Origin: an uncultured Planctomycetaceae bacterium
Lineage (GTDB): Bacteria > Planctomycetota > Planctomycetia > Pirellulales > UBA1268
Direction of reading: 5' to 3'
NCBI GenBank assembly: GCA_903885565.1
Contig: CAISJI010000098.1
Coordinates: forward strand, 62,001 to 126,000
Length of the DNA: 64,000 nucleotides
Shown here: positions 1-64,000 of the stretch, piece after piece
Numbering within the stretch: position 1 is the stretch's first letter
How the letters are laid out: each line of letters opens with the position of its first letter
Translations under genes and position numbers: made by a program
Notes under the pieces: model-generated
The model's database searches: none
Told to the model about the DNA's origin: nothing
What the model saw: the letters and a program-made list of their open reading frames with translations, nothing else

Positions 1-313
1 TGCCGGCGGTCGATCCCCAGATCACGAGGATCAGCCCCACGCCGACAATCGCCATCCCGCGGCCTATTGCGACTGGCGGCCAGGCTGCCAGGCAGAGAGC
101 CGTAATCATCTCCATGAGCATCAGTGGAATCACAACCCAGGGGGTGCGGCGCTGGTTGTCGAGGGAATACTTTTGGGCCTGCTCCCCCTCGAGGTGCCGA
201 AAGAGCGGGTAGTGCACCAGCTGCACAAACCAGATCAGGCCGCACATGCTCCCCGAAGCAATCGCCTGCAAGGCAAGGATCGAGGCTGAAAAAGCTGTGG
301 AGTCGGGGGCCAT
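1..313 (-). CDS. Small membrane protein, truncated by the left window edge
   Basis: The reading frame opens with an ATG at 313 on the minus strand and runs off the window, so only about 104 N-terminal residues are visible. They show a hydrophobic stretch around residues 10-30 ending in a QLVHYPLF motif, a polar segment (HLEGEQAQKYSLDNQRR), then two more hydrophobic stretches, so at least three membrane helices are likely. Such VHYPLF-type small integral membrane proteins are uncharacterised, and I do not assign a family. The start lies three bases after the stop of the upstream membrane-protein gene, so the two are almost certainly co-transcribed and translationally coupled. The function is unknown. 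Confidence 0.7.
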   Translation of the reverse strand, partial: MAPDSTAFSASILALQAIASGSMCGLIWFVQLVHYPLFRHLEGEQAQKYSLDNQRRTPWVVIPLMLMEMITALCLAAWPPVAIGRGMAIVGVGLILVIWGSTAG

Positions 314-316
314 CGA

Positions 317-766
317 TCAGGTTCCGTTCCGGTCGGCTGCCGCTGGATGATGCGCCCGCCAGGCCTGCAGCAGCAACAGCCCAAACGGGATCCACCAGAC
401 CAGATCATTCGTCGGCAGCGTCCAGCCAAACTCCACCGGCACCTCCCCCTTCCAGACCCCCGAGACATAGCCGAGCGGCCCAAAGATCTTGCCGAGGAAT
501 CCCACCAGCACGATCGGCCAGTGGCGGATCGGATCGCGGGCCGCCGCCAGATAGCCGATGCCATAGACGCCGACGATCATCCCCACACACTGCCAGATGA
601 AGGGATAGTTGGGGGGCTGCATGCCGGTGAGGTCGAAGAGCCAGCCGGGGTAAAGAACCGTCAGTGCGCCCCACAGCAGGTTGTAGATGCCGGCGGCGAC
701 GAGCCACCAGGAGGTGCGTGGAGGGGCAGAAGCGGGCCGGCCGGATGGTGGGACTGGGTCTGTCAC
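317..766 (-). CDS. Small four-helix membrane protein (DoxX-like size), unknown function
   Basis: This 149-residue protein starts at a GTG, with AAGGAA about 10 bases upstream on the minus strand. A Pro/Ser-rich N-terminus of about 18 residues is followed by four hydrophobic segments: LVAAGIYNLLWGAL, YPFIWQCVGMIVGVYGIGYLAAA, WPIVLVGFLGKIFGPLGYV and LVWWIPFGLLLLQAW. Size and topology resemble small DoxX-type membrane proteins, but no redox or binding motif supports a specific role. It is directly followed, three bases later, by another small membrane-protein gene, so the pair may form a membrane complex (inference). Confidence 0.7.
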   Translation of the reverse strand: MTDPVPPSGRPASAPPRTSWWLVAAGIYNLLWGALTVLYPGWLFDLTGMQPPNYPFIWQCVGMIVGVYGIGYLAAARDPIRHWPIVLVGFLGKIFGPLGYVSGVWKGEVPVEFGWTLPTNDLVWWIPFGLLLLQAWRAHHPAAADRNGT

Positions 767-794
767 AATGCGGGTTCCTTGGCAGAAAGGCTGG

Positions 795-860
795 AGGTGA
801 ACTCTAGCAAGCTGCGCCGTGGTGGCAAAATCTTTGAGCCGTCCGTGGCCCTGCGCGGAA
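795..860 (-). pseudogene. Degenerate duplicate of the 3' end of the neighbouring PfkB kinase gene
   Basis: On the minus strand this stretch reads GRLKDFATTAQLA, matching the C-terminal GLKDFAATAELAG of the kinase gene ending at 899. The nucleotide match covers about 65 bases at roughly three quarters identity by eye. It has no start or gene context of its own, so it looks like a remnant of a tandem duplication of the kinase tail. Confidence 0.5.
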
Positions 861-898
861 ATCGCTTCCGGCCGCGCTGATTGCGCGCGGGTTCCCCG

Positions 899-1882
899 TC
901 AGTGTGTCTCCGGCTGCAGGCCGGCCAGCTCCGCCGTGGCGGCGAAATCTTTGAGGCCGGCGGTCGCCCCGCGGGCTGTCACACAGCAGGCGGCAGTCGC
1001 GGCGCCGAGCAGCCCCGCCTCGCGGGCCGGCAGGCCGCGGAGCCAGCCGGCCAGAAGGCCAGCCAGAAAGGCATCGCCGGCGCCCGTCGTATCGATCACC
1101 GAACCTGGCGCCGGCAGGCAGGGGATGTCGAGCCATTCGTCAGGGGCCGGAGAGAGGAGCGTGCCCCGGGTGCCGAGCTTGATCCCCAGCATTCCTGTCG
1201 CCCCCTGCTCTCGATAACACTCAATGATTCCGCGGGGGTCTTCGAGCCCCGTCTGATGGCTCGCCTCGAGCAGGCTCGGCACATAGATATCGACCAGCGG
1301 CAGGCAGGGGGCGATCTCGGCGAGTGTGCCGCCGTTCCCCCCGGTTTCCAGCGCCACCCGGCAGCCGGCGGAGCGGATCGCGGCCACCGCGCCTGCCAGC
1401 ACCGGCTCCAGCCCCGGCAGCAGCCCGACATAGCCGAGCAGCGCCAGCCGGGCAGTGGCGAAGTGGGGCCGCTGTTTGAGGATGAAGGGAAGATCGATCG
1501 CCTGCGGCGCCCCCACATGATGGGCAAAGCTGCGCTCGCCGCTGGGATCGATCAGCGCGGCGGTGGTGCTGGTGGCGAGCGTGGGATGGGTCTGCAGCGC
1601 GTCTGTGGCGAGTCCCTCAGCCTCCAGCCGCCGGCGAATCTCGGCCCCCCAGAGATCGTCCCCCACCAGGCTCGAGGCGGCCACGCGCATCCCCAGCCGC
1701 CGCAGGCCGGTGCCCGAATTGCAAACGATTCCCCCCAGCGCCAATTCGATCGGCTCGACGAGAAAAAGCCGGCCAGCCCCCAGCGGCTGCGTGAGCGGCA
1801 CCGGCCTTACCAGCATGTCGGCCACGCAGGTGCCGCAGACGATGCAATCGACGGGGAGTGAGGATGGGGCGGGAGTGGGCAT
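899..1882 (-). CDS. PfkB-family carbohydrate kinase
   Basis: This is a 327-residue ribokinase/PfkB-type sugar or nucleoside kinase. It is expected to transfer phosphate from ATP to a sugar hydroxyl in the cytoplasm. The N-terminal part has the family's glycine-rich substrate region (LALGGIVCNSGTGLRRLG, then SLVGDDLWG), and near the C-terminus is the signature DTTGAGDAFLAGLLAG, whose GAGD carries the catalytic Asp and anion hole. Length is normal. The frame extends upstream to 2005, but the ATG at 1882 (MPTPAPSS) is preferred because conserved sequence begins just after it (CIVCGTCVADMLVRP). Substrate cannot be read from sequence. A broken copy of its last codons lies about 40 bases downstream. 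Confidence 0.88.
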   Translation of the reverse strand: MPTPAPSSLPVDCIVCGTCVADMLVRPVPLTQPLGAGRLFLVEPIELALGGIVCNSGTGLRRLGMRVAASSLVGDDLWGAEIRRRLEAEGLATDALQTHPTLATSTTAALIDPSGERSFAHHVGAPQAIDLPFILKQRPHFATARLALLGYVGLLPGLEPVLAGAVAAIRSAGCRVALETGGNGGTLAEIAPCLPLVDIYVPSLLEASHQTGLEDPRGIIECYREQGATGMLGIKLGTRGTLLSPAPDEWLDIPCLPAPGSVIDTTGAGDAFLAGLLAGWLRGLPAREAGLLGAATAACCVTARGATAGLKDFAATAELAGLQPETH

Positions 1883-1994
1883 GAGCGGTGCCAAACGTGT
1901 GGGGAGTGCGCTGCATCGCGGGCTGCGATGGCCGTCAACCAAGATTGCGTTCCTGAAACTCGAAGACTCCACCGGGCGAACGAAACAACCGGCC

Positions 1995-2570
1995 CTATCG
2001 CTCAAGCGGGAGTTGGTTCGGGGCGGAAGGGGCTGCTTGCGCCGATCTCTCGCGAATCATACCAGCGCCATCCCCGGCCGCTGCCTGAGTGTCAACCGCC
2101 TCCGCGGGATCGCTGCTGCAGCAGCCCGGCTTTCCACATCCCGCGCAGCTGTCGCAGATCGACTCCACCCTCCGCTCGATCACAGCGACATCCTCGTCTT
2201 TCGTTTCCGGGATGAGCTTCTTGCGGTATCGCACCCAGGCCCGGCATGGGTCGGGCTGGCAGTCGGTGCAACCGCCGCCGTGAAGGCAGCGGGCAAAGGG
2301 CCACGAGAACCCGCTCCAGCGGGGCACGCAGATCGGATCGCAGGTGACGGTGTATTCCGTTTTTGGTTTTTTCTTTGTGCTGCTCTCACACACGCAGATC
2401 TCCCGAAGACCGCAGGTTGCACCGCAACGCACGCAGGTGGGAGTTTTTGTCTTCGGGTTGTCGCCAGCCACGGCGAAGCCGGCGGCCTGCGCAAGCATGA
2501 TCCCGGCGATCACGATTGAGAACCGCAGGAGGGATTCAGAAATCAAAATCGACACGCACGCCATACGCAT
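1995..2570 (-). CDS. Cysteine-rich secreted protein
   Basis: From the ATG at 2570 the product has 191 residues. It begins with a signal-peptide-like segment (LLRFSIVIAGIMLAQAAGFAVAG) followed by a mature part very rich in cysteine: CVRCGATCGLREICVC, CDPIC, CLHGGGCTDC, then CDSCAGCGKPGCC near the end. Paired CxxC-like motifs suggest metal binding or disulfide cross-links. The start would overlap the end of the porin gene by 35 bases; a GTG about 50 bases further in (VIAGIMLAQ) would avoid overlap. It follows the porin on the same strand and is probably co-expressed. I do not recognise a family. Confidence 0.68.
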   Translation of the reverse strand: MRMACVSILISESLLRFSIVIAGIMLAQAAGFAVAGDNPKTKTPTCVRCGATCGLREICVCESSTKKKPKTEYTVTCDPICVPRWSGFSWPFARCLHGGGCTDCQPDPCRAWVRYRKKLIPETKDEDVAVIERRVESICDSCAGCGKPGCCSSDPAEAVDTQAAAGDGAGMIRERSAQAAPSAPNQLPLER

Positions 2571-4137
2571 CGGTGAGACTGTTTCCTTTCTGTTGATCCT
2601 GAAGGAACGCACGAACATAGTTGAATTTCCAGCGGGTGTAGGAATTGAGATACCAGTTGAGGCCGACGGTGAAGTCGGTCAGGTTGTTGCCCTGGATGTT
2701 TTTGTCGTTGAGCACGATGTTGGAAAATCGGGCTGCGACCTCCCAGGCCCCGAGCCCCGTCTGAACGCCCTGCCCCTTCGTCCGCACGCGAAAAAAATCT
2801 TCAAATGGCTCCAGCCGCCTGTGGATGCCGAGCTTCCGGTCATACGGGCGGTGTTCTCCGGTGAGGAAGTAACTGACCTGTGCCATGTAACCGTTGAAGA
2901 ACAGGGGCTGGCCACCGCTCTGATCGACGAAGGCGCAGGCATATTCCGATTGCAGCGAGAAGGGACCCACGATGAGGGCAAACTCAGGATCAAAGAGCTG
3001 GAAGTTGTCGGCGCGAATGAAGCCTGTATCGACGAAGATCGGCGCGAAAGGCCCCGGCACGCCGTTGATGTAATTGCTCGGAGTTGGTGGCCCCACCGGG
3101 CCGTAGACACCGTTGGGCTGCTGCTTGCGGATTTCGGGTGTGTTCCGGAAGCGAACCTGATTCTGGTAGGCCTCGCGATAGCTGTAGGCCGCGCCGAGAT
3201 GGAGGTAAAACCGGCCATCGCTTGCCTCGTCCCACCAGGGCAGGCAGGTGCCTCGCATTGTCAGCGCCTGGCCGCTGTCGAATGAGTCGTTGCCGACGTT
3301 GTCGCTACTGGTGCGAAAGGTGCCGATGGCCCACGTCGCCAGTTCGCTCTCCGTGTTGCCGTAGGTCATCAGCCCCATGTTGCGTGCGGGCGCAAACGTG
3401 TCGACCAACGACCGCTCCATAAATGTGTTGTTGCGGTTCTGCGTCACGCGTTCGAGCGAGAAGGGCTCAAAGTAATGGCCCGCCCGGACGTTTCCCAGCC
3501 AGGGCAACTGCTTCCATTCGAGGTAGTTGTCGAGGTAGCTGGGATTATTGGCCAGCGCGAAATCCACTCCGAGTGAGTATTCGAGCACCTCGAAACTGGT
3601 GCCGCGGGCGCCGATGCGGAGCCGGCGGAACTGGGCACCGTCCTGAAGATCGCCCACGCTGGCGCGGCTGATCGCATCCTGGCCAAAGTAGACCTGATCG
3701 GCCTGCACCTGGCCGCTGATGACCAGCGACGGCTTTTTGGCATCCTCCTTCTTTTTCCTGTCGCCCGCATCGACGAGTGTGCCGAGGGTTTTTTCCACGG
3801 CGGAAAGCCGGTCGGCGGCCGGCGGTGATTCCAAGCCTCCCGGAGGCGGGCCCGTGGCGGCACGCAGCTGGTCGATCTGGTTCTGCAGCCGTTCCAGTTC
3901 CGCCACCATGCCCGGGGAAACCTCGCGCGGCGCAGGCAGCTCAGCAACGGTTTCCGCTGCATCGGCCGCGCTATCGGAGCGCCGCCCGAGGGAGATCGGC
4001 TCTGCAGCGGGAGCGGCGGCAGCGGCCCCGCTGCACGGCAAGCCCCAGAGGACGAGGCCCAGGAGTGCTGCCCAAGGCGAAGCCAATGACGACAACAAAG
4101 ACGATGGCGGGGAGCGATGGCAACGCAAGCGGATCAC
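2536..4137 (-). CDS. Outer-membrane porin, OprO/OprP-like
   Basis: This is a probable phosphate-selective-porin-type beta barrel of about 533 residues. A hydrophobic signal segment (WAALLGLVLWGLPCSGAAAAA) is followed by a short coiled coil (MVAELERLQNQIDQLRAA), the usual periplasmic trimerisation helix of such porins, then a barrel region rich in alternating aromatic strands (RRLRIGARGTSFEVLEYSLGVDFA, VRAGHYFEPFSLERVTQNRNNTFMERS). It ends in an aromatic residue (VRVDFDF), as outer-membrane barrels do. No ATG lies before the signal peptide; the GTG at 4137 is preferred and a later TTG is possible. Anion or phosphate selectivity is inferred from family likeness only. Confidence 0.82.
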   Translation of the reverse strand: MIRLRCHRSPPSSLLSSLASPWAALLGLVLWGLPCSGAAAAAPAAEPISLGRRSDSAADAAETVAELPAPREVSPGMVAELERLQNQIDQLRAATGPPPGGLESPPAADRLSAVEKTLGTLVDAGDRKKKEDAKKPSLVISGQVQADQVYFGQDAISRASVGDLQDGAQFRRLRIGARGTSFEVLEYSLGVDFALANNPSYLDNYLEWKQLPWLGNVRAGHYFEPFSLERVTQNRNNTFMERSLVDTFAPARNMGLMTYGNTESELATWAIGTFRTSSDNVGNDSFDSGQALTMRGTCLPWWDEASDGRFYLHLGAAYSYREAYQNQVRFRNTPEIRKQQPNGVYGPVGPPTPSNYINGVPGPFAPIFVDTGFIRADNFQLFDPEFALIVGPFSLQSEYACAFVDQSGGQPLFFNGYMAQVSYFLTGEHRPYDRKLGIHRRLEPFEDFFRVRTKGQGVQTGLGAWEVAARFSNIVLNDKNIQGNNLTDFTVGLNWYLNSYTRWKFNYVRAFLQDQQKGNSLTDAYGVRVDFDF

Positions 4138-4537
4138 GGGGGTGGCCCCTTGAAATGCATCCTCCGGTTTTCCGGCGACACTTTTTACCGGTGACACTGC
4201 CGGCGCAGGATGGCTGTACCCCGATCGTCGGTTCGGCTGCCGTTCATGCCATTCATACAATCGGCACCCCCGGCGCAATCCTTGAGAGCTTCCCTGCTGC
4301 CCTGGCTTGCGGAGCTGTCATATGCTGTGGGGGCCGCAAATTCTGCCGTCTCTCTGGCCCCCCTGACGGCTGGCAGCCTGCGGGGACTGGCCGCGATGGC
4401 CCCACAGAAGGAGGGCCGGGAAGCCGACCGACGAGCTCCTGCCAGTGGCCGGCAGCGGAAAAAGATCCGATACTCCCTCCGCCCCCCTGCACGCGCAGGG
4501 AGCGGCCGGAGCCGGTTGTGCATCTGACGGAAAAAAC
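4138..4537. promoter_or_regulatory. Divergent intergenic region between porin and aldolase-like genes
   Basis: This roughly 400-base gap must hold promoters for both outward-facing genes. Two direct 11-base repeats, CCGGCGACACT at 4172-4182 and CCGGTGACACT at 4188-4198, lie 35-61 bases upstream of the porin start, spaced 16 bases apart (about one and a half helix turns). They are candidate operator half-sites. No convincing sigma-70 boxes were seen. Confidence 0.35.
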
Positions 4538-5650
4538 GTGGAAAAGATTGTGGAAAAACCCGTGGAAAAAGCTGTAGGGCAAGCGGTAGAACAAATTTTT
4601 GAAAAAGCGCTCGACAGGAAACTCGCCCGGATCCTCGCCGATCCCAGTTGCGGCGACTTCATTCTGGCCGATGCCAAGGATGCCGACATGGCCTTTGGCC
4701 TGGCGGCCCCGGGGCTGCGGCCGGGCGGCACGGCAGCGGCCGGCCCCTATCGCTCGCTCAGCGAATTTCGCGATTCGATCCGCGAACTGGTGCGGCAGGG
4801 GCTTGTCGACATCATGCTCATGAGTGGCTCGACCAGCGACGCTCTTTCCATCGGTGAATCGCTCTTTGCCACCAGCTCCGTCACGCCGGCGGTGCGGATG
4901 AACGACACCACCGACATCTGGCTCGCCGCCGGCACCGGCAGCTATGCCCGCCACCCTGCCCTCCCCTTCTCCACCACCACGGTGGCACAGGCGCAGTGCG
5001 GCCGCGTCGATCGCCTGCCGGGGGAGCCGATCAGCGGCGCCAACCTCGGCCTCTTCTCGCTCACGCTCAACGACGATCCCCACCTCGATCGGGCAATGCT
5101 GGCCGCCTACCGCGAGTTTCGCCTCGAGGCGGAGCGGGCTGGCTTCCGCCACTTCCTCGAGGTGTTTTATCCCAACGCCCTCGACCGGGTGCCGGGGCGG
5201 CTGCCGGGGGAGCGTCCGCGGGACGTGGCCCGGTTCCTTGCTGATCATGTTGTGCGCTGTCTGGCGGGTGTGCCGCGGGCCGGGCGACCGATCTTTCTCA
5301 AGATCCCCTACCTCGGCCCAGAGGTCACTGAGCAATTGGCCGCTTATGATTCGTCGCTCGTGGTGGGAATCCTCGGCGGCGGGGCCGGCACCACGCACGA
5401 TGCCTTTGGGCTTCTGGCCGATGCCAAGCAGCATGGGGCCCGCGTCGCGCTCTTTGGCCGAAAGATCAACGCCGCCGAAGACCAGCTCTCGTTTGTACGC
5501 TTCCTGCGGGGCGTGGCCGATGGCGAACTGGCTGCGGAAGAAGCTGTAAAGGCCTACCATGCCGATCTGGCCCGTCAGGGGATCCGGCCGCATCGCCCGC
5601 TGGCCAACGATCTCGTTCGCCAGCCGACCGCCACCGCCTACGGTGGCTGA
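4538..5650 (+). CDS. Aldolase-like TIM-barrel protein, unknown substrate
   Basis: The protein has about 370 residues and resembles class I (DeoC/LacD/FbaB-like) aldolases. Evidence: repeated barrel-strand patterns such as FILADAKDADMAFG, LVDIMLMSGST, FRHFLEVF, the IFLKIPYLG segment whose lysine sits where Schiff-base lysines occur, and VVGILGGGAGTTHDAFGLLADAKQHGARVALFGR, a typical phosphate-binding end strand. Three in-frame GTG codons (4538, 4550, 4562) are possible starts because the N-terminus is a run of 12-base repeats coding VEK-type tetrapeptides. Conserved-looking sequence begins at LDRKLARILADP. A RidA-family gene follows about 80 bases downstream. The function is inferred from fold-like patterns only. 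Confidence 0.68.
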   Translation: MEKIVEKPVEKAVGQAVEQIFEKALDRKLARILADPSCGDFILADAKDADMAFGLAAPGLRPGGTAAAGPYRSLSEFRDSIRELVRQGLVDIMLMSGSTSDALSIGESLFATSSVTPAVRMNDTTDIWLAAGTGSYARHPALPFSTTTVAQAQCGRVDRLPGEPISGANLGLFSLTLNDDPHLDRAMLAAYREFRLEAERAGFRHFLEVFYPNALDRVPGRLPGERPRDVARFLADHVVRCLAGVPRAGRPIFLKIPYLGPEVTEQLAAYDSSLVVGILGGGAGTTHDAFGLLADAKQHGARVALFGRKINAAEDQLSFVRFLRGVADGELAAEEAVKAYHADLARQGIRPHRPLANDLVRQPTATAYGG

Positions 5651-5732
5651 GTTTTTCTTTTTTCCTTTCGATTTCCTCTCCCTGTCTCTATCTCTCCTTT
5701 CTATTTATTGTTCCTCCTTCGGAGACCTCCGC

Positions 5733-6206
5733 ATGTCGGCTCTTCTCACCCCCAGCGAGCGGCTCGCCGCGCTGGGCCTCGTGCTCCCGCCAGCCCCCAA
5801 GGCGATCGGCGCCTATACGCCGAGCCTCATCGTCGGCAATCTGCTCTACACCTCCGGCCACCTGCCGCTGATGCCCGATGGAGCCCTGTTGCGCGGCCGC
5901 GTGGGGGCCGATCTCGACGCCGACTCCGGCAAGGAAGCGGCAAAGCGCGTTGCCTGCGCGATTCTCGCCACGGTGGTGGCGGCCCTTGGCAGCGTCGACC
6001 GGGTGCGGCGCGTCGTCAAGGTGCTCGGCATGGTCAACTGCACCGCCGACTTTATCAAGCAGCCGCATGTGCTCAACGGCTGCAGCGAACTCTTCGCCGA
6101 GGTGTGGGGCCGCGAGATGGGAATCGGCGTGCGGAGTGCCGTTGGAGTATGCTCACTCCCGGAGAACGTTCCGGTGGAAATCGAGGCGGTCTTCGAGGTG
6201 GGGTGA
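5733..6206 (+). CDS. RidA/YjgF/YER057c/UK114-family protein
   Basis: The product has 157 residues and a typical Rid-family pattern: an AIGAYTPSLIVGNLLYTSGHLPL segment, a central alpha/beta part (VACAILATVVAALGSVDRVRRVVKVLGMVNC) and a C-terminal VEIEAVFEV. Members with the conserved Arg deaminate reactive enamine/imine intermediates of amino-acid metabolism in the cytoplasm. Here the region that normally carries it reads MGIGVRSAVGVCSLPENVPVEIEAVF, which retains an Arg before SAVGV, so activity is plausible. GGAG at 5721 sits 8 bases before the ATG, fixing the start well inside the longer open frame. Confidence 0.9.
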   Translation: MSALLTPSERLAALGLVLPPAPKAIGAYTPSLIVGNLLYTSGHLPLMPDGALLRGRVGADLDADSGKEAAKRVACAILATVVAALGSVDRVRRVVKVLGMVNCTADFIKQPHVLNGCSELFAEVWGREMGIGVRSAVGVCSLPENVPVEIEAVFEVG

Positions 6207-6292
6207 ACGCGGCACTCAATTTTTTTAAGCCCGCATTACAAAAGCCGCCGGGCATTCTCGCTGTGGCGCGTTTGAAAATCAGGAACAGAACG

Positions 6293-7558
6293 ATGATCAG
6301 CTCTCAGCAGTTCGGTTTCATGGCGGGGCACCGGCACTTGACGGGGCGATTGGCCGCATGGCTGATGATCGTGGCGGGGGCTGCCGCTGGTGGCGGACTG
6401 TCGGTCGCACCGGCAGCGGGGGAAGAGGTGGCTTTTCGCCGAATCGTGTTGCATGAGGGCTTTCATGCCGAAGGGGCGGCCTTGGGCGATCTGAACAGAG
6501 ACGGCCATGGCGATGCCGTCTATGGGCCCTACTGGTATGCCGGCCCCGAGTTCAAGGTGCGGCATGAGATCTATCCGCCCGAGGATTTCGATCCGCTCAA
6601 ATATTCCAATAACTTTTTCACTGCCGTCAGCGACATCGATGCCGACGGCTGGCTCGATGTGGTGGTGAATGTGTGGCCCGGCAAGGAGGTGGTTTGGTTT
6701 CAGAATCCTGGCGCTTCTTGCGGGGCGTGGACACAAAACCTGGCCTATCCGGTGGTCGACAACGAGGCGCCCCACTTTGTCGATGTGACCGACGATGGCC
6801 GCCCGGAGCTGGTGTTTCACACTGCCGGCGTGCTGGGGATGGCCGGCCCCTCCGGGCCGACGGGCAGCGAGCGGTGGCCGTTTCGGGCCTGCTCCGAGCC
6901 GGAGAAGTGGGGGCAATATCAGCATGGCCTGGGGGTGGGGGATATCAATGGCGACGGCCGTGCCGACCTGCTCATGGCTGAGGGCTGGTGGGAGCAGCCC
7001 GCGGCCGAACCCGCAGCAGGCACCACGCCGCCGCTCTGGAAGAAACACCCCTTCAAGTTTGGCAACGGCGGGGCGCAGATCCATGCCTACGATGTCGATG
7101 GCGACGGCGATAACGATGTGATCACCAGCCTCGACGGCCATGCCTTCGGGCTCTCCTGGTTTGAGCAGGTGAAGAAGGATGGGGCGATCGATTTTGTCGA
7201 GCACAGGATCCTCTCCGACAAGCCGGAGGAGAATCTCGACGGCGTCCAGTTTTCTCAGCTGCATGCGCTGGAGCTGATCGATATCGACGGTGACGGCCTC
7301 AGGGATATCGTTACCGGCAAACGCTACTGGGCACACGGCCCAACAAGCGACGCCGACGCCGCTGGCGCGCCGGTGCTCTACTGGTTCAAGCTGACGCGCA
7401 ATCCCGACGGCACCGTCGCCTGGACGCCCCAGCGCATCGATGATGCCTCGGGAGTCGGCACGCAGTTTTCCGTGGGGGATATCAACGGCGACGGCCGCGC
7501 CGACATCGTGATCGGGAACAAAAAGGGGGGCTTTGTGTTCCTCCAGGAACGCCGCTGA
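6293..7558 (+). CDS. Secreted VCBS/FG-GAP repeat protein
   Basis: This 421-residue exported protein has a signal peptide (LAAWLMIVAGAAAGGGLSVAPAAGEE) followed by several Ca-binding FG-GAP/VCBS loops: DLNRDGHGD, DIDADGWLD, DINGDGRAD, DVDGDGDND, DIDGDGLRD and DINGDGRAD again. These loops build a seven-bladed propeller in integrin-like proteins and are abundant in planctomycete secretomes. No catalytic motif was seen, so the role (carbohydrate or surface binding) is unknown. AGGAACAG just upstream of 6293 serves as a ribosome binding site. It sits 86 bases after the ridA-like gene on the same strand. Confidence 0.85.
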   Translation: MISSQQFGFMAGHRHLTGRLAAWLMIVAGAAAGGGLSVAPAAGEEVAFRRIVLHEGFHAEGAALGDLNRDGHGDAVYGPYWYAGPEFKVRHEIYPPEDFDPLKYSNNFFTAVSDIDADGWLDVVVNVWPGKEVVWFQNPGASCGAWTQNLAYPVVDNEAPHFVDVTDDGRPELVFHTAGVLGMAGPSGPTGSERWPFRACSEPEKWGQYQHGLGVGDINGDGRADLLMAEGWWEQPAAEPAAGTTPPLWKKHPFKFGNGGAQIHAYDVDGDGDNDVITSLDGHAFGLSWFEQVKKDGAIDFVEHRILSDKPEENLDGVQFSQLHALELIDIDGDGLRDIVTGKRYWAHGPTSDADAAGAPVLYWFKLTRNPDGTVAWTPQRIDDASGVGTQFSVGDINGDGRADIVIGNKKGGFVFLQERR

Positions 7559-7672
7559 GGCGGTATCCCCTCAAGCTGCGGCGGTGAAAAGCTGGCTATG
7601 CGGTTCGGCTGGCCCGGAACCGGCCCGACAGGCTACATTTTGGGGTTTCGACGCGTTGGCCCCTGGCTGCCC

Positions 7673-7792
7673 GTGGAAAAAGTCACCCATGACCCTCTGG
7701 ATGGAAGACAGTCCACTCGGTCGACCGGTGAAAACGCCGAGGGTTTCCACGATCGACTGGCATCGCATCCGGCGATGGTGCACTTTTTCCAC
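7673..7792. repeat. Intergenic nested hairpin repeat, family B copy 1
   Basis: The element is bounded by an outer inverted repeat, GTGGAAAAAGT (7673-7683) and ACTTTTTCCAC (7782-7792). Inside are a GTCGACC...CGATCGAC hairpin and a CATCGC-atccg-GCGATG hairpin. The inner hairpins match, in reverse orientation, the elements at 54927-55018 and 63693-63953. It lies between the VCBS gene and valS. The rest of the 310-base gap (7559-7868) shows no gene. Confidence 0.75.
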
Positions 7793-7868
7793 AGCCTGCT
7801 AGCATCGTGCGCCCGGTTTTCGCGCTGAAGTCTGTTTCCCCGACTGCCTGTCCGTAGAAAAGGTTCCC

Positions 7869-10800
7869 ATGCAAGAGCTTCCCAAGCATTACGATCACCG
7901 CGCCGCCCAAGCCCGCTGCCGCAGCCTGTGGGATGCGGGCCGGTACTGGCATGCCGAACCGGAGGCTGGCCGCCGGACGTTTTCGATGGTTATTCCGCCG
8001 CCGAATGTGACCGGGGCTCTCCATCTGGGCCATGCCCTCAACAACACACTGCAGGATCTGCTGGTGCGCACGCGGCGCATGCAGGGGTTTCTCACGCTCT
8101 GGATGCCCGGCACGGACCACGCCGGCATCGCCACGCAGGCAGTTGTGGAACGTCGCCTCCTCGAAGAAGAAAAACTCTCCCGCCACGATCTCGGTCGGGA
8201 GAAATTGGTGGCGCGGATCTGGGACTGGAAGCAGCAGTATGAAACGCGCATCCTCGGGCAGCTGCGCGATCTGGGAGCGAGTTGCGATTGGGATCGCGTG
8301 CGCTTCACGCTCGACCAACAGTGCGCTGCTGCGGTGCGCACCGCTTTTTTCAGGCTGTTTGACCGGGGGCTTGTCCGCCGCGGCAAGCGGCTGGTGAACT
8401 GGGACACCTTCCTGCAAACCGCCGTCAGCGACGACGAGGTGTTTCACGAGGAGGTGAAGGGGCATTTCTGGCACATCCGCTACGACGTCATCGATCCACA
8501 GCCGGGCGAACCGGTGAGCGTGACTGTCGCCACCACCCGCCCCGAAACGCTTCTCGGGGATACGGCGGTGGCGGTCCATCCCGATCCGGCAGCGGCGCTG
8601 TCCGAGGCGGTGGAAGCTGTGAAGGCCAAGCGGGCGGCTGCGCCGGCGAGGGAGCAGGCAGCGCTCGAAGCAGCCCTGGAAGAACTCGCCACGCGGGCCC
8701 GCGATCTGCTGCCGGGGCTCAAAGCTCTGGCCGCAATGGCTGCGGCCGGCAGGCAGGTGCGGCTGCCGCTGATGGGGCGGCCGATCCCGCTGGTGGCGGA
8801 TGAATGGGCCAAGCCGGAGATGGGCTCAGGCTGCGTGAAGATCACCCCCGCCCACGACCCCAACGACTACGAGGTGGGAAAGCGCCGGGGACTGGAGATG
8901 AAAAACATCCTCAATCCCGACGGCACGCTCAATGCCGAGGCGGGGCCCTACGCCGGCCTCACCATGAACAAGGCCCGCACCCGTGTGGTGGCCGATCTGG
9001 AGGCAGCGGGGCAACTGGAGCGCGTCGAAGATCGGCTGATCGAGCTGGCCCACTCCGATCGTTCCAAGACGCCGATCGAGCCCTATCTGGCCGATCAGTG
9101 GTTTATCCGGATGGACGAACTTGCCCAGCCGGCCCTCGATGCGGTCAGCTCAGGCCAGCTGCGGATCGTTCCGCAGCGCTATGCCAAGAGCTATCTCGAC
9201 TGGCTCTCGGAGAAGCGCGACTGGCCGGTGAGCCGGCAGCTCTGGTGGGGCCATCAGATTCCGATCTGGCACATCGATCAGGTGCGCGAGAGCGATCTGC
9301 AGCAGGCCTTTGCCGGCCGCGCAACGGTCTCCTGGAAGCCTGACGGCCGCAGCACTGAGACCGACGCCGGGCAGCCGGGGGGCTGGTTTGTCTGCTCCTC
9401 GGATGAGGAGCTGGGGGTGGAGAGCGTGGCAGGCCACAAGCTCAGCCGCGATCCCGACGTGCTCGATACCTGGTTTTCCTCCGCTCTCTGGCCCCACTCC
9501 ACGCTCGGCTGGCCCGAGGCAACGCCGGAGCTGGCCTGCTTCTATCCCACCACGGCGCTGATCACCAGCCGCGACATCATCACGCTCTGGGTGGCGCGGA
9601 TGGTGATCATGGGGGTGTTTGACACCGGCAAGCTCCCCTTCGGCGAGGTCTACATCCATCCCAAGATCCTCGACCGCTACGGCGAGACGATGAGCAAGAG
9701 CAAGGGGAATGGCGTCGATCCGCTCGATGTGATCGATGTGCTCGGAGCCGATGCCCTGCGCTTCGGGATGGTGAGCATGGCGACCGAGACGCAGGATGTG
9801 CGGATGCCGGTCGAATTCCAGTGCCCGCACTGCGAAGCGAGGATCGATCAGACGGTGCAGAATCGGATGCAGCCGCGGATCGAGTGTGCCAAATGCAAAC
9901 AGGCGTTTCGCACGCAGTGGGCCCAGGCGGCCGCCGATCTGGCCCTGCCCCGTGGGCCGGCCGTCAGCGAGCGCTTTGAGGCAGGCCGGAATTTTTCCAA
10001 CAAGCTGTGGAACGCCACCCGGTTTGTGTTGATGAATCTGGATGGGTATTCAGGGAGCGACCTTTCCGCCTGGGGTCAGGCCGATGCAAAAGCTTTTGAG
10101 ACGCTGGAAGATCGCTGGCTGGCGAGCCGGCTGGCGAGTGTGAGCCGGGATGTGACGGCGGCGATCGACGAATACCGCTTCGCCGAGGCGGCCCGGCTGC
10201 TCTACAGCTTCGCCTGGGACGAGTTTTGCAGTGCCTACCTGGAGCTGTGCAAATCGAGGCTCTCTGATCCGGCCCGCTGCGAGCAGGCCCGCGCGATGCT
10301 GATGCTGGCGCTCGACACGATTCTGCGGCTGATCCATCCGCTGATGCCGTTTGTGAGCGAGGAGATCTGGCAGCATCTGCGGCTGGTGGCAGGCGACCGG
10401 CGGATGCCGTGGGACGTGGCCGAGGGGCCGGCGGAGTCGATCATGATTGCCCGCTGGCCAACGCCCCCCCCGTCCTGGATCGATCCGCGCACAGAAGAGC
10501 AGTTTGGGACTTTCCTGGGGGTTGTTGGGGCGATTCGCGAGGTGCGGGCCCGGCAAAACGTGCCGCCCCGCACCCGGGTGCAGGCGGCCCTGCGGCTGCC
10601 GGCGGCCACGGCCGAACTGCTGCTGCCGATGCACGCGGCGATCGAATCGATGGCAATGGTGGAACTGACGGCGGTGGGCCCGGAGGCCGCCGGAGCGGCG
10701 GGGGCCGCCAGCGCCGCTGTGCCGGGAGGGGAGGTGCTCCTCGATCTGGCGGCGACGGTCGACGTGGGAGCGGAGAAGGTGCGGCTGGCGAAGGAGAACG

Positions 10801-10973
10801 AAAAGCTGGTTGGATTCATTGCGGCCAAGCGGTCCAAGCTGGCCGACGAGAAATTCGCCGCCCGGGCCCCGGAGGCGGTGGTGCTGAAAGAACGCCAGCA
10901 GCTGGCCGAACTGGAGGAGAAACTGGCCAAGGGGCAGGCGACGCTGGCCGAACTGGAAGGCCTGAAAAAATAA
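7869..10973 (+). CDS. valS: Valyl-tRNA synthetase
   Basis: This 1034-residue class I aminoacyl-tRNA synthetase charges tRNA-Val. The ATP-binding HIGH-type motif reads HLGH at residues 52-55 within PPPNVTGALHLGHA, and the KMSKS-type motif is MSKS at 608-611. The editing domain includes TTRPETLLGDTAVAVHP, followed by an Ala/Glu-rich insertion (about residues 245-290). Right after the KMSKS region, before the anticodon-binding domain, is an inserted four-cysteine zinc ribbon (C652-x2-C655-x17-C673-x2-C676). A C-terminal coiled coil (VRLAKENEKLVGFI...LAELEEKL) completes the usual ValRS layout. AAGG precedes the ATG. Confidence 0.97.
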   Translation: MQELPKHYDHRAAQARCRSLWDAGRYWHAEPEAGRRTFSMVIPPPNVTGALHLGHALNNTLQDLLVRTRRMQGFLTLWMPGTDHAGIATQAVVERRLLEEEKLSRHDLGREKLVARIWDWKQQYETRILGQLRDLGASCDWDRVRFTLDQQCAAAVRTAFFRLFDRGLVRRGKRLVNWDTFLQTAVSDDEVFHEEVKGHFWHIRYDVIDPQPGEPVSVTVATTRPETLLGDTAVAVHPDPAAALSEAVEAVKAKRAAAPAREQAALEAALEELATRARDLLPGLKALAAMAAAGRQVRLPLMGRPIPLVADEWAKPEMGSGCVKITPAHDPNDYEVGKRRGLEMKNILNPDGTLNAEAGPYAGLTMNKARTRVVADLEAAGQLERVEDRLIELAHSDRSKTPIEPYLADQWFIRMDELAQPALDAVSSGQLRIVPQRYAKSYLDWLSEKRDWPVSRQLWWGHQIPIWHIDQVRESDLQQAFAGRATVSWKPDGRSTETDAGQPGGWFVCSSDEELGVESVAGHKLSRDPDVLDTWFSSALWPHSTLGWPEATPELACFYPTTALITSRDIITLWVARMVIMGVFDTGKLPFGEVYIHPKILDRYGETMSKSKGNGVDPLDVIDVLGADALRFGMVSMATETQDVRMPVEFQCPHCEARIDQTVQNRMQPRIECAKCKQAFRTQWAQAAADLALPRGPAVSERFEAGRNFSNKLWNATRFVLMNLDGYSGSDLSAWGQADAKAFETLEDRWLASRLASVSRDVTAAIDEYRFAEAARLLYSFAWDEFCSAYLELCKSRLSDPARCEQARAMLMLALDTILRLIHPLMPFVSEEIWQHLRLVAGDRRMPWDVAEGPAESIMIARWPTPPPSWIDPRTEEQFGTFLGVVGAIREVRARQNVPPRTRVQAALRLPAATAELLLPMHAAIESMAMVELTAVGPEAAGAAGAASAAVPGGEVLLDLAATVDVGAEKVRLAKENEKLVGFIAAKRSKLADEKFAARAPEAVVLKERQQLAELEEKLAKGQATLAELEGLKK

Positions 10974-11115
10974 TCGAACTGAACCGCTGGGGTGTACAGA
11001 ATCACTCAGCCGGCTTGAGGTAGAATTCCGGCAGGGTCCTTGCGGGCGGCATGGACAGATTCACAGGTGTCCACAAGTGTCTTGGGTCAGCAGTCGTTGA
11101 GAGCGGAGAATTGCC

Positions 11116-11517
11116 ATGAGCGTCCAGATGGAACTGTCCCGCATCATCATCAGCGAGATCAACGACCAGCAGGTGGTCTATCTCAAGGAAGTGGACGGGG
11201 AGCGGACGTTTCCGATCCTCATCGGCTTGTTCGAGGCGACGAGCATCGACCGCCGCGTGAAGCACCACCAATCCCCTCGGCCACTCACCCACGATCTGCT
11301 CGTCGCTGTTGTCGACACGCTCGGGGCTGAGTTTCAGGATGTGGTGATCTCGGAACTCAAAGAGCACACCTATTACGCCGTGATCCGGGTGCTCAAGGAT
11401 GGCGAGATCATCGAGATCGATGCCCGCCCCTCTGACGCCATCGCCGTGGCAGTCACCTGCGAGCCGAATCTGCCGATCTATGTCTCGGAGGAAGTGCTCT
11501 CCGACGTCTTGGGATAA
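11116..11517 (+). CDS. Bifunctional nuclease (BFN, DUF151) family protein
   Basis: This 133-residue protein has the BFN/DUF151 pattern throughout: an FPILIGLFEATSIDR segment, a THDLLVAVVDTLGAEFQDVVISEL segment, and the C-terminal IEIDARPSDAIAVAVTCEPNLPIYVSEEVL with the family's DARPSDAIALA-type signature. Family members are reported to have RNase/DNase activity in plants, but the bacterial role is poorly defined; it is likely cytoplasmic. GGAG 10 bases before the ATG supports the start. It follows valS by 142 bases on the same strand. Confidence 0.9.
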   Translation: MSVQMELSRIIISEINDQQVVYLKEVDGERTFPILIGLFEATSIDRRVKHHQSPRPLTHDLLVAVVDTLGAEFQDVVISELKEHTYYAVIRVLKDGEIIEIDARPSDAIAVAVTCEPNLPIYVSEEVLSDVLG

Positions 11518-11547
11518 AGACTTCGGGTTCACTGGAGCCAAGAACGA

Positions 11548-11980
11548 GTGACGGAGGCGGAGGGGTCGGCGAACTTTTTGTGAGCACCGATCGGCTGCGG
11601 CCAAGTGACGAAACCTGCGCCGTCCCGCAGCCGAGGGGCCACGGAAGTCGAAGTCACTCTAGGTCCGGGGCTGCCCATGCCCGACGCCTGCCGTTCGCTG
11701 CGGCCCTCCAGGCCTTTCGCTCACTCGAAGTTGGCTGCGCTTCGCCATCCATGGCTCCGCTGGCCGCCTACGCCGGCTCCTGGGGCACGGGCAGCCCCTC
11801 CCCGAACACCGATCAGGAAGGCCGGTGGAGGCGGAGGGATCGGCGAACGCTCGAGGAACGCAGGGCCGCTTCGGCCCAAGCGACGAGACTTTTGCCGTCC
11901 CGCAGCCGGCGATGCCTGCAAGCAGGATACGCGTTAGGTCCGTGGCAGCCCCTCCCCGAACATCGATCAGGAAGGCCGAT
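11548..11980. repeat. Intergenic repeat island, family A (two units) plus direct repeats
   Basis: This lies in a 494-base gap (11518-12011) with no credible gene. Two units, about 11548-11635 and 11825-11912, share GGAGGCGGAGGGRTCGGCGAAC near the start and CGTCCCGCAGCCG near the end. The second contains the perfect hairpin GGGCCG-ctt-CGGCCC. Between and after them is a roughly 35-base direct repeat beginning GGCAGCCCCTCCCCGAACA, at 11790-11824 and 11944-11978. The units reappear in reverse orientation at 36831-37110. Confidence 0.7.
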
Positions 11981-12011
11981 GCAGGGGGAAAATGGAAGTC
12001 GATCTCGCCAG

Positions 12012-15000
12012 TCACTGCAGCGTGCCGTGGAGCACGCCGGCCACGGGCGAGCCGTCGGCTGCCTGCAGGTTCCAGGAGAGAGAGTAGCAGCGGGTTGAGG
12101 TGAAGTCGGGAGCCGTCAGCGTGATCGTGCGGCCGTCGGCAGAGAGCGTGGCACTGTCGATGGCGCGATCCTGCTCGTCGCGGTGGGGCGAGCCGTAGTT
12201 TTCCGTGCGGTCGATCTCCCAGGTGCGCAGAGCCCAGGCGGCAGGCAGAGCGGAACTTGTGTGGAGTGGCTCTGCGAACGTCAGTTCCAGCCTGCCGGGC
12301 GCGGCGTGGAGAGCGGTCGGGACGTGGAGCGGATGGGAAGTGCGCCGCACCCGGAAAAAACCACCGGGTGCGGTGCGGTTGCCTGCCCAGGCGTGGAGGC
12401 CGCAGGTGTAAAGCTGGCCGTCGGCAGGCGAGAACCGGCCCCGCATGATGCCGGTTGGCAGATCGGGCATCGGCAGAGCCACAAGGCCCCCCTGCAACAC
12501 CATGCTGCCAGTGCTCCGCCGATCGGCGACCGGCTCGGTGAGCACCAGATGGATCCGCCCCTCGCCATAGGAAAGCTCAAGGAGATGGCCGGCCAGCGGC
12601 GCGAATTCCCCCGGCGGCACACGCAGCAATTCAGCCGGCGAGCGGTCGAAGGCGTTGGTGATCCAGACGGCTGGTGGCTCCATCGCCGCGTCGCTGGAGT
12701 CGGTGACAGCGTGGTAGCCAAACATGTTGCCGTAGAAGCCCCCCGGCCGCACATGGTTGATCCGGTTTTTGGGGTTCCAGTGCCCCTCCTGATCGGTCAC
12801 CCAGAACGTGCCGTCGGCCTCCACGCAGACGCCGTTGGCCGCCCGGAATCCCTGCGCCACGATCTCGGTGGCGCTGCCATCGGGCTTCACTTTCAGGAGC
12901 GTGCCATGGTGGGGCACAACCGCTGGCAATGCATGGCGGGCGCTCTTGGCGTAATAGACATTCCCGTCGGCGTCGGTCTCGAGCCCCATCGCAAATTCGT
13001 GGAAATGCTCCGTCACCTGATGGTCGTCGTTGAATGTGTCGTAGCGATCGGTTTGGCCGTCGCCGTCGAGATCGATCAGCCGCACGATCCGGTCGCGGCA
13101 GCCGACATGGATGATGCCATCGATCAATTTGATCCCCAGCGGCTGATAGAGTCCGGAGGCGATTCGCCGCCAGATGAGCTTCCCGTCGGCGGCAGTGAGC
13201 CCTTCCACCCGCCAGACATCGCCATCCCAGGTGCAGAGCACGGCGCTCGTGCCGGTGGCGTCAGTAAAATCGAGCCCCGAAAACCGTAGCTGGGCGTTCC
13301 AGGGATTTTGAATTGGGGGCGTGAGCTGATCGATCGCCAGCGGGCCCGAGTCGGTGCCCCGCTCCACCTGCGTGGAGAGCGCTGCAGCCCAGAGCGGCTC
13401 CGCCGGCCGGCCGATCAGGCTCTGGGGGCTTGAGGGGGCCGGGAGCAGAGCGAGTGCATCGAGCGGCGTGCCAGCCGCAGCGAGAGCCACATGCACCTCC
13501 AGCGGCAGTTCCCCAGCGGGGATGACGAGATCGAGAGAGCCATCCCGTTCCACCAGTTTGGCGGCAGGTCTCCCCTGTGCTTCACCGATGAGGTGTGCCG
13601 CCACCGGCAGTGCCGCCAAGCGGGCCGCCAACGGCACGGGGCGAGGGCCCATTGAGAACGAGCGGATGGCGACGGTCGGCAGCACATTCGCTGGGGCCGC
13701 GGCTGGCGGGGCGAGGCTTGTGGTTTCCAGGATGCGGGTTTTCCCCACCCGATATTCAAGCACGATTTGAGCGCCGGCATGGTGCAGCGACCGAAATCGG
13801 GCATAGGGGAGCGGTCCAAACGGGACGCCGTCGCGACCGAGCGGCCGGGGGTCAGTAAAGCTGCCGGTGGCGGGATCGGCCCAGCCCGGCTGCGTGGGGA
13901 GTTGCATGACAACGTCGCCGGCCAGATGCGGGTGGGCTCCGTGGCGACCGTCAAAATTAATGCCGGCCCAGTCGAGGAAGCCGCTGCCGGTCCACAGCGC
14001 CGCCTGCCGGAGCGTGTCGAGTTCGTACATTCCCCAAGCTGTTCCCCGTCCCACGCCCCCGGGGCCGCGATCGAGCCGCACTGCCAACCCCTTGCGGGCC
14101 ACGTTGCTCCTGTCGCTGCCGACTTCAAAACTGCCGGCGAGAAACGGGCCGTAGTCGTGCAGCCGCCAGGGTTCGAGCGACACTGGCGCCGGGCCGCGGG
14201 AGGTTCCCTGCGGCAGACCGGCGAGATATTCGGGGCCGACAGGAAAATAGAGCGGGGGATTCCGCTCCTTGAAGAATGTTTCGCGCAGGTAGTGGATGAC
14301 ATCATATTTCTGGCTCGGCACCATCCAACTCTGCGCCACCATCTGGCCGGTGCCGGTGGTGAGCGTGCGATAGAGGCTGTGGGGATCGGTTCCAGCTTTG
14401 AGTTGTTTCGCTTCGGCAAACCGCGGCGCGGTGGGGAGCGAGCCGGCGGCATCGAGCGTGCCATGGCAGTTGGCACAGACCCGCTCGTAGATCGCCCGCC
14501 CGCGTTTGAACGAATCGCGGGAGGTTTCCCTAACTGCCCAGTCGCCGATGAAGCCGGCGTGGTCGATATCGGCTTCCCAGGCGGCAGGCGCTGCGGTAGC
14601 GAAGAAGGCAGGTTCCGGACGCAGTTCGGCAGCGCGGGTCGGGCCCCCCCGGGCGATCGCCGCCAGATAGGCGATCAAATCCAAAAACTGCCCCCGGTCG
14701 GCCAGCAGGTTTGCCAGACCAGCCGGCATCAGCGACACGGTGGAGGGAATCGAGGCCTCAATCGAGGCGCGGGGAATCGAAAGTTCCCGTCCCGCCGCCG
14801 AGGCATCGCGCAGCACCACCGTAGTTTCAGTCTCCCGGGCCACGATCCCACTGACGCTTTGCCCCTCGTCGGTGACGAGCGTGAGGCCGCGGTATTCCGG
14901 CCGGATCGTGGCGGAGGGGGCAAGCAACGCCTCCACGAGATACGCAGCCAGTTCTCCGTCGGCGATCCCCGCCGGCATTCCCGCCAGATCGGGGCCGAGG

Positions 15001-15278
15001 GCCGGCTGGGAGGCGCCAGTGCTGTGGCAGGTGGTGCAGGTGAGCTGCGCCGTGTGAAAGACGCGTGCGCCGCGGGCCGCGTCGCCGGTGGTGACGCAGG
15101 CTGCGCTCAGCGACTGCCGGTCCTCCGCGAGGAGTTTTTCACTCAGGCCACCCACCTCGTCTGCGGGCGCCGCCAGTCCGATCAAGCCGAGAAGCAATGC
15201 CATCGCCCCAGCCGCCCATTGTGCGATCGATCGGCGCGACGGGGCACACGGGGGCAAGAAGCCGCAGGGACGAAGCAT
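12012..15278 (-). CDS. Exported PVC-type di-heme cytochrome with sorbosone-dehydrogenase-like propeller
   Basis: The product is a 1088-residue secreted protein. After a signal peptide (WAAGAMALLLGLIGLAAPAD) come a first c-type heme site (C81-TT-C84-H85), the planctomycete segment SVSGIVARETETTVVLRDA...SLMPAGLANLLADRGQFLDLIAYLA, a second heme site (C268-AN-C271-H272), a long DUF6797-like region, then a six-bladed-propeller-like part (SGLDFTDATGTSAVLCTWDGDVWRVEGL to GGFYGNMFGYH) similar to L-sorbosone dehydrogenases. Such fusions are characteristic of Planctomycetes and are thought to oxidise sugars or polyols and pass electrons to the respiratory chain. The ATG at 15278 is preferred over the upstream frame because it starts the signal peptide. 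Enzyme substrate is unknown. Confidence 0.85.
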   Translation of the reverse strand: MLRPCGFLPPCAPSRRSIAQWAAGAMALLLGLIGLAAPADEVGGLSEKLLAEDRQSLSAACVTTGDAARGARVFHTAQLTCTTCHSTGASQPALGPDLAGMPAGIADGELAAYLVEALLAPSATIRPEYRGLTLVTDEGQSVSGIVARETETTVVLRDASAAGRELSIPRASIEASIPSTVSLMPAGLANLLADRGQFLDLIAYLAAIARGGPTRAAELRPEPAFFATAAPAAWEADIDHAGFIGDWAVRETSRDSFKRGRAIYERVCANCHGTLDAAGSLPTAPRFAEAKQLKAGTDPHSLYRTLTTGTGQMVAQSWMVPSQKYDVIHYLRETFFKERNPPLYFPVGPEYLAGLPQGTSRGPAPVSLEPWRLHDYGPFLAGSFEVGSDRSNVARKGLAVRLDRGPGGVGRGTAWGMYELDTLRQAALWTGSGFLDWAGINFDGRHGAHPHLAGDVVMQLPTQPGWADPATGSFTDPRPLGRDGVPFGPLPYARFRSLHHAGAQIVLEYRVGKTRILETTSLAPPAAAPANVLPTVAIRSFSMGPRPVPLAARLAALPVAAHLIGEAQGRPAAKLVERDGSLDLVIPAGELPLEVHVALAAAGTPLDALALLPAPSSPQSLIGRPAEPLWAAALSTQVERGTDSGPLAIDQLTPPIQNPWNAQLRFSGLDFTDATGTSAVLCTWDGDVWRVEGLTAADGKLIWRRIASGLYQPLGIKLIDGIIHVGCRDRIVRLIDLDGDGQTDRYDTFNDDHQVTEHFHEFAMGLETDADGNVYYAKSARHALPAVVPHHGTLLKVKPDGSATEIVAQGFRAANGVCVEADGTFWVTDQEGHWNPKNRINHVRPGGFYGNMFGYHAVTDSSDAAMEPPAVWITNAFDRSPAELLRVPPGEFAPLAGHLLELSYGEGRIHLVLTEPVADRRSTGSMVLQGGLVALPMPDLPTGIMRGRFSPADGQLYTCGLHAWAGNRTAPGGFFRVRRTSHPLHVPTALHAAPGRLELTFAEPLHTSSALPAAWALRTWEIDRTENYGSPHRDEQDRAIDSATLSADGRTITLTAPDFTSTRCYSLSWNLQAADGSPVAGVLHGTLQ

Positions 15279-15401
15279 GAGATCTTTCCCGGGAGAACGG
15301 AATCGGCAGCGCTGGGATCGCCGGAGGCAAACGCAGCGCCCCAATTGTATCCCAGGGGCCCGGGGGGAGAGGATATGGCTGGGAAGGAACGCTCTTTTCG
15401 C

Positions 15402-17927
15402 TCAGCGCCGTGCTTTGGTGTTGAATGCGTCGAGCGATACAAAGGCTGCGGCGAGGGCCGCCCGCGATAGCCCATCATCGTTGAAGATCATGCCTGTCAC
15501 GGTGCGCGCGGTGGATGAGAGCAGGGCCTTGCTTGGCGACGACAGAGAGATTGAGAACGTTTCGTTCCCCTCCTTCACCCGGTCGCCGAGCACCCATACG
15601 TTTGCCGTGGCGGTCCGCTGGCCAGGTTTGAACGTGGCGGTGCCAGAGGCGGCGACGTAGTCGCGGCCCGCGCTCGCGCTGCCATTGGCGGTCGACCAGC
15701 GCACCGTCACGGTTTCGGTCGCTGCAGCCGACAACGAGATCGTGAACGAGATCAGTCGCCGGCCGGTATTCCCTTCCATGATGGCGGCCGAGGCGATGCT
15801 CACCACCGGTGCCACCACAACATCATCGCTGGTAATGGAAACCATGCCGCTGATGGCTGGTCCGGCCTGATAGCCCTGTCCCGCCGCAAGCGTGAGTGTC
15901 ACGCTCTCTGCCGGTTCCACTGCGGCGTCGTCGATCGGCAGGAGCGAGACATCGGCGGTGCTTGCGCCGGCGGCAAACGTCGCGGTACCAGAGAGCGGCT
16001 CGTAGTCGCTGCCGGCCGTCGCCGTGCCGCCAATCGCGTAGCTCACGGAGAGCGGGGCATTGAGATCGCCGCCGGTGCGTGTGAAGCGAATCGTACCCCG
16101 ATCGCGGCCAGCCTCCGCTGCAGCGCCATCGAGGGCCGAGACCGTTACGACGGCAGGAGTGGGGAGGGGCGTCGACTGCCAGAGCGAGCCGTCCGCCGCC
16201 GCAACGACGGCGTTGTAGCGGTAGGCCGTGGCCAACGGTTCGTCCATTCGATGGAGTTTTGCGAAATCACCCCAAGGGGTCGCGCCCGCCTGGCCGGTGA
16301 ACTGGAAGTCGAGATAGAGATCCATCCCTGCGGCGTCGAGGGCCCTGAGGTAGTCACGCTCGATCGCGCCCATCCGGGGATCGTTGGCCGCCGCGTAGAA
16401 GGCGGCTTGATAGGGAGCGTTGCGGCCATCCATGTGCGGTCCCCCCTCGTAGGCGACCAGCTTGATGTCGCGGCCGAGCGTGGCGGCCCAGGTGTCGGCG
16501 AGGCGCTGGTGGTTGCGCACCCAGCCCACCGCTTCGGCGACGGCGTTCTGCGAGTCGGCCAGAATTTGGTCAACCGTGGTGGCCGCCGTGTAGGAGGCAC
16601 GCTGAGCGTCGCTGGGACTGAAATAGGGGGCGACGGCAAGTGCGTCGAATGAGCCGTCCATGCTCGTGACAATCCGATTGGTGACCCAGTCGTTGGCCGC
16701 CCAGCCGCCGGCCACACGCACGAGACGACTGGCCTGACCGGAAAAAACGTCCGACCAGATGTCGAGATCGCGTTTCGCCTCGCGGCCGGCGACCTGCCAG
16801 TTGTCGAGCCCGACATTCTGCGGCAGTCGCGTCTGCTCAGTCACCCATTGGGAGGCTTCGAAGCCCCAGCCGTAGTTCCAGATCTCGTTCGACCATTCGA
16901 CATAGGCTTTGCGGCCCGGCTCCAGATGGTCGCGGACGTAGGTGGCAAAGTTGCGCACGAACGAGTCGTCGGCCATGTGCGGCATGTTGAACCAGGCATC
17001 GGCATCGAGATCGTTGGCCAGTTGCACCATGTATTCCACCGACATGCCGTTGGCCAGCGGTTCGCTGGGGGAGCCCTGGCTGCCCGATCCCTGCCGGATG
17101 TCATTGGCATTCCGCCGGTCGGCCCAGGTACGGATATCGGAGGTGTTGGTCTCCTGCATGCCCATGAAACGCAGCGTGCCAAAGGGCTGGAGCCGCTGGA
17201 GAAAGAGGGGATGAAACGGCGAGGAATCGGCCCCGGGCTGCCAGCGCTGTCCGGCGAAGCTCGTGCCTTCCCAGGCTGGCATCCAGACATGGAAGTTGCG
17301 GGCAGGATCGGCCGGGCTTGTCTCCTCGATCCGCATGAAGATGCCGCCGTTGCCCGGAGTCACCTGCAGATCGGCGAACATGCGGCCCTCGGCCGTGCGG
17401 CCGGTGGCAACGGTGCGGGCGTCGAAGCCGAACGTCACGACCCCCGTGCCATCCCACTCGGCATGGTAGATGCCGCCGGGGTAGGCGCCGTCGAGATCGC
17501 GAAACATGAGCGTGCCCGCCATCTGCCGCAGCGTCTGGCCGCTGGCATTGACCCGGCTGGTGAGCATGGTGGGGTTGCCGTTGGCATCGACAGGCACCGG
17601 ATTGGTGGCGCCCACATCCCAGGCGATCGCCCCGGTGGCGGTGTTGAGTTCCTGGGTGATCCAGCCGCGCGAGGCCTGAAAGGCATCGGTGAACGTCCAG
17701 GCGGGGGACCAGTCGACGATATTCTCCAGATTCATGCCCACCTGCATGTGCTGGCTGTCTGCTGCCATCAGGGCCCGCGGCTCGAGTTGCTCGAGGCCGA
17801 CTGAGCAGGCTGTCGACCGCCGGCTGGCGGCTTTCCGTCGCCGGGACGTCACCCTCACGCCGGTGCATTTTGCAGCACTGGCCGGAGCGTTTTTGTACAG
17901 GCGGCCAAACAGGAAATTCAGTGGCAT
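15402..17927 (-). CDS. Exoprotein: LEPR-type N-terminus, GH-A-like barrel, two Calx-beta domains
   Basis: The product has 841 residues. The N-terminus is basic and carries LEQLEPRALMAA, the planctomycetal LEPR-type motif seen in secreted giant proteins. Residues to about 540 look like a clan GH-A glycoside hydrolase: YVEWSNEIWN contains an Asn-Glu pair with E348 as candidate acid/base, and VAYEGGPH gives E494 as candidate nucleophile. The C-terminal third has two Calx-beta domains (GTIRFTRTGGDLNAPLSVSYAIGGTATAGSDY and ETVTVRWSTANGSASAGRDYVAASGTATFKPG), a calcium-linked adhesion fold. The start at 17927 (MPLNFLFG) is chosen over an upstream frame to 18029. A polysaccharide-active surface enzyme is inferred, not shown. 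Confidence 0.75.
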   Translation of the reverse strand: MPLNFLFGRLYKNAPASAAKCTGVRVTSRRRKAASRRSTACSVGLEQLEPRALMAADSQHMQVGMNLENIVDWSPAWTFTDAFQASRGWITQELNTATGAIAWDVGATNPVPVDANGNPTMLTSRVNASGQTLRQMAGTLMFRDLDGAYPGGIYHAEWDGTGVVTFGFDARTVATGRTAEGRMFADLQVTPGNGGIFMRIEETSPADPARNFHVWMPAWEGTSFAGQRWQPGADSSPFHPLFLQRLQPFGTLRFMGMQETNTSDIRTWADRRNANDIRQGSGSQGSPSEPLANGMSVEYMVQLANDLDADAWFNMPHMADDSFVRNFATYVRDHLEPGRKAYVEWSNEIWNYGWGFEASQWVTEQTRLPQNVGLDNWQVAGREAKRDLDIWSDVFSGQASRLVRVAGGWAANDWVTNRIVTSMDGSFDALAVAPYFSPSDAQRASYTAATTVDQILADSQNAVAEAVGWVRNHQRLADTWAATLGRDIKLVAYEGGPHMDGRNAPYQAAFYAAANDPRMGAIERDYLRALDAAGMDLYLDFQFTGQAGATPWGDFAKLHRMDEPLATAYRYNAVVAAADGSLWQSTPLPTPAVVTVSALDGAAAEAGRDRGTIRFTRTGGDLNAPLSVSYAIGGTATAGSDYEPLSGTATFAAGASTADVSLLPIDDAAVEPAESVTLTLAAGQGYQAGPAISGMVSITSDDVVVAPVVSIASAAIMEGNTGRRLISFTISLSAAATETVTVRWSTANGSASAGRDYVAASGTATFKPGQRTATANVWVLGDRVKEGNETFSISLSSPSKALLSSTARTVTGMIFNDDGLSRAALAAAFVSLDAFNTKARR

Positions 17928-18197
17928 GGCAACAATCCCTTTCACGCTGCGGCTGGAAAGAACTTCCGGGGCCGGATCGGCAAACGAACGGACCCCTCGA
18001 AAAGCTGTCGTAAGCAAGCGGCGTGCCAAAAAAAGGGGGAGCCCAGATAATTTGGTGCGGGATGAAGTTTGCTGGGAAACCCCGGTGTATTGTGCCCGCG
18101 CGAGGCCTTGGATAGAACGGCCTCGGGAAGGGTTGGTGGTCCGGCCGGGGTTTGAATTCCGGCCTACTCTGCCCTGGAAGGCTTAAGGAGGGGTGCA

Positions 18198-19268
18198 ATG
18201 GCAACGGTGGCTCGTGCGGCGGCAGGATTCTTTTCAGGGTTGGTCGGCGGCCGAAGGTGGTTGCTGGCGGGCCTCACTATGGCGCTTGGCATGGCAGTCG
18301 TCGGGGGCTGCAGCGGCAAGACCGAGCCCGGCCGGCCGGCGGCGGCCACGCCGGCAAACGCTCCAGCCACTCAGTCGCGGGGCACGATCGGCGTTTCGCT
18401 GCTCACGCTCGACAATCCCTTCTTCAAGGTGATTGGGGATGCGATCGCAGCCACCGGCTCCGCTCAGGGCTACCAGACGCTCGTTGTCAGCGCTGAAAAA
18501 GATGTGGCCCGGCAGGGAAATCAGGTGAAGGACTTCATCGTGCGGAAGGTGTCGGCGATTGTGCTGAGCCCCTGCGATTCCAAGGCGATCGGGCCGGTGA
18601 TTGCCGAGGCGAACGCGGCGGGGATTCCGGTCTTCACGGTCGATATTCCCTACCGCGGCACCGATGCCAAGGTGGTCACGCAGGTCGCCACCGATAATTT
18701 TGGCGGCGGCCGCGAGGCGGCCCGGGCGATGATCGAGGCCCTCGGCAGCAGCGGCGGCAAGGTGGCAATCCTTCATTTCAAACAGGCCGAATCGTGCCTG
18801 CTCCGCGTCAACGGTTTTCGCGAAGCGATTACAGCTCACAACAACGCGCTCCCCTCCGGCCCCAATGAAGCCAAGTTGATCGAGATTGTCGCGGAACTCG
18901 AAAGCAATGCGGCCCGCGACACCGGCTACAAAGCGGCCGAGGATGTGCTGCAGGCCCATCCCGATCTGCGCGGCATCTTCGCGATCAACGATCCGGCGGC
19001 GCTGGGCGCCTGCGGAGCGATTGAGAAGGCGGGCAAGGCTGGGCAGATTGTGGTCGTTGGCTTCGACGGACAGCCGGAGGGAAAGCAGGCGATTCGCGAG
19101 GGGAAGATCTACGCCGATCCGGTCCAGTTTCCGGAGAAAATGGGGGAGCAGGTGGTCGATGCAATTATCCGGCACTCTCGTGGCGAGGAACTCCCCGCGG
19201 AAACGCTGATCCCCACCAGTCTCTACCGCAAGGCTGATGCCGAGCAGGAACTGCAGACTGCCCGCTGA
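18198..19268 (+). CDS. Sugar-type ABC transporter substrate-binding lipoprotein (RbsB-like)
   Basis: This 356-residue protein is a type I periplasmic binding protein of the ribose/galactose/inositol class. A hydrophobic leader ends in a lipobox with C38 (MAVVGGC), so it is probably anchored to a membrane. The mature part begins with the classic GTIGVSLLTLDNPFFKVIGDAI, then VSAIVLSPCDSKAIGPVIAEANAAGIPVFTVD, and later GIFAINDPAALGACGAIEKAG and IVVVGFDGQPEGKQAIREGKI, all hallmark segments. It is the first gene of an apparent five-gene operon with a shikimate-dehydrogenase-like gene, a mutarotase-like gene, the ATPase and the permease. The ligand is unknown. AAGGAGG at 18184 precedes the ATG. Confidence 0.93.
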   Translation: MATVARAAAGFFSGLVGGRRWLLAGLTMALGMAVVGGCSGKTEPGRPAAATPANAPATQSRGTIGVSLLTLDNPFFKVIGDAIAATGSAQGYQTLVVSAEKDVARQGNQVKDFIVRKVSAIVLSPCDSKAIGPVIAEANAAGIPVFTVDIPYRGTDAKVVTQVATDNFGGGREAARAMIEALGSSGGKVAILHFKQAESCLLRVNGFREAITAHNNALPSGPNEAKLIEIVAELESNAARDTGYKAAEDVLQAHPDLRGIFAINDPAALGACGAIEKAGKAGQIVVVGFDGQPEGKQAIREGKIYADPVQFPEKMGEQVVDAIIRHSRGEELPAETLIPTSLYRKADAEQELQTAR

Positions 19269-19309
19269 ATTTCGCGCTCTCCCCTCCCCTTTGTTTGGAA
19301 CCGCTCCTC

Positions 19310-20161
19310 ATGCCTCAGCCTGCTGATTTCTGTCCGTCGCTTGTCGGAAGCATGTCGCAGGGGGCGGCGGGCAATCCGACCGTGGCGATGGTCGAGGCTG
19401 CCTTCCGGCAGGATGCCCTTCCCTGGCGGTACATCAATATGGAGGTGCGCCCGGAGGATCTGGCCGCGGCGGTGCAAGGGGCCAAGGCGCTCGGATTCCG
19501 GGGATTCAATCTCAGCATGCCGCACAAGGTGACGGTGATTCCGCTGCTCGATGGTCTGGCCGAATCGGCGGCCGTGATCGGGGCGGTCAACTGCGTCGTG
19601 GCACGCGACGGCCGCTGGATCGGCGAAAACACCGATGGCCAGGGCTTTCTCGCCTCGCTCAAGGAAGTGATCGATCCGCGAGGCCGGGAGATTGTGCTCT
19701 TCGGGGCGGGTGGGGCCGCGCGGGCGGTGGCGGTGGAACTGGCGCTGGCCGGCGCGAAAAAAATCATCATCGTTAACCGCTCCCCCACGCGGGGAGCGGA
19801 GCTGGTGACAATGCTCCGCGAGCGGACGGCCGCCGCAGCGGAACTGGTGGAATGGCGGGGCGACTATGCCGTGCCGGAATCGGCCGCTGTGGTGGTCAAC
19901 TGCACATCAATCGGCCTTTATGATGCCGCTGCCCGCCTGCCGGTCGTGGCGGAATCGCTGCGGCCGGGGATGGTGGTGGCAGATGTCGTCTTCAGCCCGG
20001 CACAGACGCATTTTCTGAAGACGGCGGCGGCCCGCGGCTGTACCGTGGTGGACGGGCTCGGCATGCTTGTCAATCAGGGAGTGATCGGCGTACGGCATTG
20101 GACGGGCGTGTCGCCCGACGTGGGCTCGATGCGCAGGGCGCTAGAACAGGCACTGGCCTAG
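19310..20161 (+). CDS. Shikimate/quinate dehydrogenase-family protein in an ABC-transporter operon
   Basis: The protein has 283 residues with the AroE fold order: an N-terminal substrate domain with NLSMPHK (the Lys is the catalytic residue of NxTxPHK), GAVNCVV and GENTDGQGF (with the family Asp), then a Rossmann domain with VLFGAGGAARAVAVELALAGAKKIIIVNRSP, whose NR points to NADP-type binding. The C-terminus has VDGLGMLVNQG, also typical. The first Ser/Thr position of the substrate site is Ser. Lying between sugar-ABC genes rather than aromatic-biosynthesis genes suggests a catabolic dehydrogenase for a quinate- or cyclitol-like compound (inference); housekeeping AroE is the alternative. A TTG at 19295 is an alternative start. 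Confidence 0.85.
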   Translation: MPQPADFCPSLVGSMSQGAAGNPTVAMVEAAFRQDALPWRYINMEVRPEDLAAAVQGAKALGFRGFNLSMPHKVTVIPLLDGLAESAAVIGAVNCVVARDGRWIGENTDGQGFLASLKEVIDPRGREIVLFGAGGAARAVAVELALAGAKKIIIVNRSPTRGAELVTMLRERTAAAAELVEWRGDYAVPESAAVVVNCTSIGLYDAAARLPVVAESLRPGMVVADVVFSPAQTHFLKTAAARGCTVVDGLGMLVNQGVIGVRHWTGVSPDVGSMRRALEQALA

Positions 20162-20217
20162 GCCTTTCCAATAAAAAGACACTGTTCTCAAGGGACATTT
20201 TTTAGGAGATGGAGCAA

Positions 20218-21462
20218 ATGCACATGGCACATCGAACGGCCGGAATCGAATGGATAGCGACTGGCTGCCTGCTGCTTTCGGGCCTGCAGGCAGTGGTGGC
20301 GGCGGAGCCGGCAGGCACGCTCGAAACAATCGACGCACAGCCCTCCTGGCGGCTCGCGACCAAGCAGGTGCGCCTGGCGATCACGCAGCGTGGCGGCCAC
20401 ATGGCGCCGGTTGAATTTCTGGCCGACACCGCCGAGCCGGTGCAGCCCTACCACATCAGTCCGTGGCAAAACGAAAAGCTTCCGCTCGATGTGCCGGTGC
20501 TCGTGCCGCTGCGGGGCGACTGGTTCTGCGTGCCATTCGGTGGCAATGGCACCCCTTTCAAGGGCGAAACCCATCCGCCGCACGGCGAGATCGCCGGGGC
20601 CGAGTGGAGCTTTGTGAAAGGGGGCTCCGACGCTGCCAAGGGGATTCACTCGCTGACGCTGGAGTGTGCCACCCGGGCACGGCCGGGCAAGATTCGCAAG
20701 GAACTCTTCCTGGTCGATGGCCACAACGTCGTCTATTCCGCCAACTCTGTCGAGGGCTTCGCCGGGCCAGCGCCCTGCGGCCACCATGCCACGCTCGCCA
20801 TGCCGGAGGCCGAGGGGGTGTTTCGGATCGCCACCAGCCCGATTCAGTTTGGCATGACCTGCCCGGGCGTGTTCAGCGATCCGGCCAAGCGGGAGTATCA
20901 GTCGTTTGCCTCGGGCGCCCGCTTCAGCGATCTGAAGAAGGTGCCGCTGCAGTTCAAGGATGCCCCCGATGCCGACGTCACCCGGCTGCCGGCCCGCCGC
21001 GGCTATGCTGATCTGCTGCAGGTGGTCAACGTGCCGGAGGGAACCGCCTGGACCGCCGCCACGCGCACCGACAAAAACTGGCTCTGGTTCGCGCTCAAGG
21101 ATCCCAAGGTGCTGCGCTCGACCGTGTTTTGGATTGAAAACGGCGGTCGCCACGGCAGCCCCTGGAACGGCCGCAACAACTGCCTCGGCATGGAGGATGT
21201 GACCGCGCTGTTTGCCGAAGGATTGGCCCCCTCGGCGGCGCCGAACGTGCTCTCTGAGCAGGGCGTGCCGACGGTGCTGGAATTCTCCGCCACGAAGCCG
21301 ACCACTGTGCGTTATATCCAGGGAGTAACGCGCGTGCCGGCCGGATTCGGCCAGGTGCAGAAGGTGGAGTTTGCGCCCGGCAAGGCGACGTTCATCGGCG
21401 AGCAGGGTGCGCGGGTGGACGTGCCAGTGCGGCATGAATTCCTGGCGACCGGAAACCTCTGA
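20218..21462 (+). CDS. Secreted protein with mutarotase-like features, unknown function
   Basis: This 414-residue protein has a signal peptide (IEWIATGCLLLSGLQAVVAAEP). The mature part begins with a beta-rich segment LATKQVRLAITQRGGHMAPVEF, contains THPPHGEIAGAEWSF and APCGHHATLAMPE, and continues with many short strands. The HG/HH pattern and all-beta character resemble galactose-mutarotase-like (aldose epimerase superfamily) folds, but I cannot name a family. AGGAG at 20204-20208 touches an ATG at 20209; the ATG at 20218 has better spacing and is preferred. It belongs to the ABC operon, which suggests action on the imported sugar before or during uptake (inference). Confidence 0.65.
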   Translation: MHMAHRTAGIEWIATGCLLLSGLQAVVAAEPAGTLETIDAQPSWRLATKQVRLAITQRGGHMAPVEFLADTAEPVQPYHISPWQNEKLPLDVPVLVPLRGDWFCVPFGGNGTPFKGETHPPHGEIAGAEWSFVKGGSDAAKGIHSLTLECATRARPGKIRKELFLVDGHNVVYSANSVEGFAGPAPCGHHATLAMPEAEGVFRIATSPIQFGMTCPGVFSDPAKREYQSFASGARFSDLKKVPLQFKDAPDADVTRLPARRGYADLLQVVNVPEGTAWTAATRTDKNWLWFALKDPKVLRSTVFWIENGGRHGSPWNGRNNCLGMEDVTALFAEGLAPSAAPNVLSEQGVPTVLEFSATKPTTVRYIQGVTRVPAGFGQVQKVEFAPGKATFIGEQGARVDVPVRHEFLATGNL

Positions 21463-21467
21463 GCAGT

Positions 21468-23030
21468 GTGTCGGGTATCCCCGGGGAACATGCAGTGCTG
21501 ACTGGCAAGGACGATACGGGGGCGCGTCGGCAGCACGCCGCGCCTCTGTTGGAGATGCGGGGGATCCAGAAATCGTTTCCGGGCGTGCGGGCGCTGCGGG
21601 GAGTTGATCTGACTCTCGGCGCCGGAGAGGTGCTGGCGCTGGTGGTGGAGAATGGCGCCGGCAAGAGCACACTGATGAAGATTCTTGGCGGGGCACAGCG
21701 GCCCGAGGCGGGCCGAATTTTCATCTCTGGAAATGAGCTGGCCATCCGCGGCCCGCAGGATGCCCGGCGGGCCGGCGTGGCGGTGATCTATCAGGAGTTC
21801 AATCTCGTGCCGGCGCTCGGCGCCGCCGACAACATCTTCCTCGGGCAGGAACTGGTGCGCGGGGCCGGCCGGCTGGGCTGGATCGATCGGGCCCGGCAGC
21901 GTCAGCAGGTCGATCAGCTCCTCGCCCGCCTCTCGCTGTCGATCGACCCGCTGGTTCCCTGCCGGGAGCTTTCCGTGGCGCAGCAGCAGGGAGTGGAGAT
22001 CGCCAAGGCGCTGGTCGCCGGAGCCCGCATCCTCGTGATGGATGAACCGACGGCGGCCCTGACGGCGCCCGAGGTGGAGGCGCTCCATGCCGTGATCCGC
22101 GATCTGAGCCGGGCGGGGGTCGGAATCATTTATGTGAGCCACAGGTTGGAGGAGATTGCCCAGATCTGCCACCGGGTGATGGTGCTCCGCGATGGCGGCA
22201 ATGTTGGCGAGGCACCCACGGCGGAGGTGGGCCGGGCCGATCTGATCCGGATGATGGTGGGCCGGGAGCTGACCGAGGAATTTCCCCGGCGACACGTGCG
22301 GCCGGGTGCACCGCGGCTGGTGGTGGAGGGGCTCTGCCGGGGAAAGGCGGTGCAGAAAGTGTCGCTGGAGGTGCGGGCGGGGGAAGTGCTGGCGCTCACG
22401 GGGCTCGTCGGCTCGGGCCGCACTGAAACGCTCCGGCTGATCTTCGGTGCCGATCGCCGCTGGGCTGGTCGGATCACTCTCGACGGAAAGACGCTGGCGC
22501 TTGCCAGCCCGCGCGGGGCGATCGCGGCCGGAATCGGCTTGTTGCCCGAGGATCGCAAGACGCAGGGGCTGGTGCTCGGCCTCTCGGTGCGGAAAAATTT
22601 CGGGCTGCCCAACCTGCCGCGGCTGTCGCGCGGAGGCTTTGTGCGCCAGGGTGAGGAACGGCGGGCATGCACGGAATATATATCCACGCTGCAGATTCGC
22701 ACGCCGAGCAGCGAGACGGCTGTGCGGACGCTCTCAGGTGGAAATCAGCAGAAAGTGGTGCTGGCCAAATGGCTTGCCCGGGGCTGCGAGGTTTTATTGT
22801 TTGATGAGCCGACCCGCGGGGTCGATGTGGGCGCGAAGGTGGAGATCTATCAGCTCATCAATTCTCTCGCGGCCGAGGGGAAGGCGATCCTGATGGTGAG
22901 CTCCGATCTGCCGGAGGTGCTGGGCATGGCCGATCGGATTCTGGTGATGCACGATGGCCGGATCACCGGCGAGATTCCCGACGCCGCCCACGCCACGCAG
23001 GAGATGATCATGGAGCTGGCATTCGCATGA
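21468..23030 (+). CDS. Sugar ABC transporter ATPase, tandem-domain (RbsA/XylG-like)
   Basis: This 520-residue protein has two fused nucleotide-binding domains, as in the ribose/xylose/galactose importers. Domain 1: a Walker A that reads VENGAGKST with V60 where glycine is normal, signature LSVAQQQGVEIAKAL, Walker B ILVMDEPTAAL. Domain 2: the degenerate GLVGSGRTE typical of this family, signature LSGGNQQKVVLAKWL, Walker B VLLFDEPTRGVDVGAK. The N-terminus is uncertain because the start is a GTG five bases after the preceding stop; conserved sequence begins near residue 26. Its stop overlaps the permease start (ATGA), which indicates translational coupling. Confidence 0.93.
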   Translation: MSGIPGEHAVLTGKDDTGARRQHAAPLLEMRGIQKSFPGVRALRGVDLTLGAGEVLALVVENGAGKSTLMKILGGAQRPEAGRIFISGNELAIRGPQDARRAGVAVIYQEFNLVPALGAADNIFLGQELVRGAGRLGWIDRARQRQQVDQLLARLSLSIDPLVPCRELSVAQQQGVEIAKALVAGARILVMDEPTAALTAPEVEALHAVIRDLSRAGVGIIYVSHRLEEIAQICHRVMVLRDGGNVGEAPTAEVGRADLIRMMVGRELTEEFPRRHVRPGAPRLVVEGLCRGKAVQKVSLEVRAGEVLALTGLVGSGRTETLRLIFGADRRWAGRITLDGKTLALASPRGAIAAGIGLLPEDRKTQGLVLGLSVRKNFGLPNLPRLSRGGFVRQGEERRACTEYISTLQIRTPSSETAVRTLSGGNQQKVVLAKWLARGCEVLLFDEPTRGVDVGAKVEIYQLINSLAAEGKAILMVSSDLPEVLGMADRILVMHDGRITGEIPDAAHATQEMIMELAFA

Positions 23031-24397
23031 ACAGACAAGCCTTGTCAGCCCCCCGGAAGGTTCCTGGAGGAGCCCGTCCGCTTCGCGCCTTTCTGAGCGA
23101 GGCGGGGATGCTCTGGGTGTTGTTGGGGCTCTGTCTCCTCTTCACCGTGCTGACGTGGAGCGAGCAGCATCCCAGCGGGCCGGCCGCCGCCGATGCCCTG
23201 GCTGCCGATATCCTCCGGCAGTGCGGCAAGGCACCGCGGGTTTTGGTGGCGGTGCGCGAACAGCCCGACGATGCGGCCTTTGCCGCCCGGGTGGCGACCA
23301 GGCTCGCCGCCGCGGGAGCGACGGTGGTGGAGGTGGTGAAGGGGGAGCCGCGGGACGCTCGCGGTGCACTGGAGCGGGCGGCAGCCGGGGGGGGGCTGGA
23401 ATGCGTGGCTGTGAATTCGGCCAGTGCCGAGTGGCTGGTGTTTGCCGATCTGGCCCGCGACTATCCCGCGCTTGCCACCACGAAACTGCTGCAGCCCAAG
23501 TCGTATTTCTGGCCCAATTTTCTGAAAAGGGAGAATCTGCTCAACATCGCCAACCAGATCAGCGTCATCGCCATCCTCGCGATCGGAATGACGATGGTGA
23601 TCATCACCGGCGGGATCGATCTTTCGGTCGGCAGCCTGATCGCGCTGGCGTCAGTGACTGCGGCTGTGCTGGTGCGCGATCTGGCCGGCGGCGTGGAGGC
23701 GGGCCCGACCGGCATGCTGCTGGCGGGACTCGGCGGCATCGCCGTGGCGGCGGCAGCGGGAGCTTTTTCCGGGTTGATGATCGTCTGCTTTGGCATTCCC
23801 CCCTTTATCGCCACGCTGGCGATGATGCTCGTGGCCGGCGGAACGGCCTCGCTGCTGGCCCGGGGAGAGTCGGTCTACCAACTGCCAGACAGCTTCATGT
23901 GGCTGGGACGCGGCGCTGATTTTCTGGGGCTTCCCAACGCCGTGGTGCTGATGCTGCTGCTCTATTTTGTGGCCCATGTGGTGATGACGCGCATGACGCT
24001 CGGCCGCCATCTGCTGGCGCTGGGGGGCAACCGGGAGGCGGCCCGCCTCTCCGGCGTGCCGGTGTCGGCGGTGGTGTTACTGGCCTATGTGCTCTCGGGG
24101 GCGCTCGCCGGGCTGGGCGGGGTGGTGATGGCCTCGCAGCTGAAAAGCGGCTCCCCCAACTACGGGCAGATGTATGAGCTCTACACGATTGCCGCAGTGG
24201 TGGTGGGGGGCACGAGCCTGGCAGGCGGCGAGGGGAGCATGCTCGGCACCCTCGTCGGGGCGCTCATCATCGCCGTGATCCAAAACGGCATGAATCTGGT
24301 CGGGATCGAAAGCTACACGCAGCGTGTGGTGCTGGGCGCGGTGATCCTCGCGGCGGTTCTGCTCGACCGGCTCCGGCATCGCAACTGGGGCGGGTGA
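23027..24397 (+). CDS. Sugar ABC transporter permease (RbsC-like) with extracytoplasmic insertion
   Basis: This 456-residue integral membrane protein of the ribose-type importer family is about 120-130 residues longer than usual. TM1 is at about residues 28-44 (MLWVLLGLCLLFTVLTW). A soluble alpha/beta segment at about residues 46-158 follows, with RVLVAVREQPDDAAFAARVA and GGLECVAVNSASAEWLV, resembling one lobe of a type I binding protein. The normal family sequence resumes at WPNFLKRENLLNIANQISV, GMTMVIITGGIDLSVGS and AVVVGGTSLAGGEGSMLGTLVGA. It is the last gene of the operon and faces the aspartate-kinase operon tail to tail. Confidence 0.92.
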   Translation: MNRQALSAPRKVPGGARPLRAFLSEAGMLWVLLGLCLLFTVLTWSEQHPSGPAAADALAADILRQCGKAPRVLVAVREQPDDAAFAARVATRLAAAGATVVEVVKGEPRDARGALERAAAGGGLECVAVNSASAEWLVFADLARDYPALATTKLLQPKSYFWPNFLKRENLLNIANQISVIAILAIGMTMVIITGGIDLSVGSLIALASVTAAVLVRDLAGGVEAGPTGMLLAGLGGIAVAAAAGAFSGLMIVCFGIPPFIATLAMMLVAGGTASLLARGESVYQLPDSFMWLGRGADFLGLPNAVVLMLLLYFVAHVVMTRMTLGRHLLALGGNREAARLSGVPVSAVVLLAYVLSGALAGLGGVVMASQLKSGSPNYGQMYELYTIAAVVVGGTSLAGGEGSMLGTLVGALIIAVIQNGMNLVGIESYTQRVVLGAVILAAVLLDRLRHRNWGG

Positions 24398-24403
24398 ACC
24401 CCG

Positions 24404-26167
24404 TTACGCCAGACCGAAGGCGCGTCTGAGGGCAGCCAGCGACCGCTCGCCATGCTCGGCCGCGACGATCACATTGAGCCGCACCTCGCTGGTGCTGACC
24501 AGATCGATGTTGATCCCAGCTTCTGTCAGCGGCGCAAAGAGCCGGTCGGCCACGCCGGCATGGCTGCGGATGCCCACGCCGGTGATCGAGAGCTTGGAGA
24601 CATGCGGCACATCGGCCACTCTCGCGCCGCGGGCCTTGGCGATCCGCCCCGCCGCTTCGATGGCCCGATCACGGTCCCGGGCGGGCACCGTGAAGCTCAG
24701 TTCCGCCCTGCCCTCCCGCGGATGGCTTTGCACGATCATGTCGACAAACAGCCCCGCCTTGCCGACCTCCTCAAACACATCTGCCGCCACTCCCGGTGTG
24801 TCGGGCAGATCGATGAACGTGACGAGTGCCTGCGAGGAATCGAGCTGGCAATCTTCCACGGCCAGGTCCTCCATCCCCTCGAGTCGCTGCACCACTTCCA
24901 GCGGGCTCGATGGCCTTAGCGGCAGGCTGCTCGAATCGGTGCCAAGCGCCGCTGACTCCGCCTCCAGGCCGAAGGCCCGATGGGCCGCTCCAACCGCTGC
25001 CGGGCCGTCCGTGCGGGCGATCAGCACCGAGATCTTGATCTCACTGGTGGTGATCATGCGGACGTTGATTTTCTCGCGGGAGAGTGCCGAGAACATTTTC
25101 CCGGCCACCCCCTCGGCGCTCGCCATCCCCACGCCCACCACCGACATCTTCGCCATCGAGGCATCGTGAAACACTCCCCTCGCCTTGAGCTTGGCGGCCA
25201 CGCCCTGCGTCACCTCCAGGGCCTGCGCGAGGTCGTCGGCGGGGACTGTGAACGAGATGTCGGCCAGACCGTGGTGGCCGACATTCTGCACGATCATGTC
25301 GACGGCGATCCCGGAGGAGGCCAGCGGCGAGAAGAGCGCATGGCTCGAGCCGGGCTGATCGGGCACCCCTTCGAGCGTGATGAGGGCCTCGTCCTTCGCC
25401 AGCGCCACCCCGCTGACCGCGCGGGGAGTTGCCTCTGCTGCCGACAGGATCATCGTCCCCGGCACATTTTTGAAACTGGAACGCACGAGAACTTTGACGC
25501 CAAACTTCTTGGCAAATTCGATCGAGCGGGGATGCATCACCCCGGCCCCGAGGCTGGCCAGTTCGAGCATCTCGTCGTAGCTGATCGACGGCAGCCGACG
25601 GGCCTCGGGCAGCATCCGGGGATCGGTGGTGTAGATGCCGTCAACGTCGGTGTAGATCTCGCAGAGATCGGCCCCGAGCACCGCGGCCAACGCCACGGCC
25701 GTCGTATCGGAACCGCCGCGGCCGAGTGTGGTGATGTTGCCGTGTTGATCGATTCCCTGAAAGCCCGCGGCAATCACGATCCGGCCGTCGTCGAGGAAGT
25801 TGCGGACGTTGTCGGTGGAGATCGATTTGATGCGGGCTTTGGTGTGCGTGCTGTCGGTGCGGATGCCGATCTGTGCGCCGGTGAGGCTCACCGCCTCAAC
25901 CCCCAGCGATTGGATCGCCATGGCAAACAGGGCCACGCTCACCTGCTCTCCCGTGGACAGCAGCATGTCCATTTCGCGGGCGCTGGGCCGGTCGGTGATC
26001 TGCCGTGCCAGATCGACAAGCACGTCGGTCTGATGGCCCATGGCGCTGACCACCACGACCACCTGATCCCCCGCCTGATGGCGGGCCACCGCTTTTTGGG
26101 CCGCCACAAGAATCTTCTGCGGATCGGCAACGCTTGTACCGCCGAATTTCTGCACGACCAGAGCCAT
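24404..26167 (-). CDS. lysC: Aspartate kinase with four ACT domains
   Basis: Aspartokinase makes aspartyl phosphate, the first step toward Lys, Thr and Met. The product has 587 residues. The kinase domain opens with VVQKFGGTSVADPQK, has the GRGGSDTTAVALAAVLGADLCEIYTDVDGIYTTDPR active-site block, and ends near LGAGVMHPRSIEFAKKFGVKVLVRSS. The C-terminal half has four ACT repeats: DQPGSSHALFSPL..., MSVVGVGMASAEGVAGKMF..., DTPGVAADVFEEVG... and LSITGVGIRSHAGVADRLF.... Most aspartokinases have two; this doubled form resembles cyanobacterial ones and implies elaborate feedback control (inference). The ATG at 26167 follows GGAG and the upstream gene's stop is three bases away, so it is the last gene of the hom operon. 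Confidence 0.95.
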   Translation of the reverse strand: MALVVQKFGGTSVADPQKILVAAQKAVARHQAGDQVVVVVSAMGHQTDVLVDLARQITDRPSAREMDMLLSTGEQVSVALFAMAIQSLGVEAVSLTGAQIGIRTDSTHTKARIKSISTDNVRNFLDDGRIVIAAGFQGIDQHGNITTLGRGGSDTTAVALAAVLGADLCEIYTDVDGIYTTDPRMLPEARRLPSISYDEMLELASLGAGVMHPRSIEFAKKFGVKVLVRSSFKNVPGTMILSAAEATPRAVSGVALAKDEALITLEGVPDQPGSSHALFSPLASSGIAVDMIVQNVGHHGLADISFTVPADDLAQALEVTQGVAAKLKARGVFHDASMAKMSVVGVGMASAEGVAGKMFSALSREKINVRMITTSEIKISVLIARTDGPAAVGAAHRAFGLEAESAALGTDSSSLPLRPSSPLEVVQRLEGMEDLAVEDCQLDSSQALVTFIDLPDTPGVAADVFEEVGKAGLFVDMIVQSHPREGRAELSFTVPARDRDRAIEAAGRIAKARGARVADVPHVSKLSITGVGIRSHAGVADRLFAPLTEAGINIDLVSTSEVRLNVIVAAEHGERSLAALRRAFGLA

Positions 26168-26169
26168 CG

Positions 26170-27459
26170 TCACAACGCTCCTCTCTGCGGGGAACCCTGC
26201 GCCGTGTGTCCGGCGGGGGTCTGTTCCAGGAATGCACCCATCAATCGCCAGCCCGGAAGGATCTGCGTGGCCGCTGGGGCTGCGGCGGCCGCCACTTCGT
26301 CGTAGGTTTTCTGGCCGGTGGCAGCGATGCCGCTGCCAGCCATCACATAGGGTACGTTGCCGCGGGAATGGGTTTTGGTCGAGATGAAGGTGGGGTGGTC
26401 GGGGCAGACGAGCATCCTGTGGGCCGGCAGCGTGGCCAGATGGGCTGCCAGCGGCGCCACGATCAGTCGGTCGATCTCCTCCAGTGCCTTCACCTTCTCG
26501 GCCGCGTTGCCCTCATGGCTCGCCTCATCGGGGGCTTCAATGTGCACACAGACCAGATCAGCCTGGGAGAGTTCGGCGATGGCGGCCCGTCCCTTGGCGG
26601 CGTAGTCGGTGTCGAGGTAGCCGGTGGCTCCGGGAACCTCCAGCCGCTTCCAGCCCGCCAGCGCCGCCAGTCCCCGCAGCAGGTCGACCGCCGTGATCAT
26701 CGTGGCGCGGGAGCCGAAGCCCGTGGCGGCATATTTCTGCGCGAAGGGCTCCATGTGCGGCGCGCGTCCCACGCCCCACAGCCAGACATGCGTGGCGGGA
26801 CGTTGCCCCGCTGCCAGACGGGCCTGATTGACCGGATGGCCGGAGAGCCACTGCGCGCTGTTGGCCATGATCTCGGTGAGCAGCCGGCTGCCCGTCCCGC
26901 GGGGAAAGGCATCGTCTACCGGCTGGTCCACAAGATCGTGCGGCGGCGTGGCGCGGAGATCGCTCCCGAGCGGCGGGGGAGTTCCCGGTTGGCCGCGGTG
27001 GAGCAGGAGATTGCGGTAGCTCACCCCCGGTGTGAATTCCCAGCCGGTGAGTTCCGGAAAATCGGCCGCCAAGCCCCGCTGGCAGGCGGCGAGGAGAGCG
27101 GTCGCTTCCTCGGTGCTGATGTGGCCGGCGGTGAAGTCTTCCATCAGGCCATCGCGGATCGTCACCAGATTGCAGCGCACCGCGGTGTCGTCAGGACTGA
27201 GTTGAATGCCTTTGGCCGCCGCCTCCAGCGGCGCCCGCCCGGTGAAATAGGTGAGCGGATCGTAGCCCAACAGGCTCATGCAGGCCACTTCTGAACCAGG
27301 GGGGAGGCTGTCGGGCACGTGGTTGGTGAGGCCCACTGTGCCCCGCGCGGCGAGGGCGTCGAGATGTGGGGTGTGGGCCGCCTGCAGCGGCGTGCGACCG
27401 CCCAGGGACGCCTGGGGTGCATCGGCCGCACCGTCGGGGATGATGACAACGTATTTCAT
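26170..27459 (-). CDS. ApgM-like protein, probable homoserine kinase analogue
   Basis: This 429-residue alkaline-phosphatase-superfamily protein matches archaeal-type cofactor-independent phosphoglycerate mutase. It opens with KYVVIIPDGAADAP (metal-binding Asp), has PGSEVACMSLLGYDP with the nucleophilic Ser, and ends with HIEAPDEASHEGNAAEKVKALEEID, CPDHPT and KTHSRGNVPYVM, which complete the metal site. In many bacteria a member of this family is embedded with homoserine dehydrogenase and aspartokinase and has been predicted to act as a functional analogue of homoserine kinase. Here it sits exactly between the two, 42 bases after hom and nearly touching lysC, and no ThrB-type kinase is nearby. 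I favour that role; glycolytic phosphoglycerate mutase is the alternative. Confidence 0.85.
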   Translation of the reverse strand: MKYVVIIPDGAADAPQASLGGRTPLQAAHTPHLDALAARGTVGLTNHVPDSLPPGSEVACMSLLGYDPLTYFTGRAPLEAAAKGIQLSPDDTAVRCNLVTIRDGLMEDFTAGHISTEEATALLAACQRGLAADFPELTGWEFTPGVSYRNLLLHRGQPGTPPPLGSDLRATPPHDLVDQPVDDAFPRGTGSRLLTEIMANSAQWLSGHPVNQARLAAGQRPATHVWLWGVGRAPHMEPFAQKYAATGFGSRATMITAVDLLRGLAALAGWKRLEVPGATGYLDTDYAAKGRAAIAELSQADLVCVHIEAPDEASHEGNAAEKVKALEEIDRLIVAPLAAHLATLPAHRMLVCPDHPTFISTKTHSRGNVPYVMAGSGIAATGQKTYDEVAAAAAPAATQILPGWRLMGAFLEQTPAGHTAQGSPQRGAL

Positions 27460-27501
27460 GGTCGGGGAAATCCTGGTCGGGAAAATTCTGGCTGGTAGGG
27501 G

Positions 27502-28818
27502 TCAGTCGTCAAGCACACCCAGGCACACGCTGCGGCCGCGCACGGCGTCGCTGCGGTCGATCTCCGCGACGGCTGCCTCGACTGCTGTCGCAGCGCAGGT
27601 GTGGGTCATGATCACCAGCGGCACGCCAGTCTGCTGGATGTCGGCGGGATCCTGCTGCACCGGATCGTGCTGGATGACCGAGGCGATCGAGATGCCGTGG
27701 TCCCCCAGAATGCCGGTAATCCGCGCGAGAACGCCGGGGCGATCCGACACATGAATCCGCAGAAAATGACGCTGGTGGGTGGCGACGCCCGCCAGCTTGG
27801 CGGCCGGGGAATCGGGGGAGAGCAGGCCGGTGGTGCGGAATGTGATCGCCGTGCGGCCCACCACGGTGTCGATGATGTCGGCCACCACGGCGGAGGCGGT
27901 CGGCATCTGGCCGGCGCCGAGGCCATGGAAGAACATCCGCCCGACGGCATCTCCCACGAGGCTTACGGCATTGTAGGCACCGCGGGTTTCCGCCAGTGGG
28001 GTGCCGATCTTGACCAGTGCTGGAGCCACCCGCATGGCGAGGCGATCGTCGCTGCGTGTGGCCAACGCCACCAGCCGGATCCGATAGCCCAGTTCTGCAG
28101 CGTAGTGCAAAAGATCAATGTCGAGCCCGTCGATGCCGGTGCGGGGGATCTCGGCCCAGGGCACCCAGGCGCCGAACGCAAGGTGGGCCAGAATGGCCAG
28201 CTTCTGCGTGGCGTCGGTGCCATCGACATCCATCGAGGGATCGGCCTCGGCAAACCCCTTCGCCTGCGCCAGCTTGAGCGCCTCGGCGTAGCTTGAGCCA
28301 TCTTCCTCCATGCGGGTGAGGATAAAGTTGCTCGTGCCGTTGAGAATGCCGCGGATCGATTCGATGCGGTTGGCAGCAAGGCACTCACCGATGGCGGCCA
28401 CGATCGGGATGCCGCCGGCCACGGCCGCCTCAAACGCGATCGACCGGCCCTGCTTGCGAGCCAGCGCGAACAGTTCCGGGCCATGCTCGGCAAGGAGCGC
28501 CTTGTTGGCCGTGACGACATCCTTCCCCTGCTCAAGGAGCTCCACCATCATTGAGCGGGCGGGCTCCAGGCCGCCTACCAACAGCGCCACCACCGAGATC
28601 GATTCGTCGCGGGAGATGTCGTGGATGTCGGAGGAGATCTTTCCCCCCGGCACCTGCACCGTCCGCTTTTTGGCGGGATCGAATACCACCGCCTTTTCGA
28701 CGAGGATGGGTCGGCCGGCATGGCGGGTGATGTGATCGGCCGAATCGACGAGCAGGCGAACAACGCCGGAGCCGACGGTGCCCAAGCCGACGATGCCAAT
28801 CCGCACAGGTTGGTTCAT
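27502..28818 (-). CDS. hom: Homoserine dehydrogenase
   Basis: This 438-residue NAD(P)-dependent homoserine dehydrogenase reduces aspartate semialdehyde to homoserine in the Thr/Met branch. The N-terminal Rossmann motif is RIGIVGLGTVGSGVVRLL. The central part has VTANKALLAEHG, FEAAVAGGIPIV, ILNGTSNFILTRM and the AQAKGFAEADPSMDVDGTDATQKLAIL block, the family signature. The C-terminus is an ACT domain (LRIHVSDRPGVLARITGILGDHGISIASVIQ), which commonly senses threonine. It is first in the minus-strand operon hom / ApgM-like / lysC. Confidence 0.97.
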   Translation of the reverse strand: MNQPVRIGIVGLGTVGSGVVRLLVDSADHITRHAGRPILVEKAVVFDPAKKRTVQVPGGKISSDIHDISRDESISVVALLVGGLEPARSMMVELLEQGKDVVTANKALLAEHGPELFALARKQGRSIAFEAAVAGGIPIVAAIGECLAANRIESIRGILNGTSNFILTRMEEDGSSYAEALKLAQAKGFAEADPSMDVDGTDATQKLAILAHLAFGAWVPWAEIPRTGIDGLDIDLLHYAAELGYRIRLVALATRSDDRLAMRVAPALVKIGTPLAETRGAYNAVSLVGDAVGRMFFHGLGAGQMPTASAVVADIIDTVVGRTAITFRTTGLLSPDSPAAKLAGVATHQRHFLRIHVSDRPGVLARITGILGDHGISIASVIQHDPVQQDPADIQQTGVPLVIMTHTCAATAVEAAVAEIDRSDAVRGRSVCLGVLDD

Positions 28819-29102
28819 GGTGGATGCTCTTCCGGGGAAACCGGCAATCCTAGGTCAGGGGCGGGGCGTGTGACAGCAGGGTTCCTTCGGCAGCAGTGCA
28901 CGGGGGGTCTGAACGCTGCTGTCGGGATGGCACTCACAGCGATTATGACGGTTGTGCGTATCTATCGTCAGGGGTGGTCCCCGGCCCCGCCACCGGGCGG
29001 CTGCCGGGGCGGAGGATGTGCGCCCGGGCGGCCATGGCGTACAACCTCGGGTCGTGACCTGACGCATGTCGGCCCAAATTTCCTGATGCCTGGAGTGCTG
29101 CT

Positions 29103-30188
29103 GTGGAGCCATCTGCCCGCGATTTTCTGGTCCGTTTGCTGGAAACGCCCTCCCCTTCCGGCTATGAGTGGCCGGTGCAGGAGCTTGTTCGCGACTATCT
29201 CGCCGGGATCGCCGACACCGTCACGACCGATTCCCACGGCAATGTGATCGGGGCCAAGAATCCCGGCGCCCCGCTGCGGATGCTGCTGGCGGGCCATTGC
29301 GATCAGATCGGGCTGATCGTGCAATACATCGATTCAGACGGCTATCTCTCCGTGCAGCCGATTGGCGGTTGGGAGCCGATGCAGCTGGTGGGCTCCCGCG
29401 TCACGGTGTGGGGGGTCGCAGGCCCGGTGCCCGGCGTCATCGCCCGCAAGCCGATCCACCTCCTCACCGAAGAGGAGCGGAAGATTGTCCCGAAAATGAA
29501 GGATCTATGGATCGATATCGGGTCGGGTGACAAAGCCGATGCCGAGAGCGTGGTGCGGGTCGGCGATCCGGTCACTGTGGAACTCAAATTCCAGCCACTG
29601 CGGCGGAATCTGGCGGCGGCCGCCGCCATGGACGACAAGGTGGGGGTGTGGGTGGTGCTGGAGGCGTTTCGGCGGGCGGTGGCAGAGGGGCCCCTGCCCT
29701 GCGCCCTATTTGTTGCTTCGACCGTTCAGGAGGAGATTGGCCTGCGGGGAGCTCAGACGAGCGCCTACGGAGTCGATCCCCATGTGGCGATCGCCGTCGA
29801 TGTGACGCATGCCACCGATTGCCCGACGATCGACAAAAAATCGGAGGGGGATATCGGGCTGGGGCGGGGACCGGTGGTCTACCGCGGGCCGAACATGAAT
29901 CCCCACGTCGTCGAGCAACTGCTGGCGGCCGCCAAGGGGCGGTCGCTGCCGGTGCAACTTTCGGCCAGCGGACGGGCCACGCCAACCGATGCCAATGTGC
30001 TGCAGACCACCCGCAGTGGCGTGGCGACCGGGCTGGTGAGTGTGCCCAACCGCTACATGCATTCCGCCGTGGAGACAGTCTCGCTCGATGACCTCGATCA
30101 CACGGCCACGCTCCTGGCGGCGTTTGTGCGTGGCCTCGATGCGAAGTTCAACTGGGCCCCGCGGGCGCCGCAGCGGGCAGGCGGTTGA
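29103..30188 (+). CDS. M42-family metallopeptidase (glutamyl aminopeptidase-like)
   Basis: This 361-residue di-zinc aminopeptidase of family M42 is likely a cytoplasmic dodecameric enzyme trimming peptides. Metal and catalytic motifs are in place: LLAGHCDQIGL (His ligand and Asp), AAAAMDDKVGVWV (bridging Asp), TVQEEIGLRGA (catalytic Glu-Glu), VDVTHATD (Asp) and the terminal VPNRYMHSAVETVSLDDL (His). A small PDZ-like domain, with MQLVGSRVTVWGV and PGVIARKPIHLL, is inserted as in the family. The start is a GTG at 29103 with GGAG about 8 bases upstream. It diverges from hom, with 284 bases of non-coding DNA in between. Confidence 0.94.
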   Translation: MEPSARDFLVRLLETPSPSGYEWPVQELVRDYLAGIADTVTTDSHGNVIGAKNPGAPLRMLLAGHCDQIGLIVQYIDSDGYLSVQPIGGWEPMQLVGSRVTVWGVAGPVPGVIARKPIHLLTEEERKIVPKMKDLWIDIGSGDKADAESVVRVGDPVTVELKFQPLRRNLAAAAAMDDKVGVWVVLEAFRRAVAEGPLPCALFVASTVQEEIGLRGAQTSAYGVDPHVAIAVDVTHATDCPTIDKKSEGDIGLGRGPVVYRGPNMNPHVVEQLLAAAKGRSLPVQLSASGRATPTDANVLQTTRSGVATGLVSVPNRYMHSAVETVSLDDLDHTATLLAAFVRGLDAKFNWAPRAPQRAGG

Positions 30189-30462
30189 CCGCCCTCTGCC
30201 AAAAAGGCATGTCGGCGTCGGGGGGCAGCCCCCGAGGGGCCGGCCGAATGGGGGCGATTTTCGGTTTTTTTATCGGTTTTTTGCCGGTTGTTGAGAGAGG
30301 CTTCTGTTCCCGGCACGCGGGTTGCTTAGAGGTTGGGGAGTGGCGGCGGTGTTCTGCCACCCCGCGGGCCTGATCTCAGGTTTTTTGGGTTGTTGTCGTT
30401 GGTGTTCGGTTTTCGCAGCGGCCGTTGCTGTTGTTGCATCACTCACTATTGAGGAGTTTCTC

Positions 30463-32172
30463 GTGGCCAAACAAATGGTGTTCGACGACGAGGCCCGTCA
30501 GCCGCTGCTCGCCGGCGTTTCCAAGCTCGCCCGCGCGGTGAAGAGCACGCTCGGCCCCCGCGGCCGCAACGCGGTGCTCGACAAAGGCTGGGGCTCGCCC
30601 AAGGTCACCAAGGACGGCGTGACGGTCGCCGAGGACATCGATCTGGAAGATCCCTATGAGAATCTCGGCGCGCAACTGGTGAAGGAAGCCGCCAGCAAGA
30701 CCAACGACGTCGCTGGCGACGGCACGACCACCGCCACCGTGCTGGCCGAGGCGATCTTCCGCGAAGGCCTCAAGATGATCGCTGCCGGCGCTGATCCGAT
30801 GGCGCTGTCCCGCGGCATTCACAAGGCTGTTGAGGCCGTTTCGAAGTCGATTCTGGCGATGGCCACGCCGATCAATGAGAAAAACAAGAAGGAATTGATG
30901 CAGGTCGCCACGATCGCTGGCAACAACGATCCGACGATTGGCAATGTTCTTGCCGAGGCTTTTCTGAAGGTGGGCAAGGATGGCGTGATCACCGTGGAAG
31001 AGGGAAAGCAGGCCGAGACGACCGTGGACGTCGTCGAGGGAATGCAGTTCGATCGCGGCTTCCTGTCTCCCCATTTCGTCACCGATGCCGATTCGCAGAC
31101 CTGCGAGATGGAGAACCCCTACATCCTCCTGTTCGAGGAAAAGGTCTCAAGTGCCAAGAATCTGGTGCCGCTGCTGGAGGCCATCAGCAAGGCCGGCAAG
31201 CCGCTGGTGGTGATCGCCGAGGATGTCGATGGCGAGGCTCTGGCCACTCTGGTGGTCAACAAGTTGCGGGGCATCGTGCAGTCGGTGGCGATCAAGGCTC
31301 CCGGCTACGGCGATCGCCGCAAGGCAATCATGGGAGATCTCGCTGCCCTGACCGGTGGTCAGGCGATCTTCAAGGATCTCGGCATTGCTCTCGATGCTGT
31401 GAAGCTCAGCGACTTGGGGCGTGCCAAGAAGGTGATCATTGATGCCGAGAACACCACGATCGTCAGCGGTGCCGGCTCAAAGGCCGCTATCGAAGGTCGG
31501 GTGGCCCAGATCCGGGCCGAAATCGAAAACACTGACAGCGATTACGACCGTGAGAAGCTGCAGGAGCGGCTGGCCAAACTGGCTGGCGGCGTGGCTCAGA
31601 TCAACGTCGGCGCAGCCACGGAAACCGAGATGAAGGAGCGCAAGGCGCTCATCGAGGATGCCCGCAGCGCCACGCAGGCGGCGCTCGCCGAAGGAATCGT
31701 GCCGGGAGGGGGCATCGCCCTGCTCCGCAGCGAGAAGGCTGTGGAGAAGCTCGACCTCGAAGGGGACGAGAAGATGGGCGCCACGATTGTGAAGAACGCC
31801 CTTCGCTATCCGCTCGAGGCCATCGCCGCCAACGCGGGAGTGGATGGCCCTGTGGTGGTCAACAGGGTGCGCCACATGAAGGGCAAGAACGACGGCTACG
31901 ACGCCGACAAGGAAGAGTATTGTGATCTGGTGGCCGCTGGCGTCATCGATCCAGCCAAGGTTGTACGGACAGCCCTGCAAAACGCCGCGAGCGTGGCGGC
32001 GCTGTTGCTCACCACCGAGTCGCTGATCACCGAGATCCCCAAGGCCGAAGAAGAGGCCGGTGGCGACGGCCACGACCACCACGGCATGGGTGGCGGCGGC
32101 ATGGGCGGAATGGGCGGTGGTATGGGCGGCATGGGCGGCATGGGAATGGGTGGCATGGGCGGCATGATGTAA
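30463..32172 (+). CDS. groEL: Chaperonin GroEL, copy 1 (GGM tail)
   Basis: This 60-kDa chaperonin has 569 residues and an intact ATPase: [31 protein letters not shown] and [15 protein letters not shown]. The C-terminal domain has the expected [10 protein letters not shown]. The tail is long and glycine-methionine rich (many GMGG units) preceded by GHDHHGMG, as in main housekeeping GroELs, where it lines the folding chamber. The GTG at 30463, 6 bases after GAGGAG, is the chosen start; the open frame continues upstream to 30322 without chaperonin sequence. No CIRCE element was found in the 274 bases upstream. It leads a block with groES, a second groEL, dnaJ and grpE. Confidence 0.96.
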
Positions 32173-32260
32173 GCCCTGGTTTGAAGTCCGGCTGTCCGCG
32201 AGTCGTCGGTTCAAATTTTGGATTTCTGGTTTTTCACACACACGTTTTGGAGTTTTTTTC

Positions 32261-32566
32261 ATGGCAGCGAAGCATTTGAAGATCCGTCCGCTGGAAGACC
32301 GCGTGGTGGTGCAGCCGATGGAGGCCGAAGAGCGCACCGCCGGCGGCATCGTTCTGCCCGATAGCGCCAAGGAGAAGCCACAGCGTGGCCACGTGGTGGC
32401 GCTCGGACCGGGCAAGCTCCTCGAGAGCGGCCAGCGGGCGACCATGTCGCTGGCGATCGGCGATGAGGTCATCTACGGCAAGTATTCCGGCAGCGAGATC
32501 GAGGTCGACGGCCACGATGTGAAGATCCTCCGCGAGAGCGATATTCTCGCCAAAATCCAGAGCTAG
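32261..32566 (+). CDS. groES: Co-chaperonin GroES
   Basis: This 101-residue heptameric lid of the chaperonin has the standard pattern [46 protein letters not shown], which includes the mobile loop that docks onto GroEL, then [31 protein letters not shown]. The length is normal. It lies 88 bases after groEL1 and 86 bases before groEL2, so it sits between two chaperonin genes instead of upstream of one, and may serve both. Confidence 0.97.
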
Positions 32567-32652
32567 ATCCAGAGCTCAAGCCCGTTCGGCACTGCTGTAC
32601 CAGCCAGATTTTTCATTCCCCTTTTTTGAGTCCATCCTGAGGAGAACGTTCC

Positions 32653-34272
32653 GTGCCCAAACAACTTCTGTTCGACGACAACGCACGTGCCAAGCTGCTC
32701 AAGGGCGTGGAAAAACTGGCCGGCGCCGTAGCGGTGACGATGGGCCCCACCGGGCGCAACGTCATCATCGACAAGTCGTTTGGCGGTCCCACCGTCACGA
32801 AAGACGGCGTGACTGTGAGCAAGGAAGTCGATCTGGAGGATCCCTTCGAAAACATGGGCGCGAAGCTCGTGAACGAAGTTGCCTCCAAGACATCCGATCT
32901 CGCCGGCGACGGCACCACCACCGCGACCGTGCTCGCCCGGGCTATTTTTCGCGAGGGCACCCGGATGGTGGCTGCTGGCAGTAATCCAATGGCTGTGCGC
33001 CGGGGAATTGAGAAGGCCGTGGCGGCTGCCGTCGGCCGCCTCACGGAGATGGCAAAGAAGGTGGAGCGTCCCGAAGAAGTGGCGCAGGTTGGGGCTATCA
33101 GTGCCAACAACGACCGCTCGATCGGCGATCTGCTTGCCCAGGCCCTGCAGAAGGTGGGCAAGGATGGCGTGATCACTGTTGAGGAAGGGAAGACGACTGA
33201 AACGACCGTGCGTTTCGTCGACGGCATGCAGTTCGACAAGGGCTACATCTCCCCCTACTTCATCAATCGCACCGCCGAGATGGTCTGCCAACTCGATGAT
33301 TGCCTCATCCTCATTCACGAGAAGAAGATTTCGAACCTCCGCGATCTGCTGCCGTTGCTCGAGAAGGTGGCCCAGTCGGGCAAGCCGCTGTTGATTATCG
33401 CCGAAGACATCGACGGCGACGCCCTCACGGCTCTGGTGGTCAACAAACTTCGCGGCGTGCTCAATATCTGTGCTTCGAAGGCTCCTGGCTTCGGAGATCG
33501 CCGCAAGGCGATGCTGGGCGATATCGCCATGCTCACCGGTGGCACGCTGATCAGTGAGGATCTGGGACTCAAACTGGAGAGCCTCGATCTCTCCCACCTC
33601 GGCCGCGCCAAGACCGTGACGGTCGACAAGAACGAGACCACGATCGTGCAGGGGGCCGGCAAGCAGACCGATGTGGCCGCCCGCGTTCAGCAGATCCGCA
33701 ATCAGATCGATGGCACCGAGAGCGAGTACGATCGGGAGAAACTGCAGGAGCGGCTCGCGAAGCTCACCGGCGGCGTCGCGATCGTCTCTGTCGGGGCTGG
33801 CACCGAGGCCGAGATGAAGCAGAAGAAGGCCCGCGTCGAGGATGCTCTGCATGCCACACGCGCGGCCGTGGAAGAGGGGATTGTGCCGGGCGGTGGCGTC
33901 GCCCTGCTCCGCTGCCGCGAGGCGGTCGAGAAAGCCCGTTCCCAGGCCAAGGGAGACGAGAAGATCGGCATCGACATTGTGCTGCAGGCGCTTGAGGCCC
34001 CCATTCGGCAGATCGCCGAGAATGGCGGCATCGACGGCTCCGTGGTGGCCGATGAGGTGGCCGGGAAGGATATTCATATCGGCTACGACGCCAACAAGGG
34101 CGAGTATGTCGACATGCTCAAGGCTGGGATCATCGATCCGGTCAAGGTGGTGCGCGTGGCCCTCACCAATGCCGCGAGCATTGCCGGCCTTCTCCTCACG
34201 ACCGAGGCGCTGGTCACAAACCTCGACAAGGATGACGCCAAGAAGCACCGTGTCGAAGGCAGCGTGCGGTAG
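32653..34272 (+). CDS. groEL: Chaperonin GroEL, copy 2 (no GGM tail)
   Basis: This second chaperonin has 539 residues, with an ATPase motif set similar to copy 1 ([40 protein letters not shown]) and [10 protein letters not shown]. It lacks the glycine-methionine tail and ends in a charged stretch, [15 protein letters not shown]. Apical-domain segments also differ ([34 protein letters not shown] against copy 1 [31 protein letters not shown]). This suggests a specialised paralogue with different clients. The start is a GTG with GAGGAG upstream. Planctomycetes commonly carry several groEL genes; adjacency with groES between is notable. Confidence 0.95.
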
Positions 34273-34410
34273 GTTTTTTGAGTCTCCGGCCTCTCCGTCG
34301 CTCGATTGCGGCGGTTTGGCCGCGGGCGGCATGGGCGGAAGAAGCACACATCTGGAGTCCGGCCTCCGCCGGAATGCCGGCGCCGGCTGATGCGGTTGCC
34401 GCCCACCGTC

Positions 34411-35571
34411 ATGGCTCAACAGCGAGACTATTACGAAGTGCTCGGAGTGGAGCGGAAGGCCACTGGCGAGCAGGTGTCTGTCGCCTATCGCAAGTTGGCG
34501 ATCCAGTTCCACCCCGACAAAAACCCGGGCAACACTCAGGCGGCCGACCGCTTCAAGGAGGCGGCCCGGGCCTTTGAGGTGCTCTCCGACGCCACGCTGC
34601 GGGCCCGCTACGACCGCTATGGCCATGCGGGCGTGCAGGGATCGGCCGGCACGCATGAATTCAACGATATCTCCGACATCTTCGATGTCTTTGGAGACAT
34701 GTTCGGCGGCGGTGCTTTCGGCGATGCCTTCTCCGGGGGCAAGCGGCGGGGCAACCGTCCCCGGCAGGGACGGGATGTCTTCTGCACGATCAATCTGTCG
34801 CTGCTTGAGGCGGCCCGCGGCGCCACCAAGGCGGTGCAGTTCACCCGCCATGAGGCGTGTGCCGCGTGTGACGGCAGTGGAGCGAAGAAAGGCACAAAAC
34901 CCGTTTCCTGCGACTACTGTGCCGGACGCGGTCAGGTGATCCAGACAGCGGGCGTGTTCCGCCTGCAGACCACCTGCCCTGCCTGCCATGGCAGCGGCAG
35001 CATCATTCGGGAGAAGTGCCCCGACTGCGGCGGTGATGGATTGACTGAGGAACAGGTTGACCGCAAGGTGACGATTCCGGCGGGCGTTGATCGGGATGTG
35101 CGCGTGCGATTGGCCGGCGAAGGTGAGCCGGGGGCCAGCGGCGGCCCGCCGGGCGACTGCTACTGCGTCATCGAGATCGAGGATCATCCCTTCCTCACCC
35201 GCGACGGCCGCGATCTTCACTGCGAGGTGCCGATCACATTTTCCCAGGCGGCCCTGGGGGCCACGGTGGAAGTGCCAACGCTCGATGGCCCCAAGCCCTT
35301 GCAGATCGCCCGCGGCACGCAGGGGGGGGATGTGGTGCGGGTGCGCGGCCTGGGCATGCCGGAGGTCCGCGGGCGCGGGATCGGCGACCTGCATGTGCAT
35401 GTGCATGTCGAGGTGCCGCGAACGCTCTCCCCCAAGAGCGAAAACCTCCTGCGGGAACTCGCCGCTGAGGAACAGAAGGCGGTCAGCCCCAAGCGATCGA
35501 ACTTTTTCAGCCGCCTGGCCGACTATTTTCAGGTCAAGGGATCAGATGATGTGGAGGCAGACGAGGCGTGA
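34411..35571 (+). CDS. dnaJ: Chaperone DnaJ
   Basis: This 386-residue Hsp40 has an N-terminal J domain ([17 protein letters not shown], with the HPD motif in FHPDKNPGN), a Gly/Phe-rich linker ([16 protein letters not shown]), four zinc-binding repeats ([32 protein letters not shown]) and a C-terminal substrate-binding domain. It stimulates DnaK ATPase and delivers clients. The ATG at 34411 is chosen because the J domain begins directly after it; an in-frame ATG at 34390 is an alternative. It follows groEL2 by 138 bases; dnaK itself is not in the window. Confidence 0.95.
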
Positions 35572-35718
35572 AGCGGGGGGCTTGTGCGGCCGGCCCTCTC
35601 CAGAGCCTGCTAGGATGGGCCATCCCATGAGTCCTGGTGCTTTCTGGACTCCGGTGGGATCTGAACACGGTTGATCATACAAGGTTCAAAATTTCGGCAG
35701 GTTCGAGGAGAGGCAGAC

Positions 35719-36252
35719 ATGAATCGGGAAGACCAGGAAGCAGCGGTCGAAGCGGGCTCCGAGCAGGCAGTTCCCTTCAACCGTGGAGACGCGGGGAGGG
35801 CACAGGGAGAGGATCTCGATCGCCAATTGCAGGATGCTCAAGAGCAGGTTTTGCGGGTTCAGGCGGAACTGGAAAACTACCGCAAGCGCTCCCGCCGCGA
35901 GTTCGACGATGCGCAGCGTTACCGCGAGATGGATCTGCTCCGCGATCTGCTGCCGGTGTTTGACAATGTGCTGCGGGCCGTGGAGGCCGCCGAGCGCACC
36001 ACCGACGTCGACAGCCTCCGCGCGGGATTCCGCATGACGGCCCAGTTGATTGAAAAGGTGATCCAGTCGCACGGCTGCCAGTCGATCGATGCGGAGGGGA
36101 AGCCCTTCGACCCGGCCATCCACGATTGCATCCTGCACCAGCCGACACCGGGCGTGGTCCCTGGAACGGTGGTGGGAGTGGCCAGCCGGGGCTATTCCCT
36201 GCACGACCGCGTGGTGCGGCCGGCCCAGGTCATCGTTGCCAAGGGAGAGTGA
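35719..36252 (+). CDS. grpE: Nucleotide exchange factor GrpE
   Basis: This 177-residue GrpE is the ADP-release factor for DnaK. An acidic N-terminus leads into a long coiled coil (LDRQLQDAQEQVLRVQAELENYRKRSRREFDDAQRYREMDLLRDLLPVFDNVLRAVEAAE) followed by the beta-domain HDCILHQPTPGVVPGTVVGVASRGYSLHDRVVRPAQVIVAKG, which is the family signature. GAGGAGAGG sits just before the ATG at 35719. The usual GrpE C-terminal motif (RP..V.V) is intact. It follows dnaJ and is followed by fmdB 4 bases on, so it probably belongs to one operon. Confidence 0.95.
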   Translation: MNREDQEAAVEAGSEQAVPFNRGDAGRAQGEDLDRQLQDAQEQVLRVQAELENYRKRSRREFDDAQRYREMDLLRDLLPVFDNVLRAVEAAERTTDVDSLRAGFRMTAQLIEKVIQSHGCQSIDAEGKPFDPAIHDCILHQPTPGVVPGTVVGVASRGYSLHDRVVRPAQVIVAKGE

Positions 36253-36256
36253 CCTC

Positions 36257-36550
36257 ATGCCCACCTACGACTACGTCTGCGATGGCTGCGGCCATGCCTT
36301 TGAACTGTTTCAATCGATGACCGACGCGGTCAAGAAAACCTGCCCTGAGTGCAAGAAGAAGAAGCTCCGCCGGCTGATAGGTGCCGGCGGAGCGATCATG
36401 TTCAAGGGAACCGGCTTCTACAAAACCGACTACCGTAGCGAGTCGTACAAGAAGGGCGCGGCTGCCGATACCGGCGGCAAAGCAGATGGCGGCAAGGCGG
36501 CAGATGGCGGCAAGTCAGCCGGTGGCAGTGGCAAGAGCGGCGGCGAGTAG
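36257..36550 (+). CDS. FmdB-family zinc-ribbon protein
   Basis: The product has 97 residues. The N-terminal half is the FmdB/CxxC regulatory zinc ribbon: PTYDYVCDGCGHAFELFQSM...KKTCPECKKKKLRRLIGAGGAIMFKGTGFYKTDYRSESYKKG. The C-terminal 35 residues are a low-complexity GGKADGGKAADGGKSAGG tail, probably disordered. FmdB proteins are small, widespread and of unclear function; regulatory roles have been proposed. The ATG lies 4 bases after the grpE stop, which suggests coupled translation. Confidence 0.9.
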   Translation: MPTYDYVCDGCGHAFELFQSMTDAVKKTCPECKKKKLRRLIGAGGAIMFKGTGFYKTDYRSESYKKGAAADTGGKADGGKAADGGKSAGGSGKSGGE

Positions 36551-36608
36551 GCCGCCACTGTCTGTCCGATGCATCCGATTCCCTGAGCTTCCCCGGAGGG
36601 CTCTCTTC

Positions 36609-36794
36609 ATGCCACGCTGCCCCGTCTGCTCGAAGACGATCGATCTGAAGACATTGGCCACGCCGCCATTTTGCAGCGAGCGGTGCCGCGTCATCGACCT
36701 GGGCCGCTGGCTCGACGAGGGCTACAGCGTTCCGCATATCAGGTCGGGTGACGACGAGGAAGAATCAGGACCTGAGGAGGAGGCCGACGGCTGA
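36609..36794 (+). CDS. yacG: DNA gyrase inhibitor YacG-like zinc protein
   Basis: This 61-residue protein has the YacG zinc finger: MPRCPVCSKTI followed by PPFCSERCRVIDLGRWLDEGYSVP, giving four cysteine ligands (CPxC and CSxRC) and the LGRWLxxxYxxP tail of the family. It ends in a very acidic stretch (GDDEEESGPEEEADG). In E. coli YacG binds and inhibits DNA gyrase. It is the last gene of the dnaJ-grpE-fmdB run. Confidence 0.88.
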   Translation: MPRCPVCSKTIDLKTLATPPFCSERCRVIDLGRWLDEGYSVPHIRSGDDEEESGPEEEADG

Positions 36795-36830
36795 CAGGCC
36801 CGCTCTGGGGGAAACCGACTTCCGTGGCTT

Positions 36831-37110
36831 CCTCGAGTGTTCGCCGCCCCCTCCGCCTCCGTCACCCGCTGTGTTCGGTTGGTTACGGCTTCCGGAGTGC
36901 CCCCGGCTGCGGGACGGCAAAAGTCTCGTCGCATGCGCTCCTCGAGCGTTCGCCGATCCCTCCGCCTCCGTCGCCCGCTGTGTTCGGTTGGTTACGACTT
37001 CCGCAGTGCCCCCGGCTGCGGGACGGCGCAGGTTTCGTCGCTTGGGCCGCAGCGGCTCAGCGCTCCTCGAGCGTTCGCCGACCCCTCCGCCTCCGTCACC
37101 CGCCGTATTG
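36831..37110. repeat. Tandem intergenic repeats, family A (two full units, one partial)
   Basis: Three consecutive units begin with CCTCGAGYGTTCGCCG at 36831, 36940 and 37065, giving lengths of about 109 and 125 bases and a partial third. Units share CCCTCCGCCTCCGTC, GTGTTCGGTTGGTTACG and CCCCCGGCTGCGGGACGG. The longer second unit has an extra TTGGGCCGCAGCGGCTCAG hairpin. They correspond, in opposite orientation, to the island at 11548-11980. They fill most of the 442-base gap between yacG and the membrane-protein gene; the remainder, 37111-37236, has no gene. Confidence 0.75.
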
Positions 37111-37236
37111 CCAAGATGTCGCTTCTGAGAGCCCTTCATACGCTCGGTGATGGCTGGCTTCATTCGGCCGCCCTCCCCGCCTATACTCGTCGCTCCAGTG
37201 CTTCCCGGTATCTCACCAGCGTTCAAAGGGATTTTC

Positions 37237-38406
37237 ATGTCGACCAGCAGCAGCCAGGAAAGTCTTCCCGTCGCCCCTCCCCGCCCGCTGCAGGGAGACG
37301 GCGTGGTGCACGAGATCCAGTGGAGCGATGCCCTCCCATGGTGGCTGTTGTTTCGGGCCGCCGGGCATGCCTTTGCCCCGACTGTGATTCTGCTGGCGGC
37401 ACTCGGGGCTTTGGCCACGTGGGGTGGCTGGTCGCTGTGCGATCAGCTCGATCTGTTTGCGGGTCAGACGCTGGCTGCCGTCAGCACGCCGGCCGCCGCA
37501 AGTCTGCCCGCCACCGGAATCAGCGATCCTGCTCTGCAGGAGTGGCTCGCCCGCTGGCTGCCCGGGCCTGCGGCGACGCTCATGCAACTGGTGGCGGTGC
37601 CGTTTCGGCCCTCGGCCACGCTGGCCGAGATGGCTGGTGCGTTGGTGCGGATCGCCTGGTTTGTGGCGGTGTGGTCGATCTTCGGCACGGCGATCGCCCG
37701 GTGTGTGGGGCTGAAACTGGCCGGCGAAGAAGCTCTGGGGCTCACCGGAGCACTCTGGTTTGGTTCCCGCAAATGGCTGGCGGCCTTCAACTCTGTCGCC
37801 TTTGTGCTCGCCGGCATCCTGGCGCTGAGTGTGCCGGGGGCGATTCTTGGACTCCTCATGCGGAGCGACTGGGGGCTGGCTTTCGCCGGTGCGATCTGGC
37901 CGCTGGTGCTGGCGGGAGCGGTGGTGCTCTCGATTCTCGCGGTGGGTGTGGTGGCGGGATGGCCCTTGATGGTGGGGGCCGTCGGCGTGGAGCGGGGGGA
38001 CAGTTTTCAGGCGATCTCCACCGCCTTTTCCTACCTCTATCAGCGCCCCTTGCACTACATTTTTTACGGGCTGATCGCCCTTGCGGTGTCGTTGCCAGCC
38101 CTGGCCGCCGCCAGCCTGTTTGCCACCGCTACCAGCACGCTGGCCCTCTGGGCTGCCAGCCTGGGGATGGGCCATGATCGCACCGTGGCGGTGCTGGACG
38201 GCCTCCATGCTGCGGGAGGCGCGGCTCCCTGGGGCATCCAGGCGCTCGGCTTCTGGACCCGCGGCCTCGAGGCGATCCTGGGATCGTTTGGCTGGGGCTA
38301 TTTCTGGGCAATCGCCACCGCGGCCTACATGCTTCTGCGTCGCGATGTCGACGGCACAGAACTCGACGAGGTGGTGGTCGACGAACTTCCTGGCGAATCG
38401 GCCTGA
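37237..38406 (+). CDS. Multi-pass membrane protein, unknown function
   Basis: The product has 389 residues. After a cytoplasmic-looking N-terminus come about six to seven hydrophobic helices, for example AFAPTVILLAALGALATWGGW, IAWFVAVWSIFGTAIARCVG, WLAAFNSVAFVLAGILALSVPGAILGLL, FAGAIWPLVLAGAVVLSILAVGVVAGWPLMVG and YIFYGLIALAVSLPALAAASLFA. The C-terminus is acidic (DGTELDEVVVDELPGESA). No enzyme or transporter motif was recognised. The start at 37237 is preferred over an in-frame ATG 90 bases upstream that would add a proline-rich, unlikely leader. Confidence 0.72.
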   Translation: MSTSSSQESLPVAPPRPLQGDGVVHEIQWSDALPWWLLFRAAGHAFAPTVILLAALGALATWGGWSLCDQLDLFAGQTLAAVSTPAAASLPATGISDPALQEWLARWLPGPAATLMQLVAVPFRPSATLAEMAGALVRIAWFVAVWSIFGTAIARCVGLKLAGEEALGLTGALWFGSRKWLAAFNSVAFVLAGILALSVPGAILGLLMRSDWGLAFAGAIWPLVLAGAVVLSILAVGVVAGWPLMVGAVGVERGDSFQAISTAFSYLYQRPLHYIFYGLIALAVSLPALAAASLFATATSTLALWAASLGMGHDRTVAVLDGLHAAGGAAPWGIQALGFWTRGLEAILGSFGWGYFWAIATAAYMLLRRDVDGTELDEVVVDELPGESA

Positions 38407-38841
38407 TCAGGCCGGGCCGCCGGAGATGGCCGGAAAGGAAGCAGTCGGGCGATCGGGCCAGAGGCTCGCCACCACTCCGGGCAGATCGCCGAAAATCTGT
38501 CCTCTGCTGACGACGAGATCGGCCCCCGCCCGCCGCGCCTCCTCCAATCGCTCCCTGGCCACATGCGGGCCGTAGGCCAGCAGCCGGGCGGATGGGCCGG
38601 TGGCGTTCTGGTGCGACTCGAGCAGCGTACGGGCCTCGGCCACGAGCGTGGCGGCGGGGCGTGGGATGGCCAAATCGAGCACCAGCAGGTCGAAGGCCTC
38701 TCCCCGTGGTTGGCCGGCCGGGCTGGCCAGTGTTTCCACCGTGGCGGGAAGGCGGGTTGCCAGTCCGGCAAATTGGCTCATGCCGAGCAGATCGGCGCTC
38801 ACCAGCAGGATGCGCAGATGAGGCTGGGGCGAAGCGGTCAT
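38407..38841 (-). CDS. Degenerate receiver-domain-like protein
   Basis: This 144-residue single-domain protein is built like a CheY receiver: HLRILLVSADLLGM as strand 1, AFDLLVLDLAIPRPAATLVAEAR around the usual phosphorylation Asp, SARLLAYGPHVARERLEEARRAGADLVVSR toward the last strand. The acidic pair at strand 1 is replaced by SAD and the conserved C-terminal Lys is missing, so phosphorylation chemistry is doubtful. GGAGGAAAC precedes the ATG. The adjacent P-II-like gene on the same strand is only 66 bases upstream, so they may be co-transcribed. Confidence 0.6.
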   Translation of the reverse strand: MTASPQPHLRILLVSADLLGMSQFAGLATRLPATVETLASPAGQPRGEAFDLLVLDLAIPRPAATLVAEARTLLESHQNATGPSARLLAYGPHVARERLEEARRAGADLVVSRGQIFGDLPGVVASLWPDRPTASFPAISGGPA

Positions 38842-38907
38842 GTTTCCTCCGGGCTTACGGGAACAATTGGCAAGTCAGTGCCGAACTGTTCCCAAGGGAT
38901 TCAGAAT

Positions 38908-39216
38908 TCAGAGAGCTTCCTGGCCGCGGACATCGCGGTAGATCTGCACGGCCTCCACCATGGGAAGCACGCTGAGCTGATGTGCCTCCAGAGGATCCCC
39001 TCCGAGAGCGGCGCACAAAGTGGAGATCGTGCGGTCGAGAAAGTCGTCGTTGACGGCGATCTCCATGAGAACCTCCTGCACCAGCCGGGTGGTGGGGCCC
39101 ACACTCAGACAGCCCTGGGTATCGAGCACCGTCAGCCGCGTCACATGCACCGCAGCCAGCGATTGGCGCACCACCTCCACCTGCGACGGCTTCATGCGGG
39201 CGACCACCAAACGCAT
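38908..39216 (-). CDS. P-II-like signalling protein lacking the T-loop
   Basis: The product has 102 residues. The start MRLVVARMKPSQVEVVRQSLAAVHVTRLTVLDTQGC parallels the GlnB start pattern (M-K-x-I-x-A-I-I-K-P ... LTV-x-E-x-x-G), and it ends with AVQIYRDVRGQEAL like the R-x-G-E-R-x-x-x-A-L end of P-II proteins. The T-loop that carries the uridylylation Tyr is absent: the sequence passes straight from CLSVGPTTRLVQEV to strand 3 (LMEIAVNDDFLDRTISTL). The B-loop is also changed (EAHQLSVLPMVEA). Regulation through the T-loop is therefore impossible. AAGGAG precedes the ATG; conserved sequence begins there. Confidence 0.7.
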   Translation of the reverse strand: MRLVVARMKPSQVEVVRQSLAAVHVTRLTVLDTQGCLSVGPTTRLVQEVLMEIAVNDDFLDRTISTLCAALGGDPLEAHQLSVLPMVEAVQIYRDVRGQEAL

Positions 39217-39274
39217 CGAATGCGGCTCCTTCCGGACTATGACTTCGCGAGTGAGGGCTATGAGAAACTGGCTG

Positions 39275-42082
39275 CTAAGGCCTCGGGAGCTGCAGGCTGG
39301 CATCGAGCACCTTGCGCAGGCGGGCCTGCATTTCGGCAAGATGGGCCCGGGAATAGTCGTCGAGCTTCACGTCATTGCGGGCGAGAAGGGCGCTAATCCG
39401 GCCGTCGAGGGAACGCAACTGGCTGGCGGCGATCGCCTGGGCGTCGGGAGAGGCCGAGCCCGATCCCATCGCCAGCGTTGAGAGCCGGGAGAGATAGGCC
39501 CGCTGCAGCGAGCGCCTCAGGCTGGAGATCGCCGGCTTGCGAACGGTGAAATCGCCGGCCGGGGTGGCATCGACCTCCGAGAAGATCGCCTTGGTGAGGC
39601 GATCGAGCAGTTCGGCGTTGGTGAAGGCATCCTGATCAGCCGGCACCTTCAGCTCGCTGTCGCGGATCCGGGCGAGTGTGAGCGGGTCGAGCAGACGGCC
39701 GAGCACCCGGTCCTGCCAGAGGAGAATCACCTCGTGGATCGGGTAATCCTCCCGGTCGACCTCATCTGAGCCCCAGTGAGACCAGCGCGTCGCCACCAGC
39801 ACGTTGTAGAGTTCCGGCGGAAACGTGAAGGGCCGGGCCATGAACATCTCGGTTTCCAGCAGGGCAAGCGCCGCTCGCTGCTGGCCAGCATCGACAACCC
39901 GAAACGGGGGCTGGGCGCCAGCATCCCCCTTCTTGCTCCGCGAGGTGTGGAGGCCGCCGACGAGCCGGGCCGCCAGCGCCATCGCCTTGCCATGGGTCGA
40001 GAGGAGCACGCCAAAGGCCTGACGCACCCGCTCGTAGCCTGGCGTCTGCCCGGTGGTCTCGTCTTTGGTCGTCATTCTCTCGGCGATGCCCGGCATCACC
40101 TGCGCCACGAGCTCGGCACGCGAGCGGGCAAATTCGAGTGGATCGCTCCCCAGATCGAAGCGGTTGGAGAGCGGATCGGGATCGCCGAATTCGGTGTCTT
40201 CGTCGGTGGAGTAGGCCAAGGCAGGCTCGCCGCTGCGGGCAGCGATTTTTTCGAGTTCCGGGAGTTCCCCCTCCGGGGTGCCCGCTGCTAGGGGCTTATA
40301 GCCATATTCGATCGCCCACAGGTCGTAGGGGCCGAGATGCGCGGCGTAGTAGTCGCCCTGCGTTTTCCCCTGGGGAACGATGTTCACGGGGATGTAGTCC
40401 ATCACGCTCGTGCTCGAACCTTCCTGCGCGGTCTTGGCGACGTCGTTGATCTCGGCGAGCGTGCGGAAGGCGCTCCCCTTGAAGTTGTGCCGCAGCCCCA
40501 GCGTGTGGCCCACCTCGTGCATGGCCCCCAGTTTCAGCCCCTGCACCACCAGCTTTTCCTTTTGGGCCTCGGTCAGGGCCGCGTTGCCGGTCACCGCCAG
40601 CGCCGTGGCAGCCAGCGCCGTCTCGCGGGCGTGGCCATCAAACAGGGCGCAGGCACCGCAGGCCCCCTCCAGCGGGCCGTGGCTGTGACCTCCGCCCGGC
40701 AGCAGGCGCAGGGCGGCCTCGCCGCCGGTGAGTTGCGCCACCGACTGCGGCGTGAAGGTTTCGTATTCTTTCCGCCAAAATTGGAGGAAATCGCCGTCGA
40801 AGATGATGTCGGCATCGAGGATCTGGCCGGTGCGGGGATTCACCCGCGAAGGGCCCATGGCAAATCCGGCGCCGGCGGTGATCCAGCGGAACGTGTTGAA
40901 ATTCACATCCTCCGGATCCCAATCGGTGACCTCTGGTTGCTGCCGCACTTCGATGGCCGTGGCAAAGCCCGCCTTGGTGAAGGCCTCGTTCCACGATTCG
41001 ATCCCCTCGCGGATCGGCTGCCGGTATTTGAAGGGGACGGTCTTCTCAATCCAGAACACGATCGGCTTCTTGGGGGGGGAGATGGGGGCCGAGGGATCGG
41101 CCTTCTCCAGATTCCAGCGATTGATATAGCGCACGAACCGGTCTTCATCGACGTTCTGGGAAAAGTCTTTGAGTGCCGTGACGAAATACCCCACGCGCTG
41201 ATCGGCCAGCCGCGGCTTGTAGCTGTTCTGCGGCAGAAGGCTGAGCGAGTAGTGGACGTTGATCGTCACGCCGCGGGAATCGGGCACGGTGTCGATCTGT
41301 GTCGATCCTCCGGAGCCGTAGGTGGCCGCTACTTCCAGTTCGACGTTGTCGGGAAAGGCCTTCACACGCGACCAGGTGGAGCGATCCCGGGCGAAGGAGA
41401 AGCCGGGCAGAGCGGCCGAGATCTGCGGGAGATCGGTGAGAAAGATGGCTGAGAGATCGATCACGGCAGCCCCGGAGGGGGCAAACGTGGCGATCGGCAC
41501 GCTGTAGAGCACGCTGTCGGTGTAGGCCAGATCGACCGCGCGTTCCTCGGGGCTTCCCTTGTCGGCAAAGAACCGCACGTTCCGCCGCACCACATGGATC
41601 GAGTCATCCACTTTGCGAAACTGCCAGATCCAGTCGTCGCCGATCCCCCAACTCATTCCCCCGAGCAGCGATTTCTCGCCGATCCCCCGGGCGATCGAAA
41701 TCAGCACGAACAGATCCTTGCCGAGGATTGAGTCAGGGAGTTCGGCGTAGACCTTCTCGTCCTTGCGATGCAGCGGGATGAGGCCCGGCAGCCGGACGGC
41801 ATCCTTGAGCAGCACGGCAAAGGCAGGCTTGTTGTCGGTTTTGTTGGTCTTGGGATCGCTCGGTGGAGTGGCGGGGGGCGTTTGCTGCGCGGCCGGCGCG
41901 GTAGCGGGAGTTGGAGGCGCGGGAGGGGGAGCGTCGGCCTTGGGCGGTTCCTGCTGCGTGGGGGCAGCCGCAGGGGCCGCCGTGTCGCTGGCTGGATCGG
42001 CTGCCAGAGTGCAGCACACCGGCCCGCAGGCCGCCAGCAGAAGTCCCCACGCCAGCGTCCTGCCCCGAAGAAATTCCGCCAT
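39275..42082 (-). CDS. Large secreted zinc metalloprotease (DUF5117/DUF4953-type)
   Basis: This 935-residue exported protein has a signal peptide (LAWGLLLAACGPVCCTLAA), then a Pro/Ala/Gln-rich linker of about 70 residues, then a body resembling planctomycete zinc-dependent metalloproteases. The active site MHEVGHTLGLRHNF has the HExxHxxGxxH metzincin arrangement (catalytic E523). Upstream lies the long N-terminal domain with LFVLISIARGIGEKSLLGG and VPFKYRQPIREGIESWNEAF. Substrates are unknown. The frame extends 57 bases further upstream, but the ATG at 42082 starts the signal peptide. It is divergent from the phosphotransferase-like gene. Confidence 0.85.
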   Translation of the reverse strand: MAEFLRGRTLAWGLLLAACGPVCCTLAADPASDTAAPAAAPTQQEPPKADAPPPAPPTPATAPAAQQTPPATPPSDPKTNKTDNKPAFAVLLKDAVRLPGLIPLHRKDEKVYAELPDSILGKDLFVLISIARGIGEKSLLGGMSWGIGDDWIWQFRKVDDSIHVVRRNVRFFADKGSPEERAVDLAYTDSVLYSVPIATFAPSGAAVIDLSAIFLTDLPQISAALPGFSFARDRSTWSRVKAFPDNVELEVAATYGSGGSTQIDTVPDSRGVTINVHYSLSLLPQNSYKPRLADQRVGYFVTALKDFSQNVDEDRFVRYINRWNLEKADPSAPISPPKKPIVFWIEKTVPFKYRQPIREGIESWNEAFTKAGFATAIEVRQQPEVTDWDPEDVNFNTFRWITAGAGFAMGPSRVNPRTGQILDADIIFDGDFLQFWRKEYETFTPQSVAQLTGGEAALRLLPGGGHSHGPLEGACGACALFDGHARETALAATALAVTGNAALTEAQKEKLVVQGLKLGAMHEVGHTLGLRHNFKGSAFRTLAEINDVAKTAQEGSSTSVMDYIPVNIVPQGKTQGDYYAAHLGPYDLWAIEYGYKPLAAGTPEGELPELEKIAARSGEPALAYSTDEDTEFGDPDPLSNRFDLGSDPLEFARSRAELVAQVMPGIAERMTTKDETTGQTPGYERVRQAFGVLLSTHGKAMALAARLVGGLHTSRSKKGDAGAQPPFRVVDAGQQRAALALLETEMFMARPFTFPPELYNVLVATRWSHWGSDEVDREDYPIHEVILLWQDRVLGRLLDPLTLARIRDSELKVPADQDAFTNAELLDRLTKAIFSEVDATPAGDFTVRKPAISSLRRSLQRAYLSRLSTLAMGSGSASPDAQAIAASQLRSLDGRISALLARNDVKLDDYSRAHLAEMQARLRKVLDASLQLPRP

Positions 42083-42296
42083 CAGTTCTGCCTCGCCTTC
42101 TGCAACACTCGCGCCCCGCCAGTGAAACGGCCGAGCCATTCGTCCATCGCCCGGTCACCACAGCACAATCCTTACACTACCATCAGCCCTATTTCACGGC
42201 CAATTTCCGGCAGTGACCGGAGGAAACACGCCGGAATGATGCTCTCTTGGCTGGGCTGTTGCCCGCGTCGAGTGGCCTGAGGTGGAGGAGATCGCT

Positions 42297-43418
42297 ATGC
42301 AATCAGCTGGATCGCCCGATGAGCCCCCCTCCCCTGACGCTGGAGTCTGTCGGCAGTTTTTGGGGGGGCAGGAGTTTCGGCAGCAAGCGCTGGCGGGCCG
42401 TGGCTGGAGTGGCTCCCCGATCTATCGGGTGGACTCTGCCACGGGGGACTGGGTGCTGAAGCGGTTTCCGCTCGCTGCCACGCCCGACCGTGCCCTGTGG
42501 GTGCATCGGCTGATGCAGCAGGTGGGTGCCGGGGGAGTGGCCGCTGTGCCGAGTGTGCTGCCGCTGGCCACTGGCTCCCGCGAGGGGCGGATGACCGTCG
42601 CAGTCGATCGGGAGGGCTGTCTGTGGGAGATGGTGGAGTTGAAGCCGGGCAGTCCTGTGGAGCATCCGTCATTGCCGCAGGTCTGCGCTGGCATGCGGAC
42701 GCTCGCCCAGATTCACCGGGCTGCGGCGGGCGCTCCAGATGGCGAGTTGTGTCGGGCTCACCTCCGGGGGCCATCTCCCGGCCAGCGTGAGCGGGTGGAG
42801 AAGGCGGAGCGTCTGCTGGCCGATCCCTGGAGCAGGTGGCAGAAACGTATCAGGAGGGGCACGCCGCTTCAGGAGGCTGTTTGTCTGCGGCTGGAGCGGG
42901 CGACTGGACTGTGGCGCACAGCCCGCATGGAACAAGCGCTGGCCGTGGTGGCTGCGACTCCTGCTGTGGAGGTTGGGTTGCAGCCTGTGCTGCGCGATGT
43001 GTGGAGCGACCACGTTTTGTTTGGGGGCGGGGGGAACGCGGCGGCCGTCTCCGGCGTTATCGACTACCATGCCGCCGGCATCGACACCCCGGCCACCGAC
43101 ATCGCCCGCCTGTTGGGAAGTTGGCACCTTGGCGGGGCACAGTGGCAGCGGCCTGGTGCGGGTCGGTTGGTGGAACGCTGGGGAGAGGCACTGGCTGCCT
43201 ACCAGGAGATCGGCCGCCTGGCTCCTGAGGAGATTGCCAGTATTTCTTCCTTTCATGCCACCGCGGTGGTGTTTGGTCTTGACCACTGGTTTCGCTGGAC
43301 GTTGCTCGATGGAGCCTCTTTTCAGGCGCCAGAGGCGGTGGTGGCCCGGATCGATCGCCTCCTGCAATTGGCCCCTGAGGCACTTGAGGCGATTCTGCAG
43401 GGTGGCAACCGCGGTTGA
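42297..43418 (+). CDS. Aminoglycoside-phosphotransferase-like kinase
   Basis: The product has 373 residues in the APH/choline-kinase superfamily pattern: SPIYRVDSATGDWVLKRFP gives a strand with a candidate ATP-binding Lys, then GMRTLAQIHRAAAG, and the catalytic region LQPVLRDVWSDHVLFGG followed by VSGVIDYHAAGIDTPATDIARLLG. The usual HGDxxxxN loop is altered to RDVWSDHVL, with the Asp retained but the following Asn replaced. The later IDYHAAGID supplies the metal-binding Asp. The substrate is unknown, and antibiotic resistance is not implied. GGAGGAG 7 bases before the ATG at 42297 fixes the start. Confidence 0.75.
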   Translation: MQSAGSPDEPPSPDAGVCRQFLGGQEFRQQALAGRGWSGSPIYRVDSATGDWVLKRFPLAATPDRALWVHRLMQQVGAGGVAAVPSVLPLATGSREGRMTVAVDREGCLWEMVELKPGSPVEHPSLPQVCAGMRTLAQIHRAAAGAPDGELCRAHLRGPSPGQRERVEKAERLLADPWSRWQKRIRRGTPLQEAVCLRLERATGLWRTARMEQALAVVAATPAVEVGLQPVLRDVWSDHVLFGGGGNAAAVSGVIDYHAAGIDTPATDIARLLGSWHLGGAQWQRPGAGRLVERWGEALAAYQEIGRLAPEEIASISSFHATAVVFGLDHWFRWTLLDGASFQAPEAVVARIDRLLQLAPEALEAILQGGNRG

Positions 43419-43596
43419 CCTGCAGAAATAGCAGCCGGTAAAATTTGCCCAGACGGACGCGCTCCCTGCGGGTCAGCATGACCGACTGCCGCGCTCAAGG
43501 AAGGGTGCGGACGTTTTTCCGGTCAATTGTGTGCGCAGGAAGGGAGGGTTCATTCAAGTTCTCCACCGTTCCTTCTCGATGGGCCTTTTATCTGGT

Positions 43597-43615
43597 GTCT
43601 GTCAGGAAGACAGAC
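43597..43615. other. Short hairpin in the 43419-43728 intergenic region
   Basis: GTCTGTC and GACAGAC form a perfect 7-base inverted repeat around a 5-base AGGAA loop, about 115 bases upstream of the dsbD start. There is no T-run, so it is more likely a leader hairpin or operator than a terminator. Nothing else recognisable is present in this 310-base gap. Confidence 0.35.
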
Positions 43616-43728
43616 GGCGTGCCCACTGGCCAACGACCTCACTCCCACCTCCCGCCGAAATCCTCGTCAGCGACAAACATATGATGGTTCGCGACGGGGT
43701 TCTTTGTGCGATCGAATGGATCCCCCCC

Positions 43729-46278
43729 ATGCCCGTTCGTCTCCGACTTCAGGCTGGTGCGATGCTGTGGCTGGGCCTCTGGATGTCCTGCCTCACCGGC
43801 GGCTGGTTGGCAGCACTGCCAGCGGCAGAGCCGGCTCCCGAAGCGGGGCTGTTTGATCCGCTGGCGGGGATTAACGCCGCCCTCGGCAGCCCGGTCAAGG
43901 TTGAGGCAAAGCTGGAAAAGAGCGGGACGGAATTGGTGGTTACCGCCGTGCTGGAAGAGGGCTGGCACCTCTATTCCACGACCCAAAAGCCGGGAGGGCC
44001 CAAGCCGACAAGGATTTCTGTGGCTGCCGATGCTCCGCTGGTGCCAGGCGGCCCCTTTCTCCCCGACACCCCTCCCCATTCCCGCACCGTCGACGACGTA
44101 CCGGGCTGGAAGGGATTGGTCGTGGAGGAACATGCCGGGCGGGTGACATGGCGGGCGGGCTTGGTGAAGAATCAGACCGCGAAGGGACGTGCCGCTGGTG
44201 AGGCGGCCGCCATCGCCGGGAGCGTGAGCCTGCAACTCTGCCGCGACAATGCCTGCACGCCGCCGGAAACAATCCCCTTTTCAGTTCCGCTGCCGACCGC
44301 CGATCAGGCGGGGGAAGTGTCGCCCACTCCTCCGCGCGCGGTGACGGGGTTTCGGCTGCCGCGGGGGCATGTCGATATTCAGGCTGAGTTTGCGCCGCAG
44401 CGGCCGGGGGCTGGTGGAGAATTGGTACGGCCGCTGGTGGTCCGCCTCCGGCCGGATGAAGGGTGGCATCTTTATGCCCCCGGTTCGACCGGCACCAGTG
44501 CCGTGGGGCATGGCAGGCCGACGATTGTTTCTCTGGCCAGTGCCGAGGGCATTCCTGCAGCCACGCTCGGGGGCGTGGAATCTCGTCCGGCGGCAGATGC
44601 CACGCTCGCGGCAGCCAACGCGGTTGACGGACCTGTGACGCTCGAAATCCTCCTGCCGGCCGATGCCTCTCCACGCGAGGCGATGCTCGGATTTCAGGCC
44701 TGTACAGACTCCTCGTGCGATCCTCCTTCGGGCGTCCGCCTGGCCGTTGCGCCGCCGGTCGATGGAGTGGCCGGATCGATTGCCTTTTTCGCTTCCCGCT
44801 ATGCCGAGGCGGCCAAATCGCCTACTGCCATCGAGCGCCCTGCCGGGCTGAATGCCGATCCCCCGGCAGAGCCTCAAGTGGGTGACAGCGGCGGCATCGC
44901 CCCGCCGGCAGCGCGGGCGCTCGAGGCCGCCGGAGGTGTTCCCGCCGCCGGGCCGCTGGCTCCGGGAGCCGTTTCGTCAGGAGCGATTTCGTCGCTGTCG
45001 TTGCCGATGGCGTTGCTCTCCGGCCTGCTCGGCGGGCTGATCCTCAATCTCATGCCCTGCGTGCTGCCGGTGTTGGGGTTGAAATTAATGTCTTTTGCCC
45101 AGCAATCGGGGCGGGCCCGGCAGGAAGTCTTCCAGATGAATCTCTGGTATTGCGCCGGCCTGTATGCGGTGTTTTTTGTACTGGCGACCGCCAGCGTGGC
45201 CGCCAACATTGGCCTCGGCGGGCAAAACCTCGCCTGGGGTGAGCAATTCACCTCGACCCGCTTCAACATCGTGCTCTGCGGGATCGTGTTTGCCTTTGCG
45301 CTCTCATTTCTGGGTGTGTGGGAACTGCCGATCCCCGGCTTCATCGGCGAGCGGGCCGGGCATGTGCAATCGCAGGAGGGCCCGCTCGGGGCCTTTCTCA
45401 AGGGGGTGCTGAGCACCGTTTTGGCCACCCCCTGCAGCGGACCCTTCCTGGGGCCTGTCTTCGGTTTCACGCTCGCGCAGCCCACGGCGGTCACCTACGC
45501 CGTCTTCGGGGCGATCGCCACCGGCATGGCCCTCCCCTATCTCCTGGTGGGAGTGTTTCCCGGGCTGGTCAAATTTCTCCCCAAGCCGGGCGCCTGGATG
45601 GAAACGTTCAAGGAGATTCTCGGGTTTGTGATGCTCGGCACGGTGGTGTTTCTCTTCACCTTCCTCAACCACGATTATTTTGTTCCCACGTTCGCCCTGC
45701 TGGTGGGCATCTGGGCCGCCTGCTGGTGGGTCGGCAAGGGGCAGGAGGCTGGCGGCGGGACGGTGGGGCCGGGGCGATGGGCGCAGGCTGCGGCTGTGGC
45801 AGCCGCCATCGGCGGACTGGGATTCACATTCCTGGGGCCGGTGGAATCGATCATTCCCTGGGAGCCTTTCTCCCGATCGCGGTTGGCAGAATTGCGCAGC
45901 AATGGCGCGACGGTGATGGTCGATTTTTCCGCCGATTGGTGCATGACCTGCAAGCTGAATCTGGCCACGGCAATTGAAACCTCGCGGGTCAAGGCGGCTG
46001 TTGAATCGAATCGGGTGGTGCCGCTGTTGGCAGACTGGACAGAGGAATCGCCCGAGATCAAGACGATGCTGGAGAGCCTGCAGAGCAAGTCGATACCAGT
46101 GCTGGCGATCTTCCCGGCGGCGCAGCCGGGGGAGGATGGCCGGGCGCCGATCATCCTGCGCGATCTGATCTCCGAGGCGCAGGTGCTCAAGGCCTTGGGA
46201 GAGGCGGGGCCTTCCCGAACGGTTCAGCCGGAACTGCGCGCCCGGGCGGCGGCCGCCGGTTCGCATATGGGACGCTGA
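43729..46278 (+). CDS. dsbD: DsbD-type thiol:disulfide interchange protein
   Basis: This 849-residue DsbD-like protein carries electrons from cytoplasmic thioredoxin across the inner membrane to periplasmic thiol proteins and cytochrome c maturation. The signal peptide is followed by two DsbD-alpha/DsbC-D N-terminal domains (VTAVLEEGWHLYSTTQKPGG and VVRLRPDEGWHLYAPGSTG), then an eight-helix CcdA core with the redox cysteines C444 (LMPCVLP) and C569 (ATPCSGPFLG), and a C-terminal thioredoxin domain with WCMTC (C738, C741). The tandem N-terminal domain is unusual; E. coli DsbD has one. The start is uncertain: an in-frame ATG at 43681 also exists. Confidence 0.9.
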   Translation: MPVRLRLQAGAMLWLGLWMSCLTGGWLAALPAAEPAPEAGLFDPLAGINAALGSPVKVEAKLEKSGTELVVTAVLEEGWHLYSTTQKPGGPKPTRISVAADAPLVPGGPFLPDTPPHSRTVDDVPGWKGLVVEEHAGRVTWRAGLVKNQTAKGRAAGEAAAIAGSVSLQLCRDNACTPPETIPFSVPLPTADQAGEVSPTPPRAVTGFRLPRGHVDIQAEFAPQRPGAGGELVRPLVVRLRPDEGWHLYAPGSTGTSAVGHGRPTIVSLASAEGIPAATLGGVESRPAADATLAAANAVDGPVTLEILLPADASPREAMLGFQACTDSSCDPPSGVRLAVAPPVDGVAGSIAFFASRYAEAAKSPTAIERPAGLNADPPAEPQVGDSGGIAPPAARALEAAGGVPAAGPLAPGAVSSGAISSLSLPMALLSGLLGGLILNLMPCVLPVLGLKLMSFAQQSGRARQEVFQMNLWYCAGLYAVFFVLATASVAANIGLGGQNLAWGEQFTSTRFNIVLCGIVFAFALSFLGVWELPIPGFIGERAGHVQSQEGPLGAFLKGVLSTVLATPCSGPFLGPVFGFTLAQPTAVTYAVFGAIATGMALPYLLVGVFPGLVKFLPKPGAWMETFKEILGFVMLGTVVFLFTFLNHDYFVPTFALLVGIWAACWWVGKGQEAGGGTVGPGRWAQAAAVAAAIGGLGFTFLGPVESIIPWEPFSRSRLAELRSNGATVMVDFSADWCMTCKLNLATAIETSRVKAAVESNRVVPLLADWTEESPEIKTMLESLQSKSIPVLAIFPAAQPGEDGRAPIILRDLISEAQVLKALGEAGPSRTVQPELRARAAAAGSHMGR

Positions 46279-46303
46279 GAGCGACCGTCGCCCGCTCCGA
46301 ACG

Positions 46304-47425
46304 TCAGGACTGTCCGGCAAACACGACGCGGTCGAGATTCTGCTCGTTGGCCCGCACTGTGCCAATGGCCCAGTTCTCAAACCCGGCATCGTGGAGCTGG
46401 GTGCGGATGCTCTCGGCGAAGTGGGGCGAGACCACCAGCACCATCCCCACGCCCATGTTGAATACCCGCTCCATCTCCGCCTGCTCGATGCGACCGAGCT
46501 GCTGCACCCAGGGAAAGACCGCAGGCACAGCCCACGAATCGCGCTGCAGCACCACCTGCACTCCCGCCGGCACAATGCGGGCGAGGTTTTCCACCAGCCC
46601 GCCGCCGGTGATGTGCGCGATGCCATGCACCACCTGCTTGACCCGGTAGTGCCGCAGAATCCCCTTCACAGCGCGGCTGTAGAGCCGGGTAGGGGCCAGC
46701 AGCAGATCGGCCACCGTTGCCCCGCCGAGGGCCGGCACCACATCGGCGCAGGAGAGGCCGCCGAACTCAAACACCGCCTTGCGCACCAGACTGAATCCGT
46801 TGGAATGAAAGCCGTTGGAGGCGAGGCCGATGACGACATCTCCCGGCTGAATCTGCCGGCCGTCCACCGCCCGCCGCCGTTCCACCACGCCGACGCAAAA
46901 TCCCGCCAGATCGTATTCGCCGGAGTGATACATGTCGGGCAGGATCGCCGTTTCGCCGCCGACAAGAGCGCACTCGCACTCCACGCAGGCGTCGGCGATG
47001 CCCCGCACGATCTGTTCCAGCAGATCTGGATCGTCGTGCGACATGGCAACGTAATCAAGAAAGAACAGCGGCTCCGCCCCGGTGCAGAGGCAGTCGTTGA
47101 CGCTCATCGCCACCAGATCGACGCCCACCGTATGGTGGATGCCGGCCATGACGGCAATCTTGAGCTTCGTGCCGACCCCGTCGGTGCAGGAGACAAGCAG
47201 TGGATCCTCGTAGCCCCGGCGGAAGAGCCCGGGGAGGTCGAGCTGAAACAGCGCGGCGAATCCCCCCTCGGGGCTGAGCACCCGCGGGCACTGCGTGCGC
47301 CGCATGTGGGCCGGGAGCCGGGCCATTCCCTCCTCGTAGAGGGCGAGATTGACTCCGGCACTGGAATAGGTGGCTCCGGGCACGTGGTGATCCTTACGGG
47401 GGGGCTCAGTCCAGGGGCGGGGCAT
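46304..47425 (-). CDS. purM: Phosphoribosylformylglycinamidine cyclo-ligase
   Basis: This AIR synthetase, a purine pathway step, has 373 residues. Family segments: YSSAGVNLALYEEGMARLPAHM at the start, LLVSCTDGVGTKLKIAVMAGIHHTVGVDLVAMSVNDCLCTGAEPLFFLDY (the DGVGTK and substrate loop), LVGGETAILPDMYHSGEYDLAGFCVG, GLASNGFHSNGFSLVR and VVHGIAHITGGGLVENLARIVPAGVQV. The start at 47425 is chosen because conserved sequence begins soon after; a TTG at 47455 is possible. It diverges from glgX with a 58-base gap that must hold both promoters. Confidence 0.96.
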   Translation of the reverse strand: MPRPWTEPPRKDHHVPGATYSSAGVNLALYEEGMARLPAHMRRTQCPRVLSPEGGFAALFQLDLPGLFRRGYEDPLLVSCTDGVGTKLKIAVMAGIHHTVGVDLVAMSVNDCLCTGAEPLFFLDYVAMSHDDPDLLEQIVRGIADACVECECALVGGETAILPDMYHSGEYDLAGFCVGVVERRRAVDGRQIQPGDVVIGLASNGFHSNGFSLVRKAVFEFGGLSCADVVPALGGATVADLLLAPTRLYSRAVKGILRHYRVKQVVHGIAHITGGGLVENLARIVPAGVQVVLQRDSWAVPAVFPWVQQLGRIEQAEMERVFNMGVGMVLVVSPHFAESIRTQLHDAGFENWAIGTVRANEQNLDRVVFAGQS

Positions 47426-47483
47426 GAAAGGCCGGGCGGCGCGGTCGGTGGACAATTTTTTCCGATGGTATCATCTTCAAACA

Positions 47484-49718
47484 ATGACTCCTCGCAAGCC
47501 CTCCGTAGCTCCAGCCCGCCGCTCCCACGCCAGCCGGCCGCTGCCGGACCTGCAATTCAGCCATCCGCTGCCCTACGGAGCAGTGCTGCACCCCAGCGCC
47601 CTGCAGCGGGAACAAGGGGTGCAGTTTGTGGTCTATAGCCGCTCGGCGACGGCCATGCGGGTGCTGCTCTACGACCAGGCCACCGATCCCGACCCAGCCG
47701 AAGTCATCCAACTCGATGCCAGCAAGGATCGGTGGGGCGACATCTGGAGTATTTTCGTGCCCGGCCTCGGCCCCGGTCAACTCTATCACTTCCAGGCCGA
47801 TGGTCCCTTCGATCCCGAGCAGGGGCAGCGGTTTGACGGACAGGCTCGGCTCATCGACCCCTATTCACGGGCACTCGCGGGGGAGTTTCTTTCCGGCACA
47901 GACGGAATTCTGCGCCCACCGAAAAGTGTGGTGGTGGATGAGTCGTTCGATTGGCAGGGGGACCGCCACCTGCGGCGCGGACTGGCCGATACGGTCATCT
48001 ACGAAATGCACGTGCGGGGGTTTACCAACAGCCCCTCCAGCGGCGTCGCGCATCCGGGCACCTATCTGGGAGTGATCGAGAAGATCCCTTACCTGAAGTC
48101 GCTGGGGGTGACGGCGGTGGAACTGATGCCGGTGCATGAGTTCCTCGGCGATCCTCTGCCGGGGCTGCCCCACGGCCGGAAAAACTACTGGGGCTACGAT
48201 CCGCTCGCCTTCTTTGCCCCCCACCGCGGATATGCCGCCGGCAGCGAGCCGGGCTGCCAGGTGCGCGAGTTCAAGGAGATGGTGCGGGCCCTGCACGCCG
48301 CCGGGATCGAGGTGATCCTCGATGTCGTCTTCAACCACACCGCCGAGGGCAACGAACTCGGGCCGACGCTCTCGTTCAAGGGGTTGGAGAACCGGGTGTA
48401 CTACATGCTTGGCGAGGGGGGGCGGTATCGCAACTACAGCGGCTGCGGCAACACGATCAATGGCAACCACCCGATCGTGCGCGAGCTGATCTTTCTCTGC
48501 CTGCGGCATTGGGTCCACAACTACCACATCGATGGATTCCGCTTCGATTTGGCGAGCATTCTCAGCCGCGATCGCAACGGCGACATGCTCCCCAATCCGC
48601 CCATCGTGGAGGTGATCACGGAGGATCCGCTGCTGGCCGATACCAAGATCATCGCCGAGGCGTGGGACGCCGCCGGGGCCTATCAGGTGGGTTCGTTCGC
48701 CAGCCTGAGGTGGGCGGAATGGAATGGCCGCTACCGGGACGATGTGCGCCGCTTCTGGCGGGGAGACTTTGGGCAGACCGGGCATCTGGCCACCCGGTTG
48801 GCCGGCTCGAGCGATCTTTACGGCGACGATGACCGGCAACCCTACCACAGCATCAATTTCGTCACCTCCCACGACGGCTTTCCACTCCACGACCTCGTCA
48901 GCTACCGCGACAAGCACAACGAGGAAAATGGCGAGGGGAACCGCGACGGCGACAACAACAACTACTCCGACAATCATGGCTTTGAGGGGCCGACAAAGCG
49001 CCCCGATGTCGTTGCTTTGCGGGCCAGGCAGATTCGCAATATGCTCGCCACGCTGCTGCTCAGCCAAGGGGTGCCGATGGTCTTGTCCGGCGACGAATGC
49101 TTCCGCACGCAGGGGGGCAACAACAACGCCTATTGCCAGGACAACCCCACCTCCTGGTTTGATTGGACACTGGTGGAGCGGCACCCGGAGCTCTCAGGCT
49201 TCGTGGCTGAATTGATCCGCTTCCGCCTCGACAATCCGACGCTCCGCCGCCGGTCGTTTCTGGTGGGTGGATCGAGTGCCGACGGGCATCTGCCCGACGT
49301 GGAGTGGTTTTCACCCTTGGGTGAGCCGATCGATTGGAACGCCGACGAGGGCAGTCTCGTCTGCTTCTTCAGCGCACCCACGCCCGAGCGCCTGCTGGAG
49401 GAAGGGGATGCCTCAGCCGGCGGCATCCACGGCACGCCTCGGCATGTGCTCCTGCTGCTGCATGCCGGCTCGCTGCCCCGCAGTTTTTCGCTGCCCAAGC
49501 ATCCGGCGGTGCGTGATCTGCCCTGGCGGGCGTTTGTCCACACCGGCCGGCCCGCTCCGGACGACATCCATCCTGAGGGGACCGGCCCCCTGATCGATGT
49601 CGAGGTCCCCCTCGAGCTTCCGGAGCGATCGCTGGTCTGTCTGGTGGCCGAGGCGGCCTCCCCCCCGATCCGTCGCATTGCCTTTTCAGCCGACCTGCCG
49701 TTATCCTCGGAGAAGTGA
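47484..49718 (+). CDS. glgX: Glycogen debranching enzyme, GlgX-type isoamylase
   Basis: This 744-residue GH13 debranching enzyme hydrolyses alpha-1,6 branches of limit glycogen. An N-terminal CBM48-like domain (QFVVYSRSATAMRVLLYDQATDP) precedes the catalytic barrel: DVVFNHTAEG (region I), GFRFDLASIL with nucleophile D355, IIAEAWDAAG with acid/base E392, NFVTSHDGF with D464. The sequence RRGLADTVIYEMHVRGFTNSPSS and PVLSGDECFRTQGGNNNAYCQDN-type loop near the end are typical of GlgX/TreX. It is somewhat longer than usual (about 650-700). Divergent from purM. The ATG at 47484 is selected from an open frame that starts earlier. Confidence 0.95.
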   Translation: MTPRKPSVAPARRSHASRPLPDLQFSHPLPYGAVLHPSALQREQGVQFVVYSRSATAMRVLLYDQATDPDPAEVIQLDASKDRWGDIWSIFVPGLGPGQLYHFQADGPFDPEQGQRFDGQARLIDPYSRALAGEFLSGTDGILRPPKSVVVDESFDWQGDRHLRRGLADTVIYEMHVRGFTNSPSSGVAHPGTYLGVIEKIPYLKSLGVTAVELMPVHEFLGDPLPGLPHGRKNYWGYDPLAFFAPHRGYAAGSEPGCQVREFKEMVRALHAAGIEVILDVVFNHTAEGNELGPTLSFKGLENRVYYMLGEGGRYRNYSGCGNTINGNHPIVRELIFLCLRHWVHNYHIDGFRFDLASILSRDRNGDMLPNPPIVEVITEDPLLADTKIIAEAWDAAGAYQVGSFASLRWAEWNGRYRDDVRRFWRGDFGQTGHLATRLAGSSDLYGDDDRQPYHSINFVTSHDGFPLHDLVSYRDKHNEENGEGNRDGDNNNYSDNHGFEGPTKRPDVVALRARQIRNMLATLLLSQGVPMVLSGDECFRTQGGNNNAYCQDNPTSWFDWTLVERHPELSGFVAELIRFRLDNPTLRRRSFLVGGSSADGHLPDVEWFSPLGEPIDWNADEGSLVCFFSAPTPERLLEEGDASAGGIHGTPRHVLLLLHAGSLPRSFSLPKHPAVRDLPWRAFVHTGRPAPDDIHPEGTGPLIDVEVPLELPERSLVCLVAEAASPPIRRIAFSADLPLSSEK

Positions 49719-49819
49719 TGAACGCTGGTGGTGGCCGCTGGGGCTGCCGCCGGTGGTCGCGTCAGGGACTTGTGTTTCCCGCGGCGTGGGCACCCCTCGA
49801 TCTTCTTCCGGAGCATGAC

Positions 49820-50392
49820 ATGAACGTGGCACGCGGCGAACAATCGATCTCTTTCCCTTCTCCGGCCCTGTCCGGCCCGGTTCTGTTGGCCTGCGTGGCC
49901 TTGGTGTGCCTCTGGCTGGCAGGCTGCACGCAACCGGCCCCCACCCCTCCGGCCAGCCAGCCCCCAGTGCCCGCCGCCCATGCCCAAGATCACGAGCACG
50001 ATGCCAAGCCGGCGGCAGCCGACCACCACGATCACGATGCAGACCACAAGCATCCCGAGACGCTCGCCGCGGCAGTGGCGGAACTGGCGACCCTCTGTGG
50101 CAGCGCCAAGGAGGCGCTGGTCGCTGGCGACAAGGAGAAGGCCGACGGCCCCGTCCACGCTGTGGGCCATCTGCTTGAGGATATGGCGGGCCTGATCACT
50201 TCAGCCAAGCTTCCCGCTGAGGCTGAGGCGCTGGCCACCAAGGCGATCGAGGAGATTTTCTCAGGCTTCGACAAGCTCGATTCGGCCATCCATGCAGCTG
50301 GCACTGAGGCGGTCGAGTACGCCCCGCACATGGAACAGATCGAGGCCGCCCTGAAGTCGCTGGTGTCGCTCACGTCCAAGAAGGAGGGTTGA
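49820..50392 (+). CDS. Histidine/aspartate-rich lipoprotein
   Basis: This 190-residue predicted lipoprotein has a hydrophobic leader ending at C36 (VCLWLAGC). The mature N-terminus is proline-rich and then carries a strongly metal-binding-like stretch, AHAQDHEHDAKPAAADHHDHDADHKHPE. The rest is alpha-helical (LAAAVAELATLCGSAKEALVAG...EAEALATKAIEEIFSGFDKLDSAIH). It is reminiscent of periplasmic metal-buffer proteins. The ATG at 49820 follows CCGGAG. The gene ends 2 bases before the next gene's start, so the pair is coupled. No family was recognised. Confidence 0.75.
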   Translation: MNVARGEQSISFPSPALSGPVLLACVALVCLWLAGCTQPAPTPPASQPPVPAAHAQDHEHDAKPAAADHHDHDADHKHPETLAAAVAELATLCGSAKEALVAGDKEKADGPVHAVGHLLEDMAGLITSAKLPAEAEALATKAIEEIFSGFDKLDSAIHAAGTEAVEYAPHMEQIEAALKSLVSLTSKKEG

Positions 50393-50394
50393 AC

Positions 50395-50958
50395 ATGATT
50401 GCGTCTCTGCTCAACGGCTTCTGGAGAGGTATGGTCTTGCCGGCGTGCATGGGAATGCTGCTGTGCGCCAATGAGTCATGGGCGGAGATCAACATCGCCG
50501 CGGAGCGCGGCCGGCTCGTGGTCGCCCAGGAACCAGCCGAAGCGTTCACCCCCACCGCCGCCAAGGAAAAGCTGACGGCAGGAGCCCAGGCCCCCACGCC
50601 CCAGACGATCTCCGTGGCCGGGCGAATCGGGGCCCGGGGCATGGAACCGTTTCTCGACAATAAGGCATCGTTTGTGATGCTGGAGATCCCGGCCGACGAC
50701 CATGCCGCAAAGCCCGGCCACAACTCCGACGACTGCCCGTTTTGCAAGAAGCGGTCGGCAGGTGCGCCGATGGTGGCAGTGCAGTTTCTGGGGAGCGATG
50801 GCAAGGTTCTGCCGCTCGATGCCCGCAAGCTGTTCGGTGTGCAGAAGGGGCAGGATGTGGTGGTCACAGGCAAGGCCGTGTTTGATCCCAAACTCGCCCT
50901 CCCGGTGATCCAGATCACTGCCGAAACCATCCATGTGCGGCCGCCGGCCGGCAAATGA
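50395..50958 (+). CDS. Secreted CPFC-motif protein, possible metal-linked function
   Basis: This 187-residue exported protein has a signal peptide (GMVLPACMGMLLCANESWA) and a mature part that looks like a small beta-barrel or OB-like domain: TISVAGRIGARGMEPFLDNKASFVMLEIP and GQDVVVTGKAVFDPKLALPVIQITAETIHV. Between them is NSDDCPFCKKR, a CxxC that could bind metal or be redox-active. AAGGAGGG precedes the ATG, placed right after the His-rich lipoprotein, so the two are co-expressed and may form one periplasmic pathway (inference). Function unknown. Confidence 0.75.
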   Translation: MIASLLNGFWRGMVLPACMGMLLCANESWAEINIAAERGRLVVAQEPAEAFTPTAAKEKLTAGAQAPTPQTISVAGRIGARGMEPFLDNKASFVMLEIPADDHAAKPGHNSDDCPFCKKRSAGAPMVAVQFLGSDGKVLPLDARKLFGVQKGQDVVVTGKAVFDPKLALPVIQITAETIHVRPPAGK

Positions 50959-50997
50959 ACCGAATCTGTTCCTCCTCCCGCCAGACGCGGAGTTTTC

Positions 50998-51537
50998 ATG
51001 CCCTCTGAGCCTGCTTCAGGCGGTGCGCTTCCTCTCCAGTGGGCCTTCAAGGAGTGGGCGGCTATCTGCCGGGCTCTGGTGCAGGGTCGGCAGCGGATTA
51101 TTCTCCGCAAAGGGGGCATCGTTGAGCCGGGAGGCAGCTTTCGCATCGAGCATCGGGACTTTCTCCTGCTGCCGACGTTCGTTCATCAGGCGGCGGAGAG
51201 CCTGAAGCCCGAGGCACGCGATCTGCTGCTCGACATCGATGCCGATCGCCCGCCCCCGGGAACGGTGGTGTTTCGCCATCGGGCCCGGGTGATCGAGGCG
51301 GCAGAGGTGCGTTCACTGGCTGAACTCCAGCGGCTGAGTGGAGAGCATGTCTGGTCGGACGAGGTGGTCGCGGAGCGGTTTCATCGCGGGGAGGACCTGC
51401 TTCATGTGCTGCATGTGGAGGTCGCAACGCTCGCCGAACCGGTCAGCCGGCCGTGGGACGAAGCCTATGGCGGGTGCCGTTCGTGGGCCAAACTGACAGT
51501 GCCAGTCGACTGCGTGGAAACGCTCCCGGGGAGATGA
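50998..51537 (+). CDS. DUF1802-family protein
   Basis: The product has 179 residues. It begins LPLQWAFKEWAAICRALVQGRQRIILRKGGI, matching the KEWAxxxxAxxxGxQxxxxRKGGI opening of DUF1802 proteins, followed by FLLLPTFVHQAAESLKPEARD, also family-typical. The family is uncharacterised. It is soluble, with no signal peptide. The gene ends within the start region of the PAS-phosphatase gene (51534 or 51543), so translational coupling is likely. Confidence 0.85.
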   Translation: MPSEPASGGALPLQWAFKEWAAICRALVQGRQRIILRKGGIVEPGGSFRIEHRDFLLLPTFVHQAAESLKPEARDLLLDIDADRPPPGTVVFRHRARVIEAAEVRSLAELQRLSGEHVWSDEVVAERFHRGEDLLHVLHVEVATLAEPVSRPWDEAYGGCRSWAKLTVPVDCVETLPGR

Positions 51538-51542
51538 GTTCT

Positions 51543-52685
51543 ATGGCGGAACATCTCTCGACGAGGCGTGAGGATGTCGGCGCTACGATGGGGGAGTGGA
51601 TCGACGCCGCTCCGGTGGCCATGCTCGTGGCCGACCGGCAGGGCCGCATCCTGGTGGCCAACCGCGCCGGCTGCCTGCTCTTTGGCTATTCGGCCGAGCA
51701 ACTCTGCGGCATGCATGTCGAGGATCTGATGCCGGAGCCCTTCCGCCCGGCGCATCACCAGCACGTGGGACAGTTCTTCGACGCGCAGTCGCCACGGCTG
51801 ATGGGGGCTGGGCGCAATGTCGTGGCGGTGGATGCCTCGGGACGGGTGTTCCCCGCCGAGATCGGCCTGAGTTTGGCCGACACGCCGATGGGGCGCTGCG
51901 TGGTGGCGGCGATCGTGGACGTCACCGAACGCCGGAAGCGGGATCGGGAGTCGACGCTGGCACGGATGGTGCAGGAAGCGATGCTGCCGCGAATCCCAAC
52001 CGACTGGGAGGGGGTGGAGATTGCCGCCCGATCGGAGCCGGCGGATGCCACCGGAGGAGATTTCTATGACCTTTTGCAGTTTCCGGACGGCCGGGTGGGG
52101 TTTGTGATCGGCGATGCCAGTGGCCACGGGTTTGCCGCGGCGCTGGTGAGCGCCAACACGCGTTCCTACCTCCGGGCGATGCTGCGCACCGAGCCCGATG
52201 CGGGGCGCGTGCTCTCCGCCATGAATGCGTTGTTGATGGAGGACGGAATCGATGGCCGGTTCGTCACGCTGTTGTTTGCCGTGGTCGATCCTCCCGCCCT
52301 GAAACTGTCCTACGCCAGCGCCGGTCATTGTGGCTATCTGCTCGACAGCAGCGGGGCGCTGCGAGTCTGCCTCGATCAGGGTGGGGCCCCGCTCGGCTGG
52401 CATGAGGGGGCGGAATATGGGGTGACAACGCTCCCGCTGGAGCCTGGGGATCTGCTCGTGCTGCTCACCGACGGGATCGAGGAATCGATGAGTCTGCAGG
52501 AGGAACTGTTTGGCCGCCAGCGGGTGATCGACCTGCTGCGAAGCCACCACCAGTTGCCAGCGGCCCAGATCGTTGACCAGCTGCATGCCGCCATCCACAG
52601 CTTCCACGGCGGTATCCCCCCGCACGATGATGCCACGTCGGTCGTCGCCCGGATCCTGCCGCCGGTCGTGGCCCATGGCGGCTAG
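51543..52685 (+). CDS. PAS domain plus PP2C/SpoIIE-type serine phosphatase
   Basis: This 380-residue sensor phosphatase has an N-terminal PAS domain (APVAMLVADRQGRILVANRAGCLLFGYSAEQLCGMHVEDLMP, ending VDVTERRKRDRES) followed by a SpoIIE/RsbU-type phosphatase domain: EAMLPRIPTDWEGVEIAARSEPADATGGDFYDLLQF (metal-binding GGDFYD), FVIGDASGHGFAAAL, SYASAGHCGYLL, LVLLTDGIEESM and PPHDDATSVVARI. Such proteins dephosphorylate anti-anti-sigma factors in general-stress partner switching; the target gene is not nearby. A GGGGAG 9 bases before 51543 supports this start; 51534 is an alternative. Confidence 0.9.
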   Translation: MAEHLSTRREDVGATMGEWIDAAPVAMLVADRQGRILVANRAGCLLFGYSAEQLCGMHVEDLMPEPFRPAHHQHVGQFFDAQSPRLMGAGRNVVAVDASGRVFPAEIGLSLADTPMGRCVVAAIVDVTERRKRDRESTLARMVQEAMLPRIPTDWEGVEIAARSEPADATGGDFYDLLQFPDGRVGFVIGDASGHGFAAALVSANTRSYLRAMLRTEPDAGRVLSAMNALLMEDGIDGRFVTLLFAVVDPPALKLSYASAGHCGYLLDSSGALRVCLDQGGAPLGWHEGAEYGVTTLPLEPGDLLVLLTDGIEESMSLQEELFGRQRVIDLLRSHHQLPAAQIVDQLHAAIHSFHGGIPPHDDATSVVARILPPVVAHGG

Positions 52686-53779
52686 CGCACCACTCGGGCT
52701 CCGCCGCCGGCGATCTGCTTCTCCACTTCCTGTCGCGTCGCCATTGAGGTGTCGCCGGGCGTGGTGGAGGCGAGTGCTCCATGGGCCGCGCCGTACTCCA
52801 CTGCTTTCTGGGCGTCGTTGAATTCAAGAAATCCAAACACCAGCCCGCTGGCGAAGCTATCGCCCCCGCCAACGCGGTCGAGGATCTCAAGCTCGGGATA
52901 TTTCCGGCTGTCGTGAAACAGGCCATCGTGCCAAAGGATGGCGCTCCAGTCGTTCTTCGTCGCCGAGATCACGCGCCGCAGCGTGGTGGCAGCCACCTTG
53001 AAATTGGGATACGCCGCCACGGCCGTCTGGATCATTGCCTTGAAGGCGTCGGTTTCGATGGCCGAGAGCTTGTGGTCGACCCCCTTCACCTCAAACCCGA
53101 GCGAGGCAGTGAAATCTTCCTCATTGCCGATCATCACATCGACATATCGGGCGATCTCCCGATTCACTTCGCGTGCTTTCTCCAGGCCACCGATGCTCTT
53201 CCACAGGCTCGGCCGGTAGTTGAGGTCATACGAGACAATCGTGCCATGCTTCTTGGCGGCCTGCACCGCCTCAATCGTCAGGGCCGCTGTGGTTGGCGAG
53301 AGCGCGGCAAAGATGCCGCCGGTGTGCAGCCAGCGCACCCCCAGCGATCCAAACAGCTTCTCCCAATCGATGTCCCCCGGCTTCATCTGGCTGGCCGCCG
53401 TGGTGCCCCGATCGGGCACGCCCACCGCTCCGCGGATGCCAAAGCCACGCTCGGTGAAATTGAGCCCGGTGCGCACGCTGCGACCGATGCCGTCGTCGGC
53501 CCGCCAGAGGAGGAAATCGGTGTTCACTCCCCCCTGCATGATGAAGTCTTCGATGAGGTGGCCAACTTCATTGTCCACCAGCGCGCTGACCAGCGCTGTT
53601 TTGAGTCCGAAGCACTTGCGCAGGCCTCGCGCCACGTTGTATTCGCCCCCCCCTTCCCAGGCCTGGAAATTCCGTGCGGTGCGGATGCGTCCCTCGCCCG
53701 GATCGAGACGCAGCATCACTTCGCCGAGAGAGACCAGTTCGTACGCGCATTTCTCGCGGGGCTTGATCGCCAGGGGCAT
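52682..53779 (-). CDS. kdgK: 2-dehydro-3-deoxygluconokinase-like PfkB kinase
   Basis: This 365-residue PfkB-family kinase is most like KDG kinase, which phosphorylates 2-keto-3-deoxygluconate in the Entner-Doudoroff branch of sugar-acid catabolism. Markers: VSLGEVMLRLDPGEGRIRTARNFQAWEGGGEYNVARGLR (family N-terminus), SYDLNYRPSLWKS, IGNEEDFTASLGF, and DRVGGGDSFASGLVFG with the catalytic Asp in GGD. The neighbours upstream are an Ldh-type dehydrogenase and a 2-hydroxyacid dehydrogenase, consistent with a sugar-acid route. It overlaps the tail of the plus-strand phosphatase gene by a few bases. Confidence 0.85.
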   Translation of the reverse strand: MPLAIKPREKCAYELVSLGEVMLRLDPGEGRIRTARNFQAWEGGGEYNVARGLRKCFGLKTALVSALVDNEVGHLIEDFIMQGGVNTDFLLWRADDGIGRSVRTGLNFTERGFGIRGAVGVPDRGTTAASQMKPGDIDWEKLFGSLGVRWLHTGGIFAALSPTTAALTIEAVQAAKKHGTIVSYDLNYRPSLWKSIGGLEKAREVNREIARYVDVMIGNEEDFTASLGFEVKGVDHKLSAIETDAFKAMIQTAVAAYPNFKVAATTLRRVISATKNDWSAILWHDGLFHDSRKYPELEILDRVGGGDSFASGLVFGFLEFNDAQKAVEYGAAHGALASTTPGDTSMATRQEVEKQIAGGGARVVR

Positions 53780-53794
53780 GGAGAATTCCTTTCG

Positions 53795-54883
53795 TCAGAC
53801 GGTGGGCAGAGCGGCACAATCGATCGGCTGCTGGCCCGCCTCGCGGGCAAACTCATTGAGGGCCTCGACCTCGGCCTGCGAGAAGAGCAGGCCTCCGGCC
53901 CGGGCCGTGCGGGTGGCGAATTCAGCCTCCAATTGCCCCGGCAGCATACAGCCTTCGTTGCCATGGCCCAGGATATCGCTGATCACCGCTTCCACGTTGT
54001 CAGACTGGCTCGAGCCGCGAGCGAAGGCCTGCCCGCTGATCGCCTCGGGGTGGATCACCTGGAAGAAAAACGCGCAGCTCTGTTTCTCTCCCGCCACTGG
54101 CGCCCGGCTGCGCAGCGTGGGCAGGGAGCCGCCGATGAAGGCTGCAGTCAGTTCGTTGACCAGCGACAGCGCATAGCCCTTGTGCTCACCGAACGGCAGC
54201 AGCGAGACCGCCTTGTCGGGATCGGTGGTCGGCTTGCCTTCCCTGTCGACCGCAGCGTTGGGGGGGAGCGGCTTCCCCTCGCGTTTGAGTTGTTGCACCC
54301 GGCCCATGGCGATGACGGAGGTGGCCCAGTCGATGACGATCGGAAACCCGACGGCCTGCGTGGTCGGAAAGCCCCAGGAATGGGGGTTGGTGCCGAGCGT
54401 GGGGAAAACTCCCTTGAACGGCACCACTTCGGCCAGCGAGGCGGTGCAGTTGGTGTAGGCGATGTAGCCGCGTTTGGCCGCCTCCATCACATACCCGCCG
54501 CCCCACAGATAGTGAAATGCATTATCGATCGAGACCGTGCCGGTGCCGTAGGTGTCGGCCAGCCGCATGCAGGTCTCCACCGCCTCCCAAGCCACTGCCT
54601 GACCGAGCTTTTTACGGGCATCCCACACCTCCGTGGCGGCGAACCGGGAGGGGAGTTTTTTGATCGTGGCCCTCGGCACGCAGCCACCCTCTTTTGAGCC
54701 GAAGAGTTCGTCGAGGTGAAGCGCCTTGATGGCGTTGTGGGTGCGGATGCCGTGGCGGGTGGCAGCGGTGGCCAGCGTGGCAGCGTGATGAGCCTCTGCC
54801 TCATCGAAGCCTCTGGCGAGGTAGGCCCCGCGCACGATCGACTCATGTGTTTCGACGGGAACGACGTGGAATGTTTCCGGCAT
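53795..54883 (-). CDS. Ldh-family (malate/L-lactate/sugar acid) dehydrogenase
   Basis: This 362-residue member of the Ldh2/MDG2 family contains NAD(P)-dependent dehydrogenases acting on malate, L-lactate, ureidoglycolate or 2,3-diketogulonate. Segments: HAATLATAATRHGIRTHN (RHG with the catalytic His), LGQAVAWEAVETCMRLADTYGTGTVSIDNAFHYLWGGGYVMEAAKRGYIAYTNCTASL, TLGTNPHSWGFPTT and PFGEHKGYALSLVNELTAAFIGG. It starts 15 bases before the kdgK gene in the same direction. The true substrate is unknown; the operon context suggests a sugar-acid derivative. The start at 54883 is chosen inside a longer open frame. Confidence 0.88.
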   Translation of the reverse strand: MPETFHVVPVETHESIVRGAYLARGFDEAEAHHAATLATAATRHGIRTHNAIKALHLDELFGSKEGGCVPRATIKKLPSRFAATEVWDARKKLGQAVAWEAVETCMRLADTYGTGTVSIDNAFHYLWGGGYVMEAAKRGYIAYTNCTASLAEVVPFKGVFPTLGTNPHSWGFPTTQAVGFPIVIDWATSVIAMGRVQQLKREGKPLPPNAAVDREGKPTTDPDKAVSLLPFGEHKGYALSLVNELTAAFIGGSLPTLRSRAPVAGEKQSCAFFFQVIHPEAISGQAFARGSSQSDNVEAVISDILGHGNEGCMLPGQLEAEFATRTARAGGLLFSQAEVEALNEFAREAGQQPIDCAALPTV

Positions 54884-54926
54884 GAATGACGGGCTTTCTG
54901 TTGGCAGGCAAGGGACGTTATCGCAG

Positions 54927-55018
54927 CATCGCCGGATGCGATGCCTGTCGGCCGTGGAAACCCTTGGCGTTTCCACCGGCCGACCCGAAGCGGAACAAGG
55001 CCCTGGAGGGCTTGTTCC
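54927..55018. repeat. Intergenic hairpin repeat, family B copy 2
   Basis: The order is CATCGC-cggat-GCGATG (54927-54943), GTCGGCCG...CGGCCGAC with an inner TGGAAACC...GTTTCCA stem (54947-54984), then GGAACAAG-cc...gg-CTTGTTCC (54992-55018). It sits between two minus-strand genes that otherwise look like one operon, so it could act as an RNA processing or attenuation structure. Confidence 0.75.
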
Positions 55019-55028
55019 GCGTACAGCT

Positions 55029-56012
55029 TCAGACGCACTTCCGGATGGGAACTTCCTTGTTGATCTGCGCCAAGGGGGCCTCGCCGTGCATGGCGCGGAT
55101 CAGGTTTGTCACAGCCGCCACCGCCTGCCGCTGAACGCTCTCAAACGTCCGAGAGCCGATATGGGGGGTGACGATGCAGTTGGGGAGATGCGTGAGCGGG
55201 TGGTCGGCGGGAGGGGGTTCCTCGTCGAGCACGTCGGTGCCGTAGCCCCCCACCTGCCCTGAGGTGAGCGCGGCGACCATATCGGGCGTGCTCACGATCT
55301 CGCCGCGGGCGCAGTTGAGAATCAAAACTCCGGGCTTCATCCGGGCAATCGTCTCTGTCCGGATCAGGTTGCGGGTTTCGGGGGTGAGGTTGGTGTGCAG
55401 GGAGATGCAGTCGGCCTGGGCGAATACCTCGTCAAGCGTCGTGGCTCTGGCCACGCCGTGCGCCGCAGCGAAGCCATCGTCCCAGTACAGGTCATAGCCC
55501 ACCACATTCATGCCGAAGGCTTTGGCTCGGATCGCCACCTCCCTGCCGATGCGGCCCATGCCGATGATGCCGATCGTCTTGTCGAGCAGTTCGTGGCCGG
55601 TGGTACGTTTCCAGCCGCCGGAGCGGACCGAATCGGTATGGAAGAGAAACTGCTTTTCCAGTGCCAGCAGCAGCAGGAACGTATGCTCGGCGACGGTGGT
55701 GTGGTTGACGCCGGGAGTGAACAACAGAGGAATTCCCAGTTCCGTACAGCGCGCAACGTCGATCTTGTCGACGCCGATGCCATATTTGCTGAGCACCTTC
55801 AGCCGCGGTGCTGCCTTGTCGAGCACCTTCCGGGTGATGGCATCATCGCCGCAGATGTAGCCGTCGAAGTCTCCCACGAGTGCCAGCGTGTCCTGTTCGC
55901 TCAACGGACCGCGTGCGGTCACGATCTCCCAGCCGGTCCCAGCCAGCAGGGCGTGGTGACTCCCCGGCGTGTCTTGGAAGGATGTGGTGGTCAGCAAAAT
56001 GCGGGTTGGCAT
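55029..56012 (-). CDS. D-isomer 2-hydroxyacid dehydrogenase (phosphoglycerate-dehydrogenase-like)
   Basis: This 327-residue NAD-dependent dehydrogenase has an N-terminal substrate domain (DGYICGDDAITRKVLDKA, LKVLSKYGIGVDKID), the Rossmann motif TIGIIGMGRIGREVAIRAKAFGMNVVGYD (acidic residue after the strand favours NAD), and catalytic residues in NCARGEIV (Arg), LDEEPP (Glu) and TPHIGS (His). It has no C-terminal ACT domain, unlike SerA. Its place at the head of the kdgK/Ldh genes suggests sugar-acid metabolism rather than serine synthesis (inference). A family B repeat lies between it and the next gene. The start at 56012 follows the conserved N-terminus. Confidence 0.92.
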   Translation of the reverse strand: MPTRILLTTTSFQDTPGSHHALLAGTGWEIVTARGPLSEQDTLALVGDFDGYICGDDAITRKVLDKAAPRLKVLSKYGIGVDKIDVARCTELGIPLLFTPGVNHTTVAEHTFLLLLALEKQFLFHTDSVRSGGWKRTTGHELLDKTIGIIGMGRIGREVAIRAKAFGMNVVGYDLYWDDGFAAAHGVARATTLDEVFAQADCISLHTNLTPETRNLIRTETIARMKPGVLILNCARGEIVSTPDMVAALTSGQVGGYGTDVLDEEPPPADHPLTHLPNCIVTPHIGSRTFESVQRQAVAAVTNLIRAMHGEAPLAQINKEVPIRKCV

Positions 56013-56123
56013 CGGTGGCTCCGGGGGACGGGTGCAAAAAACGTATACCTGACCACACTCGAAACCGCAAACGCAACCGGTGTGGCTGGCAGGGGGGCGA
56101 TGGGCCAACCGCCTTTCGGGGGC

Positions 56124-56711
56124 CTAACGCCCAACGGTCCGCACCCGTTCCACGATTCCCACCGCGAGTTGTGCAGTCTGCCTGCCATCCCACTTCCACA
56201 GATCGCACTGCCGGGATTCCAGTTCCGGCTCCCCGGCCAGACCGTAGCGGTGCAGCCAGTAGCATTCGCCGGGAAGGAGGGGGAAGTCGCGAAACTCACC
56301 CCAGCGGGCCTGAGGGACCGGGGCCTTGATCCAGCTCCAGGGATTGACGTGCAGCGAATAAGCCGCGTCTGGGTGGCGGATGCACCACAGCCGGTATTCA
56401 ACCTCGCGGACGCAGGCAATCGCACGCGTCAGCGGATCGTCGCAGCCGGCCAGCACCTCCTCCGCCGCCGCCACGCCAGGAGCACACGCAGCCAACACGA
56501 TGGCGGGGGGGCCCGACGCGCGGCGCTCGAGTTCCAGCCGCAGTCGGGGAAGGTCGGTGGCGAGCCACCGCTGCAGATGGGCTCCCAGCAGAATCTGCCG
56601 GGCAGCGAAGTCTGCCGAGGCCATCGGTGCTGCCCGCGGGGGCCGGGCAGCCCGATGTTTCTCAGCAAATGCCTTCAGGCCTTCCAGCCAGTCGAGCGAC
56701 TCGGGTGTCAT
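56124..56711 (-). CDS. Hypothetical soluble protein
   Basis: The product has 195 residues. It is mainly helical at the N-terminus (SLDWLEGLKAFAEKHRAARPPRAAP, AARQILLGAHLQRWLATDLPRLRLELERRA) and aromatic-rich toward the C-terminus (HVNPWSWIKAPVPQARWGEFRDFPLLPGECYWLHRYGLAG), which gives it the look of a carbohydrate- or nucleotide-binding domain. No signal peptide or known motif was found. It may be transcribed with the 2-hydroxyacid dehydrogenase gene 111 bases further on. Confidence 0.6.
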   Translation of the reverse strand: MTPESLDWLEGLKAFAEKHRAARPPRAAPMASADFAARQILLGAHLQRWLATDLPRLRLELERRASGPPAIVLAACAPGVAAAEEVLAGCDDPLTRAIACVREVEYRLWCIRHPDAAYSLHVNPWSWIKAPVPQARWGEFRDFPLLPGECYWLHRYGLAGEPELESRQCDLWKWDGRQTAQLAVGIVERVRTVGR

Positions 56712-56768
56712 GGAATACCACGCGACTGGGTCGTCCTTCTGGGGGCCTTCGAGAGCGCAGTCTCGGGC

Positions 56769-56957
56769 TTATTTGTTGTTCAGGAACGTCTGACGCAGCC
56801 ACTCGTTCTTCCGGCGTTCCAGTTCCACCAGCTTTGCCACCGGCCCCTTGCGCTGGGCACCAACCGAAGACCGTGTGGCACGAACCTGATCAGCAGATGA
56901 TGTCGAGGCAACAATCAGCGTAGACACCAGCGCGAGCAACAGAAACAAATGACGCAT
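56769..56957 (-). CDS. Small secreted protein
   Basis: The product has 62 residues with a clear signal peptide (MRHLFLLLALVSTLIVASTSSADQ) and a short basic mature part ending GPVAKLVELERRKNEWLRQTFLNNK, which is probably helical and amphipathic. AGGAG lies 6 bases before the ATG at 56957. I have no family for it, and similar short exported proteins are common in planctomycetes. Confidence 0.65.
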   Translation of the reverse strand: MRHLFLLLALVSTLIVASTSSADQVRATRSSVGAQRKGPVAKLVELERRKNEWLRQTFLNNK

Positions 56958-57194
56958 GAAGGGACTCCTACTTTTTTCCTGGGGGATCATCCTTGTGCTC
57001 CGGGGATTCCCGGAACTTTCGTTACGGGTGGATCGGCGCCGACTGCAAGCGGGCATCAACCGATTAGTGAAGCGTGGCGCACGACACATAAACGCCACCA
57101 GCCGTGCGCAAGGAATCCTGACTACGCCCGGCATAACCGGTGTCTGAGGATGGCGAACGCGCCGACGGTAACAGCCCCGGCGAGGGGGGCGGAT

Positions 57195-59774
57195 TCAGGT
57201 CGTATCGCGCTTGCGGGCTGGGCCCGGCGCGGGGCTTGTCAAGGGATCATCGGGCCAGGAGTGGCGCGGGTAGCGGCGCCTGAGTTCCTTGCGCACCTCG
57301 GGGTAGGTGCGTTCCCAAAAGCCAGCGAGATCGGCGGTCACCTGCTGCGGCCGGTGATTCGGGCCGAGTAGATGGAGGAGCACCGGCAGGCGTCCGCCGG
57401 CGACGCGGGGAGTTTCTCTGACGCCGAAGAGCTCCTGAATCCGCACCGCAAGCACCGGGGGGCTGCCCGGTTCATACTGCAGTTTGTGGCGTTTGCCTGT
57501 GGGGAGCGTGAGTTCCGCCGGGGCCATCTGCTCCAGCTCAGGGAGCCGCTGATAGCCCACGGCAGCATGCAAGCGGCTGAGCCAGTCGGCCGCTGCCACC
57601 TCATCCAGCGACCGGTTCCCCAGGCAGATCTCCGGAAGCATGTCAGCCAGCGCCGCCTCGTCGAGGGGGGGGAGGTTGAGATCGGGCAGGGCTGCCGCCA
57701 GCCAGCGCATCCGCTTGAGAAATCGATCGGCCGGAGAATCGGCCTTGGGGAGCACCCGCTCGAGTTGCAGCCGGGCCGCCTGAGCCAGGATCTGGGCTGC
57801 GGCGGGCAGATCCCGGATCGGCACCGGCGTCTCGTCGAGCATCAGGTCGACCCATTCCGTGCGGAGCCGGGCATCGACCTGGCGGCGGGAGGGATTGAAG
57901 AAGAGCTCCTCAGACCGGCGGAGATTGGCCGGCATCCCCTCCAGCCAGGCACGGTCGACGCCGCTTGCCAGGCGGACGCGGGCTTCGCCTGAGTCGTCGT
58001 TGAGATCGATCGCCAGAAACAGAGGCTCCTGACGTACCCGGCTGCCGCCATCGAGTCGCACGCCCCGCCCGCCGACCATCGTGGCCCGGTCGGTGGCCCC
58101 CGGCCGCAGGCGGGCCAGCCGGTCGGGGAAGGCGGTCAGAAGCGCCTGCATCAGGGCGGAGTCGGGATCGGTGGCTGCGGGCCCCCGCAGGTCTCCCAGC
58201 AGCTTGGAAAACTGCTCCGCGGCGCGGAGCACGGCCTGCGCCCCGGCGGGATGGAGGTGGAGGTCGGCATTGCCGGAGTGGCTCGTGGCAAGCGCTCTGC
58301 CCGCCTGAAAAGCCTGCAGGGCCGCCACGCGGTCGATGACGTCGGAGCGGGTTCGCACCAGCATCCGATCGCGGGGGCCGCTGCCGGGGGCGGCCGACCG
58401 GAACGGATCTCGTTCGGAAAGAAGCGCCGCGGCCAGAGCAGCCTCCCGCGGCACGCCCCGCTCCACGCCCGCCAGCAGCAGCCGGCCGAGCCGGGGATGG
58501 GCCGGCAGGCGGACGAGTTCCCGGCCGAGGGGCTCGACCCGGTCTTCGGCGTCGATCGCCCCCAGCATGAACAGGAGCCGCCGGGCGTGCTGCAGGGCCT
58601 CTGTGGGTGGGGCATCGAGCCAGGGGAAATCGGCCGTCTCTCCCAGAGCCAGCAGCTGCAGGAGGGCCCCGGCCAGATCGCCCCGCACAACCTCAGGAAT
58701 GTCGGCTGCGGGGCGATGGTGGTGGGAGGCTTCGTCCCACAGCCGCCAGCAGTGGCCCGGGCCGGTGCGGCCGGCGCGGCCGGCCCGCTGATCGGCGGAG
58801 GCCCGGGAGATGGGGCCCAGTTCCAAGCGTGGCAGCCCGGTGGCCGGTGCCATCCGCATGCTGCGCGCCAATCCGGAATCGATCACGGCTGTCACTCCCG
58901 GGATCGTCAGGGAGGTTTCGGCGACATTCGTCGAGAGGATGATTTTGCGGCGACCCAAGTCGCCCAGCACCCGGTCCTGCGCCTCGGCGGGCAGATCGCC
59001 ATAGAGCGTCAGCAGGGCGTGTCCCTGCCGATCGGCCAGAGAGCCCAGCGCCTGCTGGCACTGCAAAATCTCCCCCACTCCAGGCAGAAAGACCAGCACA
59101 TGCCCGTCGGTGGCGGAGAGCGCCTCCGGCACCGTGGCAGCCGCCATCTCCACCGCGTCGCGCTGGTCGCCCCGCTTCTGATGATGCACCGTCACAGGAA
59201 ACAGCCGCCCCTGTGTCGACACCACCGGGCAGCCCCCCGGCCGCCCCTCAGCCAGCAGCTGCGCCACCGGTTCGGCCTGCAGCGTGGCACTCATCACGAT
59301 GATCCGCAGATCGGGCCGGATCGTCTGACGCACCCGCACGAGCAGGCCGAGCACCAGATCCATCTCGAGCGTGCGCTCGTGAAACTCATCCAGCACGACG
59401 GCGCCGATCCCCTCCAGGCCGATGCTCTCGGAGAGCCTCCGCAGCATGATGCCGGTCGTCTCCACGATCAGCCGCGTGTCGCGCCCCACGCGGGTGTCGA
59501 ACCGCACCTGATACCCCGCCCATCCCCCCACTTCTCCGCCCCGCAGCCGGGCGATCTGCTGGGCCACCGCGCGGGCGGCCAGGCGCCTGGGTTGCATGAG
59601 GATCAGCCGCTGCCCTGCCGGCAGATCGTCGCAGATCGCCGCTGGCACAAGCATTGTTTTGCCCGATCCCGGCGGCGCCGTGACAACCACCGCGCCGCTG
59701 CGCGAGGCGGCCACCACGGCATCGAGAACGGCGGCAACGGGCAGGTCGTGGAGGAAATCGTGTGATCGGCTCAC
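57195..59774 (-). CDS. hrpB: ATP-dependent helicase HrpB
   Basis: This 859-residue DEAH-type RNA helicase of the HrpB family has an intact core: APPGSGKTMLVPAA (Walker A), QPRRLAARAVAQQIAR, DEFHERTLEMD (DEAH variant typical of HrpB), MSATLQ and the QRAGRAGRTGPGHCWRLWDE motif VI, followed by the long HrpB-specific C-terminal region. Its precise role is unclear in most bacteria. The start is a GTG at 59774 that overlaps the TGA of the upstream SGNH gene (GTGA), so translation is coupled; no better ATG exists before the Walker A. Confidence 0.93.
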   Translation of the reverse strand: MSRSHDFLHDLPVAAVLDAVVAASRSGAVVVTAPPGSGKTMLVPAAICDDLPAGQRLILMQPRRLAARAVAQQIARLRGGEVGGWAGYQVRFDTRVGRDTRLIVETTGIMLRRLSESIGLEGIGAVVLDEFHERTLEMDLVLGLLVRVRQTIRPDLRIIVMSATLQAEPVAQLLAEGRPGGCPVVSTQGRLFPVTVHHQKRGDQRDAVEMAAATVPEALSATDGHVLVFLPGVGEILQCQQALGSLADRQGHALLTLYGDLPAEAQDRVLGDLGRRKIILSTNVAETSLTIPGVTAVIDSGLARSMRMAPATGLPRLELGPISRASADQRAGRAGRTGPGHCWRLWDEASHHHRPAADIPEVVRGDLAGALLQLLALGETADFPWLDAPPTEALQHARRLLFMLGAIDAEDRVEPLGRELVRLPAHPRLGRLLLAGVERGVPREAALAAALLSERDPFRSAAPGSGPRDRMLVRTRSDVIDRVAALQAFQAGRALATSHSGNADLHLHPAGAQAVLRAAEQFSKLLGDLRGPAATDPDSALMQALLTAFPDRLARLRPGATDRATMVGGRGVRLDGGSRVRQEPLFLAIDLNDDSGEARVRLASGVDRAWLEGMPANLRRSEELFFNPSRRQVDARLRTEWVDLMLDETPVPIRDLPAAAQILAQAARLQLERVLPKADSPADRFLKRMRWLAAALPDLNLPPLDEAALADMLPEICLGNRSLDEVAAADWLSRLHAAVGYQRLPELEQMAPAELTLPTGKRHKLQYEPGSPPVLAVRIQELFGVRETPRVAGGRLPVLLHLLGPNHRPQQVTADLAGFWERTYPEVRKELRRRYPRHSWPDDPLTSPAPGPARKRDTT

Positions 59775-60892
59775 GGCGTGGTCGACCAGTAGTCCACCAC
59801 GCAGACCTTCTCGATCTGGGGGCCAACCAGCGCGCCAAACTCCTTGTGGGCAGGATGTGGCAGATAGGCATCGCGGTCGGCCTCGCTGGCAAAAGTCAGC
59901 AGAAAGCAGTGGGTCAGCCCGTCCGATTTTCCCTCGGGCGAGATGTCGGTGCCCCACTCGAAACCCTTGATGCCGCTGATCTTCGCCGGCAGGCCCGCGA
60001 AGGCGGCCACCACCTTCTCGATATCTGCCGGGGAGGAGGAGTCTTTGAACTTCAGCAGCACAACATGCCGTAGCACCTTGCCTGCGCTGGCTGGTTGCGG
60101 GCTTGAGGAACTGGCGGAAACGGTGGGCAGGCTGGCCACCTTTCCTGCGCCGACCGGTTGCCGCGCCCCGAGGGCTTCGAGCATCCTGTCGGCAACAAAG
60201 CGGTTGCCGAGGGCATTCAAGTGACAGCTGTCGGAGGTGAGCACCCCCTTGTCGTCGGTGAAAGTGCCTTTGGTGAGGGCATGGTGATCGGTGAGATGCG
60301 CGCCGCACGCCTTGCGGAGATCGAGGAGGCCGGTTTTCATGTCGGCGGCCACTGTGCGGGTGATGTCGGAATAGCTCTCCAGTAATTCGTCGAGCGGGTT
60401 GCTGCCGAGCGGCCGCTCGCCGATCACCGTCGGTGTGCAGAGGATCGTGCGCACGCCGGCGGCGCGCAGCCGCGTCACGAGGTTGCGGAGCCCCTTCTCA
60501 AAAACCTCCTTCGGCGTGCCCTGGTTCTGCAGGGAGTGCCACACGTCATTAATGCCGATGTAGATCACCACGGTGTTCGGCTTGCGGGAGAGAACGTCGC
60601 GGTCAAGCCGGGCTTCGAGGTCGGGCACCTTGTTGCCCCCCACCCCCGCACCGATCACCTGGATATTGAGATCGGGATACTGATCGCTCAGGTCGCTGCG
60701 CACCAGGGAAACGTAGCCTCCAGCGGAATCGCCTGCTGCGGTGATCGAGTCGCCCAGAAAGAGAATCTTTTCTCCCTTCTGGGGCGGCCGTATTTTTGCA
60801 TCGTCTGCCACGCCGGTGCTCACAAGGGCACAGCCGAGTGCCATGGTCATCAGGCTGAGGGAGAGGAAGCCGGCGAGTGTTGGAGGCAGCAT
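59771..60892 (-). CDS. SGNH-type esterase fused to a Dabb domain
   Basis: The product has 373 residues. A short signal-like N-terminus (LSLSLMTMALGCALVSTGVA) precedes a GDSL/SGNH hydrolase domain: ILFLGDSITAAGDSAGGYVSL (nucleophile Ser), VIGAGVGGNKVPDLEARL, VIYIGINDVWHSL (Asn) and the terminal DSCHLNALGN with Asp and His. A serine/proline-rich linker leads to a C-terminal Dabb (stress-responsive alpha/beta barrel) domain beginning LRHVVLLKFKDSSSPADIEKVV and ending YLPHPAHKEFGALVGP. It is probably secreted. The combination may target a carbohydrate ester or lipid, which is speculative. It is transcribed into hrpB with a 4-base overlap. Confidence 0.85.
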   Translation of the reverse strand: MLPPTLAGFLSLSLMTMALGCALVSTGVADDAKIRPPQKGEKILFLGDSITAAGDSAGGYVSLVRSDLSDQYPDLNIQVIGAGVGGNKVPDLEARLDRDVLSRKPNTVVIYIGINDVWHSLQNQGTPKEVFEKGLRNLVTRLRAAGVRTILCTPTVIGERPLGSNPLDELLESYSDITRTVAADMKTGLLDLRKACGAHLTDHHALTKGTFTDDKGVLTSDSCHLNALGNRFVADRMLEALGARQPVGAGKVASLPTVSASSSSPQPASAGKVLRHVVLLKFKDSSSPADIEKVVAAFAGLPAKISGIKGFEWGTDISPEGKSDGLTHCFLLTFASEADRDAYLPHPAHKEFGALVGPQIEKVCVVDYWSTTP

Positions 60893-61149
60893 GGGAGCGT
60901 TCCAGCGGGAGAAATTCTGGCCGAGGGCGAATGCCTCGGCGACAGGGAGCAGTTTAGCAGGCCGTTGATCGCACGAACCACTCTGGCCGAGCCGCCGTTC
61001 CCAGTCACAACACCGGAGGGGGCACTTTTTTCACCCCCCGGAAGCGAGCCGGAACCCGCTCTTGAAGGTCTTGAGTGGAAAGAGGCAACGCTCGTGGAGA
61101 TAATCGGGGAGTCTCTCCCGGACTGCTGGCCGCTCCACCTGCCACAAAA

Positions 61150-62262
61150 ATGACCGCCGCCCTTTCACCCGCCGCACTCCCCTCCTCCACCCGCCTGCCG
61201 CTCCTCGACATGCTGCGGGCATTCGCGTCGCAGCTGCTCGTCTGGCATCACTTGGCCTTCTATGGGCCGCTGGCCGATCTGGCCTATCCCTTGGCGCCGG
61301 TGCTGCTCGATTGGCTTGTCGATCCGGCCCGGCTGGTTGTGCAGGTGTTTTTGGTGATGGGGGGCTTTGGCACCGCCCAGCATCTGGCCAGGTTGCGCAC
61401 CGTGGATGGGGCAGGCTTCTGGCATGAGATCATCCAGCGCTACCGCCGGATCGGCCTGCCCTATTGTCTGGTTCTGCCCCTGGCGGTCTGTGCCAATCTG
61501 CTGGCCGGCCACTGGATGGATCACCCTTCCATTTCAGCGGCCCCCACACTGCCACAACTGCTCGCGCATGCCCTGTTTGCCCAAGATGTTTTGCGGTATG
61601 AATCGCTCTCGGCGGGAATCTGGTATCTCGCGATCGATTTTCAACTCTTCGTGCTCTGCCTCGGGGTCGCGCTTCTGTCGCTCTGGCTGACTCGCCACAG
61701 CGGCCGCGATCAGCCGACCGCCGCCCTGCGGCTGATGCAGGGGCTGCTGACGGGAGCGGCCGCGCTTTCGCTCTTCTGGTTCAATCGCCACCCCGCGTAT
61801 GACTGCTGGGGGTTCTACTTTGTAGGCAGCTATTTTCTGGGGATGATGGTGCAATGGGTGCTCTCGGGCAGCCTGCCGGTCGGATTCTTCGCGGGGTATC
61901 TCTGCATGGTCGGAGCGGCGCTTGTGGTCGATTGGCGGCCGCGACTGCTGGTGGCGGTCGGCACTGCTCTGCTGATTCTCGTGGCGGGGCGGAGCCAACG
62001 GTGGCGACGCTGGCCTGACAGCCGGGTGATCGGATATCTGGGGAGAATCTCGTTCAGCCTGTTTCTGATTCACTTTCCCGCCTGCCTTGTGGTCAGCGCC
62101 TGGCTCTCGCGCTGGTCGCTCACGCCGGGGCAGGCGCTGGCGGGGATGGTTGCCGCCTGGGGGGTGAGTGTCTTGATGGCGATCCTGGTGCACCATCTCG
62201 TGGAACTGCCGGTGCTGCGCAGAACAGCCCAGCCCAGATCGACTGCCACGCACAGGGCCTAA
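61150..62262 (+). CDS. Acyltransferase-3 family membrane protein
   Basis: This 370-residue integral membrane acyltransferase of the OafA/NodX class acylates sugars or lipids. The first helix carries the conserved opening LLDMLRAFASQLLVWHHLAF with a catalytic-type His, then many helices such as LVVQVFLVMGGFGTAQHL, LPYCLVLPLAVCANLLAG, IWYLAIDFQLFVLCLGVALLSLW and ILVAGRSQRW...VIGYLGRISFSLFLIHFPACLVVSAWLSRW, which matches the YLGxxSFxxYLxH end pattern. It has about ten helices. The ATG at 61150 (MTAALSP) is used. The gene diverges from the SGNH gene. Confidence 0.85.
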   Translation: MTAALSPAALPSSTRLPLLDMLRAFASQLLVWHHLAFYGPLADLAYPLAPVLLDWLVDPARLVVQVFLVMGGFGTAQHLARLRTVDGAGFWHEIIQRYRRIGLPYCLVLPLAVCANLLAGHWMDHPSISAAPTLPQLLAHALFAQDVLRYESLSAGIWYLAIDFQLFVLCLGVALLSLWLTRHSGRDQPTAALRLMQGLLTGAAALSLFWFNRHPAYDCWGFYFVGSYFLGMMVQWVLSGSLPVGFFAGYLCMVGAALVVDWRPRLLVAVGTALLILVAGRSQRWRRWPDSRVIGYLGRISFSLFLIHFPACLVVSAWLSRWSLTPGQALAGMVAAWGVSVLMAILVHHLVELPVLRRTAQPRSTATHRA

Positions 62263-62265
62263 CGC

Positions 62266-62616
62266 TTAGCGGAGGCGGGTGTTGGTTTCGGCCCGGCCGA
62301 AGTTGCTGATCTCGGCCCGCATCTGCCGCATCTCGCGGGCGGCGGCGGGGCTGAAATCGCTCAAACCGTCGTCCTCGGGATTGCGGTCTTCGAGATCGTC
62401 GCTGATGTTCTTGAAGACCTGCACCACGCGCTGCTGGGCCCCAGCCACTGAATCATGCGCCTTCTGCCACGCATCTTCTGCCTTCATGGAGATCGTTTCA
62501 GCGCCCGAGGAGATACTGCCGAGCATGGCGGGAGGCTTGCCCGCAGGTGAAACGGTGCCACAGCCGGAAGTTGTCAGCAGTGCCATCAGCAGCAGGACGG
62601 TGAGGAGAAAACGCAT
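62266..62616 (-). CDS. Small lipoprotein with coiled-coil
   Basis: This 116-residue predicted lipoprotein has a leader (MRFLLTVLLLMALLTTSGC) with lipobox Cys at residue 19. It is followed by an alpha-helical part (AEDAWQKAHDSVAGAQQRVVQVFKNISDDLEDRNPEDD and AAAREMRQMRAEISNFGRAETNTRLR), probably coiled coil. No family was recognised. Its 3' end abuts the acyltransferase stop, tail to tail. Confidence 0.75.
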   Translation of the reverse strand: MRFLLTVLLLMALLTTSGCGTVSPAGKPPAMLGSISSGAETISMKAEDAWQKAHDSVAGAQQRVVQVFKNISDDLEDRNPEDDGLSDFSPAAAREMRQMRAEISNFGRAETNTRLR

Positions 62617-62829
62617 CGAATGACTGTGGCTGGAGGGTGGTGCCCCTGCCCTGCTGGCGACCGTTCGCCAGCTCTGGCTGACATTGCGGGGCTGGAAACG
62701 GGGGTCTGTACCAGCCCTTCGCGACAGCGTCGATCCCAAAAAGAGTGCTGTTGGCCGGGTGGCGGGTGGGCGGCTGCTACGATTGGGGCGACACTCCGTC
62801 GATCTGGTGTGAGCAGGGGTTTTTCCGCG

Positions 62830-63429
62830 ATGGCAGCAGACTGGTATTACGCCCGCAACAACGAACGCCACGGCCCGCTTGAGGTGGCCAAGCTGCGGAG
62901 CTTGGCTCAGGAGGGCTGGCTGGGCCCAGACGACCTCGTCTGGCATGCCGGGATGGTGGAGTGGATCCCGGCCCGTCGTGCGACCGACCTCTTTGGGGCC
63001 GATTGGGTGGGGCAACTCCAGGAACTCGTGCGTGCTGCGCCCCCGCCCGCTCCTGAGAGTCGGAAGAAGTCGGGCCGCCGCCGCCGCCGGCCGCGGGGAA
63101 GTGAGGCGCTCCCGACGGTTGATTGGGGGCATCTGCTGCCGCGTCATCTGCTCGCTGGCGGCGGGGCGTTTATGGCGGCGTTGGGGATCGCATTCGCAAT
63201 CATCGTTCCATCACGATTGGCGCTGGCTTGCCTCGTGGGCGGTCTCTTTCTGATGCTGTCGGGCATGTATGCGGAGGTGGCAGGCGCCATTGAGAGGGGG
63301 CTGGTGCAGGCAGGGCGGGCCTGGGTGAGAGCGACGCAACTGCGGCAGGAATCGCAGCGACTGAAGCTGGAACGCCGGCGGTTGCAGTTGGAGGTGGAGC
63401 GGACACGCCGCCGGGATGCGGAGGCCTGA
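62830..63429 (+). CDS. GYF_2-domain membrane protein
   Basis: The product has 199 residues. The N-terminus is a GYF_2-type domain (ADWYYARNNERHGPLEVAKLRSLAQEGWLGPDDLVWHAGMVEWIPA), common in planctomycetes and probably for peptide recognition. A basic linker (KKSGRRRRRPRG) is followed by two transmembrane helices (LLAGGGAFMAALGIAFAIIVPSRLALACLVGGLFLMLSGMY) and a charged coiled-coil tail (LRQESQRLKLERRRLQLEVERTRRRDAEA). The start at 62830 is chosen because the GYF pattern begins immediately. Confidence 0.8.
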   Translation: MAADWYYARNNERHGPLEVAKLRSLAQEGWLGPDDLVWHAGMVEWIPARRATDLFGADWVGQLQELVRAAPPPAPESRKKSGRRRRRPRGSEALPTVDWGHLLPRHLLAGGGAFMAALGIAFAIIVPSRLALACLVGGLFLMLSGMYAEVAGAIERGLVQAGRAWVRATQLRQESQRLKLERRRLQLEVERTRRRDAEA

Positions 63430-63468
63430 GCATCGGGCTTCCCGGGGAACGGTTGGTGCGAGCCTGAG

Positions 63469-63624
63469 TCACCGACCGCGGGGAACCGGGGGGGGCGGAG
63501 GGGGTTTTATTTTCCGCCACGCGTCGACCGGCCGCTTCGGTCGTCCGGAAGGTGGGGCGAAGAGGGTTGAAAGAGCCAGTAGCAGGATCACGACCGCCAG
63601 GATCCACCAGCGCAGGTTATGCAT
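63469..63624 (-). CDS. Short single-pass membrane protein, proline-rich tail
   Basis: The product has 51 residues, with one hydrophobic helix (WWILAVVILLLALSTLFAPPSG) followed by a basic proline-rich tail (RKIKPPPPPPVPRGR). GGAG lies about 7 bases before the ATG at 63624. The length is near the limit of what can be trusted from sequence alone. The upstream DNA (63625 onward) holds the family B repeats, which could form part of its leader. Confidence 0.5.
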   Translation of the reverse strand: MHNLRWWILAVVILLLALSTLFAPPSGRPKRPVDAWRKIKPPPPPPVPRGR

Positions 63625-63692
63625 GAAACGTCTCCGGGTTACGCCCGCGAAATGTTTTACCGGTGCGTTGCCACCGTGGCCAGAGAGGGTGG

Positions 63693-63953
63693 CCCACTGG
63701 TGGAACAAGTCCATGGATGGCTTGTTCCACACATATCCTGTTCCACACATATCATCGCCGGAAGCGATGCCGGTCGGCCGTGGGAATCCTTGGCATTCGC
63801 ACCGGCCGACCCACTGGTGGAACAAGTCCATGGATGGCTTGTTCCACACATATCATCGCCGGAAGCGATGCCGGTCGGCCGTGGGAATCCTTGGCATTCG
63901 CACCGGCCGACCCACTGGTGGAACAAGGCCATGGATGGCTTGTTCCACACATA
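63693..63953. repeat. Tandem family B repeat array
   Basis: Units starting CCCACTGGTGGAACAAG are at 63693, 63810 and 63911 (partial). The second period is 101 bases; the first is longer by a short duplicated TGTTCCACACATATC-type stretch. Each unit contains GGAACAAG...CTTGTTCC, CATCGC-cggaa-GCGATG and GTCGGCCG...CGGCCGAC hairpins, the same three structures as at 54927-55018. Near identity of the units points to recent duplication. Confidence 0.85.
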
Positions 63954-63964
63954 TACAGACAGCA

Positions 63965-64000
63965 GCCCCCGCAGGCGGGCTGGGAGCCACCTGCGGGGGC
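63965..64000. terminator. Strong hairpin at the window end, possible terminator
   Basis: GCCCCCGCAGG (63965-63975) pairs perfectly with CCTGCGGGGGC (63990-64000) around a 14-base loop. Any following T-run would lie outside the window, so a terminator role cannot be confirmed and the strand is unknown. Confidence 0.5.

Follow-up and report, generated by a model that had tools for sequence, protein, structure and literature searches.

Three sites with similar hairpins lie in the window, which is the whole stretch of 64,000 nt analysed here (C98:62001-126000 of genome G000, a draft of 4.46 Mb in 279 contigs), and they raise the question of what kind of repeat they represent and what has spread it. 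The original prediction assigned them to one family of three-hairpin repeats resembling REP/BIME elements, conserved in structure over sequence and possibly moved by a transposase elsewhere.

Hairpin sites in the window and two sub-types of the repeat

Hairpins were present on inspection of the sequence at all positions predicted (Table 1). The pattern of the third hairpin, with up to three mismatches, has four matches in the window versus 0.00 expected from 100 shuffles, so the matches are not due to chance. The tandem arrangement of the last site was recovered with a 101-nt period, and in a repeat-pair comparison the copy at 7.7 kb is the inverted partner of the copy at 54.9 kb, which agrees with the reverse orientation assigned to it; only its extent, given as 7673-7792, was too short by some nucleotides at both ends. 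The three sites belong to one family as proposed, but they are not equivalent, as terminal inverted repeats (TIRs) are present at the first site and at neither of the other two. The idea that the family might be limited to these three copies is ruled out, as BLAST with a 103-nt unit found 51 places in the same genome.

Table 1. Positions of the hairpin repeats and associated features, counted from the first nucleotide of the window
Feature	Position	Strand	Remarks
Full-length element, 132-nt variant, with both TIRs and three hairpins	7667..7798	-	Model match 121 bits, E 1.1e-26; one of 72 copies
Genes flanking 7667..7798			FG-GAP protein gene and valyl-tRNA synthetase gene
Left TIR, CAGGCTGTGGAAAAAG as minus-strand read	7783..7798 (C98:69783-69798)	-	
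Right TIR, CTGCCCGTGGAAAAAG as plus-strand read	7667..7682	+	
Decayed 4-bp target duplication, flanking CTAG	7799..7802	.	Partner CTGG at 7663-7666, one mismatch
Hairpin 1, TIR-less copy	54927..54943	+	
Hairpin 2, TIR-less copy	54947..54984	+	
Hairpin 3, TIR-less copy	54990..55020	+	Model match to the TIR-less copy 80 bits
TIR-less tandem array	63693..63953	+	Hairpin 3 three times, hairpins 1-2 twice, period 101

When the copies were lined up, two sub-types were recognized. Sub-type 1 has the ends CAGGCTGTGGATAAAG... and ...CTTTTTCCAC(A/G)GNCAG with YTAG beyond each end, and the intact element at 7667-7798 has the ends CAGGCTGTGGAWAAAG and YTAG-type flanks. The TIR pattern with up to one mismatch occurs at 163 sites and the exact pattern at 81, versus 5 and 1, respectively, for the reversed-pattern control. 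Seventy-two full copies, mostly of 118-120 or 129-136 nt, were extracted from fetched own-genome loci (71 of them were taken into A1); 14 more full-length matches bring the total to at least 86. Among relatives, 148 of 165 cmsearch matches were carried in, excluding those cut by a contig end, matching only part of the model, or lying opposite a better match on the other strand, and deduplication left 125 non-redundant copies (two own-genome rows, L339 and L340, included), of which 113 are 118-119 nt long. The element, at 100-150 nt, is too short for a transposase gene. It is a gene-less MITE with three hairpins inside and a length of about 119 nt (118-119 nt; some variants reach about 150 nt). 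Copies of the own genome are mosaic, with short or long hairpin 3 and the end types combined with both HP1/HP2 types, and in genus g7 some copies have other hairpins in place of HP1-HP2 with total length unchanged.

Covariance model R1 had matches in all 12 genera of the taxonomic family and in 64 of the 72 family genomes (E up to 0.001, at most 50 candidates scored per genome). When the order was sampled evenly and searched at E up to 1e-6 with at most 14 candidates per genome, 43 of 246 genomes were positive: 43 of the 50 that belong to the own family, and none of the 196 from other families. The third hairpin was recorded in at least 103 stretches; among the 80 listed, the named records were planctomycete metagenome genomes, some labelled Candidatus Kuenenia, except one labelled Gammaproteobacteria. 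Element and flank are near-identical across different genera in L170 (G014) and L171 (G038), and again in L225 (G017) and G005:C422, which represents either misbinned contigs or transfer.

Sub-type 2 has no TIRs. Twenty-two of 45 BLAST places examined were without both ends, the copy at 54927 and the 63.7 kb array among them, a share that is biased because the BLAST query itself was of sub-type 2. The best match to the left TIR has 8 mismatches of 16 at 54927, and 8 and 7 of 16 in the two units of the array. The copy at 54927 directly follows the stop codon of a 2-hydroxyacid dehydrogenase gene, and the next gene, Ldh_2, is co-directional with it. Both TIR-less sites of the window are REP-like in look and are proposed to be a derived or sister hairpin-only form of the element. 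Several TIR-less copies (e.g., C248:44802, C222:20664, and C137:24262) lie directly beside TTCTGA, which may be where a gene ends, with ATATACGC-like sequence after it; such a neighbourhood suggests that these copies may have a separate target.

Other repeats were also noted in the window. A second dispersed family is at 11545-11989 and 36822-37109 in opposite orientations, with tandem 109-nt units of GAGCGTTCGCCGATCCCTCCGCCTC type at 36830, and outside the window sequence like it adjoins several of the TIR-less hairpin copies of the genome. At 30892-34231, two stretches resemble each other at a distance of 2184 bp, with a glycine-methionine-rich repeat at 32095-32166; they are presumably paralogous chaperonin genes.

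Paired changes in the hairpin stems

Covariation was evaluated on A2, in which 144 copies were reduced to 96 non-redundant ones by removing length outliers, copies with alternative HP1-HP2, and then copies fewer than 7 edits apart. Standard pairs occupy 90.4% of the cells of HP1-HP3, and two-sided changes numbered 330. Shuffles gave 115.9 +/- 8.5, none of the 500 reaching the observed count, and slid versions gave no more than 98; as the shuffle controls ignore relatedness, these figures are not to be read as probabilities. Pair 53-74 occurs as all four Watson-Crick types (27, 25, 20, and 10), and the loops of HP1-HP3 are near-constant. The excess of two-sided changes bears out that structure was kept over sequence. 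The example quoted for it, GTGGAAAC/GTTTCCAC against GTGGGAAT/ATTCGCAC, holds in part, since reading of the sequence gives two compensated pairs but one broken pair. The alternative outer stem predicted at 7.7 kb does exist, formed by pairing of the two TIRs, but it was rejected as a conserved structure, as two-sided cells numbered 2 versus 2.7 in shuffles. In the TIR-less copies of the own genome, 43 two-sided changes were counted in 16 rows versus at most 19 in 500 shuffles, after 6 of 22 rows had been excluded as incomplete or duplicate.

Covariation of this kind could also have a mutational origin. When the template is switched at an imperfect palindrome, one arm is rewritten from the other, and perfect stems would persist without selection, a process compatible with the element being a MITE. 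It would fit the frequent two-sided changes, the near-constant loops, and the many different well-paired stems held by the TIR-less copies of one genome. It would also fit the weak excess of G-T intermediates: raw counts of G-T and A-C in the stems are 83 and 85, and in well-formed helices G-T numbers 49 and A-C 23, with 81 other mismatches. Template switching alone does not, however, demand that copies of relatives be held at 118-119 nt (113 of 125), or that the interior stay hairpin-built even after HP1-HP2 have been replaced by other hairpins. It is tentatively retained as a possible source of the covariation.

Insertion sites and neighbouring genes

The 4-bp flanks are identical in 26 of the 72 own-genome copies (shuffled partners: mean 10.9, maximum 21 in 2000 shuffles) and in 48 of 125 copies of relatives (mean 24.8, maximum 37), while 5-bp flanks are identical in 1/72 and 0/125, respectively. 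CTAG is palindromic, so only non-palindromic flanks were counted for direction; direct identity was found in 11/56 copies of the own genome and 12/87 of relatives (23/143 together), versus inverted identity in 2/56 and 1/87 (3/143 together). The target duplication is direct, of fixed 4 bp, and mostly CTAG. One copy, L225 of G017, is situated where two genes converge, and each TAG of its duplication serves one of them as stop codon. The same gene junction of the congener G016 is the empty site: the element is absent, there is a single CTAG, and the 16-nt spacer length is kept. At this junction, G018:C190 (L355) and G019:C608 (L354) have about 1.8 kb of other sequence.

Seventy of the 72 own-genome copies lie outside coding sequence, according to a simple gene caller based on codon usage whose calls were not compared with annotation, and 42 are within 100 nt of the 3' end of a gene. 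Of the background CTAG sites of the same genome (n = 73), 44 are intergenic, 14 are at stop codons, and 15 are in coding sequence. Genes seldom contain CTAG, which may include stops on both strands, and for this reason insertions are intergenic and often on TAG stops. Copies abutting a stop codon (16/72) resemble this background (14/73), so no extra targeting is needed, and stop-codon targeting beyond the choice of CTAG was rejected for the own genome; among relatives, 46 of 125 copies abut a stop codon. Coding-sequence copies are fewer than the background (2/72 versus 15/73), which suggests that harmful insertions were removed.

The repeat could instead act as structured RNA, be it a terminator, a small RNA, or a cis-regulatory element, and have spread through its usefulness to host genes. 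The strong stem covariation and near-constant loops would agree with this, as would the folding of the eight strands examined, which was better than that of their shuffles (z -2.4 to -6.5), and the frequent position near 3' ends. This position, however, follows the distribution of CTAG, orientation to the upstream gene is unbiased (33 same, 32 opposite, 7 unknown), and G-T only weakly exceeds A-C in well-formed helices, as the counts above indicate. No Rfam family matched, either in the window at gathering scores or in seven loci at E up to 1. Terminator scans found none at 54.9 kb; at 7.7 kb there were 2 where 0.3 were expected, and in L168 there were 2 where 2.7 were expected, and a terminator role was rejected for want of a consistent signal. 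As orientation, Rfam, and the terminator scans give it no consistent backing, a host role is at most putative, and spread as a structured RNA is considered improbable. The hairpins seem rather to serve the element itself, by folding at the DNA level or through host tolerance, than a host gene.

Candidate transposases and related systems

Among relatives, one TIR match led to L119, an internally deleted IS1182-family gene (NF033551 E 7e-38; DUF772, DDE_Tnp_1_6), which is bounded by CTAG before CAGGCTGTGGAAAAAG and after CTTTGTCCAAGGGTTG. A search with NF033551 had matches in 17 of the 72 family genomes, none of them above the NCBIfam curated cut-off. Of 19 IS1182 loci examined, 13 have a YTAG and TIR end beside the gene (up to 4 mismatches) and 6 have none; three of the 19 have both ends, and copies with matching ends on both sides are L155, L138, and L119/L143. 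L155 is a complete example with a 457-aa frame, in which CTAG precedes CAGCCTGTGGAAAAAG and follows CTTTGTCCACGGCCTG. As to whether internal sequence of the element derives from the IS, R1 had only a marginal match in L119 (E 0.44). In the own draft genome no intact IS1182 gene was found and one relic only, L151 (C245, about 7250-7985), whose still readable ends are CCGGCTGTGGATAAAG and CTTGGCCACGGCCTG and enclose a C-terminal fragment of IS1182. Counting against this mover are the scores below the cut-off, the absence of an intact gene from the own draft genome, and the 55 of the 72 family genomes without an IS1182 match, though most carry the element.

Because IS1182 copies of relatives share ends and flanks with the element and a relic is present in the own genome, an IS1182 transposase is likely the mover, as judged from shared ends, which do not prove movement in trans. 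Such a DDE transposase would recognise the ends CAGRCYGTGGA..AAG, excise the element, and insert it at a YTAG site (CTAG in most cases), with 4 bp duplicated; where the insertion falls on a TAG stop codon, the duplication would restore the stop. Thus a CTAG target would let insertions occupy stop codons with proteins unchanged. This mechanism leaves the TIR-less copies unexplained. As movers in the own genome, DDE_Tnp_1 (IS4/IS5-type) and DDE_5 (IS701-type) had no matches and were rejected; IS701 had been a candidate since a conserved duplication of 4 bp is described for it (PMC2266710). Most probably the element is a MITE, a DNA transposon that is non-autonomous and depends on an IS1182-family DDE transposase acting in trans, and the predicted movement by a transposase elsewhere is in this respect probable.

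IS1272, a member of the IS1182 family, is reported in PMC5678879 to replace inverted repeats or stem-loops without target duplication; in contrast, the element leaves clean 4-bp duplications, which counts against an IS1182 mover. If IS1182-type transposases act on extruded stem-loops, as has been proposed for IS1272, the three hairpins could be substrates of transposition that must fold as DNA, an unlikely reading. Stems would then covary for foldability, whole hairpins would be swapped through stem-loop replacement, and the transposon would be defined by shape and end sequence, not by interior sequence.

MITEs are usually regarded as near-identical, recently amplified, and species-bound. In this one, a single architecture of near-fixed length, three hairpins, compensated stems, and exchangeable modules recurs across a bacterial family, and an abundant planctomycete repeat appears tied to a transposase family with unusual proposed chemistry. 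The element is a natural data set for deciding whether DNA hairpins in a transposon are selected, mutational by-products, or transposase substrates.

The predicted REP/BIME membership, with a REP-associated tyrosine transposase (RAYT) as mover, fared less well. The repeat is like REP/BIME in its palindromic, extragenic, clustered copies, tandem at 63.7 kb, and in its compensated stems, which covary among TIR-less copies within one genome (the 43 changes above) as described for REPs in PMC2817692. One RAYT-like Y1_Tnp gene, the sole one found in the own genome, was located (L032, C247:15241-15966, minus strand), but the 6 kb searched around it contained none of the family's hairpins or TIRs. 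REPs are defined as palindromes of 20-40 bp with a GTAG or CGTC tag and a flanking RAYT gene (PMC3733652, PMC2817692), and IS200/IS605-type elements are described without terminal inverted repeats and target duplications (PMC2817692). In contrast, the unit here is 119 nt, the family consensus has neither tag, and TIRs and exact 4-bp duplications are present. For the TIR-bearing copies, this assignment was rejected on the TIRs, the duplications, and the bare surroundings of the Y1_Tnp gene, and spread of the repeats by RAYT is very improbable; the IS1182-family DDE transposase is the better match.

Among known systems, the IS1182-family insertion sequences (NF033551) of the taxonomic family have ends and YTAG flanks that match those of the element; unlike the element, they carry a transposase gene. 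BOX elements of pneumococcus are a modular structured repeat with exchangeable parts, a modularity of architecture that the element has too. BOX is named in the MITE review PMC10969869, in which neither IS1182 nor Planctomyc occurs. No description of the element or of a planctomycete IS1182 MITE was found among open-licence PMC papers. The MITE family is new and its kind is known; unusual are the covarying hairpins kept family-wide. As far as PMC10969869 describes them, the folded bacterial MITEs Correia and ERIC are the nearest kind, compared by description, not by sequence: they are likewise short and intergenic, with TIRs, a short target duplication, many copies, and predicted folded transcripts. 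The element differs from them in its ends, its YTAG target, and its three separate hairpins with near-constant loops, and it spans a whole planctomycete family with an IS1182-type partner.
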